From contig NZ_JOGX01000059.1 of NCBI RefSeq assembly GCF_000719555.1, positions 1 to 39,654 on the forward strand: 39,654 bases of DNA, written 5' to 3'. The position numbers and the translations under genes are program-made. The stretch is from Streptomyces sp. NRRL F-5727 (GTDB lineage: Bacteria; Actinomycetota; Actinomycetes; Streptomycetales; Streptomycetaceae). Shown here piece after piece: positions 1 through 39,654 of this stretch (position 1 is its first letter; each line of letters opens with the position of its first letter). The notes below the pieces were generated by a model, which had not been told where the DNA came from, did no database searches, and was given only the letters and a program-made list of their open reading frames with translations.

Positions 1-837
1 GGTCAACCCACCCCTCGATCCCCCCGTCAACCGGCCCGCCGACCCGCCTCCGAAGCCGCCTCGGCCCGCCCGGCCGGACCCGGCCCGCTCCGCGTCCACT
101 GCGGTGACAGGACCCTGGACGCCGACCTCGTCGTGGCCGCCGACGGCATCGGCAGCAGGCTGCGCGGCCTCCTCTTCCCCGCCCACCCCGGCCCCGTCCA
201 CAGCGGCTCGACCGTGCTGCGCGCCCTCACCGAGCGGCCGGTCGACCTGCGGACCGACTTCGAGCTGACCTGGGGGCGCGGCGCCGAGTTCGGGCACATC
301 GCCTTCACGGACGGGCGGGCCGAGTGGCACGCCGTCCTCGACCTCCCCGCCGGGGTACGGTTCGCGGATCCGCTGGCCGAACTGCGCCGGCGCTTCCACG
401 GCTGGCACGACCCGATCCCCGCCCTGCTCGACGCGACCCGCCCCGACGCCGTGCTGCACCACGACGTCAACGAACTGCGCACACCTCTGCCGTCGTACGC
501 CGTCGGCCGGATCGCGCTGCTCGGCGACGCGGCCCACGCGATGACCCCGCACCTCGGGCAGGGCGCCTGCCAGGCGCTGGAAGACGCGGTGGCCCTGGCC
601 GCCGCCCTCGCCGCCGAGCCCACCGTCGAGGCGGCGCTGGCCCGTTACGACGCCGAGCGCCGCCCGCGCAGCCAGGCGGTCGCGCGCGCGGCCCGGCAGG
701 CCGGACGGATGGGGCAGCAGCTCTCGCACCCCGTGGCCGTCGCCCTGCGCAACACGGCGATGCGGCTGACGCCCTCCCGCGTCGCGACCCGCATGATCCT
801 CCGTCACCACGCCTGGGTCCCGCCCCGACTGGACTGA
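1..837 (+). CDS. FAD-dependent monooxygenase, C-terminal part (5' end outside window)
   Basis: The frame is open from the first base of the window, so the gene begins upstream; only the last ~278 codons are present. The sequence ADGIGSRLR near nt 139-165 is the NAD(P)H/FAD-linked DG motif of class A flavin monooxygenases. The segment GDAAHAMTPHLGQGACQALE at about nt 523-582 is the classic GD motif that binds the FAD ribityl chain. The C-terminal helical tail (RPRSQAVARAARQAGRMGQ) is also typical. These enzymes hydroxylate aromatic or polyketide-like substrates using NAD(P)H and oxygen in the cytoplasm. The substrate cannot be read from this piece. It converges with the frameshifted gene that follows on the other strand. 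An internal ATG at 133 is not the true start, because family homology extends upstream of it. Confidence 0.85.
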   Translation, partial: GQPTPRSPRQPARRPASEAASARPAGPGPLRVHCGDRTLDADLVVAADGIGSRLRGLLFPAHPGPVHSGSTVLRALTERPVDLRTDFELTWGRGAEFGHIAFTDGRAEWHAVLDLPAGVRFADPLAELRRRFHGWHDPIPALLDATRPDAVLHHDVNELRTPLPSYAVGRIALLGDAAHAMTPHLGQGACQALEDAVALAAALAAEPTVEAALARYDAERRPRSQAVARAARQAGRMGQQLSHPVAVALRNTAMRLTPSRVATRMILRHHAWVPPRLD

Positions 838-862
838 CCGCCGGGAAAGTCCTCCCGCTCCG

Positions 863-1792
863 TCAGGTGCCAGAGCCCGAGAGGCGCGGAGAGCGTAGTC
901 GTCGCGGAGTACGTTCTTCGGGAGCGCGTCGGTCGTGGGGATCGGCGAGGTCTCGGCCGGGTGGGCCAGGTACGCCCAGACCCCGCTGTCCAGCGGCACC
1001 ACGGGCCTGTCGTCGTGGGGCGGGCGCCAGGGCGCGCCGGTGCGCGGGTGGCGGGGGGCGAGAAGCAGGTCGGGGCGAGGACGGGGCGGCGGAAGACCCG
1101 GACCGGCGAGGGCTGTGGAGAGGGCGTCGGGGCCGACGGGGAGGTACTGCCGCACGGCGTGGCCCAGCAACTCCGTGACGAGACCGGCGGGAAGGGCCAC
1201 CGGGCGGCCCTCGGAGGCCCGCGACGAGGTGGGCGAGCGCGACACCGATCGCCGCATGCCAACGCAGACTCCACCCACCGTCCGGCTCCACCGGCGGGAC
1301 ACGGTGCTCGGGGCGGGTGAGGTCGTCCCAGCCGGGCGGCGGTCCGCCCGGACGCCCCGAGCGCGGCGTACCACCGTGTCCGGCTCCAGCCAGACCGCCT
1401 GCCAGATGCCGCAGTCGTCCAGACGCGTCGCGACGGCGCGCCCGCACCCCTCGCACGCCAGGTTGGGACCGCCGCGGCCGTCGATTCCCTGGCAGTCGCC
1501 GTCGCACTTGTCGAGGATCAGCGTCAGGGACCGGGAGTCGCCCGGCGCTATGACGATCCGGTTCCGCGCCCCGAAGGAGACGAAGCGCACCGGCACGTAC
1601 ACGCCCTGCCGGGCCGCCCCCTCCTCCGCCGACCTCCTCCCACGGCCGCCAGGGCGGCGCCGTGGGCAGCGGCTCGACGGCGTATGTCGAGGACGCCATC
1701 AGCGGCGGATGCAGCTCCTCCCATCCGCCGTGGTGCGCGTGCACGGGAAGGGCGACCCGCGACACGGGCGCCGTCAACTCCGGTTCGGTCAC
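863..1792 (-). pseudogene. Frameshifted Cys-containing conserved hypothetical, last gene of the transporter operon
   Basis: No single frame encodes this protein, but a convincing one can be followed across frames. It starts at GTG 1792, which overlaps the MFS stop as GTGA. Frame A gives a segment ending PPWRPWEEV. It switches at a C5 run (1617-1621) to a frame reading VYVPVRFVSFGARNRIVIAP and then KCDGDCQG and ACEGCGRAV, a cysteine-rich stretch that could bind metal. It returns to frame A near 1375 (GWDDLTRPEHRVPPVEPDGG) and changes again near 1210 (GRPVALPAGLVTELLGHAV, then VPLDSGVWAYLAHPAE). All three shifts fall in G/C homopolymers, so they are either real decay or consensus sequencing errors. 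The C-terminal end is uncertain: candidate stops lie at 863 or 804, the latter overlapping the convergent monooxygenase. I recall the protein only as a Streptomyces conserved hypothetical without known function. Confidence 0.6.
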
Positions 1793-3015
1793 GCCCCCGT
1801 CCCGCCCCCGTCCGGCAGGCGCCGGATCGTGCCTCTCCGTTCGTCCGTGGACGGGACGAGGCCCAGGGCGAGGAGGGGGAGGGTGCCCAGGAGGAGCCAG
1901 GGGAGGGGGCCGGTGTGGTCGAGCAGGGCGCCGGTGGGGGCGGACGCGGTCAGGACGGCCAGGCCGGAGAGGGAGGACAGGGCTCCGGTGAAGAGGCCCA
2001 GATGACGGTGGCCGACCAGCTCGGGGAGCATGGCGCGGGTCGCGGGGAGGATCAGCATCTGGCCGACCGTGAGCAGCAGCGTGAACGCCAGGGCCGCCCA
2101 CACGCCTCCCGCCGGTCGCAGCAGCGCCGCCGTCGCGAAGGAGGAGGCGATGAGCAGCAGACCGGCCCTCGCCATGCCCGTGTGGTCCAGGCGCGTGGCG
2201 GCCAGTCTCTCCAGCGGTCCGGAACCGGCCACGACCAGCGCCGCCGAGAGCGCGAACAGCCAGCCCAGCGCCCTCTGCGAGCCCGTCGACCGGTCGAGTT
2301 CCGCCGGCAGCGCCAGATAGAGCTGGTTGTACGCCAGCAGGTAGACCGCGTACGCGCCCGCGAGCCGCAGGAAGCGGCGGTTCCCGAGGACGAGCCGCCC
2401 CGCCGCCGCCGGCCCCGCGCCTCCGCCGCCGGCGGCCGTCCGCGTGTGCGGCATCAGCCGGGCGTGGGCGGCGAGGACCAGCGCGAACACGCCCGCCCCG
2501 GTCAGACACGCCAGGCGGAAGGCTTCGGAACCGCCCCAGGTGAGGAGGGCGGTGCCGACGACCGGGCCGAGCAGGGCGCCGGCCTGGCCGCCGGCCGAGA
2601 AGCGGGCGAGGGTACGCGTACGGCGGTGACCTCCCGCCTCCTCGATCCGCAGCGCCTCCCGGGTGATCTCGGACTCGACGGCCGGGGAGAACAGCGCGGC
2701 GGCGAAGCCGACGAGGACGACGGCGCCGATGACGGTGCCGGCGCCGGCCGCCTCCGCGAGCCAGCAGAAGCCGGCGACGCGCAGCGCGCAGCCGACCAGG
2801 ACCACGGGCCGGGGCCCGTACCGGTCGGTGAGCATGCCGCCGACGACGAACAGCCCCTGCTGGCTGAAGGTGCGCAGCCCGAGGACGAGCCCGACCACGG
2901 CCCCGCTCAGTCCGAGCGTTCCCGCCAGGTGGGCGGCGAGGTAGGGGAGGACGGCGAAGAAGCCGATGTTGAACGCGAACTGACTGAGTATCAGCAGGCG
3001 GGCCAGCGGGGTCAC
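1789..3015 (-). CDS. MFS transporter, possible metallophore exporter (CntE position)
   Basis: Encodes a 408-residue, strongly hydrophobic protein with the length and layout of a 12-helix DHA1-type MFS permease. The loop motif GGMLTDRYGPRPV between helices 2 and 3 is the MFS signature A. The GTG start at 3015 overlaps the stop of the upstream ATPase gene as GTGA, and its own stop overlaps the next start in the same way, so it is translated as part of the operon. In the Staphylococcus Cnt locus an MFS protein (CntE) sits directly after the import ABC genes and exports the metallophore. By position and Zur-type control this protein could do the same, but that is inference. Alternatives are drug or peptide efflux. 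Confidence 0.85.
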   Translation of the reverse strand: MTPLARLLILSQFAFNIGFFAVLPYLAAHLAGTLGLSGAVVGLVLGLRTFSQQGLFVVGGMLTDRYGPRPVVLVGCALRVAGFCWLAEAAGAGTVIGAVVLVGFAAALFSPAVESEITREALRIEEAGGHRRTRTLARFSAGGQAGALLGPVVGTALLTWGGSEAFRLACLTGAGVFALVLAAHARLMPHTRTAAGGGGAGPAAAGRLVLGNRRFLRLAGAYAVYLLAYNQLYLALPAELDRSTGSQRALGWLFALSAALVVAGSGPLERLAATRLDHTGMARAGLLLIASSFATAALLRPAGGVWAALAFTLLLTVGQMLILPATRAMLPELVGHRHLGLFTGALSSLSGLAVLTASAPTGALLDHTGPLPWLLLGTLPLLALGLVPSTDERRGTIRRLPDGGGTGA

Positions 3016-3686
3016 GGGAGGAGCCTCCCGTCCTTCATCGTCAGGACGCGGTCGCTGACGTGCCGGACCGCCGCGTGGTCGTGGGAGATGAGCAGGAAGC
3101 CGACTCCCAGGCCGTCCTGGAGATCCATCAGCAGGTTGAGGATCCCCGCGCGCAGCGAGGGGTCGAGCGCGGAGGTCGGCTCGTCGAGGACGAGCAGCTC
3201 GGGCCGTGTCGCCAGCGCGCGGGCGATGGCGACACGCTGGCACTGGCCGCCGGACAGTTCGTGCGGCAGCCGCCGTCCGTGGACGGGCGAGAGGCCGACG
3301 AGCCCCAGGAGTTCGTCCACCCGGGCCGGGCCGTCCGCGGCCCGCCACAGCCCGTGGACCCGCAGGGGCTCCGCGATCTGGTGGCGCACCTCGCGGCGGG
3401 GGCTCAACGCGCCGTACGGATCCTGGAAGACGGGCTGGAACCGGCGGCGCAGCGGCCGGAGTTCGCGTGCGCCGAGGGCGGTCAGCTCGACCCCGGAGAA
3501 GCGCACCGAACCGGAGTGCGGCCGCAGCAGCCCCAGGACCGCCTGGGCCGTCGTCGACTTGCCGCAGCCCGAGGGGCCGACGAGCCCGACGGCCTCCCCG
3601 GCGCCGACGGTGAACGACACGCCGTCGACGACCAGCCGTTCTCCGTACCGTACGTCGAGGTCCCGGACCTCCAGGAGGGCGTTCAC
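3012..3686 (-). CDS. Peptide/nickel-type ABC transporter ATPase, DppF/CntF-like
   Basis: Encodes a 224-residue ATP-binding subunit of an Opp/Dpp/Nik-type importer. Walker A is GPSGCGKST (residues 37-45), the signature LSGGQ is at 144-148, Walker B LLVLDEP at about 164-170, and the H-loop histidine is at 202 (SHD). At 224 residues it is shorter than usual DppF proteins (about 300) and stops just after the nucleotide-binding domain, so it lacks the C-terminal oligopeptide extension seen in its partner upstream. The GTG start at 3686 overlaps the upstream stop (GTGA), and the stop overlaps the MFS start (GTGA). With the other ATPase it would form a heterodimer driving import through the fused permease. 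Confidence 0.9.
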   Translation of the reverse strand: MNALLEVRDLDVRYGERLVVDGVSFTVGAGEAVGLVGPSGCGKSTTAQAVLGLLRPHSGSVRFSGVELTALGARELRPLRRRFQPVFQDPYGALSPRREVRHQIAEPLRVHGLWRAADGPARVDELLGLVGLSPVHGRRLPHELSGGQCQRVAIARALATRPELLVLDEPTSALDPSLRAGILNLLMDLQDGLGVGFLLISHDHAAVRHVSDRVLTMKDGRLLP

Positions 3687-4651
3687 GCGGCCTCCCCGAC
3701 GGGGTGATGGCAGGCCACGGCGCGGCCGTCCACCTCGCGGAGCGCCGGCTCCTCCTGCCGGCAGAGGTCGGCGGCATGCCGGCAGCGGGGCGCGAAGGAG
3801 CACCCCGCGCCGCTCGCGCCGGGGGCGGGCGGCGCGCCGGCGAGGACGGGCAGGCGGGTACGCCGGGGCAGCCCGGTGCGGGGGAGCGAGGCGAGCAGCC
3901 CTCGCGTGTACGGGGCGACGGGGCCCTCCAACACCTGCTCCGACGCGCCGAGTTCGACGATCCGACCCGCGTACATCACGGCCACCCGGTCGGCGTGCCG
4001 GCGCACCGCCGCCAGGTCGTGGCTGACGAGCAGCAGGGCGGCCCGGGTGGCCGCGCAGCGCTCCCGCAGCAGGGTGAGCACCTGCTCCTGGCGCTCCGGG
4101 TCGAGCGCGGTGGTCGGTTCGTCGGCCACGACCAGCGCGGGCCCGTTGACCAGGGCCATCGCGATCACCGCCCGCTGCCGCATGCCGCCCGACAGAGCGT
4201 GCGGCGCCGCGCCGGCCGCCTCCGGCCCGAGCCCGACCTCGGCGAGCGCCCGGCGCGCCACGGCCAGCGCCTCGCGGCGCCCCGCACCCGCCACCGACCG
4301 CACGGCGAAGGCGAGCTGGTCCTCGACGCGGTGCACGGGCGACAGGGCCGACATGGCGTCCTGCGGGATCCACGCCAGGCGGCGGCCGAGATCGGCCGGC
4401 GTGACCGGGCCGCCGTCCAGCAGGACCCGGCCGTGGACACCGGCCGCGCGCGGGACCATCCCCAGCAGCGCCCGCGCGGTGAGGGACTTGCCCGCACCGG
4501 ACTCGCCGACCAGCGCGAACACCTCACCCGCGGCCACGTCGAAGGAGACCCCGCGCACGGCCTCGCCGTCAGGGAAGCCGATCCGCAGACCGTCCACCCG
4601 CAGCAGGGGCACGAGGGGTTCGGACAGGGGGAGTTGCGTGGGGCGGGACAA
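3683..4651 (-). CDS. Peptide/nickel-type ABC transporter ATPase, DppD/CntD-like
   Basis: Encodes a 322-residue ATPase of the Opp/Dpp/Nik family. Walker A is GESGAGKS (49-56), the signature is LSGGM (153-157), Walker B VVADEP (about 174-179) and the H-loop SHD (210-212). The C-terminal oligopeptide/dipeptide extension holds four cysteines (284, 290, 297, 314) in CSFAPRC and nearby, the usual pattern of DppD/OppD tails. The TTG start at 4651 is preceded by GAGGAG about 10 nt upstream, which supports it; a GTG at 4612 is the alternative. The 5' end overlaps the permease gene by 83 nt, unusually long for this operon, so the permease C-terminus may carry a spurious tail. Confidence 0.9.
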   Translation of the reverse strand: MSRPTQLPLSEPLVPLLRVDGLRIGFPDGEAVRGVSFDVAAGEVFALVGESGAGKSLTARALLGMVPRAAGVHGRVLLDGGPVTPADLGRRLAWIPQDAMSALSPVHRVEDQLAFAVRSVAGAGRREALAVARRALAEVGLGPEAAGAAPHALSGGMRQRAVIAMALVNGPALVVADEPTTALDPERQEQVLTLLRERCAATRAALLLVSHDLAAVRRHADRVAVMYAGRIVELGASEQVLEGPVAPYTRGLLASLPRTGLPRRTRLPVLAGAPPAPGASGAGCSFAPRCRHAADLCRQEEPALREVDGRAVACHHPVGEAA

Positions 4652-6524
4652 GGGGCCGGACTCTCCTCGAAGCGACGACGGAAGGGAGACGAAGACGGAG
4701 AAGGGGGTGTGCGCGGGCCCGCGGCCCGCCGACGGACGACGACAGGCAGACCGCGAGCGCCGCGAGCAGGGCCAGCGCCACCGCCGGGGCGAGCGCGGGG
4801 ACCGGTGCCCGCTCGACGTAGTCGGCCGACTCGTCGAGCAGCAGCCCCCATTCGGGCGACGGGGGCCGCGCGCCCAGCCCCAGGAAGCCGAGCGAAGCCA
4901 GCGCGAGCGCGATGCCCGGCAGCCGGAGCACGGCGTGCCGGGCGACCGGCCCGGCCACCGACGGCAGGACGTGCCGGGTCCACACCCACAACGGCCCCGC
5001 GCCGATGGCGCGTTGGGCCAGCAGGAAGCGGGAGGCCCGGATCTCCTGGACCAGCGCCGCCGCGTGCGCGGCGAGCGGCGGCCAGGACACCAGGGTCACG
5101 GCGAGCGCCGCCGCCCCGCTTCCCGGGCCGGTCACGGCCGCGACCAGCAGCCCGGTGAGGACCGGCGGCAGCGCGTTGGCGACGTCCGCGAGCCCGGCCG
5201 CCACCCCGGGGACGAAGCCCAGGACCACGGCGACGAGCCAGCTCACGCACGTGACGGCCGCGGCCGTGCCCACGGTGGCCGCCGCGCCGTGCCCGAGCCG
5301 GGCGAGCACGTCACGGCCGAGCGCGTCCGCGCCGAGCGGATGCCCCGGCGACGGCGCGGCCAGCCGGGCCGCGACGTCCACGGCGTACGGATCGCGCAGC
5401 AGCCCCCAGCCGATCACCCCGGTGAGCAGCACCGCGAGTCCCACCGGTACGGCGCGCGGGATCCGCCGCGGTGCCGGTGCGGGCAGACCGAGCCCGGCCT
5501 CCCGTGACGCGGGCCCGAGCAGCCGGCGGCGTACCAGCGAGGCGGCGGCCCCGGCGAGCAGGCCGAGCCCGAGCAGGGCCAGGACACAGCCCTGGAGCAG
5601 CGGCAGGTCCTGGGAGGTGGCGGCGCCCAGCGCCGTACGGCCGATGCCGGGCACGGCGAACACCGTCTCGACGGCGACCGCGCCGCCGGTCAGACCGACG
5701 GCCACCATGCCGAACTGCCCCGCGAGCGCGGGCATCGCACGCCGGACCGCCGCGCCGGCGATCCGCCACCGGCCGGTGCCCGCGCCCCGCCAGAGCTCGA
5801 CCCACCGCTCGCCGAGGACGGCCGGCAGCGCGTCCGCGACCAGCCGGCCGAGGAGCGCGCCGGCCGGGACGCCGAGCGCCACCGCCGGCAGCACCAGATG
5901 GGCTGGTCCCGCCCAGCCCGAGGTGGGCAGCCACCCCAGCCACACGCCGACGGCGAGCACCAGCACCAGGGCGAACAGGAACTCGGGCACGGCCGCGAGC
6001 ACCGCCGCCACCGTCCCGCCGGTGGCCCGCCCCCGCAGCAGCGCCGGCGCGGCGAGCAGCGTCCCGACGACGAGGGCGGTCGCCAGCGCAGCGCCCATCA
6101 GGGTCAGGGACACGCCGAGCCCGGCGCCGACGGCCGGCAGCACCTCGGCGCCCGACACCCACGAGACCCCCAGGTCGCCGTGGAGCAGCCGGCCCAGCCA
6201 CCCGCCGAGCAGGCCCGACGGGCCGGCGTCCAGGCCGAGATCGGCGCGGATGGCGGCGAGCGCCTCGGGCGTCGGCTCCTGTTCGGCGGACCGGGCGCGC
6301 AGCAGCGCGAGCGCCGGGTCCTTGCCGGAGAGCCACGGCAGCAGCCCGACGGCGGTCACCACGGCGGCCAGGGCGACGAGCCGTACGGCCCCGGCCCGGA
6401 GGGCGGCGGCCGACGGGCGCCGCACGGCCCGCCTGGGCTTCCGGGGTCTCCGGGGCTTCCGGAGTGCGGCGGGAACGGCGGGTGCGACACGGCCGCCGCC
6501 CGTGCGGGGGACGGAAGTCCTCAC
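4569..6524 (-). CDS. Fused two-domain ABC permease (DppB-DppC / CntB-CntC type)
   Basis: A single 651-residue polypeptide contains both permease halves of an Opp/Dpp/Nik importer, normally two proteins. Residues ~45-335 resemble DppB: an N-terminal helix, a periplasmic loop with LLHGDLGVSWV, and an EAA-like loop LWRGAGTGRWRIAGAAVRRA. Residues ~350-605 resemble DppC: HPLGADALGRDVLARLGHGA, then the EAA-like loop AIGAGPLWVWTRHVLPS, then FLGLGARPPSPEWGLLL. The start is GTG 6524, overlapping the binding-protein stop (GTGA). The first ~45 residues are Arg/Pro-rich. The last ~60 residues after the final hydrophobic helix are Arg/Pro-rich, overlap the next gene and look non-native, so a 3' frameshift is possible. 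It would form the channel for a peptide, nickel chelate or metallophore. Confidence 0.88.
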   Translation of the reverse strand: MRTSVPRTGGGRVAPAVPAALRKPRRPRKPRRAVRRPSAAALRAGAVRLVALAAVVTAVGLLPWLSGKDPALALLRARSAEQEPTPEALAAIRADLGLDAGPSGLLGGWLGRLLHGDLGVSWVSGAEVLPAVGAGLGVSLTLMGAALATALVVGTLLAAPALLRGRATGGTVAAVLAAVPEFLFALVLVLAVGVWLGWLPTSGWAGPAHLVLPAVALGVPAGALLGRLVADALPAVLGERWVELWRGAGTGRWRIAGAAVRRAMPALAGQFGMVAVGLTGGAVAVETVFAVPGIGRTALGAATSQDLPLLQGCVLALLGLGLLAGAAASLVRRRLLGPASREAGLGLPAPAPRRIPRAVPVGLAVLLTGVIGWGLLRDPYAVDVAARLAAPSPGHPLGADALGRDVLARLGHGAAATVGTAAAVTCVSWLVAVVLGFVPGVAAGLADVANALPPVLTGLLVAAVTGPGSGAAALAVTLVSWPPLAAHAAALVQEIRASRFLLAQRAIGAGPLWVWTRHVLPSVAGPVARHAVLRLPGIALALASLGFLGLGARPPSPEWGLLLDESADYVERAPVPALAPAVALALLAALAVCLSSSVGGPRARAHPLLRLRLPSVVASRRVRPLVPPHATPPVRTPRAPAAGGRSADRLP

Positions 6525-8035
6525 CGTACGAAGGTGTCGACGGTGACGAGTTCACGCTCGCGCGGGTCGTGCGCGGCGTCCACGATGTTCGCGCCGTCGC
6601 CCTGGATGACCCGCTCGTGCAGCAGCGGCACGGCGGCGTCGGTGGCGAGCACGGCGGCCTCCGCGGCGACGACGGCCTTCCTGCGGGCCTCGCCCGTGGC
6701 CGTCGCCGAGGCGGTGGTGAGCGCCGAGTCGACGGCGGGGTCGGAGAGCTGGGAGAGGTTGAAGGAGCCGTCTCCCGCGAAGTCGCTGTACAGATAGGCG
6801 GCGGGGTCCCCGGAGTCGAGGACGGTGGCCCGGGAGAGGACGAAGGCGTCGAACTTCCCCGCCAGGGCGTCGGCTTCGATGTGCGCGTACTCGCGGACGT
6901 CCAGCTCGACCTGGAAGCCGGCCTTGCGCAGCTGCTGCTGGAGGAGCTGGGCGACCTCGGGCAGTTCGGCGCGGTCCGTGAACGTGCCGATGGTGATCCG
7001 CGCGCCCTTCGGGTCGGCCGCCGCGGTGTGCCGGACGGGGGTGCGGAGCTTCGCCGCCCAGGGCAGCGCCGGCCCGAGCAGCCCGCCGGCGCGGTCCGCG
7101 CGGCCCTCGTACACGCCCGAGACGAGGCTCCGGGTGTCGACGGCCTCACGGGCGGCGGCCCGCAGCGCCGGGTCGCGGAACGCGCCGCGTTCGGTGTTCA
7201 GGTACAGGGTGTTGGTCCGGGGCATGGGGACCTCGGTGACGAGCTTCGGGTCCAGCAGCCCGGCCTGCGAGACGGGGACGGCCTCGACGATGTCGGCCTC
7301 GCCGCTGCGCAGCGCCGCGGCCCGGGCGGTCCCGTCGGGCACGTAGCGCACGTCGATGCCGGCGGCCTTGGCCCTGCCGCCCCAGTAGCGGTCGTACCGG
7401 TCGAGGGTCGCGGACGCGGTGCCCTCGGCGCGGACGAGGACGAAGGGCCCGGTTCCGGCGCCGACCGGGTCGACGGTCCTGCCCCGGTACGCCTTGGCGG
7501 CGAGGACCGAGAGCTGCGGGGAGCTGAGCCGGTGCGGGACGAGGGGGTCGGGCGTCGCGGTGGTCACGGTGACCTCGTGCGGGCCGGACGCCCGGACGGT
7601 GAGGTCGACGCCGTCGAGGATCCGCGGCTTGGGGGAGGCCGTGGCGGCGGTGGAGAGCGAGCGGACGACGTCGGCGGCGGTGAGCGGGCTGCCGTCGTGG
7701 AAGGTGACGCCCTCGCGCAGGGTGAACGTCCAGGTCCGGCCCTGCTGCCGCCACTCCGTGGCGAGGGAGGGGCGCGCGTCGCCGTCGCGGTCCAGCCGGA
7801 CCAGCGTCTCGGCGGTGGACCAGCGGGACAGCTTGAAGGCGTCGTCGGAGAGCGGGGAGAGCCCCGACCGAGGGGGCTGCATCATGGCGACCCGGACGCG
7901 CCCGCCGTCGCCTTCGCCGGACACGTCCTCACTGCCGGCGAAGCAGCCGCTGAGGAGGGCCGAGACGGTGGCGGCCGCGGTGAGGGCGAGTATGCGGCGG
8001 CGGAGGGGGGAGGGGCTGGTGGGCAGGGGAGACAC
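6521..8035 (-). CDS. ABC transporter solute-binding lipoprotein, SBP_bac_5 family (CntA/NikA/DppA type)
   Basis: Encodes 504 residues. An N-terminal signal with RRR, a hydrophobic stretch and the lipobox LSGC (Cys31) marks a lipoprotein anchored outside the membrane. Family 5 features include LSRWSTAETLVRLDRDGDARP, LATEWRQQGRTWTFTLREGVTFHDGSPL and the later PRTNTLYLNTERGAFRDPALR. This family binds peptides, nickel chelates, opine metallophores or sugars. The GTG start at 8035 has GAGGAC 5 nt upstream. A Zur-like box lies 49-63 nt before the start, inside a promoter-like pair, so the whole downstream operon (permease, ATPases, MFS, Cys protein) is probably induced in zinc shortage. A zinc-metallophore role is inference from that box and the gene order. 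Confidence 0.9.
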   Translation of the reverse strand: MSPLPTSPSPLRRRILALTAAATVSALLSGCFAGSEDVSGEGDGGRVRVAMMQPPRSGLSPLSDDAFKLSRWSTAETLVRLDRDGDARPSLATEWRQQGRTWTFTLREGVTFHDGSPLTAADVVRSLSTAATASPKPRILDGVDLTVRASGPHEVTVTTATPDPLVPHRLSSPQLSVLAAKAYRGRTVDPVGAGTGPFVLVRAEGTASATLDRYDRYWGGRAKAAGIDVRYVPDGTARAAALRSGEADIVEAVPVSQAGLLDPKLVTEVPMPRTNTLYLNTERGAFRDPALRAAAREAVDTRSLVSGVYEGRADRAGGLLGPALPWAAKLRTPVRHTAAADPKGARITIGTFTDRAELPEVAQLLQQQLRKAGFQVELDVREYAHIEADALAGKFDAFVLSRATVLDSGDPAAYLYSDFAGDGSFNLSQLSDPAVDSALTTASATATGEARRKAVVAAEAAVLATDAAVPLLHERVIQGDGANIVDAAHDPRERELVTVDTFVR

Positions 8036-8074
8036 GGGAGTCCTCGGGGTGGTGCGGGGAGTGAGATCCGGACT

Positions 8075-8102
8075 TTATCAGAATGAAAATCATTACAGAT
8101 AA
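8075..8102 (-). promoter_or_regulatory. Zur-like box in promoter of the transporter operon
   Basis: Plus-strand TGAAAATCATTACAG at 8084-8098 is a 7-1-7 imperfect inverted repeat close to the actinobacterial Zur consensus (about TGAAAATnATTTTCA). On the minus strand it lies within the 16-nt spacer between TTATCT (8102-8097, -35-like) and TGATAA (8080-8075, -10-like), upstream of the GTG at 8035. Binding of zinc-loaded Zur there would block RNA polymerase. Confidence 0.7.
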
Positions 8103-8466
8103 GCGGATGGCTGCGGCCTGACGAGCCGGATCGGCCCGACGACCGAGCCCCGACAGGCCCGTCGATCGAGCCGCGATCGAGCCCCGATCGGGCCGCGATC
8201 GAGCCCCGATCGGGCCTGAGGTCGATTCCTGCGTCCAAGCCCCGATCGTCCGGCGGCCGAGCCCCGATCGTCCGGCGGCCGAGCCCCGATCGTCCTGCGA
8301 CCGGGCCCCGATCGGCCCAGCGCCGGAGGCGCCGGAGCCTTCTGCCGGGGGGTTCCACACCCCCGGGTGGCGCAGGACGGCTCGCCCGGACCGGCGGTGT
8401 GGCGGTGGTGCACCGAAGCTGGACGGGTCGGCGCGCTCGGTCGCCGGTCCGTCCAGGAGGTCCCGC
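8103..8466. repeat. Intergenic 22-bp tandem repeat block
   Basis: This 364-bp stretch has no gene. Two exact 22-bp units run at 8173-8194 and 8195-8216, built around GATCGAGCCCCGATCGGG. A second block of four 22-bp units follows at 8238-8259, 8260-8281 (identical), 8282-8303 and 8304-8325 (diverged), built around AGCCCCGATCGTCC. All share the core CCCCGATCG, which contains the palindrome CGATCG. No spacers separate the units, so it is a minisatellite, not a CRISPR. It lies between the divergent transporter operon and serine hydrolase gene; the promoter of the latter must lie in or after it. Confidence 0.75.
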
Positions 8467-9726
8467 ATGCCCCGAACCGCCCCGGCCCCGCACCCGTACC
8501 GGCCGTACCGGCCGCGCCGGGCCGCCGTCACCGCGCTGCTCCTCGCCGCCGCGCTGACCGCCCCCACCCTCCCGTACGCGAGCGCGGGCGAGCGGCCCGC
8601 GCTGAGCGCCGGCGCCACCGACGTCTCGGACCAGGAGCTGCGGCGCGCCCTCACCGACCTCGTCGCCGCCCCCGGCGGGCCGCCCGGCGCGATCGCCGTC
8701 CTCACGCGGGACGGCCACCGGCAGGTCTACCGGGCCGGTACCGCCGAGGTCGGCACGGCCAGGCCGCCCCGCGCGCACGACCACATGCGGATCGCGAGCG
8801 TCGCCAAGGCGTTCAGCGGGGCCGTCGCCCTGAGCCTCGTGGACCGCCACGCGCTCCGCCTCGACGACACCCTGGGGCAGCGCCTGCCGCACCTCCCGAA
8901 GGCATGGCACGCCGTGACGCTCCGTCAGCTGCTCCAACACACGAGCGGCCTGCCGGACTTCAGCAAGACCGAGCGCTTCCAGGCGATCGTCCGGGCGGAC
9001 CCCCGGCACCGCTTCGACTCCCGGCGCCTGCTGGAGTTCGCCGCCGACCAGGGCCTCGCCTTCCCGCCCGGTACCCGCTACGCCTACTCCAACTCGGACA
9101 ACATCGCGGTCGCCCTGATGGCCGAGCAGGCGACGGGACGACGGTACGAGGACCTCCTCAGGGAACTCGTCTACCGCCCGCTCGACCTGCGCGGCACCAG
9201 CCTCCCCTCCGGCTTCCGGCTGCCCCGACCCTTCCTCCACGGCTACGCCACGGCTCCCGGCGAGGCGCCGGAGGACGTCAGCGAGGCGGTCAGCGCCTCC
9301 GGTGCGTGGGCGTCGGGCGGCATCGTCTCGACCCCCGCCGACCTGGGCGCCTTCTTCGGCGGCTACGCGGGGCCCGCCCTCCTCTCCCCGAAGACCCGGC
9401 ACGCGCAGACCCGCTTCGTCCCCGGCGACTCCCAGCCGGCCGGACCGGGTGTGAACGCGGCCGGCCTGGGCCTCTTCCGCTACACCACCCGCTGCGGCAC
9501 GGTCCTCGGCCACACCGGGAACACCCCGGGCTACACCCAGTTCGCCGCCGCCACCCGCGACGGCCGCCGCACCGTCACCGTCTCCGTCACCAGCCAGGTC
9601 CCCCTCGACCCCGCCCTCCTCGCCCGCCTTCGCGCGACCGAGGAACGCTTCGTCTGCGCCCTCCTCAAGGACGGCGACCACGGCGGCCACGGAGTCGACG
9701 GCGGCTACGGAGCCGACGCCGTCTGA
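8467..9726 (+). CDS. Secreted serine hydrolase, class C beta-lactamase / D-Ala-D-Ala carboxypeptidase fold
   Basis: Encodes 419 residues with a signal peptide (Arg-rich start, hydrophobic AAVTALLLAAALTA, likely cleavage near ASAGE, residue ~41). The penicillin-recognition motifs are present: S111-V-A-K114 (SxxK nucleophile and base), Y207-S-N209 (YxN) and H349-T-G351 replacing KTG, as in class C-like esterases and carboxypeptidases. It would act outside the cell on D-Ala-D-Ala, a beta-lactam or an ester; the motifs cannot tell which. ATG 8467 has AGGAGG 6 nt upstream. It lies inside the zinc island but is transcribed alone and shows no Zur-like box. A strong hairpin follows the stop. Confidence 0.9.
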   Translation: MPRTAPAPHPYRPYRPRRAAVTALLLAAALTAPTLPYASAGERPALSAGATDVSDQELRRALTDLVAAPGGPPGAIAVLTRDGHRQVYRAGTAEVGTARPPRAHDHMRIASVAKAFSGAVALSLVDRHALRLDDTLGQRLPHLPKAWHAVTLRQLLQHTSGLPDFSKTERFQAIVRADPRHRFDSRRLLEFAADQGLAFPPGTRYAYSNSDNIAVALMAEQATGRRYEDLLRELVYRPLDLRGTSLPSGFRLPRPFLHGYATAPGEAPEDVSEAVSASGAWASGGIVSTPADLGAFFGGYAGPALLSPKTRHAQTRFVPGDSQPAGPGVNAAGLGLFRYTTRCGTVLGHTGNTPGYTQFAAATRDGRRTVTVSVTSQVPLDPALLARLRATEERFVCALLKDGDHGGHGVDGGYGADAV

Positions 9727-9742
9727 CCGCGCGGAGAAAGGG

Positions 9743-9785
9743 CCGGGCCGGACGGTGCCGTGGCTGCGACCACCGTCCGGCCCGG
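9743..9785. terminator. Bidirectional terminator hairpin between convergent genes
   Basis: A perfect 15-bp stem, CCGGGCCGGACGGTG (9743-9757) with CACCGTCCGGCCCGG (9771-9785), closes a 13-nt loop. It sits between the stops of the serine hydrolase (9726) and the cobW-like gene (9811-9809), so it can end transcription from both sides. Confidence 0.85.
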
Positions 9786-9808
9786 AGTCTGTGGGGCGGG
9801 GTGTGTTC

Positions 9809-10981
9809 TCAGGCCGCGTGCTCGTGCTCGCAGGCGTCCTCGATGCCGTACGTCTCCCAGGCGGGGAACTCGTCGTCGGCGGGCGCCGGTTCGCCCGGTG
9901 CCAGCAGGCAGGCGTCCAGGGCCGTCCGAAGGGCGTCGGCGCGCAGGCCGGTGCCGATGAAGACCAGTTCCTGGCCCTGGGCGGTCCCGGGGTCGCGGGC
10001 GCCGGACGGTTCGAACCGGGCCACGGCGCCGGCCTGGGACCAGAGGCCGGTCACCCGGGGCCGGCTGGCGAGCCAGAAGAACCCCTTGGAGCGCAGGATC
10101 CGTCCGTGCGCACCGCTGTCGAGGCCCTCGGTGACGAAGGTCCACAGCCGTCCGGGGTGGAAGGCGCGGGCGGAGCGGTAGACGAGCGAGGAGATGCCGT
10201 ACTCCTCGGTCTCCGGCACGTGGTCGCCGTTGAGCTCCTTCACCCAGCCGGGGGCCTGCTGCGCCGTCTCGACGTCGAACAGGCCGGTGCCCAGCACCAG
10301 TTCGAGCGGAACCTGGCCGCGTACGGCGGGGACGATCCGGGCCTGCGGGTTCAGCCGGGTCAGCGCGGCGCGGAGCCGGCGCGTCTCCTCCGGACCCACC
10401 AGGTCGAGCTTGTTGAGCACGATGACGTCCGCGAACTCCACCTGGTCCACGAGGAGATCGCTGACGGTCCGCTCGTCGTCCTCGTACGGCGCGAGGCCGC
10501 GCGCGGCGAGTTCGTCGCCGCCGTCGAGTTCCGGCAGGAAGCCCGCCGCGTCCACCACGGTCACCATCGTGTCGAGGCGGGCGAGGTCGCCGAGGGTGGC
10601 CCCGTCGTCCCGGGGGAACGAGAACGTCGCGGCGACCGGCAGGGGTTCGGAGATCCCGCTGGACTCGACGAGCAGGTAGTCGAACCGGCCCTCGCGGGCC
10701 AGCCGGTCGACCTCCTCCAGGAGGTCGTCCCGCAGGGTGCAGCAGATGCACCCGTTGGTCAGCTCGACCAGGCGCTCCTCCGTGCGGGACAGCGAGGCCC
10801 CGCCGCCGCGCACGAGCGCGGCGTCGATGTTGACCTCGCTCATGTCGTTGACGATGACCGCGACGCGCAGTCCCTCGCGGTTGGCCAGGACATGGTTGAG
10901 CAGAGTGGTCTTGCCCGCGCCCAGGAATCCGGAGAGGACGGTCACGGGAAGGCGGTCGTGCGCGTTCACGGGCTCTCTCAT
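9809..10981 (-). CDS. COG0523 / CobW-family zinc metallochaperone GTPase
   Basis: Encodes 390 residues of the G3E GTPase family. The P-loop is GFLGAGKTT (18-26), the family metal motif is GCICC (77-81), Walker B-like ESSGISEP is at 106-113, and the guanine motif NKLD is at 190-193. The CobW C-terminal domain follows, and the tail DACEHEHAA is rich in metal ligands. Zur-regulated members (ZagA/YciC type) deliver zinc to priority enzymes when zinc is short. The ATG start at 10981 overlaps the stop of rpmF as ATGA, so the two are translationally coupled; a GTG at 10969 is the alternative start. Control by the Zur-like box before rpmF fits a zinc-allocation role. Confidence 0.92.
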
Positions 10982-11148
10982 CCCTCCGGGCGGATGAGGC
11001 CGCGCTCGTACGCCTTCACCAGCCGCTGCGGGACCTGGTGGACGACACCGTCGACGGTGACCGGGACCAGCTGGGGCGTGCTCGCCTTCCACTGGGCGCG
11101 GCGGTGGCGGGTGTTGCTGCGGGACATCTTCCGCTTGGGGACGGCCAT
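10978..11148 (-). CDS. rpmF: 50S ribosomal protein L32, zinc-free paralogue
   Basis: A 56-codon gene beginning [21 protein letters not shown] and ending [15 protein letters not shown], which is the L32 pattern. The usual C-terminal CxxC pairs that hold zinc are absent and the protein has no cysteine, so it is the zinc-independent (C-) form that replaces the zinc-binding L32 in starvation. ATG 11148 has GAGGAG 6 nt upstream. Its stop overlaps the downstream cobW-like start (ATGA). A Zur-like box in the promoter directly upstream supports induction at low zinc. Confidence 0.92.
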
Positions 11149-11183
11149 GGGGGACTCCTCGGTCCGGGGGTTGACTCGGGGAG

Positions 11184-11211
11184 CCTATATGAAAACGAAT
11201 GTCATGAGCAA
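11184..11211 (-). promoter_or_regulatory. Zur-like box in promoter of rpmF-cobW operon
   Basis: Plus-strand TGAAAACGAATGTCA (11190-11204) matches the outer half-sites of the Zur consensus. On the minus strand it fills the 16-nt spacer between TTGCTC (11211-11206, -35-like) and TATAGG (11189-11184, -10-like). Confidence 0.7.
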
Positions 11212-11257
11212 TTGAGGCCGCTCGCGTGTGAAAGCGCGGACGGGCCGCGCGGCAGGC

Positions 11258-11278
11258 GCCCCGGGTGTGACCCGGGGC
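11258..11278 (-). terminator. Terminator hairpin after rpsN
   Basis: A 9-bp perfect stem, GCCCCGGGT (11258-11266) with ACCCGGGGC (11270-11278), and a 3-nt loop. It lies 35 nt past the rpsN stop and before the rpmF promoter, so it separates the two minus-strand operons. Confidence 0.7.
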
Positions 11279-11312
11279 ACCTGTGCGCGGCCCGACCGGT
11301 CGGGCGCCCTCG

Positions 11313-11618
11313 CTACCAGGAGGACTTGGTCACTCCTGGCAGGAACCCGGCATGGGCCTGCTCGCGCATCCGCACCCGCGAGAGCCCGAAGGTCCGCAGA
11401 TAGCCGCGGGGGCGGCCGTCCACGCTGTCGCGGTTGCGGACGCGGGTGGCGCTGGCGTCGCGCGGCTGCCGGCGGAGCTCCGCCTGGGCGGCCTCACGGT
11501 CGGCCGGCGTGGAGGACGGGCGGCGGATGATCTCCTTCAGCTCGGCCCGCCGGGCGGCGTACCGCTCGACGATCTGCCTGCGCTGCTCGTTCCGCGCGAT
11601 CTTGCTCTTCTTCGCCAT
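11313..11618 (-). CDS. rpsN: 30S ribosomal protein S14, zinc-free paralogue
   Basis: 101 residues beginning [20 protein letters not shown] and ending with the S14 signature [18 protein letters not shown] and KSSW. It is the long, cysteine-free type of S14 rather than the ~61-residue CxxC zinc-binding form, so it works without zinc. Its ATG overlaps the stop of rpmB by one base (TGATG), giving a coupled rpmB-rpsN operon. The Zur-like box upstream of rpmB would control both. Confidence 0.95.
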
Positions 11619-11854
11619 CAGACCTTCCCTCCGCGCGCGCGGATCCGGGCCACCGCGGCCTCGATGCCGATGGTGTCCACCGTCTTGATCGCGCGTGCGC
11701 TCAGCGTCAGTCGCACGTGCCGCCCCTCGCTGGGCAGCCAGTAGCGCTTGCGCTGGATGTTGGGGTCGAAGCGGCGCGAGGTGCGCCGGTGGGAGTGGGA
11801 GATGGCGTTGCCGAATCCCGGCTTGGCGCCGGTCAGTTGGCAGTGTGCGGACAT
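11618..11854 (-). CDS. rpmB: 50S ribosomal protein L28, zinc-free paralogue
   Basis: 78 residues: starts [20 protein letters not shown] and contains [20 protein letters not shown], the L28 signature. It has a single cysteine instead of the paired CxxC motifs of zinc-binding L28, so it is the C- form. ATG 11854 was chosen because the family begins at MSAHC; in-frame codons farther upstream run into the Zur box. It is divergent from rpmG across a 67-bp region that carries the Zur-like box. Confidence 0.95.
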
Positions 11855-11887
11855 GGAGGTGTCGACCCTTCTCGCTCGGGAATGGTG

Positions 11888-11915
11888 TTGGAAATGGAAA
11901 TCATTGTCATATACT
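11888..11915. promoter_or_regulatory. Divergent Zur-like box between rpmB and rpmG with rpmG promoter
   Basis: TGGAAATCATTGTCA (11895-11909) is a 7-1-7 Zur-like repeat. For rpmG it fills the 16-nt spacer between TTGGAA (11888-11893) and the -10 TATACT (11910-11915). The expected start of transcription is 6 nt after the -10, at 11922, which is the A of the rpmG ATG, so this mRNA is probably leaderless. For rpmB the same box overlaps a weak ATGACA -35-like hexamer. Confidence 0.75.
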
Positions 11916-11921
11916 AGCGGC

Positions 11922-12086
11922 ATGGCACGCAACGAGATCCGCCCGATCATCAAGCTCCGCTCCACGGCGGGCACCGGCTTCACCTACGTGACGCGCAAGA
12001 ACCGCCGCAACGACCCCGACCGGATGGTGCTCCGCAAGTACGACCCCGTGGCCCGGCGCCACGTCGACTTCCGCGAAGAGCGCTGA
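11922..12086 (+). CDS. rpmG: 50S ribosomal protein L33, zinc-free paralogue
   Basis: 54 residues: [20 protein letters not shown], then [20 protein letters not shown] and [12 protein letters not shown]. This is L33 without any cysteine, so it is the C- form. The ATG at 11922 has no Shine-Dalgarno sequence, and the -10 TATACT ends 6 nt upstream, consistent with a leaderless transcript. It heads a plus-strand operon with rpmE, a COG0523-like gene and rpsR. Confidence 0.95.
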
Positions 12087-12139
12087 CCCCGCGCACGCCA
12101 CCCGCCCCCCCGGACCCCACGCCCCCGAAAGGCCCTGCC

Positions 12140-12385
12140 ATGAAGCCCGGAATCCACCCCGCCTACGAGCCCGTCGTCTTCCGCGACTCCGCCTCCGGCA
12201 CCGCGTTCCTCACCCGGTCCACGATGACCAGCGAGAAGACGATCGAGTGGGAGGACGGCCGGACCTACCCCGTCGTCGACGTCGAGATCTCCTCCGCCAG
12301 CCACCCCTTCTACACGGGCACGGCGCGGGTGCTCGACACCGCCGGCCGCGTCGAGAAGTTCCAGCGCCGCTACGGTGCCCGCTGA
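12140..12385 (+). CDS. rpmE2: 50S ribosomal protein L31 type B, zinc-free paralogue
   Basis: 81 residues: [20 protein letters not shown], then [18 protein letters not shown] and [20 protein letters not shown]. This is the type B L31, which lacks the cysteines of type A and is Zur-controlled in many bacteria. GAAAGG lies upstream of ATG 12140. Its stop overlaps the next start by one base (TGATG). It lies 53 bp after rpmG with no terminator seen, so the two are probably co-transcribed. Confidence 0.96.
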
Positions 12386-13542
12386 TGGGGCACGCGTACA
12401 CCCACCAGCTCCCCGTCGTGATCGTCGCCGGCCTGCACGCCGAGGCGAGGACCGAGGTCGTCGACCGCCTCCTGCGGGCCGTCCCCGGCAGCGTCGCGCT
12501 CCACCACGACCTGGCGGAGGCGCCCGCCGGCAGCGTCGCCCGCACGATCCGCGACGCCGCCGGCACCGTCTCCCGCGGCGACACCCCGCTGGTCAACGAC
12601 TGCGCCTGCTGCGCCCTCCGCGAGGACCTCGTCCCCGAACTGGAGCGGCTGGCCGACGGCGGCCTCACCCGCCTCGCCGTGGTCGAGCTCTGGGACTCGG
12701 TCGAACCCAAGGCCATGGCCGAGGTGATCGCCGCCCACGGCGGGGACCGGCTCGTCCTGACGAACGTGATCACCGCCGTCGACCCCGCGCTCGTCCTGCC
12801 CTGCCTCGCCAACGGCGACGACCTGGCGGAGGCCGGCCTCGCCGCGGCCGCCACCGACCAGCGGACCGTCGGCGACACCTGGGCACGACAGCTGGAGTAC
12901 GCGCCCGTCCTCGCCGTCGTCGACAGCGAAGCGGCCGACGACGAGGACCACGCCCTCCTCGCGCAGCTGCACCCCACGGCCCGCCGCGTGCCGGCCGGCT
13001 CCCCCGAACTCGCCCGGGTCGCCCTCGCCGGCTTCGACGTCGAGGCGGCCGCCGCCGCCCAGCACCCGGCATGCGCCCTGCTGCCCCAGGAAGCCGACGA
13101 ATCGGGCGTCGCCACCTTCGTCTGGCACCGCAGGCGCCCGTTCCACCCCGAACGCCTCTACCAGGCGCTGGAGGACCTGTGCTGCGCCGCCGCCCGCAGC
13201 CGCGGCCGGTTCTGGCTCGCCGACCGACCCGACACCCTGCTCGCCTGGGACGCGGCCGGCGGAGCGCTCTGCGTGGAGAACGCCGGCCCCTGGCTGGCGT
13301 CGCTGCCCGACGCGGCCTGGGAGATGGTCCCGCCCATGCGGCGGGCGGCGGCCGCGCTCGACTGGCACCCCGAGCACGGCGACTGCTGCCAGCACCTCGT
13401 CTTCACCTCGCCCGGCCTCGACCGCGACGGCCTGGAACGGCTCCTCGACTCCTGCCTCCTGACGGACGCGGAGTACGCCTCCGGGCGCGAGGCGTGGAAG
13501 GAACTCCCCGCCGCCTTCGACACCCTCCTCGACGCGGCCTGA
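12385..13542 (+). CDS. COG0523-like protein with lost GTPase motifs and a His/Cys cluster
   Basis: 385 residues aligned end to end with the CobW-like protein at 9809-10981, but the GTPase core has decayed. The P-loop position reads GLHAEARTE (16-24) with no GK(S/T). The guanine-specificity motif NKLD is replaced by AVVDSE (177-182). ESSGISEP has become ELWDSVEP (101-108). The metal motif is kept as DCACC (72-76). Before the conserved LVF strand it has a ligand-rich segment, HPEHGDCCQH (328-337). It is therefore probably not a GTPase but may still bind metal, as a zinc reservoir, partner or regulator of the intact paralogue. It is coupled to rpmE2 and followed by rpsR, so it should be induced by zinc shortage. 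Function is inference. Confidence 0.88.
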   Translation: MGHAYTHQLPVVIVAGLHAEARTEVVDRLLRAVPGSVALHHDLAEAPAGSVARTIRDAAGTVSRGDTPLVNDCACCALREDLVPELERLADGGLTRLAVVELWDSVEPKAMAEVIAAHGGDRLVLTNVITAVDPALVLPCLANGDDLAEAGLAAAATDQRTVGDTWARQLEYAPVLAVVDSEAADDEDHALLAQLHPTARRVPAGSPELARVALAGFDVEAAAAAQHPACALLPQEADESGVATFVWHRRRPFHPERLYQALEDLCCAAARSRGRFWLADRPDTLLAWDAAGGALCVENAGPWLASLPDAAWEMVPPMRRAAAALDWHPEHGDCCQHLVFTSPGLDRDGLERLLDSCLLTDAEYASGREAWKELPAAFDTLLDAA

Positions 13543-13614
13543 CCCCCACCCGTTCGACCCCGTGCCCCGCCCGCAGCGGCGGAGACGGGACCCTGCCCAA
13601 GGAGAGACGCCACC

Positions 13615-13851
13615 ATGGCCCGACGCCACGAACCCCGCAAGCCCGCCGCGCGCCGCCCCAACCCGCTCGACGCGGCCGGGATCACGTACATCGACTACAA
13701 GGACACCGACCTGCTGCGGAAGTTCATCTCCGACCGCGGCAAGATCCGCAGCCGCCGCGTCACCCGGGTGACCGCCCAGCAGCAGCGCGCGCTGGCCACC
13801 GCCGTCAAGAACGCCCGCGAGATGGCCCTCCTGCCGTACGCCGGCCGCTGA
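13615..13851 (+). CDS. rpsR: 30S ribosomal protein S18, zinc-free paralogue
   Basis: 78 residues: [20 protein letters not shown], then [20 protein letters not shown] and the S18 signature [20 protein letters not shown]. No cysteine is present. GGAGAG precedes ATG 13615. It is the last gene of the plus-strand zinc-starvation operon and is followed by a strong hairpin. Confidence 0.95.
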
Positions 13852-13865
13852 CCCCGCTCCCCGTG

Positions 13866-13913
13866 CCGCCCCGGGCGGACCCCACGCGCGTACGTGAGGT
13901 CCGCCCGGGGCGG
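13866..13913. terminator. Bidirectional terminator hairpin after rpsR
   Basis: A perfect 16-bp stem, CCGCCCCGGGCGGACC (13866-13881) with GGTCCGCCCGGGGCGG (13898-13913), and a 16-nt loop. It lies between the convergent stops of rpsR (13851) and the VOC gene (13924) and serves both. Confidence 0.85.
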
Positions 13914-13923
13914 TCGTGCGAGG

Positions 13924-14187
13924 TCACGTCCAGCTGCGGGCGCAGAGCACCAGGCGGTAGCCGTCCGGGTCCTCGACCACCACCCCGTACGCGTCCCAGT
14001 ACGGGGTGTGCGAGGCGACCCGGCTGCCGCCGGCCGCGACCAGGCGCTCGACCAGGGCCTCGTCGGGCGGCTTGCCCAGGTAGACCACGAACAGGTCGTC
14101 GGCGGTGGGCGTGGGGTCGAGCGGAGCCGCCGGGCCGCGCGTGATCACCTGTGCGCCCTCGGGGGCGTGTGGACTCGTGTCGGTCAT
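13924..14187 (-). CDS. Short VOC (glyoxalase-fold) family protein
   Basis: 87 residues. The C-terminal half ends YWDAYGVVVEDPDGYRLVLC, the usual final strands of VOC/glyoxalase-bleomycin-resistance domains, with the metal or substrate glutamate in the VVEDPDG motif. Complete VOC proteins need about 115-130 residues (two beta-alpha-beta-beta-beta modules), so at least the first module is missing or reduced. ATG 14187 with GAGGT upstream is a workable start, which suggests the short form is expressed rather than artefactual, but 5' truncation is equally possible. A perfect 22-bp tandem duplication lies just upstream. Confidence 0.65.
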   Translation of the reverse strand: MTDTSPHAPEGAQVITRGPAAPLDPTPTADDLFVVYLGKPPDEALVERLVAAGGSRVASHTPYWDAYGVVVEDPDGYRLVLCARSWT

Positions 14188-14211
14188 GGCGCGACCTCAC
14201 GATCTGGCGCC

Positions 14212-14255
14212 GCACGCGCCGGTCGGCGACGACGCACGCGCCGGTCGGCGACGAC
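14212..14255. repeat. Perfect 22-bp tandem duplication
   Basis: Two identical 22-bp copies, 14212-14233 and 14234-14255, each beginning GCACGCGCCGGTCGG. They lie in the region between the divergent VOC and DeoR-type genes. A recent slippage duplication or a pair of protein-binding sites are both possible. Confidence 0.8.
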
Positions 14256-14375
14256 GCACACGGATGCGCGGAAGCTCGCGGACAGGGTGCCTTCCCGTCA
14301 CGTCCGAGCAGGCGAGGTCGCCGCAGTAGGGTGGGCCGACACGATCGCGGTCACAGATCTAAGGAGTTCCGGGGC

Positions 14376-15182
14376 ATGTCCAAGCGGGAGAGGTGGAACG
14401 CGCTCCTGGAGCTGCTGGCCACCGAGGGCAGGCTGGAGGTCGAGGAGACCGCCGCGGCGCTGGACGTCTCGGCCGCCACGATCCGGCGGGACCTCGACGA
14501 GCTGGCCGAGCAGCAGATGCTGGTCCGGACCCGCGGCGGCGCCCTCGCGCACGGCGTCTCGTACGAGCTGCCGCTGCGCTACAAGTCCTCCCGCCGCGCC
14601 TCCGAGAAGCAGCGCATCGCCGCCGCCGCCGTCGAGCTCGTCGGCGAGGGGGACGTCGTGGGGCTCAACGGGGGGACGACCACCACCGAGGTGGCCCGCG
14701 CGCTGGCCCTCCGGGCCGGCGGGGGCCGACGGGAGGCCACGGACGCCACGGACGTCACGGCCCCCGTCTTCACCGTCGTCACCAACGCCCTCAACATCGC
14801 CGGCGAACTCGCCGTGCGCCCCCAGATCAAGCTCGTCGTCACCGGCGGCGTGGCCCGGCCCCAGACGTACGAGCTGGTGGGCCCGCTGACGGCGGGTGTG
14901 CTCAACGAGGTCGTCCTCGACGTCGCGGTCCTGGGCGTCGACGGGCTCGACCCCCGGCTCGGCGTGATGACCCGTCAGGAGGACGAGGCGAGCATCAGTC
15001 GGCTGTTCGCGGAGCGCGCCCAGCGGGTCGTCGTGGTCGCCGACTCGTCGAAGATGGGCAAGCGGGCCTTCGCCCGGATCTGCGGACTCGACGCCGTCGA
15101 CGTCGTCGTCACCGACGCGGACGCCCCCGCGGACGCCGTCGCCCGCCTGGAGGACGTCGGCATCAAGGTCATCAGGGTCTGA
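14376..15182 (+). CDS. DeoR-family transcriptional regulator of sugar metabolism
   Basis: 268 residues. The N-terminal winged helix (about residues 18-47) reads LEVEETAAALDVSAATIRRD, the DeoR signature. The C-terminal sugar-phosphate-sensing domain carries GLNGGTTTTEVARAL, LVVTGGVARPQTYELVGPL and VVVADSSKMGKRAF, all diagnostic of DeoR/AgaR-type repressors. AAGGAG lies 9 nt before ATG 14376. The neighbouring GH109-like enzyme operon (15294-17805) would be a plausible target, for example for amino-sugar use, but no operator was identified. Confidence 0.93.
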   Translation: MSKRERWNALLELLATEGRLEVEETAAALDVSAATIRRDLDELAEQQMLVRTRGGALAHGVSYELPLRYKSSRRASEKQRIAAAAVELVGEGDVVGLNGGTTTTEVARALALRAGGGRREATDATDVTAPVFTVVTNALNIAGELAVRPQIKLVVTGGVARPQTYELVGPLTAGVLNEVVLDVAVLGVDGLDPRLGVMTRQEDEASISRLFAERAQRVVVVADSSKMGKRAFARICGLDAVDVVVTDADAPADAVARLEDVGIKVIRV

Positions 15183-15201
15183 GCGGTCCCGGCAGCCGGA
15201 A

Positions 15202-15236
15202 CCGCCCCGGGCGCCGTGGGGGGACGTCCGGGGCGG
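15202..15236. terminator. Bidirectional terminator hairpin after deoR-type gene
   Basis: A 9-bp stem, CCGCCCCGG (15202-15210) with CCGGGGCGG (15228-15236), and a 17-nt loop, 20 nt past the regulator stop and 58 nt before the convergent secreted-protein stop. Confidence 0.6.
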
Positions 15237-15293
15237 CAGCGGTGGGGATCAGAGGCCGCGGCCGGGGTCAGGGGCCGGCGGGCAGGCGGGGGG

Positions 15294-16328
15294 TCAGGGC
15301 GCGATCGCCATGTCGAAGACGTGGACGTTGCCGTTGGCCGGAAGCACCACGAACTCCACGCGCTTGGCGGGATCGAGCGGGACCGAGTGGGCGAAGACGC
15401 GGTACGCGATGCCCGCGTTGCCGTAGCCGCTCGGCCGGTTGCGACCGTCGCTCGACGCGACGAGGGTCGCCCCGTGGGCGTTCGCGGGGTCGAACGACCA
15501 GTTCGGGAAGCCGATCGTGCCCGTACCGCTTGTCCCGTCCGTGTAGTAGACGGTCACCGTGCCGGACGCCCCGCTGGTGACGCCCGAGCCGAGCAGGACC
15601 AGCCTGCTGCCCGTACCGCCCAGGGTGACGGCCTGACCCGCCGAGGAGACGTTGTTCCTGGTGCCGCTCGGGACGTTCGGCCAGCGCAGCGTGGCGCCGA
15701 GGGCGGTGACCGGTTCCCCGGGGCGCAGGCCGACGGCGGCGAGCTTCTGCGCGGAGAAGCTGTTGCCCTCGCCGTCGTAGTTTCCGGGCCCGGTGTCCGT
15801 CTCGTCGGTCACGCCCACGTTGTTGTACGCGGCGGCCAGATCCGCCAGGGGAGTACCGCTGCGCTCCGTCCTGGTCGCGGTGGCGGAACCGGCGCCGTCG
15901 CCGCCCTGGTACGTGGCGGTCGCGGTGAACGTGCGGACGGTGAACCCGGCCCGCCGCTCCGGGACTTGAATGCGGAAGGTGGCCGTGGCGGAGGCGCCGG
16001 CGGCGAGCGACCCGTCCACCTGGACGGCCGACGGCTGCACGGCCCAGCCGACGGGCCCGCCGAAGGTCACCTTCAGTGAACGCATGCGCTGCGGACCGGC
16101 GTTGGTGACGGTCACCTTCACCGTCGAGATGGCCGGGCCGTCCAGGTCGACGGGGGAGAGGGTCACCTCGGTCCCGGCGGCGGCCGGCCGGGTCTCCGCC
16201 GAGACGGCGGTGGACGCGGTCGCCGCGGTCGCCGTGGCGGTGGCCGTGGCCGTCGAGGCCGGGGCGAGGGTGAGCGCGCCCGCCACGGCCATCGCTCCGA
16301 GCGAGCCGATCAGTCCTGCTGGTCTCAC
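15294..16328 (-). CDS. Secreted NEW3-type / carbohydrate-associated beta-domain protein
   Basis: 344 residues. A signal peptide (GLIGSLGAMAVAGALTLAPA) is followed by a Thr/Ala-rich linker. Residues ~55-150 form an Ig-like domain of the NPCBM-associated NEW3 type (VKVTVTNAGPQRMRSLKVTF, then ATATFRIQVPERRAGFTVRT). The C-terminal ~190 residues (AAAYNNVGVTDETDTGPGNY, then FSAQKLAAVGLRPGEPVTAL) are a module often attached to actinobacterial glycosidases, probably carbohydrate binding. No catalytic domain is present. GTG 16328 has AAGGAG 6 nt upstream. It starts 34 bp after the GH109-like gene and on the same strand, so it is probably its operon partner, a stand-alone binding or accessory protein. 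Confidence 0.8.
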   Translation of the reverse strand: MRPAGLIGSLGAMAVAGALTLAPASTATATATATAATASTAVSAETRPAAAGTEVTLSPVDLDGPAISTVKVTVTNAGPQRMRSLKVTFGGPVGWAVQPSAVQVDGSLAAGASATATFRIQVPERRAGFTVRTFTATATYQGGDGAGSATATRTERSGTPLADLAAAYNNVGVTDETDTGPGNYDGEGNSFSAQKLAAVGLRPGEPVTALGATLRWPNVPSGTRNNVSSAGQAVTLGGTGSRLVLLGSGVTSGASGTVTVYYTDGTSGTGTIGFPNWSFDPANAHGATLVASSDGRNRPSGYGNAGIAYRVFAHSVPLDPAKRVEFVVLPANGNVHVFDMAIAP

Positions 16329-16362
16329 GTGCTGCTCCTTCGGGGGAGGGGAGGAGGCCGGG

Positions 16363-17796
16363 TCAGGCGACGGGGGGCATCTCGGTGGTGCGCGAGTCGA
16401 GGCCCGTGCGGAGGTTGACCCAGGCGCCCCGGGTGAAGTCGGGGATCTCCACCGGACGCCCCCTGGCTGCCAGGGACATGACACTCAGAGGGACGGGGGC
16501 GCACCAGGCGGCGGAGTCGTAGACGTCGATGTCGGGCACCAGGCCGGCCCGCATGAGCTGGACGGTCCGCCACTGGAGCACGTAGTCCATGCCGCCGTGG
16601 CCGCCGTTGTTCGCGGCGTCGTCGCCGATCTTCTTCCACAGCCAGTGGTCGAACTCCTTGCGGTACGAGCCGAAGTCCCGCCAGGAGTGCCCGCTGTGGT
16701 CGGGCTCCACGTAGATCCGCCCGCCGCCGGCCGACACCACGCCCGCGTAGTCCTCGAAGATCCCCCGGCTCCCCGCGAGGGTGTTGATCCGGCTGTACGG
16801 GCGCGGCGAGCTCACGTCGTGCTCGGCGCGGATGATCCGGCCCTTCGCGGTCTCGATCAGACAGGTGACCAGATCGCCGTTGACGTAGGTCTCCTTCCAC
16901 GAGGGGTGGTTGGCGGGGACGAAGCGCGCCCGGTAGTCGGCGAGGCCCTTCGGTTCCGTCGCCGTGGCCGTCAGCGTGGTCATCCGGTCGCCCCGGTTGA
17001 TGTCCATGGCCGCCGCGATCGGCGCGAGGCCGTGCATGGCGTAGAAGGATGCGGTGCTGCGGGTGTGCCACAGCCGGCGCCACGCGTCGGTGTAGTACGT
17101 GTCGGAGAACAGCAGGGCGCGCAGGTCGTGCTGGTAGCCGCCGTGGCCGTTGGTGATGTCGCCGAACAGGCCCTCGTGGGCCATCTTGAGCATGGCCAGC
17201 TCGTTCCGGCCGTAGCTGCAGTTCTCCGAGAGCATGAGGTGCCTGCGGGTGCGCTCGGAGGTGTCGACGAGGTCCCACAGCTCGTCGAGCTCGGTGGCGA
17301 TGGGCAGTTCGACGATCACGTGCTTGCCGGCCAGCAGCGCGGCCTTGCCCTGCTCGTAGTGGAACTCCCAGGGCGTGGCGATGTAGACGAGGTCGATGTC
17401 GTCGCGGTCCAGCATCCGCGCGTAGGAGTCGGCGGACCCGCCGTACTCGGCGGGGCGGGGCTTGCCGGCGGCGGCGAGCCCGTCGGCGGTCCGCCTCGCC
17501 CGGTCGGCCCGGATGTCGCAGACGGCGGTGACGACGCAGCCGGGGACGACGGACCACCCGGTGGTCATGCCGGAGCCGCGGTTGCCCAGTCCGATCACGC
17601 CGACCCGCACCGTCCGGTGCGCGGTGTACGGCACGTCGATCATGGAGGTCTGCCCCGGCCGCCGGGGCGGGGCGGGCACCGCCGAAGGCGCCGCGGCGGC
17701 GACGGACGAGGCCCCCGCCCCGGCGGCGAGCGCCCCGGTGGTCGCCAGCGCACCCCCCAGAAGCAGGCGGCGTGAGACGGCGCGGATTTCTGGCAT
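16363..17796 (-). CDS. Gfo/Idh/MocA-family protein, GH109-like (NAD-dependent glycosidase type), Tat-exported
   Basis: 477 residues from ATG 17796, or 480 from ATG 17805; the nearer start is chosen because GAGGAG lies 10 nt before it but only 2 nt before the other. A Tat signal (SRRLLLGGALATTG) comes first, then a Rossmann NAD motif GVIGLGNRGSG. The conserved blocks ENCSYGRNELAMLKMAHEGL, GGYQHDLRALLF and MHGLAPIAAAMDINRGDRM match GH109 alpha-N-acetylgalactosaminidases, which hydrolyse through NAD-assisted oxidation and elimination. A TTGACA hexamer occurs on the minus strand about 70 nt upstream, without a convincing -10. With the secreted binding protein downstream it suggests extracellular glycan processing. 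The exact sugar is not readable from sequence. Confidence 0.88.
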   Translation of the reverse strand: MPEIRAVSRRLLLGGALATTGALAAGAGASSVAAAAPSAVPAPPRRPGQTSMIDVPYTAHRTVRVGVIGLGNRGSGMTTGWSVVPGCVVTAVCDIRADRARRTADGLAAAGKPRPAEYGGSADSYARMLDRDDIDLVYIATPWEFHYEQGKAALLAGKHVIVELPIATELDELWDLVDTSERTRRHLMLSENCSYGRNELAMLKMAHEGLFGDITNGHGGYQHDLRALLFSDTYYTDAWRRLWHTRSTASFYAMHGLAPIAAAMDINRGDRMTTLTATATEPKGLADYRARFVPANHPSWKETYVNGDLVTCLIETAKGRIIRAEHDVSSPRPYSRINTLAGSRGIFEDYAGVVSAGGGRIYVEPDHSGHSWRDFGSYRKEFDHWLWKKIGDDAANNGGHGGMDYVLQWRTVQLMRAGLVPDIDVYDSAAWCAPVPLSVMSLAARGRPVEIPDFTRGAWVNLRTGLDSRTTEMPPVA

Positions 17797-18076
17797 GTTC
17801 GTCATCGCTCCTCGGTCCGTGCGGGCAGCGGGTGCGGCAACGACTCTGACGGGGCGGTCGCAGGCATGTCAATAGATGCTCATTACCCTCCCCTTCGAAG
17901 CATTCTCGCGCAATGATGGCCCGGATTCACGCATGTACGCGCGCATCGGAGGGCATGGGAGAGGGGGACGTCACTGCCGGACCGCGCCCTCGCTGAGGCG
18001 GCCGCACACCCGAACCGTGCCGACGGCGGCGACGCCCGCCGGACGCGCGGACCGGCCCCCGACCCGTCGAACTAGC

Positions 18077-21000
18077 ATGGCGACCATGACAAGGACGCAG
18101 GTGGGGGCGGCCGTACGGCTGCTGCGCGCGAGGGCGACGGCCGACCGGGAGACCGAGAACGCGGACCCGCCGAGCGGCGCCGCCCTCCGGTCGGTGGAAC
18201 AGACGCGGCCCGCCCGATCCGTCGCGGCCAAGGTCGCCGCGGCGGGCGGCGCCGACGCCGAAACCGCCCTGCTGCTCCATGAACTGGCGAAGCGTCACCT
18301 CGGCGGCCACCCGGCCCTCTGGTGCGCCCTGCACGACGCCCTCGTCGGACACCGGGGCGGACTGCCCGACCTGCTGGCCGCGCTCGTACCCCAGGCGCCG
18401 CCCGCGCGCCCGGCAGCCGACGGTCCGCTCCGTCCGCCCGCGCCCCGCAGCGTCCACCTCACGCTCGGCCTGCTCCTCGAACACGCGGAGCCCCAGCACG
18501 CCGCCGCCGCGCTCGCGGCCCTGCCCGAGCGGGTCACGACGGAACTCCTGGCCGGCGGGACCCTGCCGCCGCCCGCCCTCGTCGACGCCGTCGTCGACCA
18601 CGGCGACACCCGCACCCGGGCCGCCCTGGCTCGCCACCCCCGGCTCGACACCCGCGTCCTGGCCCGGCTGGCCGGGGCCGGCGACCCCCACGTCACCGCG
18701 GCCGTCTACCGGAACCCGCGCACCACCCAGTCCCTGCGCCGCACCATCGCCGAGCGGTTCGACACCGTTCCCCTCGACGACACGCTCCGCGCCGAGCTGA
18801 CTGCGCCGCACGGCGAGGTCCCGCGCACCTGGCTCACCCCGCTCCTCGGCTGCGGCGACCCGCGGCTCGTGGTGCCGGCCCTGCGCTGGGGCGTGCGCCA
18901 GGTCGCCCAGGAGTACGCCCTGCTGAGGATCTGGGAGCGGACCGGCCCGGAGGCCGTACGCGCCCTGCTCGCCGCCCCCACCGCCGACACCGGGCTGAGC
19001 CGCGCCGCCGTGGACACCGTCACCGAGGCCCTGGCAGCCCCGGACGGCGACGGGCCGCGCCGCCTGCGCGAGCGCGGGGAGCCGTACGAGGACCCCGCCC
19101 GGCTGCCCGCGCTGCTCGCCACCGCCCGGGGCACCAGCACCCTGCGCGACCTGCTGTCCGAGCCGTACGCCCACGACCTCGACGCCCTCGCCGCGGTCCA
19201 CGCCGAGACCCCGTTCATGCCCAAGGCGTGCGAGGAGCTGGCCCGCCACGAGGCGGCGACCGACGCGCAGCGCCACGCGTTCCGCCTCGGCGTCCTCAAC
19301 GAGCCCTGGCGCGCCGGAGGCCGACGCGCGGGAAACACCACCCCGCCCGCGCGGCGCCTCGCGGAGGAGACGCTCGACGAGAGCGCCGCCGACTGGGCGG
19401 AGGGCATGGCCGTGGCCGGGCTCCTCGACCCGGTCGACCTGATCGTCACCGCCCGCCCCGCCGCCCACGCCCTGACCGCACTCGCCCGACTCGCCGAACG
19501 GGACCTGCTCGGCAGCCCGGCCGCCGCCGCACTGCTCGCACGGACGACGACGCACCTGGGGGAGCGGGACCAGGCATGGGCCGCGCTCGACACCCTCCTG
19601 CCCGAACACCCGGGCACCCTCGCCGACGTGATCGCCGAAGCGGGCAGGACGGAGACCCGGACCGCGTCCGTGCCACCGAGCCGACGCGCGGACGAGCCCG
19701 CACCACCGGCCGAGGCACATCCGACCCGACGCACCCTCCACCGACGCGACCACGAACACGCCGTCGCCGCGCTCGACGTCCTGTACTCCCTCGCCCCGGA
19801 CGGCGCACCCAGACCGGACGACCCCGACGTGCTGCTCGCCCTGAGCGCGTACGAGCCCACCGTCACACCCGGCCTCGCCGAGCTGCGCGCCCACCCGCCC
19901 GAGACCCACGGTTCCAGCGCACAGCACACCGAACGCGCCTACGTCCAAGGGGTGTTGTCCGCCGAAGAACTCCTCGCCCTGCTCCCCGCCCGGCGCCTGC
20001 TCCTGCTGCCCCACGACTGGCGGCGGCTCGCGTTCGCCGCCGCGTGGCGAAACGCCCTCGCCCGCACCCTGCGCGCCGAACTCGGCACCGACCCCCACGC
20101 CTGGCTCCGCCTCGCCACGACCGTGACGGCGTCCGAAGCCGCCTCGGAAGGGCTGACCTGGACGGAGCTGCTGGAGCGCGCCCGGTCCGGAGCGGCGCCG
20201 ACGGCCCCCGGGGCGGCGGTCATCGGCAGGCCCAGGCCGGCCACCCCCGACGAGGCCATCGGACTGCTGGAGCGCGGCGACCACCTGTGGGGCTGGCCGG
20301 AAGGCACCCTGCTGTGCCTCGCCGACCCCGACGTGGTCGACGCCGTCCTGCCCCGCCTCGGCCCCGACGGCCCCTGGCTGCTCGCCGCGTACCTCCTGCG
20401 CCACGACCGCACCCCGCGCACCGCCCTCGACCGGCTGCTCGCGGACCGCGACCGCGCGGCACTGCGCGTCCTCGCCGCCCAGTCCCGCTGGATGGAACGG
20501 AGCGGCGCGGTCGAGCGCCTGGTCGACCTCGACGACGCCGAGGTCGACCTCGCCCTGCTGCGGCACGGGACGCCCCGCCCCCACGTCCACCGGATCGTGA
20601 CCCGCTCCCGGCCCACCCGGCAAGCCTCGTCCCTCGGCGCACGCGTGCTGGCCGAGTGGCGTACCGAGGGCTCCGGCCGACCGGCCGGCGGCCTGATGTG
20701 GCTGTGCTCCGCCGAACCCGACCTCATCGAGGAACTGCTCGACAGGGAAGGGCCGAAGCTCGGCCTCGGGCACCAACTCCTCGGCTGTCTGCGGCTGTAC
20801 GAGCACGGCGGCGCCGACCGGCTGGCGCGGCTCGCGGGCCGGGACGCGCTGGGCCGCTCCGCCACCACCGTCTGCGCGAAGGCGCTGGCGTCCGCCGACC
20901 CGGCCGGAGTCCTCCGCGCCCGGCTCGACCGCGAACTGGCGCCGGAGAAGCTCGTGCGGAAGCTGCGGCGCGCCCGCCACGCCCCTCACGCACGCGACCT

Positions 21001-21520
21001 CGTCGAATCCCTCCCGCCGGGCGAGCCCGTGGACTGGGCGGCCCTCGAAGCCGCCCACGCCGAGGAACCGCTCCCGCACTGGCAGGACCTCGTCCGCCTG
21101 GACGGCACCCCCGAGGACGTACGCGTGCGGCACGCGGCACTCCTGCCCGAGCCGGGCCCCGACGGCCTGCGCGGCAGCGCGCGGCTCACCCGGGAGCGCG
21201 CCCGGCACGGCCTCGGCGACCACTTCCCCTGCGCGCCGACCACCCAGCTCGACGGGCTGCTCACGGCCGGACTCCTCGACGCCACCGACCTCCTCCACCT
21301 CGCGGCCCCGGCCGCGCGGCTGCTCGCCTACCTGGGCGCCGCCGCCCGCCGCACGGACGCCCCGCCCCAGGCCGCTGAGGCCCGCGCCGCGCTCGCGGAG
21401 CTCGTACGCTCCGGCCCCGGCACCGACCCCACGGCCTGGCGCCGGATCGCCGAGCGGCTCACCGGTCTCGACCCCGCCTGGGATCCCGTCTCGACGGTGG
21501 AGGCGCTGCTCGCCGACTGA
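18077..21520 (+). CDS. Large helical-repeat hypothetical protein
   Basis: 1147 residues (1144 if ATG 18086 is used). I do not recognise a named family. The whole chain is rich in Ala, Leu, Arg, Asp and Pro, with short helix-turn-helix units such as RAALARHPRLDTRVLARLAG followed by GDPHVTAAVYRNPRTTQSLR. This is the pattern of leucine-rich-repeat-variant or HEAT-like solenoids. No signal peptide, membrane helix or nucleotide motif is visible, so it is probably a cytoplasmic scaffold or binding protein. No Shine-Dalgarno sequence precedes the start, so a leaderless transcript is possible. The start could lie farther upstream, as the frame is open to 17876, but that part has low-quality coding character. 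It is transcribed alone, divergent from the GH109-like operon. Confidence 0.8.
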   Translation: MATMTRTQVGAAVRLLRARATADRETENADPPSGAALRSVEQTRPARSVAAKVAAAGGADAETALLLHELAKRHLGGHPALWCALHDALVGHRGGLPDLLAALVPQAPPARPAADGPLRPPAPRSVHLTLGLLLEHAEPQHAAAALAALPERVTTELLAGGTLPPPALVDAVVDHGDTRTRAALARHPRLDTRVLARLAGAGDPHVTAAVYRNPRTTQSLRRTIAERFDTVPLDDTLRAELTAPHGEVPRTWLTPLLGCGDPRLVVPALRWGVRQVAQEYALLRIWERTGPEAVRALLAAPTADTGLSRAAVDTVTEALAAPDGDGPRRLRERGEPYEDPARLPALLATARGTSTLRDLLSEPYAHDLDALAAVHAETPFMPKACEELARHEAATDAQRHAFRLGVLNEPWRAGGRRAGNTTPPARRLAEETLDESAADWAEGMAVAGLLDPVDLIVTARPAAHALTALARLAERDLLGSPAAAALLARTTTHLGERDQAWAALDTLLPEHPGTLADVIAEAGRTETRTASVPPSRRADEPAPPAEAHPTRRTLHRRDHEHAVAALDVLYSLAPDGAPRPDDPDVLLALSAYEPTVTPGLAELRAHPPETHGSSAQHTERAYVQGVLSAEELLALLPARRLLLLPHDWRRLAFAAAWRNALARTLRAELGTDPHAWLRLATTVTASEAASEGLTWTELLERARSGAAPTAPGAAVIGRPRPATPDEAIGLLERGDHLWGWPEGTLLCLADPDVVDAVLPRLGPDGPWLLAAYLLRHDRTPRTALDRLLADRDRAALRVLAAQSRWMERSGAVERLVDLDDAEVDLALLRHGTPRPHVHRIVTRSRPTRQASSLGARVLAEWRTEGSGRPAGGLMWLCSAEPDLIEELLDREGPKLGLGHQLLGCLRLYEHGGADRLARLAGRDALGRSATTVCAKALASADPAGVLRARLDRELAPEKLVRKLRRARHAPHARDLVESLPPGEPVDWAALEAAHAEEPLPHWQDLVRLDGTPEDVRVRHAALLPEPGPDGLRGSARLTRERARHGLGDHFPCAPTTQLDGLLTAGLLDATDLLHLAAPAARLLAYLGAAARRTDAPPQAAEARAALAELVRSGPGTDPTAWRRIAERLTGLDPAWDPVSTVEALLAD

Positions 21521-21602
21521 GCCCCGCCGAAGCCCCTCAACGCCCGTCGCTGCCGGTGAAATTCACTTGCCCGGCGCGCGCCGCGGATCCGACCATGGCG
21601 CG

Positions 21603-22391
21603 GTGACGCATCCAGACGAGCAGACCAGGTCCGACTCCCCACGACCGGTCGCGCTGGTGACCGGCGTCGGCCGCACCGTCGGCATCGGCGCGGGCGTGGC
21701 CCTGCGGCTGGCGCAGGCCGGATGGAACGTGGCCTTCACGTACTGGACGCCCTACGACGCCCGCATGGAGTGGGGCGTCGAGGCCGACGCGGCGGACACC
21801 ATCGCCCGGTCCCTCGCGGAGCGGGGCGCCGACACGGCGGCGGTGGAGGCGGACCTCGCCGACCCGGGCGCCCCGGAGCGCGTCTTCGACGAGGTCGAGA
21901 AGCGCCTGGGCGGTGTCACCGCCCTGGTGATGTGCCACTGCGAGTCGGTCGACTCCGGGCTCCTCGACACGACCCTGGAGAGCTTCGACCGCCACTTCGC
22001 CGTGAACGCGCGCGCCACCTGGCTACTGATCCGCGAGTACGGCCGGCGCTTCGCCGGCACCCCGGGATCGGGCCGGATCATCGGCCTCACCAGCGACCAC
22101 ACCGTCGGCAACCTGCCGTACGGAGCCAGCAAGGGCGCCCTGGACCGCATCACCCTGGCCGCCGCCCACGAACTCGCCCACCTCGGGATCACGGCCAACG
22201 TCATCAACCCGGGCCCGGTCGACACCGGGTGGATGTCCGACGCCGTCCGGGACCAGATGCTGAGCCAGACGCCACTGGGCCGCCTGGGCACCCCGCAGGA
22301 CACGGCGCACCTCGTGGACTTCCTCTGCTCGCCGGAAGGCCAGTGGGTCAACGGGCAACTCCTCAAGAGCAACGGCGGCTTGGCCGGCTGA
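21603..22391 (+). CDS. SDR-family oxidoreductase (3-oxoacyl reductase-like)
   Basis: 262 residues from GTG 21603. The NAD(P)-binding motif is TGVGRTVGIG (20-29). Catalytic residues are S164, Y173 and K177 in TSDHTVGNLPYGASK, and NPGPVDTGWMSD is the classic loop after the active site. The C-terminal GQWVNGQLLKSNGG matches the classical SDR tail. It would reduce or oxidise a hydroxyl/keto substrate in the cytoplasm. Related proteins are annotated as 3-ketoacyl-ACP reductases, but the substrate is unknown. A TTG at 21567 in the same frame is a less likely start. It converges with the DUF3052 gene 30 bp away. Confidence 0.9.
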   Translation: MTHPDEQTRSDSPRPVALVTGVGRTVGIGAGVALRLAQAGWNVAFTYWTPYDARMEWGVEADAADTIARSLAERGADTAAVEADLADPGAPERVFDEVEKRLGGVTALVMCHCESVDSGLLDTTLESFDRHFAVNARATWLLIREYGRRFAGTPGSGRIIGLTSDHTVGNLPYGASKGALDRITLAAAHELAHLGITANVINPGPVDTGWMSDAVRDQMLSQTPLGRLGTPQDTAHLVDFLCSPEGQWVNGQLLKSNGGLAG

Positions 22392-22421
22392 CCCGCCGCC
22401 GGGAGAGGTCCGGGAGAACCC

Positions 22422-22814
22422 CTACGACGCGGCGGGCATCCGCCCGATCCGATGCCCGACCCAACCGCCGAGGTCGACGCTCCCCGCATGCCGCAACCCC
22501 GCCGAGGCGGCCGCCTCGGCCATGTCGTCGACGGTCTCGTGGCCGGGCTTGCCGGCCCTCGGCGTCAGCACCCAGACCGCCCCGTCCTCGGACAACGGCC
22601 CGATGTCGTAGCGCAGTTCACTCGCGAGATCGCCGTCGCCCAACCGCCACCAGTACAGGACGACATCCACCACGACGTCGTCGTCCAGCAGCTCGGTTCC
22701 GGTCACCCGCCGGACGTCGTCCCTGAGGTCCGGATCGGTGTCGTCGTCCCAGCCGATCTCCCGTACGGTCTGTCCCGCCCGGAGCCCCATCCGCTCCGCG
22801 TGGTCCACCGTCAT
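22422..22814 (-). CDS. DUF3052 domain protein
   Basis: 130 residues. The pattern GLRAGQTVREIGWDDDTDPD, then DDDVVVDVVLYWWRLGDGDL, GAVWVLTPRAGKPGH and EAAASAGLRHAGSVDLGGW is that of actinobacterial DUF3052 proteins, which are small, cytoplasmic and of unknown function. GGAGGT lies about 8 nt before ATG 22814, which fixes the start. It follows the NADAR gene on the same strand, with 123 bp between them. Confidence 0.88.
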   Translation of the reverse strand: MTVDHAERMGLRAGQTVREIGWDDDTDPDLRDDVRRVTGTELLDDDVVVDVVLYWWRLGDGDLASELRYDIGPLSEDGAVWVLTPRAGKPGHETVDDMAEAAASAGLRHAGSVDLGGWVGHRIGRMPAAS

Positions 22815-22937
22815 CCTCCCTACCTCCTCCGGCCGCGCGCGGACAGCCAAGCAGAGGCCCCGCGTCTGCGCCAGGCACGCGCCGGCCGATCCTGTGGGCG
22901 ATCGAGCGCCGGTCACACGACCGGCCGGAAACGGTTC

Positions 22938-24053
22938 CTAGTCGACGTGGGCCTGGTCGGCCGCCAGCTCGGACCGGACGAGTTCCAGGAGGCGGCCCAT
23001 CCAGTTCCGGCCCCGGCCTCCGTTGTCGCCCCAGAAGCCCGAGTCCGCGTCGTCGTAGATCAGGGTGGCGTCCCCCGTCGCCAGCAGGATCGCGGCGAGG
23101 TCGGGGTGCTGCTCGTACTTGGCGCGCAGCAGGCGGGCCATGACCGCCGTGCGGGTCCGCTCCCAGCCCTCGCGTCGCGTCGCTCCGGCCGCGAGGGTCT
23201 GCGCCCGCGCGCCCGTCTCCGCCGCGAGGACCGAGCTGCGCGCCTCCGGTTCGGCGACGGACTCGGCCCAGTAGGCGTGCGCGACCGACGGATAGGTGAC
23301 GTCGTCCAGGGTGAGGGGCGCGGGGTAGTCATTGCGCAGGCACCGCTTGTCCGGGTGCTCGAGCGCGCGCTGGGGATACGAGTGCGGCAGCTTCACGGCG
23401 GGGGAGAAGGAGTGCGTCGCCCCGTCCGCCGGCACCCGCGAACGCGCCTTGGCCCGCCACCGGTCCCGTTCCTCGAAGTACGTGACGGCGTGGTCGTACT
23501 CCTTCTGGGAAACCGTTTCGTCGGGCCGGGAGGGAAGGGGACCGCCCGGCCCCGCCACCAGGACCTGCAGGGGACGGTCCTTGCGGTCCATGTCGCCGAG
23601 CGCGTAGTGACGCACGGTCTCGGGGATGGCCAGATAGGCGGCCCTGGCCGCGGAACGGTTCTCCTCCGTCCGGTCGGCGAGGAAGACATCCACCGCCGCC
23701 AGGCAGCGGCCGGTCGAGTCGGGGCGACCGTTCAGCTCGTCGACGGTGTCGCGGACCTCGGCGAGCAGCAGCTCCGGGGTCAGCCACGTGTCCGGCTCAC
23801 CGAAGGTCCACCAGCCCAGGTGGTGCGCGGACGCCGAACCGCCGTCCGGAAGGCTGGTGGCCACCCACCCGCTGCGGAGCTTCTTCTCGAACTCGTCGAG
23901 CGTGACCAGGTCCCAGCAGTCGACGATGCCGTCGGCGTAGATGAAGAGGTCGGTGAGGAAGTAGGTGCCGCCGTTGCAGATGAACGCGTGGCGCCAGGTT
24001 CCGGGAACACGGACGCCGTCCGCCATGCGATGGGTGATCCGATTGCCGATCAT
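22938..24053 (-). CDS. NADAR-domain protein with an N-terminal uncharacterised domain
   Basis: 371 residues. The C-terminal ~150 residues form a NADAR domain: RNDYPAPLTLDDVTYPSVAH, RTAVMARLLRAKYEQHPDLA, ILLATGDATLIY and FWGDNGGRGRNWMGRLLELV. NADAR enzymes hydrolyse ADP-ribose from nucleic-acid guanine and related molecules, and in DarT1-type systems act as antitoxins. Here no DarT-like toxin is adjacent. The N-terminal ~110 residues (FICNGGTYFLTDLFIYADGI, WDLVTLDEFEKKLRSGW) form a separate beta-rich domain found in Streptomyces hypotheticals. The start is uncertain: ATG 24053 is chosen, GTG 24089 is possible, and neither has a good ribosome-binding site. Confidence 0.8.
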   Translation of the reverse strand: MIGNRITHRMADGVRVPGTWRHAFICNGGTYFLTDLFIYADGIVDCWDLVTLDEFEKKLRSGWVATSLPDGGSASAHHLGWWTFGEPDTWLTPELLLAEVRDTVDELNGRPDSTGRCLAAVDVFLADRTEENRSAARAAYLAIPETVRHYALGDMDRKDRPLQVLVAGPGGPLPSRPDETVSQKEYDHAVTYFEERDRWRAKARSRVPADGATHSFSPAVKLPHSYPQRALEHPDKRCLRNDYPAPLTLDDVTYPSVAHAYWAESVAEPEARSSVLAAETGARAQTLAAGATRREGWERTRTAVMARLLRAKYEQHPDLAAILLATGDATLIYDDADSGFWGDNGGRGRNWMGRLLELVRSELAADQAHVD

Positions 24054-24249
24054 CCCGCGATGATGCCCGACGGGCCTGCCGCGAGGCACGCCGATTTTTC
24101 CTGTCGCCGCAGATCAGACGCGGGGAAACGATCCAGCGACGACGCTCGGCTCCCTTGCCCTCGCCCAGGGGGACGACGCGGAGGCCGAGGGCCGCCAGGT
24201 ATCCACGTGTCGCCCGTCCGTTCCGTATCGCAGCCGGAAGGTTCCCAAA

Positions 24250-24708
24250 AGGGTCGGCGACACCAGCGAAGTCGTCGCGGCGTTCGGCGACGACAACACC
24301 GCCACGGTCGAAGGCGACAACAGTCTCGCCGTCTCCCAGATCGGAAGCCGGAACACGTCCGAGGTCGAAGGCGACGACAGCATCGCGTTCGCCGTCCGCG
24401 GGAACGACAACACCGCCACGACCGTCGGGGACCTCAACGCCGCCTTCGCGAGCGTCGGTGACCGCAACACCGCCACGGTGACCGGCGAGCTCGGCTTCGC
24501 CTTCGCGGGCGGCGCACCGACACCGGGCGCCCCGTCCGGCAACGACGACACGGCGACCGTGAACGGCGACCGCAGCTCCGCCGTGGCGAGCCCGGGCGAC
24601 CACAACACCGCCACCGTGGACGGCGACGACGGCAACGCTCTCGCGGAGGCCCCGCGGGGCTGCGCCGCCGAAGTCACCGGCGACGGACAGAACGTCGCGT
24701 GCCCTTGA
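24250..24708 (+). pseudogene. 5'-truncated gene for a 19-residue repeat (beta-solenoid-like) protein
   Basis: Frame 1 encodes about six copies of a 19-residue repeat of the form xGDxNTATVxGDxSxAxAx: GDDNTATVEGDNSLAV, GSRNTSEVEGDDSIAF, GNDNTATTVGDLNAAF, GDRNTATVTGELGFAF, GNDDTATVNGDRSSAV and GDHNTATVDGDDGNAL. It ends EVTGDGQNVACP. The alternation of small and Val/Ala residues with NT/GD turns suggests a beta-solenoid, as in surface or curlin-like proteins. The frame is open back to 24064, but no ATG, GTG or TTG with a Shine-Dalgarno sequence or signal peptide occurs there. The expected secretion leader is missing, so the gene seems to have lost its 5' end next to the NADAR gene. An internal ATG-less start or frameshift upstream cannot be excluded. 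Confidence 0.55.
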
Positions 24709-24738
24709 CCGCGGCCCACCCACCCGCCCGGGCGGCGC

Positions 24739-25485
24739 TCAACCCGCAGCCGTCCGGGCCCCAGGCGTGTGCCCGAAGGCGCGGCGGAAGACGTCGATGA
24801 AGGTACTGGCGGAGGACCAGCCGCACCGGTGCGCGACGGCGGTGACGGGCAGGTCCTCCGCGAGCAGGATCAGGGCGTGGTGGAGCCTGATCTGGGTGCG
24901 CCACTGGGGGTACGAGAGGCCGAGTTCGGCGCGCAGGCGGCGCGAGAGGGTGCGGGCGCTGGCACCGATTTGCCGGCCGAGCTCGTCGAGCGGGCGGTTG
25001 TCCGCCGGGTCGGCGCGCAGGATGGCGTGGAGCTCCCTGAGCAGGGGACCGGTGGGGGTCGGCAGGTGCAGCGGCTGCTCGGGGGAGACCCTCAACTGGT
25101 CGAGCATGACGGCGCGCAGCCGGAGACGCGGCGCGCTGTCGTCCCCCGGCGTGCGCGTGTAGGCGACGATGAGCTCCCGCAGGAGCGGACTGACGGCGAG
25201 GACGGCCGGCCGGTCGAGACCGAGCGGATTCTCCGTGGTGGGCAGGCCGACGAGATGGAGGTCGAGCTCGCCGTGGGCCTGGTGCTGGTGGACGGTGCCC
25301 GCCGGGATCCAGAGCGCGCGCGTGGCGGGAGCGACCCAGGAACCCGCGTCGGTCGTCACCGCGATGGTGCCCTGGCTCGCATAGGCGATCTGGTGATCGT
25401 CATGGCGGTGCGCGTCGATCTCGCCGCCGGACGCGAGACGTTGGGTACGGGTCGGCGCGACGGGAGTGTGGCGGATTTTCTGCAT
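24739..25485 (-). CDS. AraC-family transcriptional regulator with N-terminal cupin
   Basis: 248 residues from ATG 25485. The N-terminal cupin sensor (HRHDDHQIAYASQGTIAVTT, ALWIPAGTVHQHQAHG) is followed by two C-terminal helix-turn-helix motifs: LDELGRQIGASARTLSRRLR and VTAVAHRCGWSSASTFIDVF, then the AraC signature RRAFGHTPG. It is divergent from the Fsr-type MFS gene and probably controls it. Five 21-bp repeats in or near the MFS start are candidate binding sites. AGGTG precedes the start. Confidence 0.92.
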   Translation of the reverse strand: MQKIRHTPVAPTRTQRLASGGEIDAHRHDDHQIAYASQGTIAVTTDAGSWVAPATRALWIPAGTVHQHQAHGELDLHLVGLPTTENPLGLDRPAVLAVSPLLRELIVAYTRTPGDDSAPRLRLRAVMLDQLRVSPEQPLHLPTPTGPLLRELHAILRADPADNRPLDELGRQIGASARTLSRRLRAELGLSYPQWRTQIRLHHALILLAEDLPVTAVAHRCGWSSASTFIDVFRRAFGHTPGARTAAG

Positions 25486-25531
25486 CACCTGGCAATCTAT
25501 CGAAAGCACGACAGCGGCCGCCTCTCCCAGG

Positions 25532-26809
25532 ATGGGGCGGGTGCGAAAGAACACCTCGATCCCAGCGCGGAACTCCTCGACTCCCCGGCGGAACTCCTCG
25601 ACTCCCCGGCAGAACTCCTCGACTCCCTTGCAGAGCACCTCGATCCCTCTGCTGGCGGTGGGCCACGCCTGCGTCGATGTCTACCAGGGCGCCGTCGCGG
25701 CGCTCATCCCGTTCTTCGTGGCCGAACGCCACTACACCTACGCGATCGCCTCCGGCATCGTGCTGGCCGCGTCCCTGCTGTCGTCGGTGGCCCAGCCGCT
25801 GTTCGGCGCGCTCACCGACCGCTGGCCGATGCCCTGGCTGCTGCCCGCGAGCACCCTGCTGAGCGGCGTGGGCATCGCGCTGAGCGGCCTGGGTGACTCG
25901 TACGCCCTGACCCTGGTCTTCGTGGCGGTCTCCGGCGTCGGCGTGGCCGCCTACCACCCGGAGTCCGCCCGGGTGGCCCGCCTGGCGAGCCGGGGCAGCC
26001 ACCGCGCGATGAGCTGGTTCTCCCTCGGCGGCAACATCGGCTTCGCGCTCGCCCCGCTCCTGGTGTCCGCCGCGATCGGCCACGGCTCCCTGCGCTGGAC
26101 ACCGGTCCTGGTCCTGCCCGCGCTCGTCGGCGCCGCCCTGACCGTGCCCGTGCTCCAGCTGTACGCCCGGCCCCGGGGCGGTACCACCAAGAAGCCCCCG
26201 GGCAGGGGCGCCGACGACGTGGCCTCGTTCGTGAGACTGTCCCTGGCGGTCGTCTTCCGCTCCGTCGTCTTCACCGGCCTGAGCACCTTCATCGCCCTCT
26301 ACGCCCGGCAGCGCACCCAGGGCAGCGCCACCGCCGGAACCGTCGCCCTGTTCCTGCTCTTCCTCGGAGGCGCGGTCGGCTCGGTCCTGGGCGGTGCGCT
26401 GGCGGACCGCTACGACCGGGTCCGGGTGTGCCGCTGGTCCTACCTGCTGTCGATCGCCGCCGTCGCCGGAGTGATCCACGCGCCGGGCCCGGCCATGTTC
26501 CTCTGCGTCGCCCTCACCTCCGCCGGCCTGTACGTCCCCTTCTCCCTCCAGGTCACGCTCGGCCAGGACTACCTGCCCTCCCGCGTCGGCACCGCGGGCG
26601 GCGTCACCCTCGGCCTCACCGTCAGCATCGGCGGCCTCGTCAGCCCGCTCCTGGGGCACCTGGCCGACACCACCTCCCTCCGCACCGCCCTCACCCCCCT
26701 GATCGCCATGCCCGCCCTCAGCTGGCTCCTCTTCCGTGCCCTGCCCGAACCCACCGCGCCGGCTGTGACCGGCAAGACCCCACCCCGAGAACGCGTCGGA
26801 AATTCTTGA
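25532..26809 (+). CDS. MFS efflux transporter, fosmidomycin-resistance (Fsr) type
   Basis: 425 residues from ATG 25532, with GTG 25541 and TTG 25627 as alternatives. The core (LAVGHACVDVYQGAVAALIP, AERHYTYAIASGIVLAASLL, LFGALTDRWPMPWLLPASTL, GVAAYHPESARVARLASRGS) is typical of Fsr-like MFS drug exporters with 12 helices. If the early start is used, the N-terminus holds five heptapeptide repeats (NTSIPAR, NSSTPRR, NSSTPRQ, NSSTPLQ, STSIPLL), unusual for this family and encoded by a 21-bp DNA repeat. A start at TTG 25627 would place most of that repeat in the promoter instead. The divergent AraC gene probably regulates it. Its stop overlaps the -35 region of the ArsR promoter. Confidence 0.9.
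   Translation: MGRVRKNTSIPARNSSTPRRNSSTPRQNSSTPLQSTSIPLLAVGHACVDVYQGAVAALIPFFVAERHYTYAIASGIVLAASLLSSVAQPLFGALTDRWPMPWLLPASTLLSGVGIALSGLGDSYALTLVFVAVSGVGVAAYHPESARVARLASRGSHRAMSWFSLGGNIGFALAPLLVSAAIGHGSLRWTPVLVLPALVGAALTVPVLQLYARPRGGTTKKPPGRGADDVASFVRLSLAVVFRSVVFTGLSTFIALYARQRTQGSATAGTVALFLLFLGGAVGSVLGGALADRYDRVRVCRWSYLLSIAAVAGVIHAPGPAMFLCVALTSAGLYVPFSLQVTLGQDYLPSRVGTAGGVTLGLTVSIGGLVSPLLGHLADTTSLRTALTPLIAMPALSWLLFRALPEPTAPAVTGKTPPRERVGNS
25549..25653. repeat. Five 21-bp direct repeats at the AraC-MFS divergent boundary
   Basis: Units at 25549-25569, 25570-25590, 25591-25611, 25612-25632 and 25633-25653 share the core AACTCCTCGACTCCC, with units 2 and 3 nearly identical. The 21-bp period equals two turns of DNA, as expected for AraC-type direct-repeat operators, and also equals seven codons, so the repeat is in frame with the MFS gene. 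Confidence 0.8.
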
Positions 26810-26835
26810 CGCGTCGGATTTCTCCGACGCATACT
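26806..26835 (+). promoter_or_regulatory. ArsR promoter with perfect palindromic operator
   Basis: -35 TTGACG (26806-26811) and -10 CATACT (26830-26835) are 18 bp apart. The spacer holds a perfect inverted repeat, GCGTCGGA (26811-26818), TTTC, TCCGACGC (26823-26830), a good ArsR-type operator for autorepression. A third half-site GCGTCGGA occurs at 26793-26800. The -10 ends 6 nt before the ATG at 26842, so a leaderless mRNA is likely. Confidence 0.75.
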
Positions 26836-26841
26836 CGTCCC

Positions 26842-27195
26842 ATGCCTACCGACGTGTTCGGCGTGCTCGCCAACCCGGTCCGCCGCAGACTGCTGGAGAG
26901 CCTGCGGGAAGGCCCCCGCCCCACAGGGGAGCTGGCGGCCCTGTTCGAACTCGGCAGACCGGCGGTCTCCGAGCACCTGGCGGTGCTCCGGACCGCCGGA
27001 CTGGTACGCGAGGAACCCCGCGGCCGGCACCGCTTCTACCACCTCGAACCGGCCCGGCTGGCCGAGGTGAGCGAGTGGCTGCACCCGTTCGAGCACTACT
27101 GGAGACAGCGCATGGACGCGCTCTCCGACCTCCTCGACGAAGAAGCCGACGAAGAAGACGGCGAACAAGCCGACGAACAAGGACACAAGAAATGA
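26842..27195 (+). CDS. ArsR-family winged-helix repressor
   Basis: 117 residues. The winged helix reads VFGVLANPVRRRLLESLREG, GELAALFELGRPAVSEHLAV and LVREEPRGRHRFYHLEPARL. No cysteine metal site is present, so it belongs to the non-metal ArsR group that is usually paired with SRPBCC/AHSA1 genes. The C-terminal tail is very acidic (about 30 residues of D and E). The stop overlaps the start of the SRPBCC gene as ATGA. A perfect palindrome overlaps its own promoter, consistent with autorepression. Confidence 0.93.
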   Translation: MPTDVFGVLANPVRRRLLESLREGPRPTGELAALFELGRPAVSEHLAVLRTAGLVREEPRGRHRFYHLEPARLAEVSEWLHPFEHYWRQRMDALSDLLDEEADEEDGEQADEQGHKK

Positions 27196-27611
27196 CCCAG
27201 CACGACACGACCGACACCATCACCTGCGAGAAGTCCCTGTCCCACCCCCCGGCGGCGGTGTGGAAGGCCCTGACCGACCCCGCACTGCACGCCCGCTGGT
27301 GGGCCGCTGGCGACATCAAGCCCGTCGTCGGACACCGCTTCACCCTCGACATGGGCACCTTCGGCAGCCAGCCCTGCGAGGTGACCGCCGTCGAGGACGA
27401 ACGCCTCCTCGCGTACCGCTTCGCCGAAGGCACCCTCGACACCACCATCACCTGGACGCTCCACCCGCAGGGCGAGGGCACCCTCCTCGTCCTCACCCAC
27501 GCCGGCTTCGACCTCGACTCCCCGATGGGCCGACAGGCGTACGCAGGCATGGGGAAGGGCTGGCCCCACGTCCTGGACCGCCTCGACGCCGCCCTGGCCG
27601 AGACCGCCTGA
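27192..27611 (+). CDS. SRPBCC / AHSA1-like (CalC-type) protein
   Basis: 139 residues. The AHSA1 core is HPPAAVWKALTDPALHARWW, AGDIKPVVGHRFTLDMGTFG, LLAYRFAEGTLDTTITWTLH and GTLLVLTHAGFDLDS. These helix-grip folds bind hydrophobic ligands; CalC members give self-resistance to enediynes, but most are uncharacterised. It is translationally coupled to the ArsR repressor (ATGA), a common pairing, so the regulator presumably responds to the same ligand. Confidence 0.92.
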   Translation: MTQHDTTDTITCEKSLSHPPAAVWKALTDPALHARWWAAGDIKPVVGHRFTLDMGTFGSQPCEVTAVEDERLLAYRFAEGTLDTTITWTLHPQGEGTLLVLTHAGFDLDSPMGRQAYAGMGKGWPHVLDRLDAALAETA

Positions 27612-27626
27612 CGCGCGACCGAACCG

Positions 27627-27926
27627 CTACCCGGCGGACGCGGCGGGCGCGAGGCCGTCCTGCGCCTCCTGGGCGCGAGCCGCCGCCATCTTCATCCACC
27701 TCTCCAGCGTCTCGACCTGGACCTCGGAGCCGTTCCTGCCCTTCTCCTCCACGGCGACGACGGCGGTGCCCACCTGGACGAGCGCCTGACCCAGGTGACC
27801 CGGTACCTCGAAGGCAGCCGACTCCTGGCCGAGCGCCGGTACGGCCGGCGGCTTGGCCTCACTGTTCGCTCGGGCTCCGCGATGATCTCCGCGGCGGGCC
27901 CGGTGAACCGGGCCCGCCCCTCCCAT
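27627..27926 (-). CDS. Small hypothetical protein, possibly frameshifted
   Basis: 99 residues from ATG 27926. The C-terminal ~75 residues (PALGQESAAFEVPGHLGQAL, AVVAVEEKGRNGSEVQVETL, ERWMKMAAARAQEAQDGLAP) look like a real helical protein. The first ~20 residues do not, while a neighbouring frame reads WEGRARFTGPAAEIIAEPER over the same bases. The natural protein may therefore join the two frames near 27870, which would make this copy frameshifted. I do not recognise the family. It lies 21 bp before the lipase stop on the same strand. Confidence 0.45.
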   Translation of the reverse strand: MGGAGPVHRARRGDHRGARANSEAKPPAVPALGQESAAFEVPGHLGQALVQVGTAVVAVEEKGRNGSEVQVETLERWMKMAAARAQEAQDGLAPAASAG

Positions 27927-27947
27927 GTGCCGCCTGTCGTTCTCGCC

Positions 27948-29153
27948 TCAGGGGCGGTGGAAGTGAACCTCCGGGTGCGCCGGGTCCGGCCCGTCGAGCA
28001 GCGGCTGCTCCCGGTCCCGCAGGTGCTGGTCGAAGAAGGCGGCGACGTACGCGCGGGTCACCGCCACCGCGCGCTCGGCCGCGAGGTCGCCGTAGGGGAG
28101 ACCGAGGTGGCGGAGGAGTACGGGCGCGTCGCTGAAGCCGAGGTGGTCGGCGCGGTCGACGGTCAGCCAGTACTTGTCGCCGCTCAGCCCCTTCCAGGTG
28201 GTGTCCCACGACGCGTCCCCGCTGTTCGGCCGGTGGTGCGCGTCCGCACCCAGCAGCAGGAAGGGACGGCCGCCGAGCCCGTCGGCGGGCAGCGTGTCCC
28301 AGAAGGTGCCGTCCATGTTCACCCCGGCGTCGATCCGCCGGTCGGCGGCCATGGCGGGAACCGCGCTCGCGCCGCCGACCGAGTGGCCGGCCATGCCGAT
28401 CCGGTTCGCGTCGATGGAGGACGCGTACTTCCAGGCGGGCCGCGAGCCGGTCAGCCGGTCCAGGACGAACCGGGTGTCCGCGGCGCGGGTCCCGGTCACC
28501 AGCGTGCCCTTGGACCAGCCGCTGTCCCCCATCACGGTGCAGGCGACACAGGTCAGGGTCCGCCCGCCCGGGAACGACGTCCCGGACGACTCGTAGGCAT
28601 GGTCGAGCGAGGCGACGACGTAACCGCGGGAGGCGAGGTCCTCGGCGAGGCTGGTGAGCGTGTACCGCGCCATGCCGAAGCCCGGCGAAAGCACCACGAG
28701 AGGGTGCCGCCCCGGCGCGGGACGCACCTCCGCCGCACTGTACGTACGGGCCCGCGCCACCTGCCGCTCCAGCGCCGGGTCGTCGACCGACACGGCCTCG
28801 AGCAACAGCCGGGCCTCGTCGTCCGTGGCGTACCGCGCGGGCCGACCCGGACGGGACGCGGGGTAGTGCAGCGTCACCATGAGCTCGCGCGCGTCCGCCG
28901 TCGGCACCCAGGGATCGGTCCGGGACCGGTCCACGAGGTGCAGCACGGAACTCCCCACCCCGTACGACCCGGTGGGCGCCGGCATCCGCAGCCGCTCGTC
29001 GCCTCGATCGGGAGCGACGGCCGTGCTCCCCGAAGCAGCGGACAGACCAGAAGGAACGGACGGGGTCGAAGCGGCAGAGGCGGTGGTGGCGGCAGGTAAG
29101 ACGACCGCGCAGGCGAGGAGGGCGGTGGCCGCCGCCCGAATCATTTTGTTCAT
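27948..29153 (-). CDS. Secreted alpha/beta hydrolase, PAF-acetylhydrolase-like lipase
   Basis: 401 residues with a signal peptide (AAATALLACAVVLPAATTAS). The nucleophile elbow is GHSVGG with Ser258, preceded by the oxyanion region VVLSPGFGMARYTLTSLAED. The layout matches platelet-activating-factor acetylhydrolase II-like enzymes and bacterial cutinase-like lipases. Aspartate and histidine candidates are LLLGADAHHRPNSG and VDRADHLGFSDAP. It acts outside the cell on esters or short-chain lipids. ATG 29153 gives the signal peptide directly; no strong Shine-Dalgarno sequence precedes it. The 298-bp region to the next gene shows nothing I can assign. Confidence 0.88.
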   Translation of the reverse strand: MNKMIRAAATALLACAVVLPAATTASAASTPSVPSGLSAASGSTAVAPDRGDERLRMPAPTGSYGVGSSVLHLVDRSRTDPWVPTADARELMVTLHYPASRPGRPARYATDDEARLLLEAVSVDDPALERQVARARTYSAAEVRPAPGRHPLVVLSPGFGMARYTLTSLAEDLASRGYVVASLDHAYESSGTSFPGGRTLTCVACTVMGDSGWSKGTLVTGTRAADTRFVLDRLTGSRPAWKYASSIDANRIGMAGHSVGGASAVPAMAADRRIDAGVNMDGTFWDTLPADGLGGRPFLLLGADAHHRPNSGDASWDTTWKGLSGDKYWLTVDRADHLGFSDAPVLLRHLGLPYGDLAAERAVAVTRAYVAAFFDQHLRDREQPLLDGPDPAHPEVHFHRP

Positions 29154-29451
29154 GCCGAGGACGCTACGTTCCCCCTCCGGACGCCCGCGTCCTCCCACGG
29201 TCGCAACCCCTCACACGCACGGTACGACCCGGGTCGGACGCACGGTAGTCCTGGCTGCCCAGGTCAGTCTTGCCGCCCCGTCAGATCCTCGTACGAAGAG
29301 GCGAGTTCACCAGAACGCGCGAGACGACGCCCCTGGCGAACCCGCCCCGAGCACGCGGCCTCCTGGCCGTAACCCGGCGCCGCACGTAGGCTGCTCCCCG
29401 CGCACCGCCCAGGTGCTCACCGCGCTCGGCGAGAGGGGGGGGGGAGGAGCC

Positions 29452-30177
29452 ATGACGTGGGTCGGCGATCCTCGGCTGGCGGCCGGGACCGAGGCCGCCC
29501 GGTACCTGGACGCGGCTTTCACACCCGGCGCCCGCCTCGGCACGGTGTACGACGATCCGACCACGCCCGTCGTCGTGACGAGGGTCGAGCAAGTGGCCAC
29601 CCTGCGCGTCCCCAGCGGCCGTCTCGTCGTCGACGCCCCCTGGCACGACGACGACGCGTGGCGGTACGAGCGCGGGCTGCCGACGAGACCCCCGCGCGAA
29701 CTGGCGGTGGGCATCCCGGCGGGCGCGCACCCGGTGGACGTCGCCTGGACGGCCGGCCCGTACGAGTTCCTCGGCCGACACTTCGAGGGCATCGAGTGCG
29801 CCGCGACGCGGCTGCGCCTCCACGACGAGCCGGTGGTCGCGTGGGAGATGGGCCTGGGCGTCGACGACGACATCGACGGCCTCCAGCCGGGCGATTCGTT
29901 CCGTTTCGCCTCCGACGCCAATGTCGGCTGTTTCGCCGACGCCGGCGCGTGGACGACTCTCTCGGCACCTTTCCGCACGTACGTGGACGGCAGCCCCGTC
30001 CCACGCGAGACGGAACGGCTGCCCCACGAAGGCGAGCGGGTGCGTGACGACTCGCGCCAGGCCGATCTGGTCACGTTCAGCGCCGAGAGCGGCGGCATCG
30101 TCTGGGTGGGCCGCACCGGGAGCGGCGACGTGGCCGCCGTCGTCGTCACCACCGGCCTGCACGGAGCCGAAGCCTGA
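29452..30177 (+). CDS. DUF4241 domain protein
   Basis: 241 residues. The pattern HPVDVAWTAGPYEFLGRHFE, then ATRLRLHDEPVVAWEMGLGV, GDSFRFASDANVGCFADAGA and LVTFSAESGGIVWVGRTGSG matches DUF4241 proteins. They are common in actinobacteria, sometimes as immunity-like stand-alone genes, and have no settled function. It has no signal peptide or membrane helix. GGAGGAG lies 3-9 nt upstream of ATG 29452. It converges with the AraC gene with a 5-bp gap. Confidence 0.85.
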   Translation: MTWVGDPRLAAGTEAARYLDAAFTPGARLGTVYDDPTTPVVVTRVEQVATLRVPSGRLVVDAPWHDDDAWRYERGLPTRPPRELAVGIPAGAHPVDVAWTAGPYEFLGRHFEGIECAATRLRLHDEPVVAWEMGLGVDDDIDGLQPGDSFRFASDANVGCFADAGAWTTLSAPFRTYVDGSPVPRETERLPHEGERVRDDSRQADLVTFSAESGGIVWVGRTGSGDVAAVVVTTGLHGAEA

Positions 30178-30182
30178 GCGCC

Positions 30183-31079
30183 TCAGGGCGCGGAGTGTCC
30201 CCGTACCGAGTCGCGAAAGGCGATCGGGGTCTGCCCGGTGCGGTGGTGGAAGTACCTGCTGAAGTGGGTGGCGCTGGAGAACCCGAGGCGGCCCGCGATC
30301 TGGGCGGCCGTCTGGTCGCTGTGAGCCAGCAGTCGCTTGGCCTCCAGCACGACCCGGCGGTCGACGAACTCCTTGGCGCCCACGCCGGCGAAGACCAGGG
30401 TGGCGCGCGACAGGGTACGTGCCGAATAGCCCAGCGCCCCCGCGTAGTCCTCCACCCGGCGAGTCCGGGCGAAGTCCCTCTCCACGGCGTCGCGGAACCG
30501 CAGATAGGTCGCGTCGGCCTCGGGAACCGGCCCGCCGACGGGCGCGGTGAGGTGCGCGAGGCGCAGGACCAGCACGGCGAGCAGATGGCGCAGCGCCGCG
30601 GTGTGGACCTCCAGCGGCAGATGCCCGAGGGACCGGAACTCGGTGGTGAGGTGATCGGCGGCCAGCCGGAGGGCGGAGGCGTCGCCGGGCAGGGGCCGTA
30701 GCAGCACAGGAGCGTGCGGGTCCTCGACGCGCGCGCCGGCGGAGGTCGCGGGGTCCAGGAAGTCCTGGCGGAAGAGGACCAGGGTCCCTTCGGCGCGGCC
30801 GAGGTCGCCCCACTGTTGCACCTGCCCGGGGCGCACCCACAGCCAGGTGCCCGGTTCGAGGCTGTGGGCGGTGAAGTCGACGGTGTGCCGCAGGGCCCCG
30901 TCGGCCAGGGTGATCAGGTGATGGAAGTCCGGCCGCTGGGGCGCCGCGAGCCGCCCGGCGGGCACCCTGCGGCGCAGCTCGGCGAGGGACAGCACCTCGA
31001 CGCCGGCGGGGGTGCCCACGGGGGCGGTGAAGGAGACCTCGGGGATCCCGATCTCGGCATCGTGTCGTTTTTTGACCAT
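30183..31079 (-). CDS. AraC-family transcriptional regulator
   Basis: 298 residues from ATG 31079. The N-terminal cupin-like domain (FHHLITLADGALRHTVDFTA, LEPGTWLWVRPGQVQQWGDL) precedes the AraC DNA-binding domain: VEDYAGALGYSARTLSRATL, then AAQIAGRLGFSSATHFSRYF and the signature HHRTGQTPIAFRD. It is divergent from the two SnoaL-like genes with a 198-bp gap, and probably controls them. Metal or ligand specificity is not visible. Confidence 0.93.
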   Translation of the reverse strand: MVKKRHDAEIGIPEVSFTAPVGTPAGVEVLSLAELRRRVPAGRLAAPQRPDFHHLITLADGALRHTVDFTAHSLEPGTWLWVRPGQVQQWGDLGRAEGTLVLFRQDFLDPATSAGARVEDPHAPVLLRPLPGDASALRLAADHLTTEFRSLGHLPLEVHTAALRHLLAVLVLRLAHLTAPVGGPVPEADATYLRFRDAVERDFARTRRVEDYAGALGYSARTLSRATLVFAGVGAKEFVDRRVVLEAKRLLAHSDQTAAQIAGRLGFSSATHFSRYFHHRTGQTPIAFRDSVRGHSAP

Positions 31080-31277
31080 CGTGAGTCGCCAGCGTATCCG
31101 CTTCAGGCCGCTCAGCCCCCCAACACTTGGAGGTGTGCGCTCCTCGACATCAGGGAGATGTCGGAAAGGAGCAAGGCTGGCTGCGACCCGTGCGGACACC
31201 CGCGGGAGCCGCGACCCCCACCCCACACCCCACGCCCTCGACCTCCACCCCCACCCCGATCCGCAAGGAGACCCGCA

Positions 31278-32039
31278 ATGAGCAGCACCAAGAACACCGT
31301 CCTGACCGCCGTCGGCGAGCTCTTCGGGAAGAAGGACCCGGGCGCGGTGGACCGCTGGGTCGCCGCCGACTACCGCCAGCACAGCGCCCTGGCGGCGGAC
31401 GGTCCGGAGGCCCTGCGCACCCTGGTCGCCGGACTGCCCGAGGGCTTCCGGTACGTGGGCGCCCGCGTGATCGCCGACGGCGACCTGGTCGCCCTCCACG
31501 GCACGTACCACGGCTTCGGCCCCGACCCGCTGGTCGCCTTCGACATCTTCCGCGTCGACGCCGACGGAAAGCTCGCCGAGCACTGGGACGCCCTCACCCC
31601 GCTGATCGGGGACACCGCCTCCGGCCGCTCCCAGACCGACGGTCCCACCGAGCCCACCGACCCGCACCTGACCGAGGCCAACCGGGCCCTGGTCCTTGAG
31701 TTCGCGGAGAAGGTCCTGAAGGGCGCCGACTACACGGTCCTGACGGACTACGTCTCGACCGAGACGTACCACCAGCACAACCCCGAGGCGGCCGACGGCC
31801 TCGACGGCTTCGGCGCCGCCGCCGCGAAGTGGGCCGAACAGGGCAAGGACCTCGTCTACAAGAAGGTGCACAAGGTCATCGCCGAGGGCGACCTCGTCCT
31901 GCTCCAGTCCGAGGGCGAGTTCGGCACCCCCGTCGCGTACTACGACCTCTTCCGCGTCCAGGGCGGCAAGATCGTCGAGCACTGGGACGTCATCACCCCG
32001 GTTCCCGCCGAGCTGCCGCACTCCAACGGCCTGTTCTGA
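31278..32039 (+). CDS. Tandem-domain SnoaL-like (NTF2-fold) protein
   Basis: 253 residues holding two SnoaL/NTF2-like domains in one chain, residues ~1-115 and ~130-253. Each has the family end motif: FDIFRVDADGKLAEHWDALT in the first and [20 protein letters not shown] in the second. The second has QHNPEAADGLDGF; the first has a weaker equivalent (QHSALAADGPEAL). These alpha+beta barrels bind polyketides or small ligands; most stand-alone members are uncharacterised. AAGGAG precedes ATG 31278. It is followed by a single-domain paralogue 87 bp downstream and divergent from an AraC regulator. Confidence 0.9.
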   Translation: MSSTKNTVLTAVGELFGKKDPGAVDRWVAADYRQHSALAADGPEALRTLVAGLPEGFRYVGARVIADGDLVALHGTYHGFGPDPLVAFDIFRVDADGKLAEHWDALTPLIGDTASGRSQTDGPTEPTDPHLTEANRALVLEFAEKVLKGADYTVLTDYVSTETYHQHNPEAADGLDGFGAAAAKWAEQGKDLVYKKVHKVIAEGDLVLLQSEGEFGTPVAYYDLFRVQGGKIVEHWDVITPVPAELPHSNGLF

Positions 32040-32126
32040 GGCGCCCGGCAGGCCCCCGGCAGGCCCCCGGCACCTGCTCGCCACACTCACCATGCCGGAC
32101 CCGGCACCCGACCCTACGGTGGCACC

Positions 32127-32507
32127 ATGAACGACCCGGAGAAGAACAAGGCCGCCGCCAAGGCGTTCTACGACCTCATGTTCAACGAATGCCGCCCGGC
32201 CGAGGCCATCGACCGGTACGCCGGCGATACCTACACCCAGCACAACCCCCACGTCGCCGACGGCAAACAGGCGTTCGTCGAGTACTTCGAACGCATGGCC
32301 GCCGAGTACCCGGGAAAGCGCGTCACCTTCAAGCGCGCTTTCGCCGAGGGCGACCACGTCATCCTGCACTGCCACCAGATCTGGCCCGAGGAGGAGTACG
32401 CGGGCATCGACATCTTCCGCTTCGACGCCCACGGCAAGATCGTCGAACACTGGGACGTCCTCCAGGTCATCCCGCCCACTTCCAAGAACGACAACACCAT
32501 GTTCTAG
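32127..32507 (+). CDS. SnoaL-like (NTF2-fold) protein
   Basis: 126 residues, one SnoaL-like domain: [40 protein letters not shown] and [20 protein letters not shown]. It is close to the second domain of the upstream gene, so the two genes hold three copies of the same fold. ATG 32127 was chosen by family length; GGTGG upstream is a weak ribosome-binding site. A strong hairpin begins at its stop codon. Confidence 0.92.
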
Positions 32508-32530
32508 CCCTCCGCACCCCTGCGGAGGGC
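32507..32530 (+). terminator. Terminator hairpin overlapping the SnoaL-like stop
   Basis: A perfect 10-bp stem, GCCCTCCGCA (32507-32516) with TGCGGAGGGC (32521-32530), and loop CCCC. The stem starts at the last base of the TAG stop. No U-tract follows, as is usual in Streptomyces. Confidence 0.8.
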
Positions 32531-32683
32531 AGGACAACCGAACAACACCCCCCCTCGACGAAGCGACACAGCCCCCGGCTCCTGACATTGCACCCCCGCC
32601 GCTCCCACTCACCGGCTGATCCTGCGCGAGACAGTCACGGCAGCGACCTGGTCCGGGATGCGGATGACGTGGATGCCGCTCCA

Positions 32684-33574
32684 CCCCGAACGTGCAGATC
32701 AACTCCGCGATCACTGCGCCCACACGACTGCCGACGTACACACCCACCGCGGTGTCGTCCTCGCGAGCGAGCTGCCGGACGCCGGCACGTCGGCCGAGCC
32801 TGACGCAAGCCCTGGTGTAGGCCAGATGGATCACCGTCGGCCGCACTGCCGCCATGTGGCTCAACACAGTGTCTGAGGCTTGTGCGCCGAGGGATCCGGC
32901 GGCAGAACCGCTCATCCGCAGCGGTCGGCCCGACGGCACGACGGAATCGCCGGCCTCGACGACGCGGTCAGCGTCCCGTCGGTGAGCAGACTGCGGAGTG
33001 GCTCGGTGCGCAGCCCGCCCACCGCCGCAGATCGGGTACGCCGAACCCCGCCGGCCCAGATGGACAGCGCGCTCGGCCGCACCGCACCGTCGGCAGGGCC
33101 GCCGCCGGAACCGTCGTCGAGGACGACCTCGTCCTGCCACACCTCGCTCACCGAGACTCCTTCGAGCACCGCGACACCGTGCCGGAACAGCCACGCACGC
33201 GGCGATGCAGCGGCGACCGCCCGCGCTGAACGTGGGGGCCAGGACGCGCCCGCACACCAGCGTGACCGCGCGTTCCCCTCGGCCGGCTCGGCGGCCCTCT
33301 CGATGCCGGTCAGCCCGCCGCCGACGACGGTGACCGGAGCGTCACGGGGCACCACGTCCAGCGTGGCGCGCAGCCGCTCGGCAACCTCGAATTCGACGAG
33401 GGGTACGGCGAATTCGGCCGCGCCCGGCACGGACGGCGGCGTCCCTGCGGTGCTGCCCACCGCGTCCACGTCGTGGTCGTAGTCCAAGACGCGGCCCGAC
33501 GCCAGTCACACGCGCTGTGTGGCGGTGTCGATGGGCGTGGCGCGGTCGACGACGAGCTCGAATCCGCCACCCCA
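32684..33574 (-). pseudogene. Decayed NADH dehydrogenase type II (NDH-2) gene
   Basis: Fragments of an FAD/NAD(P)-dependent NDH-2-type oxidoreductase can be followed on the minus strand. FELVVDRATPIDTATQRV ends at a TGA (33508-33506), after which the same frame continues LASGRVLDYDHDVDAVGSTA, then the NAD motif VTVVGGGLTGIE and HGVAVLEGVSVSEVWQDEVV. Near 32970 the protein continues in another frame as AGDSVVPSGRPLRMSGSAAG, then ASDTVLSHMAAVRPTVIHLA and TAVGVYVGSRVGAVIAELIC. The first ~90 residues (FAD-binding GxGxxG) are missing. One nonsense codon, one frameshift and the 5' loss make it a clear pseudogene. Confidence 0.75.
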
Positions 33575-33721
33575 GGCCGAAGGCGACAGCGGAGCTGTCG
33601 GAGACGCTGAGGCAAGGCGGCGAGACGGCGAGGCGCCGAGCCACACGTCGGGGCCCCGGCCAGGACGGGCCGGAAGGCCCGGAGCCGACCGCATCCCGTG
33701 GCGCCACCACCCTCAGTCCTT

Positions 33722-33761
33722 TTCAGGGGACACCCCGACCGATTTCGGGGCTTTCCCTGAA
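33722..33761. promoter_or_regulatory. Nested inverted repeat upstream of the aminopeptidase gene
   Basis: An outer repeat, TTCAGGG (33722-33728) with CCCTGAA (33755-33761), encloses an inner one, CCCCGA (33733-33738) with TCGGGG (33745-33750). It lies 35 bp before the ATG at 33796. It could be an operator, a 5'-leader hairpin or the terminator of an upstream gene. Confidence 0.45.
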
Positions 33762-33795
33762 GCATCCAACGCACCCACCGCCATAGCGTTCGAGC

Positions 33796-35361
33796 ATGGC
33801 AACTTCCCGACGCAGCCCCTCATTACTGGCACTGGCGGTCGTGCTGGCCGCCACCGCGACGACGACCACCGCCACCGCGTCAACAACCGCCCCCGCCACG
33901 CCCACCGCCCCGGCCACCGCTCTCCACCCACTGGCCCGCTTCCACAACCAGCGCATCGACTGGCATGCCTGCACCCTCGGCGCCGACGACGGAGTCGGCC
34001 GGGCGCTGGACGCCGCCGGTGCCCGGTGCGCCGACATCACCGTGCCACTGAACTACGCCGAGCCCGAGGGTCGTACCCTCACCGTCGCCGTCTCCCGCCT
34101 GAAGGCCACCGACACCGCCCACCGCGTCGGCCCGCTCCTGCTCAACGACGGCGGACCGGCCGGCCCCGGCCTCCAGATGCCCCTGACCAAGTCGGGGGCG
34201 ATGGGAGAGGTCGCCCACCGCTTCGACCTGATCGGCATGGACCCGCGCTTCGTCGGCCGCAGCACCCCGCTGGACTGCGGCTGGGACCTCGGTTCCGCGC
34301 TCCTCCGCTCCGCCGGCGCCGACCGGGCGGCGTACCGCGAGGAGGTCGCCCTCGCACGCGACCTCGCCGAGCGCTGCGAGCGTACGAACGGCGACGTGCT
34401 GCCGTACGTCACCACGCGCAACACCGCTCGCGACATGGACGTCATCCGCGCCGCCCTCCGCGAGGACACCCTCTCCTACCTCGGCTACTCCTACGGCAGC
34501 TACCTCGGCGAGGTCTACACACAGCTCTTCCCCGGCCGCACCGACCGTATGGTGCTCGACGGCGTCAACAGCCCGGAGCACTACACCCAGACCCTTCTCC
34601 GCGGAACCGAGGCGGCCAGCCAAGCAGCCCTGCACGCCTGGGCGTCATGGGCCGCCGAACGACACGACACCTACAGCCTCGGCCGGACGCGCTCCGAGGT
34701 CCTGGCGACGGTGGAGCACATCCTCGACGCCGCAGCGCAGCAGCCACTCCGCATCGGCACGACGCACGTCCTGGACGAGCACGTCCTCCCCGCCCTCCTC
34801 ATCGGCGGCCTGGGCAGCGACCTCGAAGCGCGGCGCGCCGACCTGGCCACGACCGTCCGCCTCCTGGCGCGCGCAGCGGACCGGCAGCCGGTAGAGCCCT
34901 CCGAAGCACTCTCCGGACAGCTGGAGTTCCTGCTGACAGCGACCGGTTCCGCCTCCTCCAGCCAGATGACCGCGATCGTCTGCGGTGACGTGGCCGAGCG
35001 CCGCGGCGTAGGCAGCTACTGGCGTGCCGTCGAAAGGTCCCGCGAGCGCTACCCCCTCCCCGGCCCCCTGGCCAACAACATCACCCCCTGCGAATTCTGG
35101 GACCACCCCACCGAAGCCCCGACCGTGCTCGACAACGACGTCCCCGCCCTGCTCGTGAACGCCACAGGCGACCCCCGCACCCTCTACGCCGGCGCCGAGG
35201 CCGTACGCGACCAGTGGCCGAGCTCCCGCCTGCTCACCGTAGAAGGCTCCCGCCAGCACGGCCTGTACGGCGAATACGGCAACGCCTGCGTCGACCAACA
35301 GGTCAACACCTACCTCCGCACGGCCCGTCTCCCCACAGAAGACCCGACCTGCGAGGCATGA
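33796..35361 (+). CDS. Secreted tripeptidyl-aminopeptidase-type alpha/beta hydrolase
   Basis: 521 residues with a signal peptide (SLLALAVVLAATATTTTATA). The oxyanion region is LLLNDGGPAGPG (most relatives have GGPGGSG). The nucleophile elbow is GYSYGS with Ser232, in LSYLGYSYGSYLGEVYTQLF. Late blocks PALLVNATGDPRTLYAGAEA and VEGSRQHGLYGEYGNACVDQ carry the catalytic Asp and His; this tail is typical of the SlpD/SlpE and tripeptidyl aminopeptidase family of Streptomyces. It would release peptides from the N-terminus of extracellular proteins. No strong Shine-Dalgarno sequence precedes the ATG. Confidence 0.9.
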   Translation: MATSRRSPSLLALAVVLAATATTTTATASTTAPATPTAPATALHPLARFHNQRIDWHACTLGADDGVGRALDAAGARCADITVPLNYAEPEGRTLTVAVSRLKATDTAHRVGPLLLNDGGPAGPGLQMPLTKSGAMGEVAHRFDLIGMDPRFVGRSTPLDCGWDLGSALLRSAGADRAAYREEVALARDLAERCERTNGDVLPYVTTRNTARDMDVIRAALREDTLSYLGYSYGSYLGEVYTQLFPGRTDRMVLDGVNSPEHYTQTLLRGTEAASQAALHAWASWAAERHDTYSLGRTRSEVLATVEHILDAAAQQPLRIGTTHVLDEHVLPALLIGGLGSDLEARRADLATTVRLLARAADRQPVEPSEALSGQLEFLLTATGSASSSQMTAIVCGDVAERRGVGSYWRAVERSRERYPLPGPLANNITPCEFWDHPTEAPTVLDNDVPALLVNATGDPRTLYAGAEAVRDQWPSSRLLTVEGSRQHGLYGEYGNACVDQQVNTYLRTARLPTEDPTCEA

Positions 35362-35472
35362 CACGCCCGCCGCCAGGGCCCAGGGACCCCGAGCTCCACG
35401 CCCCGCGGCGATCACCCCCAGCATCGAAAGGATCTTCTACGGATCGTCGGGCTGCCCGGCTACGGTACGGGC

Positions 35473-36186
35473 ATGGTGAATTACGTGCTGGTTGCAGGTG
35501 CGCGGCTCGGGGCGTGGGCGTGGGATGAGGTGGTTCCCTACCTGCGTGCAGCCGGCCACGGCGTGTACCCGCTGACGCTGTCCGGTCTTGCTGAGAAGCG
35601 GGGCGTACACGCGAGTCAAGCGACCCACGTCCAGGACATCGTTTCCGAAGTAGAACGCCAGGGCCTGCGCGACGTGGTCCTGGTCGGTCACAGCTACTCA
35701 GGCATCCCGGTCGGCCAGGCCGCGGAGCGGATCGGCGATCGGCTGAACCGCGTCGTATTCGTCGACTCGAGCATTCCGAGTGACGGCGAATCGTTCGTCT
35801 CCGCCTGGCCAGATGGTGGGGCGGCAGTAGAGGCATCGATTGCCGAGAACGGCGGGTTCTGGCCGCTCGTGCCGGCTGCTCACTATGACGGCGAGGGTCT
35901 CACCGACGAACAGATCGCACGACTCGTCCGTGGCGCAACGCCCCACCCGGGCGCCACGCTGACCGAGCCCGCCGTGCTCGCAGGGCCGCTCAGCGAACTC
36001 CCGGCGACATACATCCTCTGTCTGCCCGACGGAGCCGAGTCCGCCGACGCCGAACCAGACGAGGACGTGACCAAGCTGCTGAACAGCAAGCACTGGCGGC
36101 TCGCCAGGATGAACACCGGCCATTGGCCGATGTTCTCCCAGCCGCGTGAACTGGCGCAGATCCTCATCGACTCGGCCGCGGAGTAA
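35473..36186 (+). CDS. Alpha/beta hydrolase
   Basis: 237 residues, no signal peptide. The nucleophile elbow is GHSYSG with Ser74, in VVLVGHSYSGIPVGQAAERI. The oxyanion loop lies near VLVAGARLGAWAWDEV, and the catalytic histidine near NTGHWPMFSQP. It is a small cytoplasmic esterase-like enzyme of the group including plant-type salicylate esterases and MenH relatives. The substrate is unknown. GTG or ATG starts were compared; ATG 35473 gives the canonical strand 1. Confidence 0.9.
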   Translation: MVNYVLVAGARLGAWAWDEVVPYLRAAGHGVYPLTLSGLAEKRGVHASQATHVQDIVSEVERQGLRDVVLVGHSYSGIPVGQAAERIGDRLNRVVFVDSSIPSDGESFVSAWPDGGAAVEASIAENGGFWPLVPAAHYDGEGLTDEQIARLVRGATPHPGATLTEPAVLAGPLSELPATYILCLPDGAESADAEPDEDVTKLLNSKHWRLARMNTGHWPMFSQPRELAQILIDSAAE

Positions 36187-36451
36187 CCACCCTTCCACGT
36201 TGCGGGCCCACGGGACAGGCGGACCATCCTCAACACGAGCTCGAACTGCGGCGAGCCGCCGCGCTACCCGGCGGTTGTTCACGATCGACATGCCTTCGGG
36301 CCCTGCTCAACGACCCAGGGCTCCGGCGTAGTCGCATTACGTCCGGTCCGTGACCATCCGGGGAGCGAGGGGGCGACGAGGGGCCCGGGCGTGGCGGCGG
36401 AGATCGGCCGCGATGCCCTCCGCCCCGGCCCTGCCTGGCGCTCCGACGGCG

Positions 36452-37265
36452 ATGCTGCGCAGGGGTCTCGTTGAGCGGCCGGTGCCTGACGAGCTGTGGG
36501 TGCTGTTCAGGCGGGTGGTGCAGCCGACGGTGGTGGTGCGTCCGCAGGGCGGGGGACGGCGCCCGGCGGGTGATCGTGAAGCCTTGTCCGCGATCATCTT
36601 CGAGGCGACGTCGGGCTGCACGTGGCGGCAGCTGCCGACGGTGTTTGGCCCCGCCTGGCCCACGGCCTACCGCCGGTTCGCCCAGGGGAGCCGGGACCGG
36701 GTCTGGGCCCGGCTCTACCACGTGATCCTCGACGAACTCGGGAGCGCGGGGAGTGCTGGACTGGTCGAGGTGTGCGATCGACTCCGTCAGTCTGCGGGCC
36801 GCGAAAGGGGGCCGTTGACCGGACCGAATCCGACCGACCGCGGCAAGTTGGTATCGCAGATGCACCTGATCACCGACCGGAACGGACTGCCCTTGTGACT
36901 GGGAATCTCCGGCGCGAACACGCACGACAGCCTGGGCCTGGAACCTCTCGTCCGCGGCATCCCGCCCATCAGCTCCCGCCGCGGGCCGCGCCGACAATGG
37001 CCTGGCAACCTCCATGGCGACAAGGGGTACGACTACGACCGCCCGCGAAGGTGGCTGCTCCCGCCACATCACCCCGCGCATCGCTCGGAAGGAAATCGAA
37101 CCCTCTCAGCGCCTGGGCCGTCACCGTTGGACCGTGGAGCGAACGGTGGCCTGGCTCGCTGGATGCCGCCGTCTGCACCGCCGCTACGAGCGCAAGGCCG
37201 AACACTTCCTCGCGTTCGCCGGCAGCGCCGCAACCCTCACCTGCTGTCGGCGTCTGGACGGGTGA
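36452..37265 (+). pseudogene. Decayed IS5-family transposase
   Basis: A transposase of the IS5 family (DDE type) read across frames. ERPVPDELWVLFRRVVQPTV and SGCTWRQLPTVFGPAWPTAY give the N-terminal domain. The next block reads VLDWSRCAIDSVSLRAAKGG in a second frame, then LTGPNPTDRGKLVSQMHLIT back in the first. A TGA at 36896-36898 follows, and the same frame continues LGISGANTHDSLGLEPLVRG and HGDKGYDYDRPRR. The final part RKEIEPSQRLGRHRWTVERT and AWLAGCRRLHRRYERKAEHF is in another frame and ends at 37265. At least three frameshifts and one nonsense codon make it non-functional. I could not identify terminal inverted repeats. Confidence 0.75.
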
Positions 37266-37271
37266 GCCGGA

Positions 37272-37991
37272 TCATGCGACCCCGAGGAAGCCCGGGTCGG
37301 CGCCATCGAAGTGAAGGCACGAGTCGCGGCTCATGCCGAGGAGTGCCGCCATGGGCGCCGCGCGACGGCTGGCCGCTTGCAGATTCTGGCGGGCTTCGGC
37401 CGACCACAACGGCGGGAAGAACGACAACCCCTGCCGACCGTCCAGCACAGAGACCTCGCTACGCCAGCCGTCCCACCGCAGGCCTTCGTAGAACTCCTGA
37501 AGCCCTCCGGAGAAGACCCAAGACAGCCATGCCGAGTGGCCGGCGCCCAAAGCCTCCCAGCGGAGCGCATCCGGTGCGAAGTAGACGATCTCGCCTGGCT
37601 CGCCGGGCCGCCCAGACTCACGGGGGTTACCCCCGTTGAGGGCGAAGACCCCGCCGAGCACGTCGTGCGCAACCACGAGACCAGCACCGGGCCGCCATGA
37701 GGGATCGAACGTCGAGGGCATCGCGTTGACCTCGGCCAGGCCAGGCAGTCCGGCCTCGCTCGGACTGCCAAAAATCCGAAGCCATCCACCGTCCACGAGC
37801 AGACCGCCGCAGTTCAGTACGATGCCGCCCAAATTCGACCGGGCGGAGACCTGCAACTGCAGCAGGGAGGCTCGGCCTGCCATGGGATCGCCGAGTAGCA
37901 CCTCAACTGGTACGTCGGTGCCGGCCAGGTCCTGAAGAAGGATCGGCCATGCAGGGTCGTCGACGTTGATCAGTTCATTGTGGTCGCGCAT
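37272..37991 (-). CDS. DUF2625 family protein
   Basis: 239 residues. The pattern ELINVDDPAWPILLQDLAGT, LLQLQVSARSNLGGIVLNCG, LLVDGGWLRIFGSPSEAGLP, VVAHDVLGGVFALNGGNPRE and GEIVYFAPDALRWEALGAGH matches DUF2625 proteins, which are of unknown function. ATG 37991 gives the family's normal start, although the GGAG before it is too close, and TTG 38057 or GTG 38054 in the same frame would add residues. It lies between two dead insertion sequences, with 6 bp to the first. Confidence 0.85.
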   Translation of the reverse strand: MRDHNELINVDDPAWPILLQDLAGTDVPVEVLLGDPMAGRASLLQLQVSARSNLGGIVLNCGGLLVDGGWLRIFGSPSEAGLPGLAEVNAMPSTFDPSWRPGAGLVVAHDVLGGVFALNGGNPRESGRPGEPGEIVYFAPDALRWEALGAGHSAWLSWVFSGGLQEFYEGLRWDGWRSEVSVLDGRQGLSFFPPLWSAEARQNLQAASRRAAPMAALLGMSRDSCLHFDGADPGFLGVA

Positions 37992-38073
37992 CTCCGCATC
38001 GTCGCACCAAGGTCGAGACGCGCACTCCGCCGGGGCACCTGGACTTCGATTCACCAATCGAGACCATCTCTAA

Positions 38074-38956
38074 GAGGTCCTAACAAAGGCGTTGGACGTG
38101 TCGGTGGGTGATGAGGCAGGTGGCGAGGCCGAGGAAGGCTTCGTGGATGTCGTCGCGCCGTTCCCATCGGACGCGGAGGCGCCGGAAGCCGTGGAACCAG
38201 GCGATGGTGCGTTCGACGACCCAGCGATGGACGCCGAGGCCGGAGCCGTGCGGGACGCCACGCCGGGCGATGACCGGCTTGATGCCCTGGGCCCGGACGA
38301 GACGGCGGTAGTTGTCGTGGTCGTAGCCGCGGTCGGCCAGCAGCACGTCCGGCCGTCACCCGGGCCGGCCGACCAGGCCGGCAACGGACGGGATCTTCGC
38401 AAACAGGGGCATCAGCTGGGTGACATCGTTGCGGTTGCCGCCGGTCAGGGACACGGCGAGCGGGATGCCCTGTCCGTCGACGAGGATGTGGTGCTTGCTG
38501 CCCAGACGTGCTCGGTCGACCGGGCTGGGTCCGCTTTTGGGCCCGTCGAGCGGCCCGGACGTGGCTGGAGTCGATCACCGCCCGCGACCAGTTGAGCTGC
38601 TTGGCCGACCGCAGCTTCTTGAGTCAGGACCAGATGGAGCTGGTCCCAGACGCCGGCCTCGTTCCAGGCGGCGAGCCGTCGCCAGCGTCATGCCCGAGCC
38701 GAAGCCGAGCTCCTAGGGCGGGTACTCCCACTGGATCCCGGTGTGCAGCACGAACAGGATCCCGCACAGAGCCTGCCGGTCCGGCACCCGCGACCGTCCC
38801 GCCACCAGCTTCGGCGCCGGAACCGGCAACAACGGCTCGGCCAGCGACCACAGTTCATCCTAGACGATCCACGGCCGTGAGTTCCTCCTCGCCACGAACG
38901 GACCAACGAACAACCAAGCCGACAGTCACATGATCAACAGCTTCTGTTAGGACCGC
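38074..38956 (-). mobile_element. Dead IS5-family (IS427-like) insertion sequence, 883 bp
   Basis: Terminal inverted repeats are GAGGTCCTAACA (38074-38085) and TGTTAGGACCGC (38945-38956), matching at 11 of 12 positions when one is reverse-complemented. They are flanked by TAA at 38071-38073 and 38957-38959, a 3-bp TNA target duplication typical of the IS427/IS1031 groups. The internal transposase is on the minus strand, and its TAG stop (38082-38080) lies inside the left repeat. Size and ends are normal for this group. Confidence 0.8.
38080..38895 (-). pseudogene. IS5-family transposase with stops and frameshifts
   Basis: From GTG 38895 the frame reads VARRNSRPWIV, then TAG (38862-38860), then DELWSLAEPLLPVPAPK and GILFVLHTGIQWEYPP, then TAG (38714-38712), then ELGFGSGMT. 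It continues in a second frame (WRRLAAWNEAGVWDQLHLVL), then a third (WSRAVIDSSHVRAARRAQKR). The C-terminal DDE part, LLADRGYDHDNYRRLVRAQG, HGSGLGVHRWVVERTIAWFH and FLGLATCLITHRHVQRL, is in the frame ending at 38080. Two nonsense codons and several shifts rule out the single programmed frameshift used by some IS427-group elements. Confidence 0.8.
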
Positions 38957-38959
38957 TAA

Positions 38960-39610
38960 GGAAGTGGCGGAGCTGGCCCGGCATCCGGTTGAACAGATTG
39001 GTTGGTGATGCTGGCCTCCTTGCCGGAGGCCCGAGTGCGACTGTGTAGGCAGCCTCCACGGCCTGGGTGGGGGCAGTGCAGTCGGTCGTGAGCTGTCCGA
39101 GTAGGGCGAACGTCTGTTCGTCGAGCGCGTCTGCGGCAAGCTCTGGCTGACGGCCCAGTCGGTGCGGAGCCTCACGCAGCCGCTCGAGGTCCGACTCGAT
39201 GCCGCGCTTGCGGCAGGCGCGCTTGAGCGGCCGCCGTGATCTGGGCGTGAGGCGGGCTCGGCCTCCGGTCGGCACATTCCAGGGCCGCGGGATAGTAATT
39301 GCGTAGCAGCGCGCGGAGCCGGTTGGCGACCGACTGCCGGTTCCAGACCGAGTCCTGTTGAGTGCGGGCGATCACGGCAATGGCACGGACCAGGTTGCTG
39401 TCGTTCGGCAGCGACTGATGCGGGCGTGACATGCACGTCCGTGCGCAGGCTGTTCGCCAGGACCAGGGCCGTAGCCAGGGTCGGACACCCCTACGTAGAC
39501 AGCGGTGAGCCCGGTGTGGCCGAAGTTGACACGCGTTCGTCGGGTGCGTAGTGTCCTCCGAGTTGTCCGACGTGAGCACCGACTCCGGTCGGCCCCGGAC
39601 AGCCACTCCG
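38960..39610 (-). pseudogene. IS110-family transposase remnant
   Basis: Minus-strand fragments in shifting frames: TALVLANSLRTD and HVTP near 39,440-39,490, PNDSNLVRAIAVIARTQQDS and NRLRALLRNYYPAALEC in a second frame, and KRACRKRGIESDLERLREAP, EQTFALLGQLTTDCTAPTQA and TNLFNRMPGQLRHFL in a third. The first blocks match the DEDD-domain end and linker of IS110 transposases, and the last resembles a C-terminal tail, so the middle (Transposase_20) part is deleted. The 883-bp IS5-type element lies directly beside its 3' side. The left portion may be part of the target of that insertion. It reaches almost to the right edge. Confidence 0.6.
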
Positions 39611-39654
39611 CAAGAACCACTGAGCCTGACGGCTGCGATTCGTCGTGCCGTTCT

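Follow-up and report, generated by a model that had tools for sequence, protein, structure and literature searches.

The window analysed here is a stretch of 39,654 nucleotides from Streptomyces sp. NRRL F-5727, and it carries on the minus strand an operon of five genes (1789-8035) encoding a binding lipoprotein, a fused permease, two ATPases and an MFS protein. Gene A (6521-8035) codes for a substrate-binding lipoprotein of 504 amino acids with the lipobox LLSGC and the Pfam domain SBP_bac_5, which is similar to NikA/Opp5A. It is followed by BC (4569-6524), a fused NikB- and NikC-like permease of 651 amino acids with two BPD_transp_1 stretches (Pfam), by the ABC ATPases D (3683-4651; ABC_tran in Pfam, with an oligo_HPY tail) and F (3012-3686; ABC_tran in Pfam, NikE-like), and finally by the MFS transporter E (1789-3015; MFS_1 in Pfam), whose best NCBIfam model is MdtH (117 bits vs. 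a cut-off of 469). Adjacent genes share 4 bases at A/BC, D/F and F/E, and 83 bases at BC/D with the TTG start used. Open reading frames and Pfam domains agree with the five genes and the order A-B-C-D-F-E described in an earlier note; its operon start at 860 is too low, as between 840 and 1789 no intact operon gene can be called and an apparent frame-broken reading frame is found there. Nik-type operons in general, nikABCDE of E. coli among them, are arranged as A-B-C-D-F, so that E alone recalls the Cnt system of Staphylococcus.

In the window the operon is neighboured by a zinc-sparing ribosomal island. On the minus strand it comprises a COG0523/ZigA-like zinc GTPase (9809-10969; 525 bits vs. 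a cut-off of 600) and the ribosomal proteins L32 (rpmF, 10978-11148), S14 (rpsN, 11313-11618) and L28 (rpmB, 11618-11854), and on the plus strand L33 (rpmG, 11922-12086), type B L31 (rpmE2, 12140-12385), a second COG0523 GTPase (12385-13542; MRF/ZigA-like, below cut-offs) and S18 (rpsR, 13615-13851). A Zur-like box lies upstream of rpmF (11190-11204) and a Zur box with one mismatch between the divergent L28 and L33 genes (11895-11909), neither being assigned to a strand. The ribosomal island also adjoins the relative of the operon in S. himastatinicus (L165).

The promoter of A contains an imperfect Zur box (8078-8098, minus strand) in two overlapping registers with 2 and 3 mismatches, and the stretch 8078-8092 deviates at 2 positions from the published S. 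coelicolor motif tGaNNatSatNNtCa. Six sites in the whole window show at most 2 mismatches to this motif. Three of them (8078, 11190 and 11895) are A+T-rich, the last two being located in promoters of the ribosomal/COG0523 island. Since 40 matches with up to 3 mismatches were observed in the window vs. 11 expected, and since a stricter Zur pattern misses the box at 8078, the window's own box is weak when taken alone. The case for it comes from the orthologous promoters. All 71 named Streptomyces loci have a Zur box with no more than 2 mismatches upstream of the A orthologue, compared with 54 of 1046 control promoters, and in 67 of the 71 the box has no more than 1 mismatch (14 of 1046 controls). 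All eight proteobacterial relatives that were opened possess a different, gamma-type Zur-like palindrome upstream of the operon: in four of four, GTTATnnnATAAC stands without mismatch upstream of the ATPase gene and is unique in about 21 kb of sequence, and it occurs with 1 mismatch in four of four further relatives. PMC10393844 quotes a Zur consensus for Pseudomonas that this palindrome closely resembles. The promoter operator is kept among relatives as in a Zur regulon, with an imperfect copy in the window. The predicted Zur control of the operon is well supported by these conserved boxes, and the zinc role suggested previously is supported as well. SCO0472-0476 of S. coelicolor, with members that are Zur targets according to the accessible part of published work, was set aside as orthologue because it could be likened through published descriptions only and not by sequence. 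A literature search pairing Zur with nickel ABC transporters in Streptomyces yielded no reports.

Among the models for substrate-binding proteins A scores best with NikA/Opp5A (194 bits), followed by GsiB (82), CntA (58.8), DppA (40.6) and OppA (40.4). All equivalog cut-offs compared lie far above these values, namely 600 and 393 for two NikA models (194 and 115.8 bits), 800 for the CntA model NF047575, 1005 for DppA and 947 for OppA. By score A is nearer to NikA/Opp5A than to CntA, both values remaining below the cut-offs, and a binding protein of the CntA type is not supported. The structure comparison settles no family, since NikA, DppA, GsiB and CntA fit the fold of A equally well. With NikABCDE-type nickel/cobalt importers (E. 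coli NikA, SaNikA, NikZ) the operon shares the subunit set and the best profile scores; it differs from them in its Zur-type boxes, the sub-cut-off scores, the extra MFS gene and Asp407, which is missing in E. coli NikA.

Parts, order, conserved Zur operators and a zinc-regulon neighbourhood are present at this locus. We consider it somewhat more probable than not that they represent an ABC importer of the Nik type (family 5), repressed by Zur, that takes up zinc on a small preformed chelator under zinc shortage. When zinc falls, Zur would leave its box and lipoprotein A would capture a small zinc complex, either of a foreign metallophore or of an amino acid or peptide. BC together with D and F would then import the complex and zinc would be freed inside, while E, where present, may return or clear the emptied ligand. 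The chelator is best read as small and either foreign or amino-acid-like. Of the two ligand sources considered earlier, CntL/CntM-type genes elsewhere in the genome were not found, and another organism is the favoured reading. The MFS gene E is optional: it is present in 12 of 64 complete named relatives and absent from the other 52, which weakens any import/export reading as this depends on E.

Relatives of the module occur in Streptomyces, halophiles, enterobacteria and on plasmids. Matches to A were found in 538 plasmid records, 479 of them from Klebsiella, and in the one Klebsiella record opened the module has zigA, hisI and a gene similar to Zur as neighbours. By its description this resembles the Zur-regulated cluster on the K. 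pneumoniae virulence plasmid pLVPK (Haas et al. 2009, PMC2770081), where the accessible part of the text does not mention the transporter. Tentatively, and with less confidence than for the importer itself, we propose a mobile Zur-controlled module for scavenging zinc chelates (A-BC-D-F with E as optional ligand-efflux partner), common to Actinomycetota and Pseudomonadota including their plasmids, with a different Zur operator in Pseudomonadota, that may let non-producers use zinc bound to small chelators of other organisms. If true, zinc piracy by Opp/Nik-type importers would reach beyond opine systems, and A offers one testable binding protein. Streptomyces paralogues show the layout A-BC-E in an operon without D and F, so they would need borrowed ATPases. 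In eight B1 genomes the best of the matches listed for F was 47-54% identical in each, and no close F orthologue was among the matches listed. Four B2 paralogue loci carry a palindrome that we take to resemble the DmdR1 iron box, which would suggest a metal-chelate cargo for the wider family.

A Zur-controlled importer of peptides or amino acids (e.g., histidine or cysteine peptides), supplying amino acids or peptide-bound zinc during zinc starvation, is a less likely reading. Residue D407 of A aligns with an Asp of DppA and OppA that is presumably the binder of the peptide amine and is absent from E. coli NikA; moreover, GsiB/YliB ranks above E. coli NikA in a profile search with A, and the folds of DppA and GsiB fit no worse than that of NikA. 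The ranking of the models with NikA/Opp5A on top argues against it, as do the iron-type palindromes of the four paralogue loci and a TonB receptor that neighbours the module in Kushneria. In favour of it, no TonB receptor is annotated in the fetched stretches of Rahnella, Thioclava and Klebsiella, for which the PLSDB gene tables are incomplete.

Still more doubtful is a full Cnt-like cycle, in which E exports a metallophore made elsewhere in the genome and A-BC-D-F takes its zinc complex up again. The gene order, with E overlapping F by 4 bases, speaks for it. The operon shares with the staphylopine system of Staphylococcus the order A-B-C-D-F-E, a family 5 binding protein, an MFS partner and the link to zinc; in contrast, B and C are fused, A is nearer to NikA/Opp5A, E is optional and MdtH-like, and CntL/CntM types were not found in the genome. 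Profile searches of the own genome found neither an opine dehydrogenase (CntM, PF10100) nor a CntL aminobutanoyl transferase (NF033601). Nor does PF10100 match in any of the 20 further genomes that carry a close orthologue, among them one of 79% completeness; as a control it matches in one of 296 class genomes (G362), the same in which NF033601 reaches 240.6 bits on the CntL of locus L092. PF03059 was discarded as a test for CntL because it does not match this true actinomycete CntL. SbnB-family matches of 134.5 and 94.9 bits were rejected as a sign of EDDS synthesis, being far below the cut-off of 326.9 and located in what read as an NRPS-like and a proline-racemase-type catabolic cluster (both named from sequence). 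The opine locus L092 resembles our operon in its Zur-island neighbourhood and MFS gene but has no relative of A or BC; its importers are read as FecCD type, its binding protein matches Peripla_BP_2, and its MFS protein, the sole comparison made, gave no BLASTP match with E. Among 24 opine clusters of actinobacteria, the accessible part of Morey and Kehl-Fie (2020, PMC7438024) reports 10 with a dipeptide/oligopeptide-type importer besides the FecCD type and 14 with the FecCD type only. A possible product for such a cycle is offered by a Zur-boxed streptamidine-type RiPP cluster in the own genome, but genes for a FecBCDE-type importer and for an exporter are already part of that cluster, and of the 20 other genomes with a close orthologue just 3 encode the maturase. 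As judged from these searches, there is no support for assigning the operon to the Cnt family. Finally, it is very improbable that the operon imports nickel or cobalt and that its Zur-like box is incidental: the best-matching families are nickel Nik subunits and in Chimaeribacter a gene annotated as nickel transporter follows BC, but the scores are far under the nickel family cut-offs, the neighbours belong to a zinc island and Zur boxes are kept in two phyla with different operators.

As a separate observation, streptamidine peptide clusters carry Zur boxes. A literature search combining YcaO with Zur, zinc and RiPP in Streptomyces found no reports, and the regulon search gives these peptides a concrete zinc hypothesis.

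The operon on the minus strand at 1789-8035 was confirmed as the earlier note had described it, namely as genes for an SBP family 5 binding lipoprotein (A, 6521-8035), a two-domain fused permease (BC, 4569-6524), two ABC ATPases (D, 3683-4651 and F, 3012-3686) and an MFS protein (E, 1789-3015). Genes E and F overlap by 4 bases and are therefore likely co-transcribed. A frame-changing ORF (840-1792, minus strand) that would begin at the stop of E resembles a broken sixth gene; no counterpart is called downstream of E in the related loci L095 or L101. Upstream of the operon a serine hydrolase gene is found (8467-9726, AmpH/class C-like with scores below cut-offs) and beyond it the genes for L32, S14, L28, L33, type B L31 and S18 together with two COG0523 GTPases, a group which we take to be a zinc-sparing set.

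In S. coelicolor the Zur motif is given as tGaNNatSatNNtCa (PMC5472717). With a stricter pattern and at most one mismatch just four sites are present in the whole genome of the strain (7.95 Mb, 187 contigs, 99.99% complete), i.e. on contig 1 at 96598, on contig 7 at 142949 and in the window at 11190 and 11895; the reversed control pattern gave 0 matches there. The site on contig 7 is followed by genes whose sequences read as znuA, znuC, znuB and zur. The box in the promoter of gene A (8078-8092) is not among the four and shows 2 mismatches to the looser motif. Zur control of the operon is decided by the promoters of orthologues. Each of the 71 named Streptomyces loci (L095-L165) carries a box that departs from the motif at no more than 2 positions, and in 67 of them at no more than 1. 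Of all 79 loci whose upstream DNA was long enough, 21, 47, 7, 2 and 2 have 0, 1, 2, 3 and 4 mismatches, and those with 3 or 4 are the four proteobacterial ones. Among 1046 control stretches, taken from upstream of other genes called in these loci, 6, 8 and 40 have 0, 1 and 2 mismatches. A second set of close orthologues has the box with at most one mismatch in 20 of 20 cases, the two sets being overlapping and related by descent and thus not independent. Zur control of the operon and its zinc role are well supported.

In the proteobacterial loci (Vreelandella, two Kushneria and a Halomonas MAG; A 64-65% identical) two ATPase genes are followed by A and BC. The sequence GTTATnnnATAAC occurs exactly once per ~21.4-kb locus, directly before the first ATPase gene, and no copy with one mismatch is found elsewhere in these four loci. 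The Pseudomonas Zur consensus is reported as GWWAYWNNNTWHCR (PMC10393844). Before the first ATPase gene a one-mismatch copy of GTTATnnnATAAC occurs in plasmid loci of Rahnella, Klebsiella, Chimaeribacter and the alphaproteobacterium Thioclava; beyond these sites Rahnella has one more hit, and two overlapping hits lie upstream of the Klebsiella hisI/Zur-like genes. Rahnella and Klebsiella show the order D-F-E-A-BC, with E 39-41% identical to that of the window. The Klebsiella plasmid zinc island (L191:153-12258) comprises zigA (702 bits, above cut-off), hisI, a Zur-like gene of the Fur family (best model Zur, 84.8 bits, cut-off 167) and the D-F-MFS-A-BC operon. Both the hisI/Zur-like genes and D are preceded by Zur-like palindromes. 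A TonB receptor gene lies near the operon in Kushneria locus L171 and a similar gene is present in L172. In Chimaeribacter a DUF1007 gene occurs together with two genes that carry the annotation nickel(/cobalt) transporter; DUF1007 with one such gene is how the zinc system ZevAB is arranged. Plasmid records matching A number 538 (479 from Klebsiella), of which four, one of them from Klebsiella, were examined.

By its A protein the strain is closest to S. roseofulvus (92%) among named species and to S. roseolus (88%) among those named loci that were fetched. At an E-value up to 1e-60 A was matched in 52 of 121 genomes of the genus; 21 of these, including the strain itself, have an orthologue of at least 72% identity, the remaining matches being paralogues of 50-56% and one of 38%. 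In a phylogenetic tree other close Streptomyces orthologues, Saccharothrix, Nocardiopsis and each of the 8 proteobacterial rows group with the window protein in a clade of 19 (support 100/100), and three paralogue groups (B1, B2, B3) fall outside it; the E. coli references have very long branches and an uncertain order. B1 (L068-L074, L082) has A-BC-E operons adjoining apparent ispD, ispF and cysS genes; D and F are not in the operon, and at 8 of 8 loci a Zur box is present with no more than one mismatch. An ABC-ATPase-like gene ~7 kb off shares no more than 35-42% identity with F where it gave a match, and the best F match in each of the 8 genomes reaches 47-54% among the matches listed. These operons may borrow their ATPases. 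B2 (L075, L078, L083, L084) consists of A-BC with a palindrome similar to the DmdR1 iron box in place of a Zur box. B3 (L076, L077, L080, L081, L085) shows A-BC-E in a third gene setting, with no box at four loci and a 2-mismatch site in L085. In L079 (3049-8163) genes reading from sequence as an AztABCD-like zinc importer adjoin a B-type A-BC pair.

Within the stretch that was searched, 12 of 64 named loci having A-BC-D-F and downstream room carry a gene E of 50% identity or more; E is thus a partner and not a constant component of the importer module. Eleven of the 12 lie within 213 bases of the last operon gene, that of L159 1.7 kb away. The window's own E resembles MdtH (117 bits, cut-off 469), and a BLASTP comparison with the MFS protein of L092, an actinomycete opine cluster, gave no match.

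Identity with the Staphylococcus Cnt system, whose gene order the earlier note saw in the operon, is not supported, and direct tests speak against it: opine dehydrogenase is absent from the strain and 20 sister genomes, and CntL from the strain's genome. Among 296 genomes of the class one opine metallophore cluster was found (L092:6684-12142, in another actinomycete genus, adjoining a ribosomal zinc island), with matches to the CntK, L and M models below cut-offs. Its importers read as FecCD type and it has no A/BC relative. Oligopeptide-type importers do accompany some actinobacterial opine clusters, as Morey and Kehl-Fie list 24, 14 with FecCD only and 10 with both types (PMC7438024).

The binding protein was compared with solved structures, CntA and NikA among them, as had been proposed. 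The A-family profile scores 3t66 at 231.7 bits, 5u4o at 189.1, SaNikA at 173.8, GsiB/YliB at 157.5, E. coli NikA at 142.7, DppA at 123.1 and CntA at 116.3, and the predicted model of A (pLDDT 87.3) fits the folds of 3t66, 5u4o, NikA, GsiB, DppA and CntA alike. On the ligand two indications diverge: by the family models A is nearer to NikA-type chelate binders, whereas its D407 corresponds to the Asp with which DppA and OppA bind the peptide amine. Both would be compatible with a ligand that carries a free amino group.

Judged from the sequences, a Zur-controlled import of a zinc complex is likely. Zinc shortage would release Zur, A would capture a small zinc complex and BC-D-F would import it. 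The emptied ligand may be returned by E, which would fit both the optional occurrence of E and the missing synthesis genes.

The perfect Zur box on contig 1 heads a FecBCDE-type operon of a streptamidine-family RiPP cluster (L175:9298-18608, contig 1 ~87.3-96.6 kb). After this operon come genes for a YcaO/SagD-type maturase (214.1 bits against a cut-off of 219.25), a SagB-like enzyme and a hydrolase, then a pair of ABC exporter genes, of which one was tested. A 37-residue peptide behind FecE scores above the cut-off of the NCBIfam streptamidine model (61.6 against 40 bits). The streptamidine paper suspected metal import, saw neither metal binding (zinc included) nor a metal-starvation phenotype in its tests and has 0 mentions of Zur in its text (PMC8442711). 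The maturase is present in 13 of 121 genus genomes, including this strain, and 9 of the 12 others were fetched (L208-L216). All 9 carry one or two Zur boxes with at most one mismatch, 16 in total, situated at two promoters, either before FecB or at the FecE-precursor junction; these conserved boxes point to a link of the streptamidine cluster with zinc.
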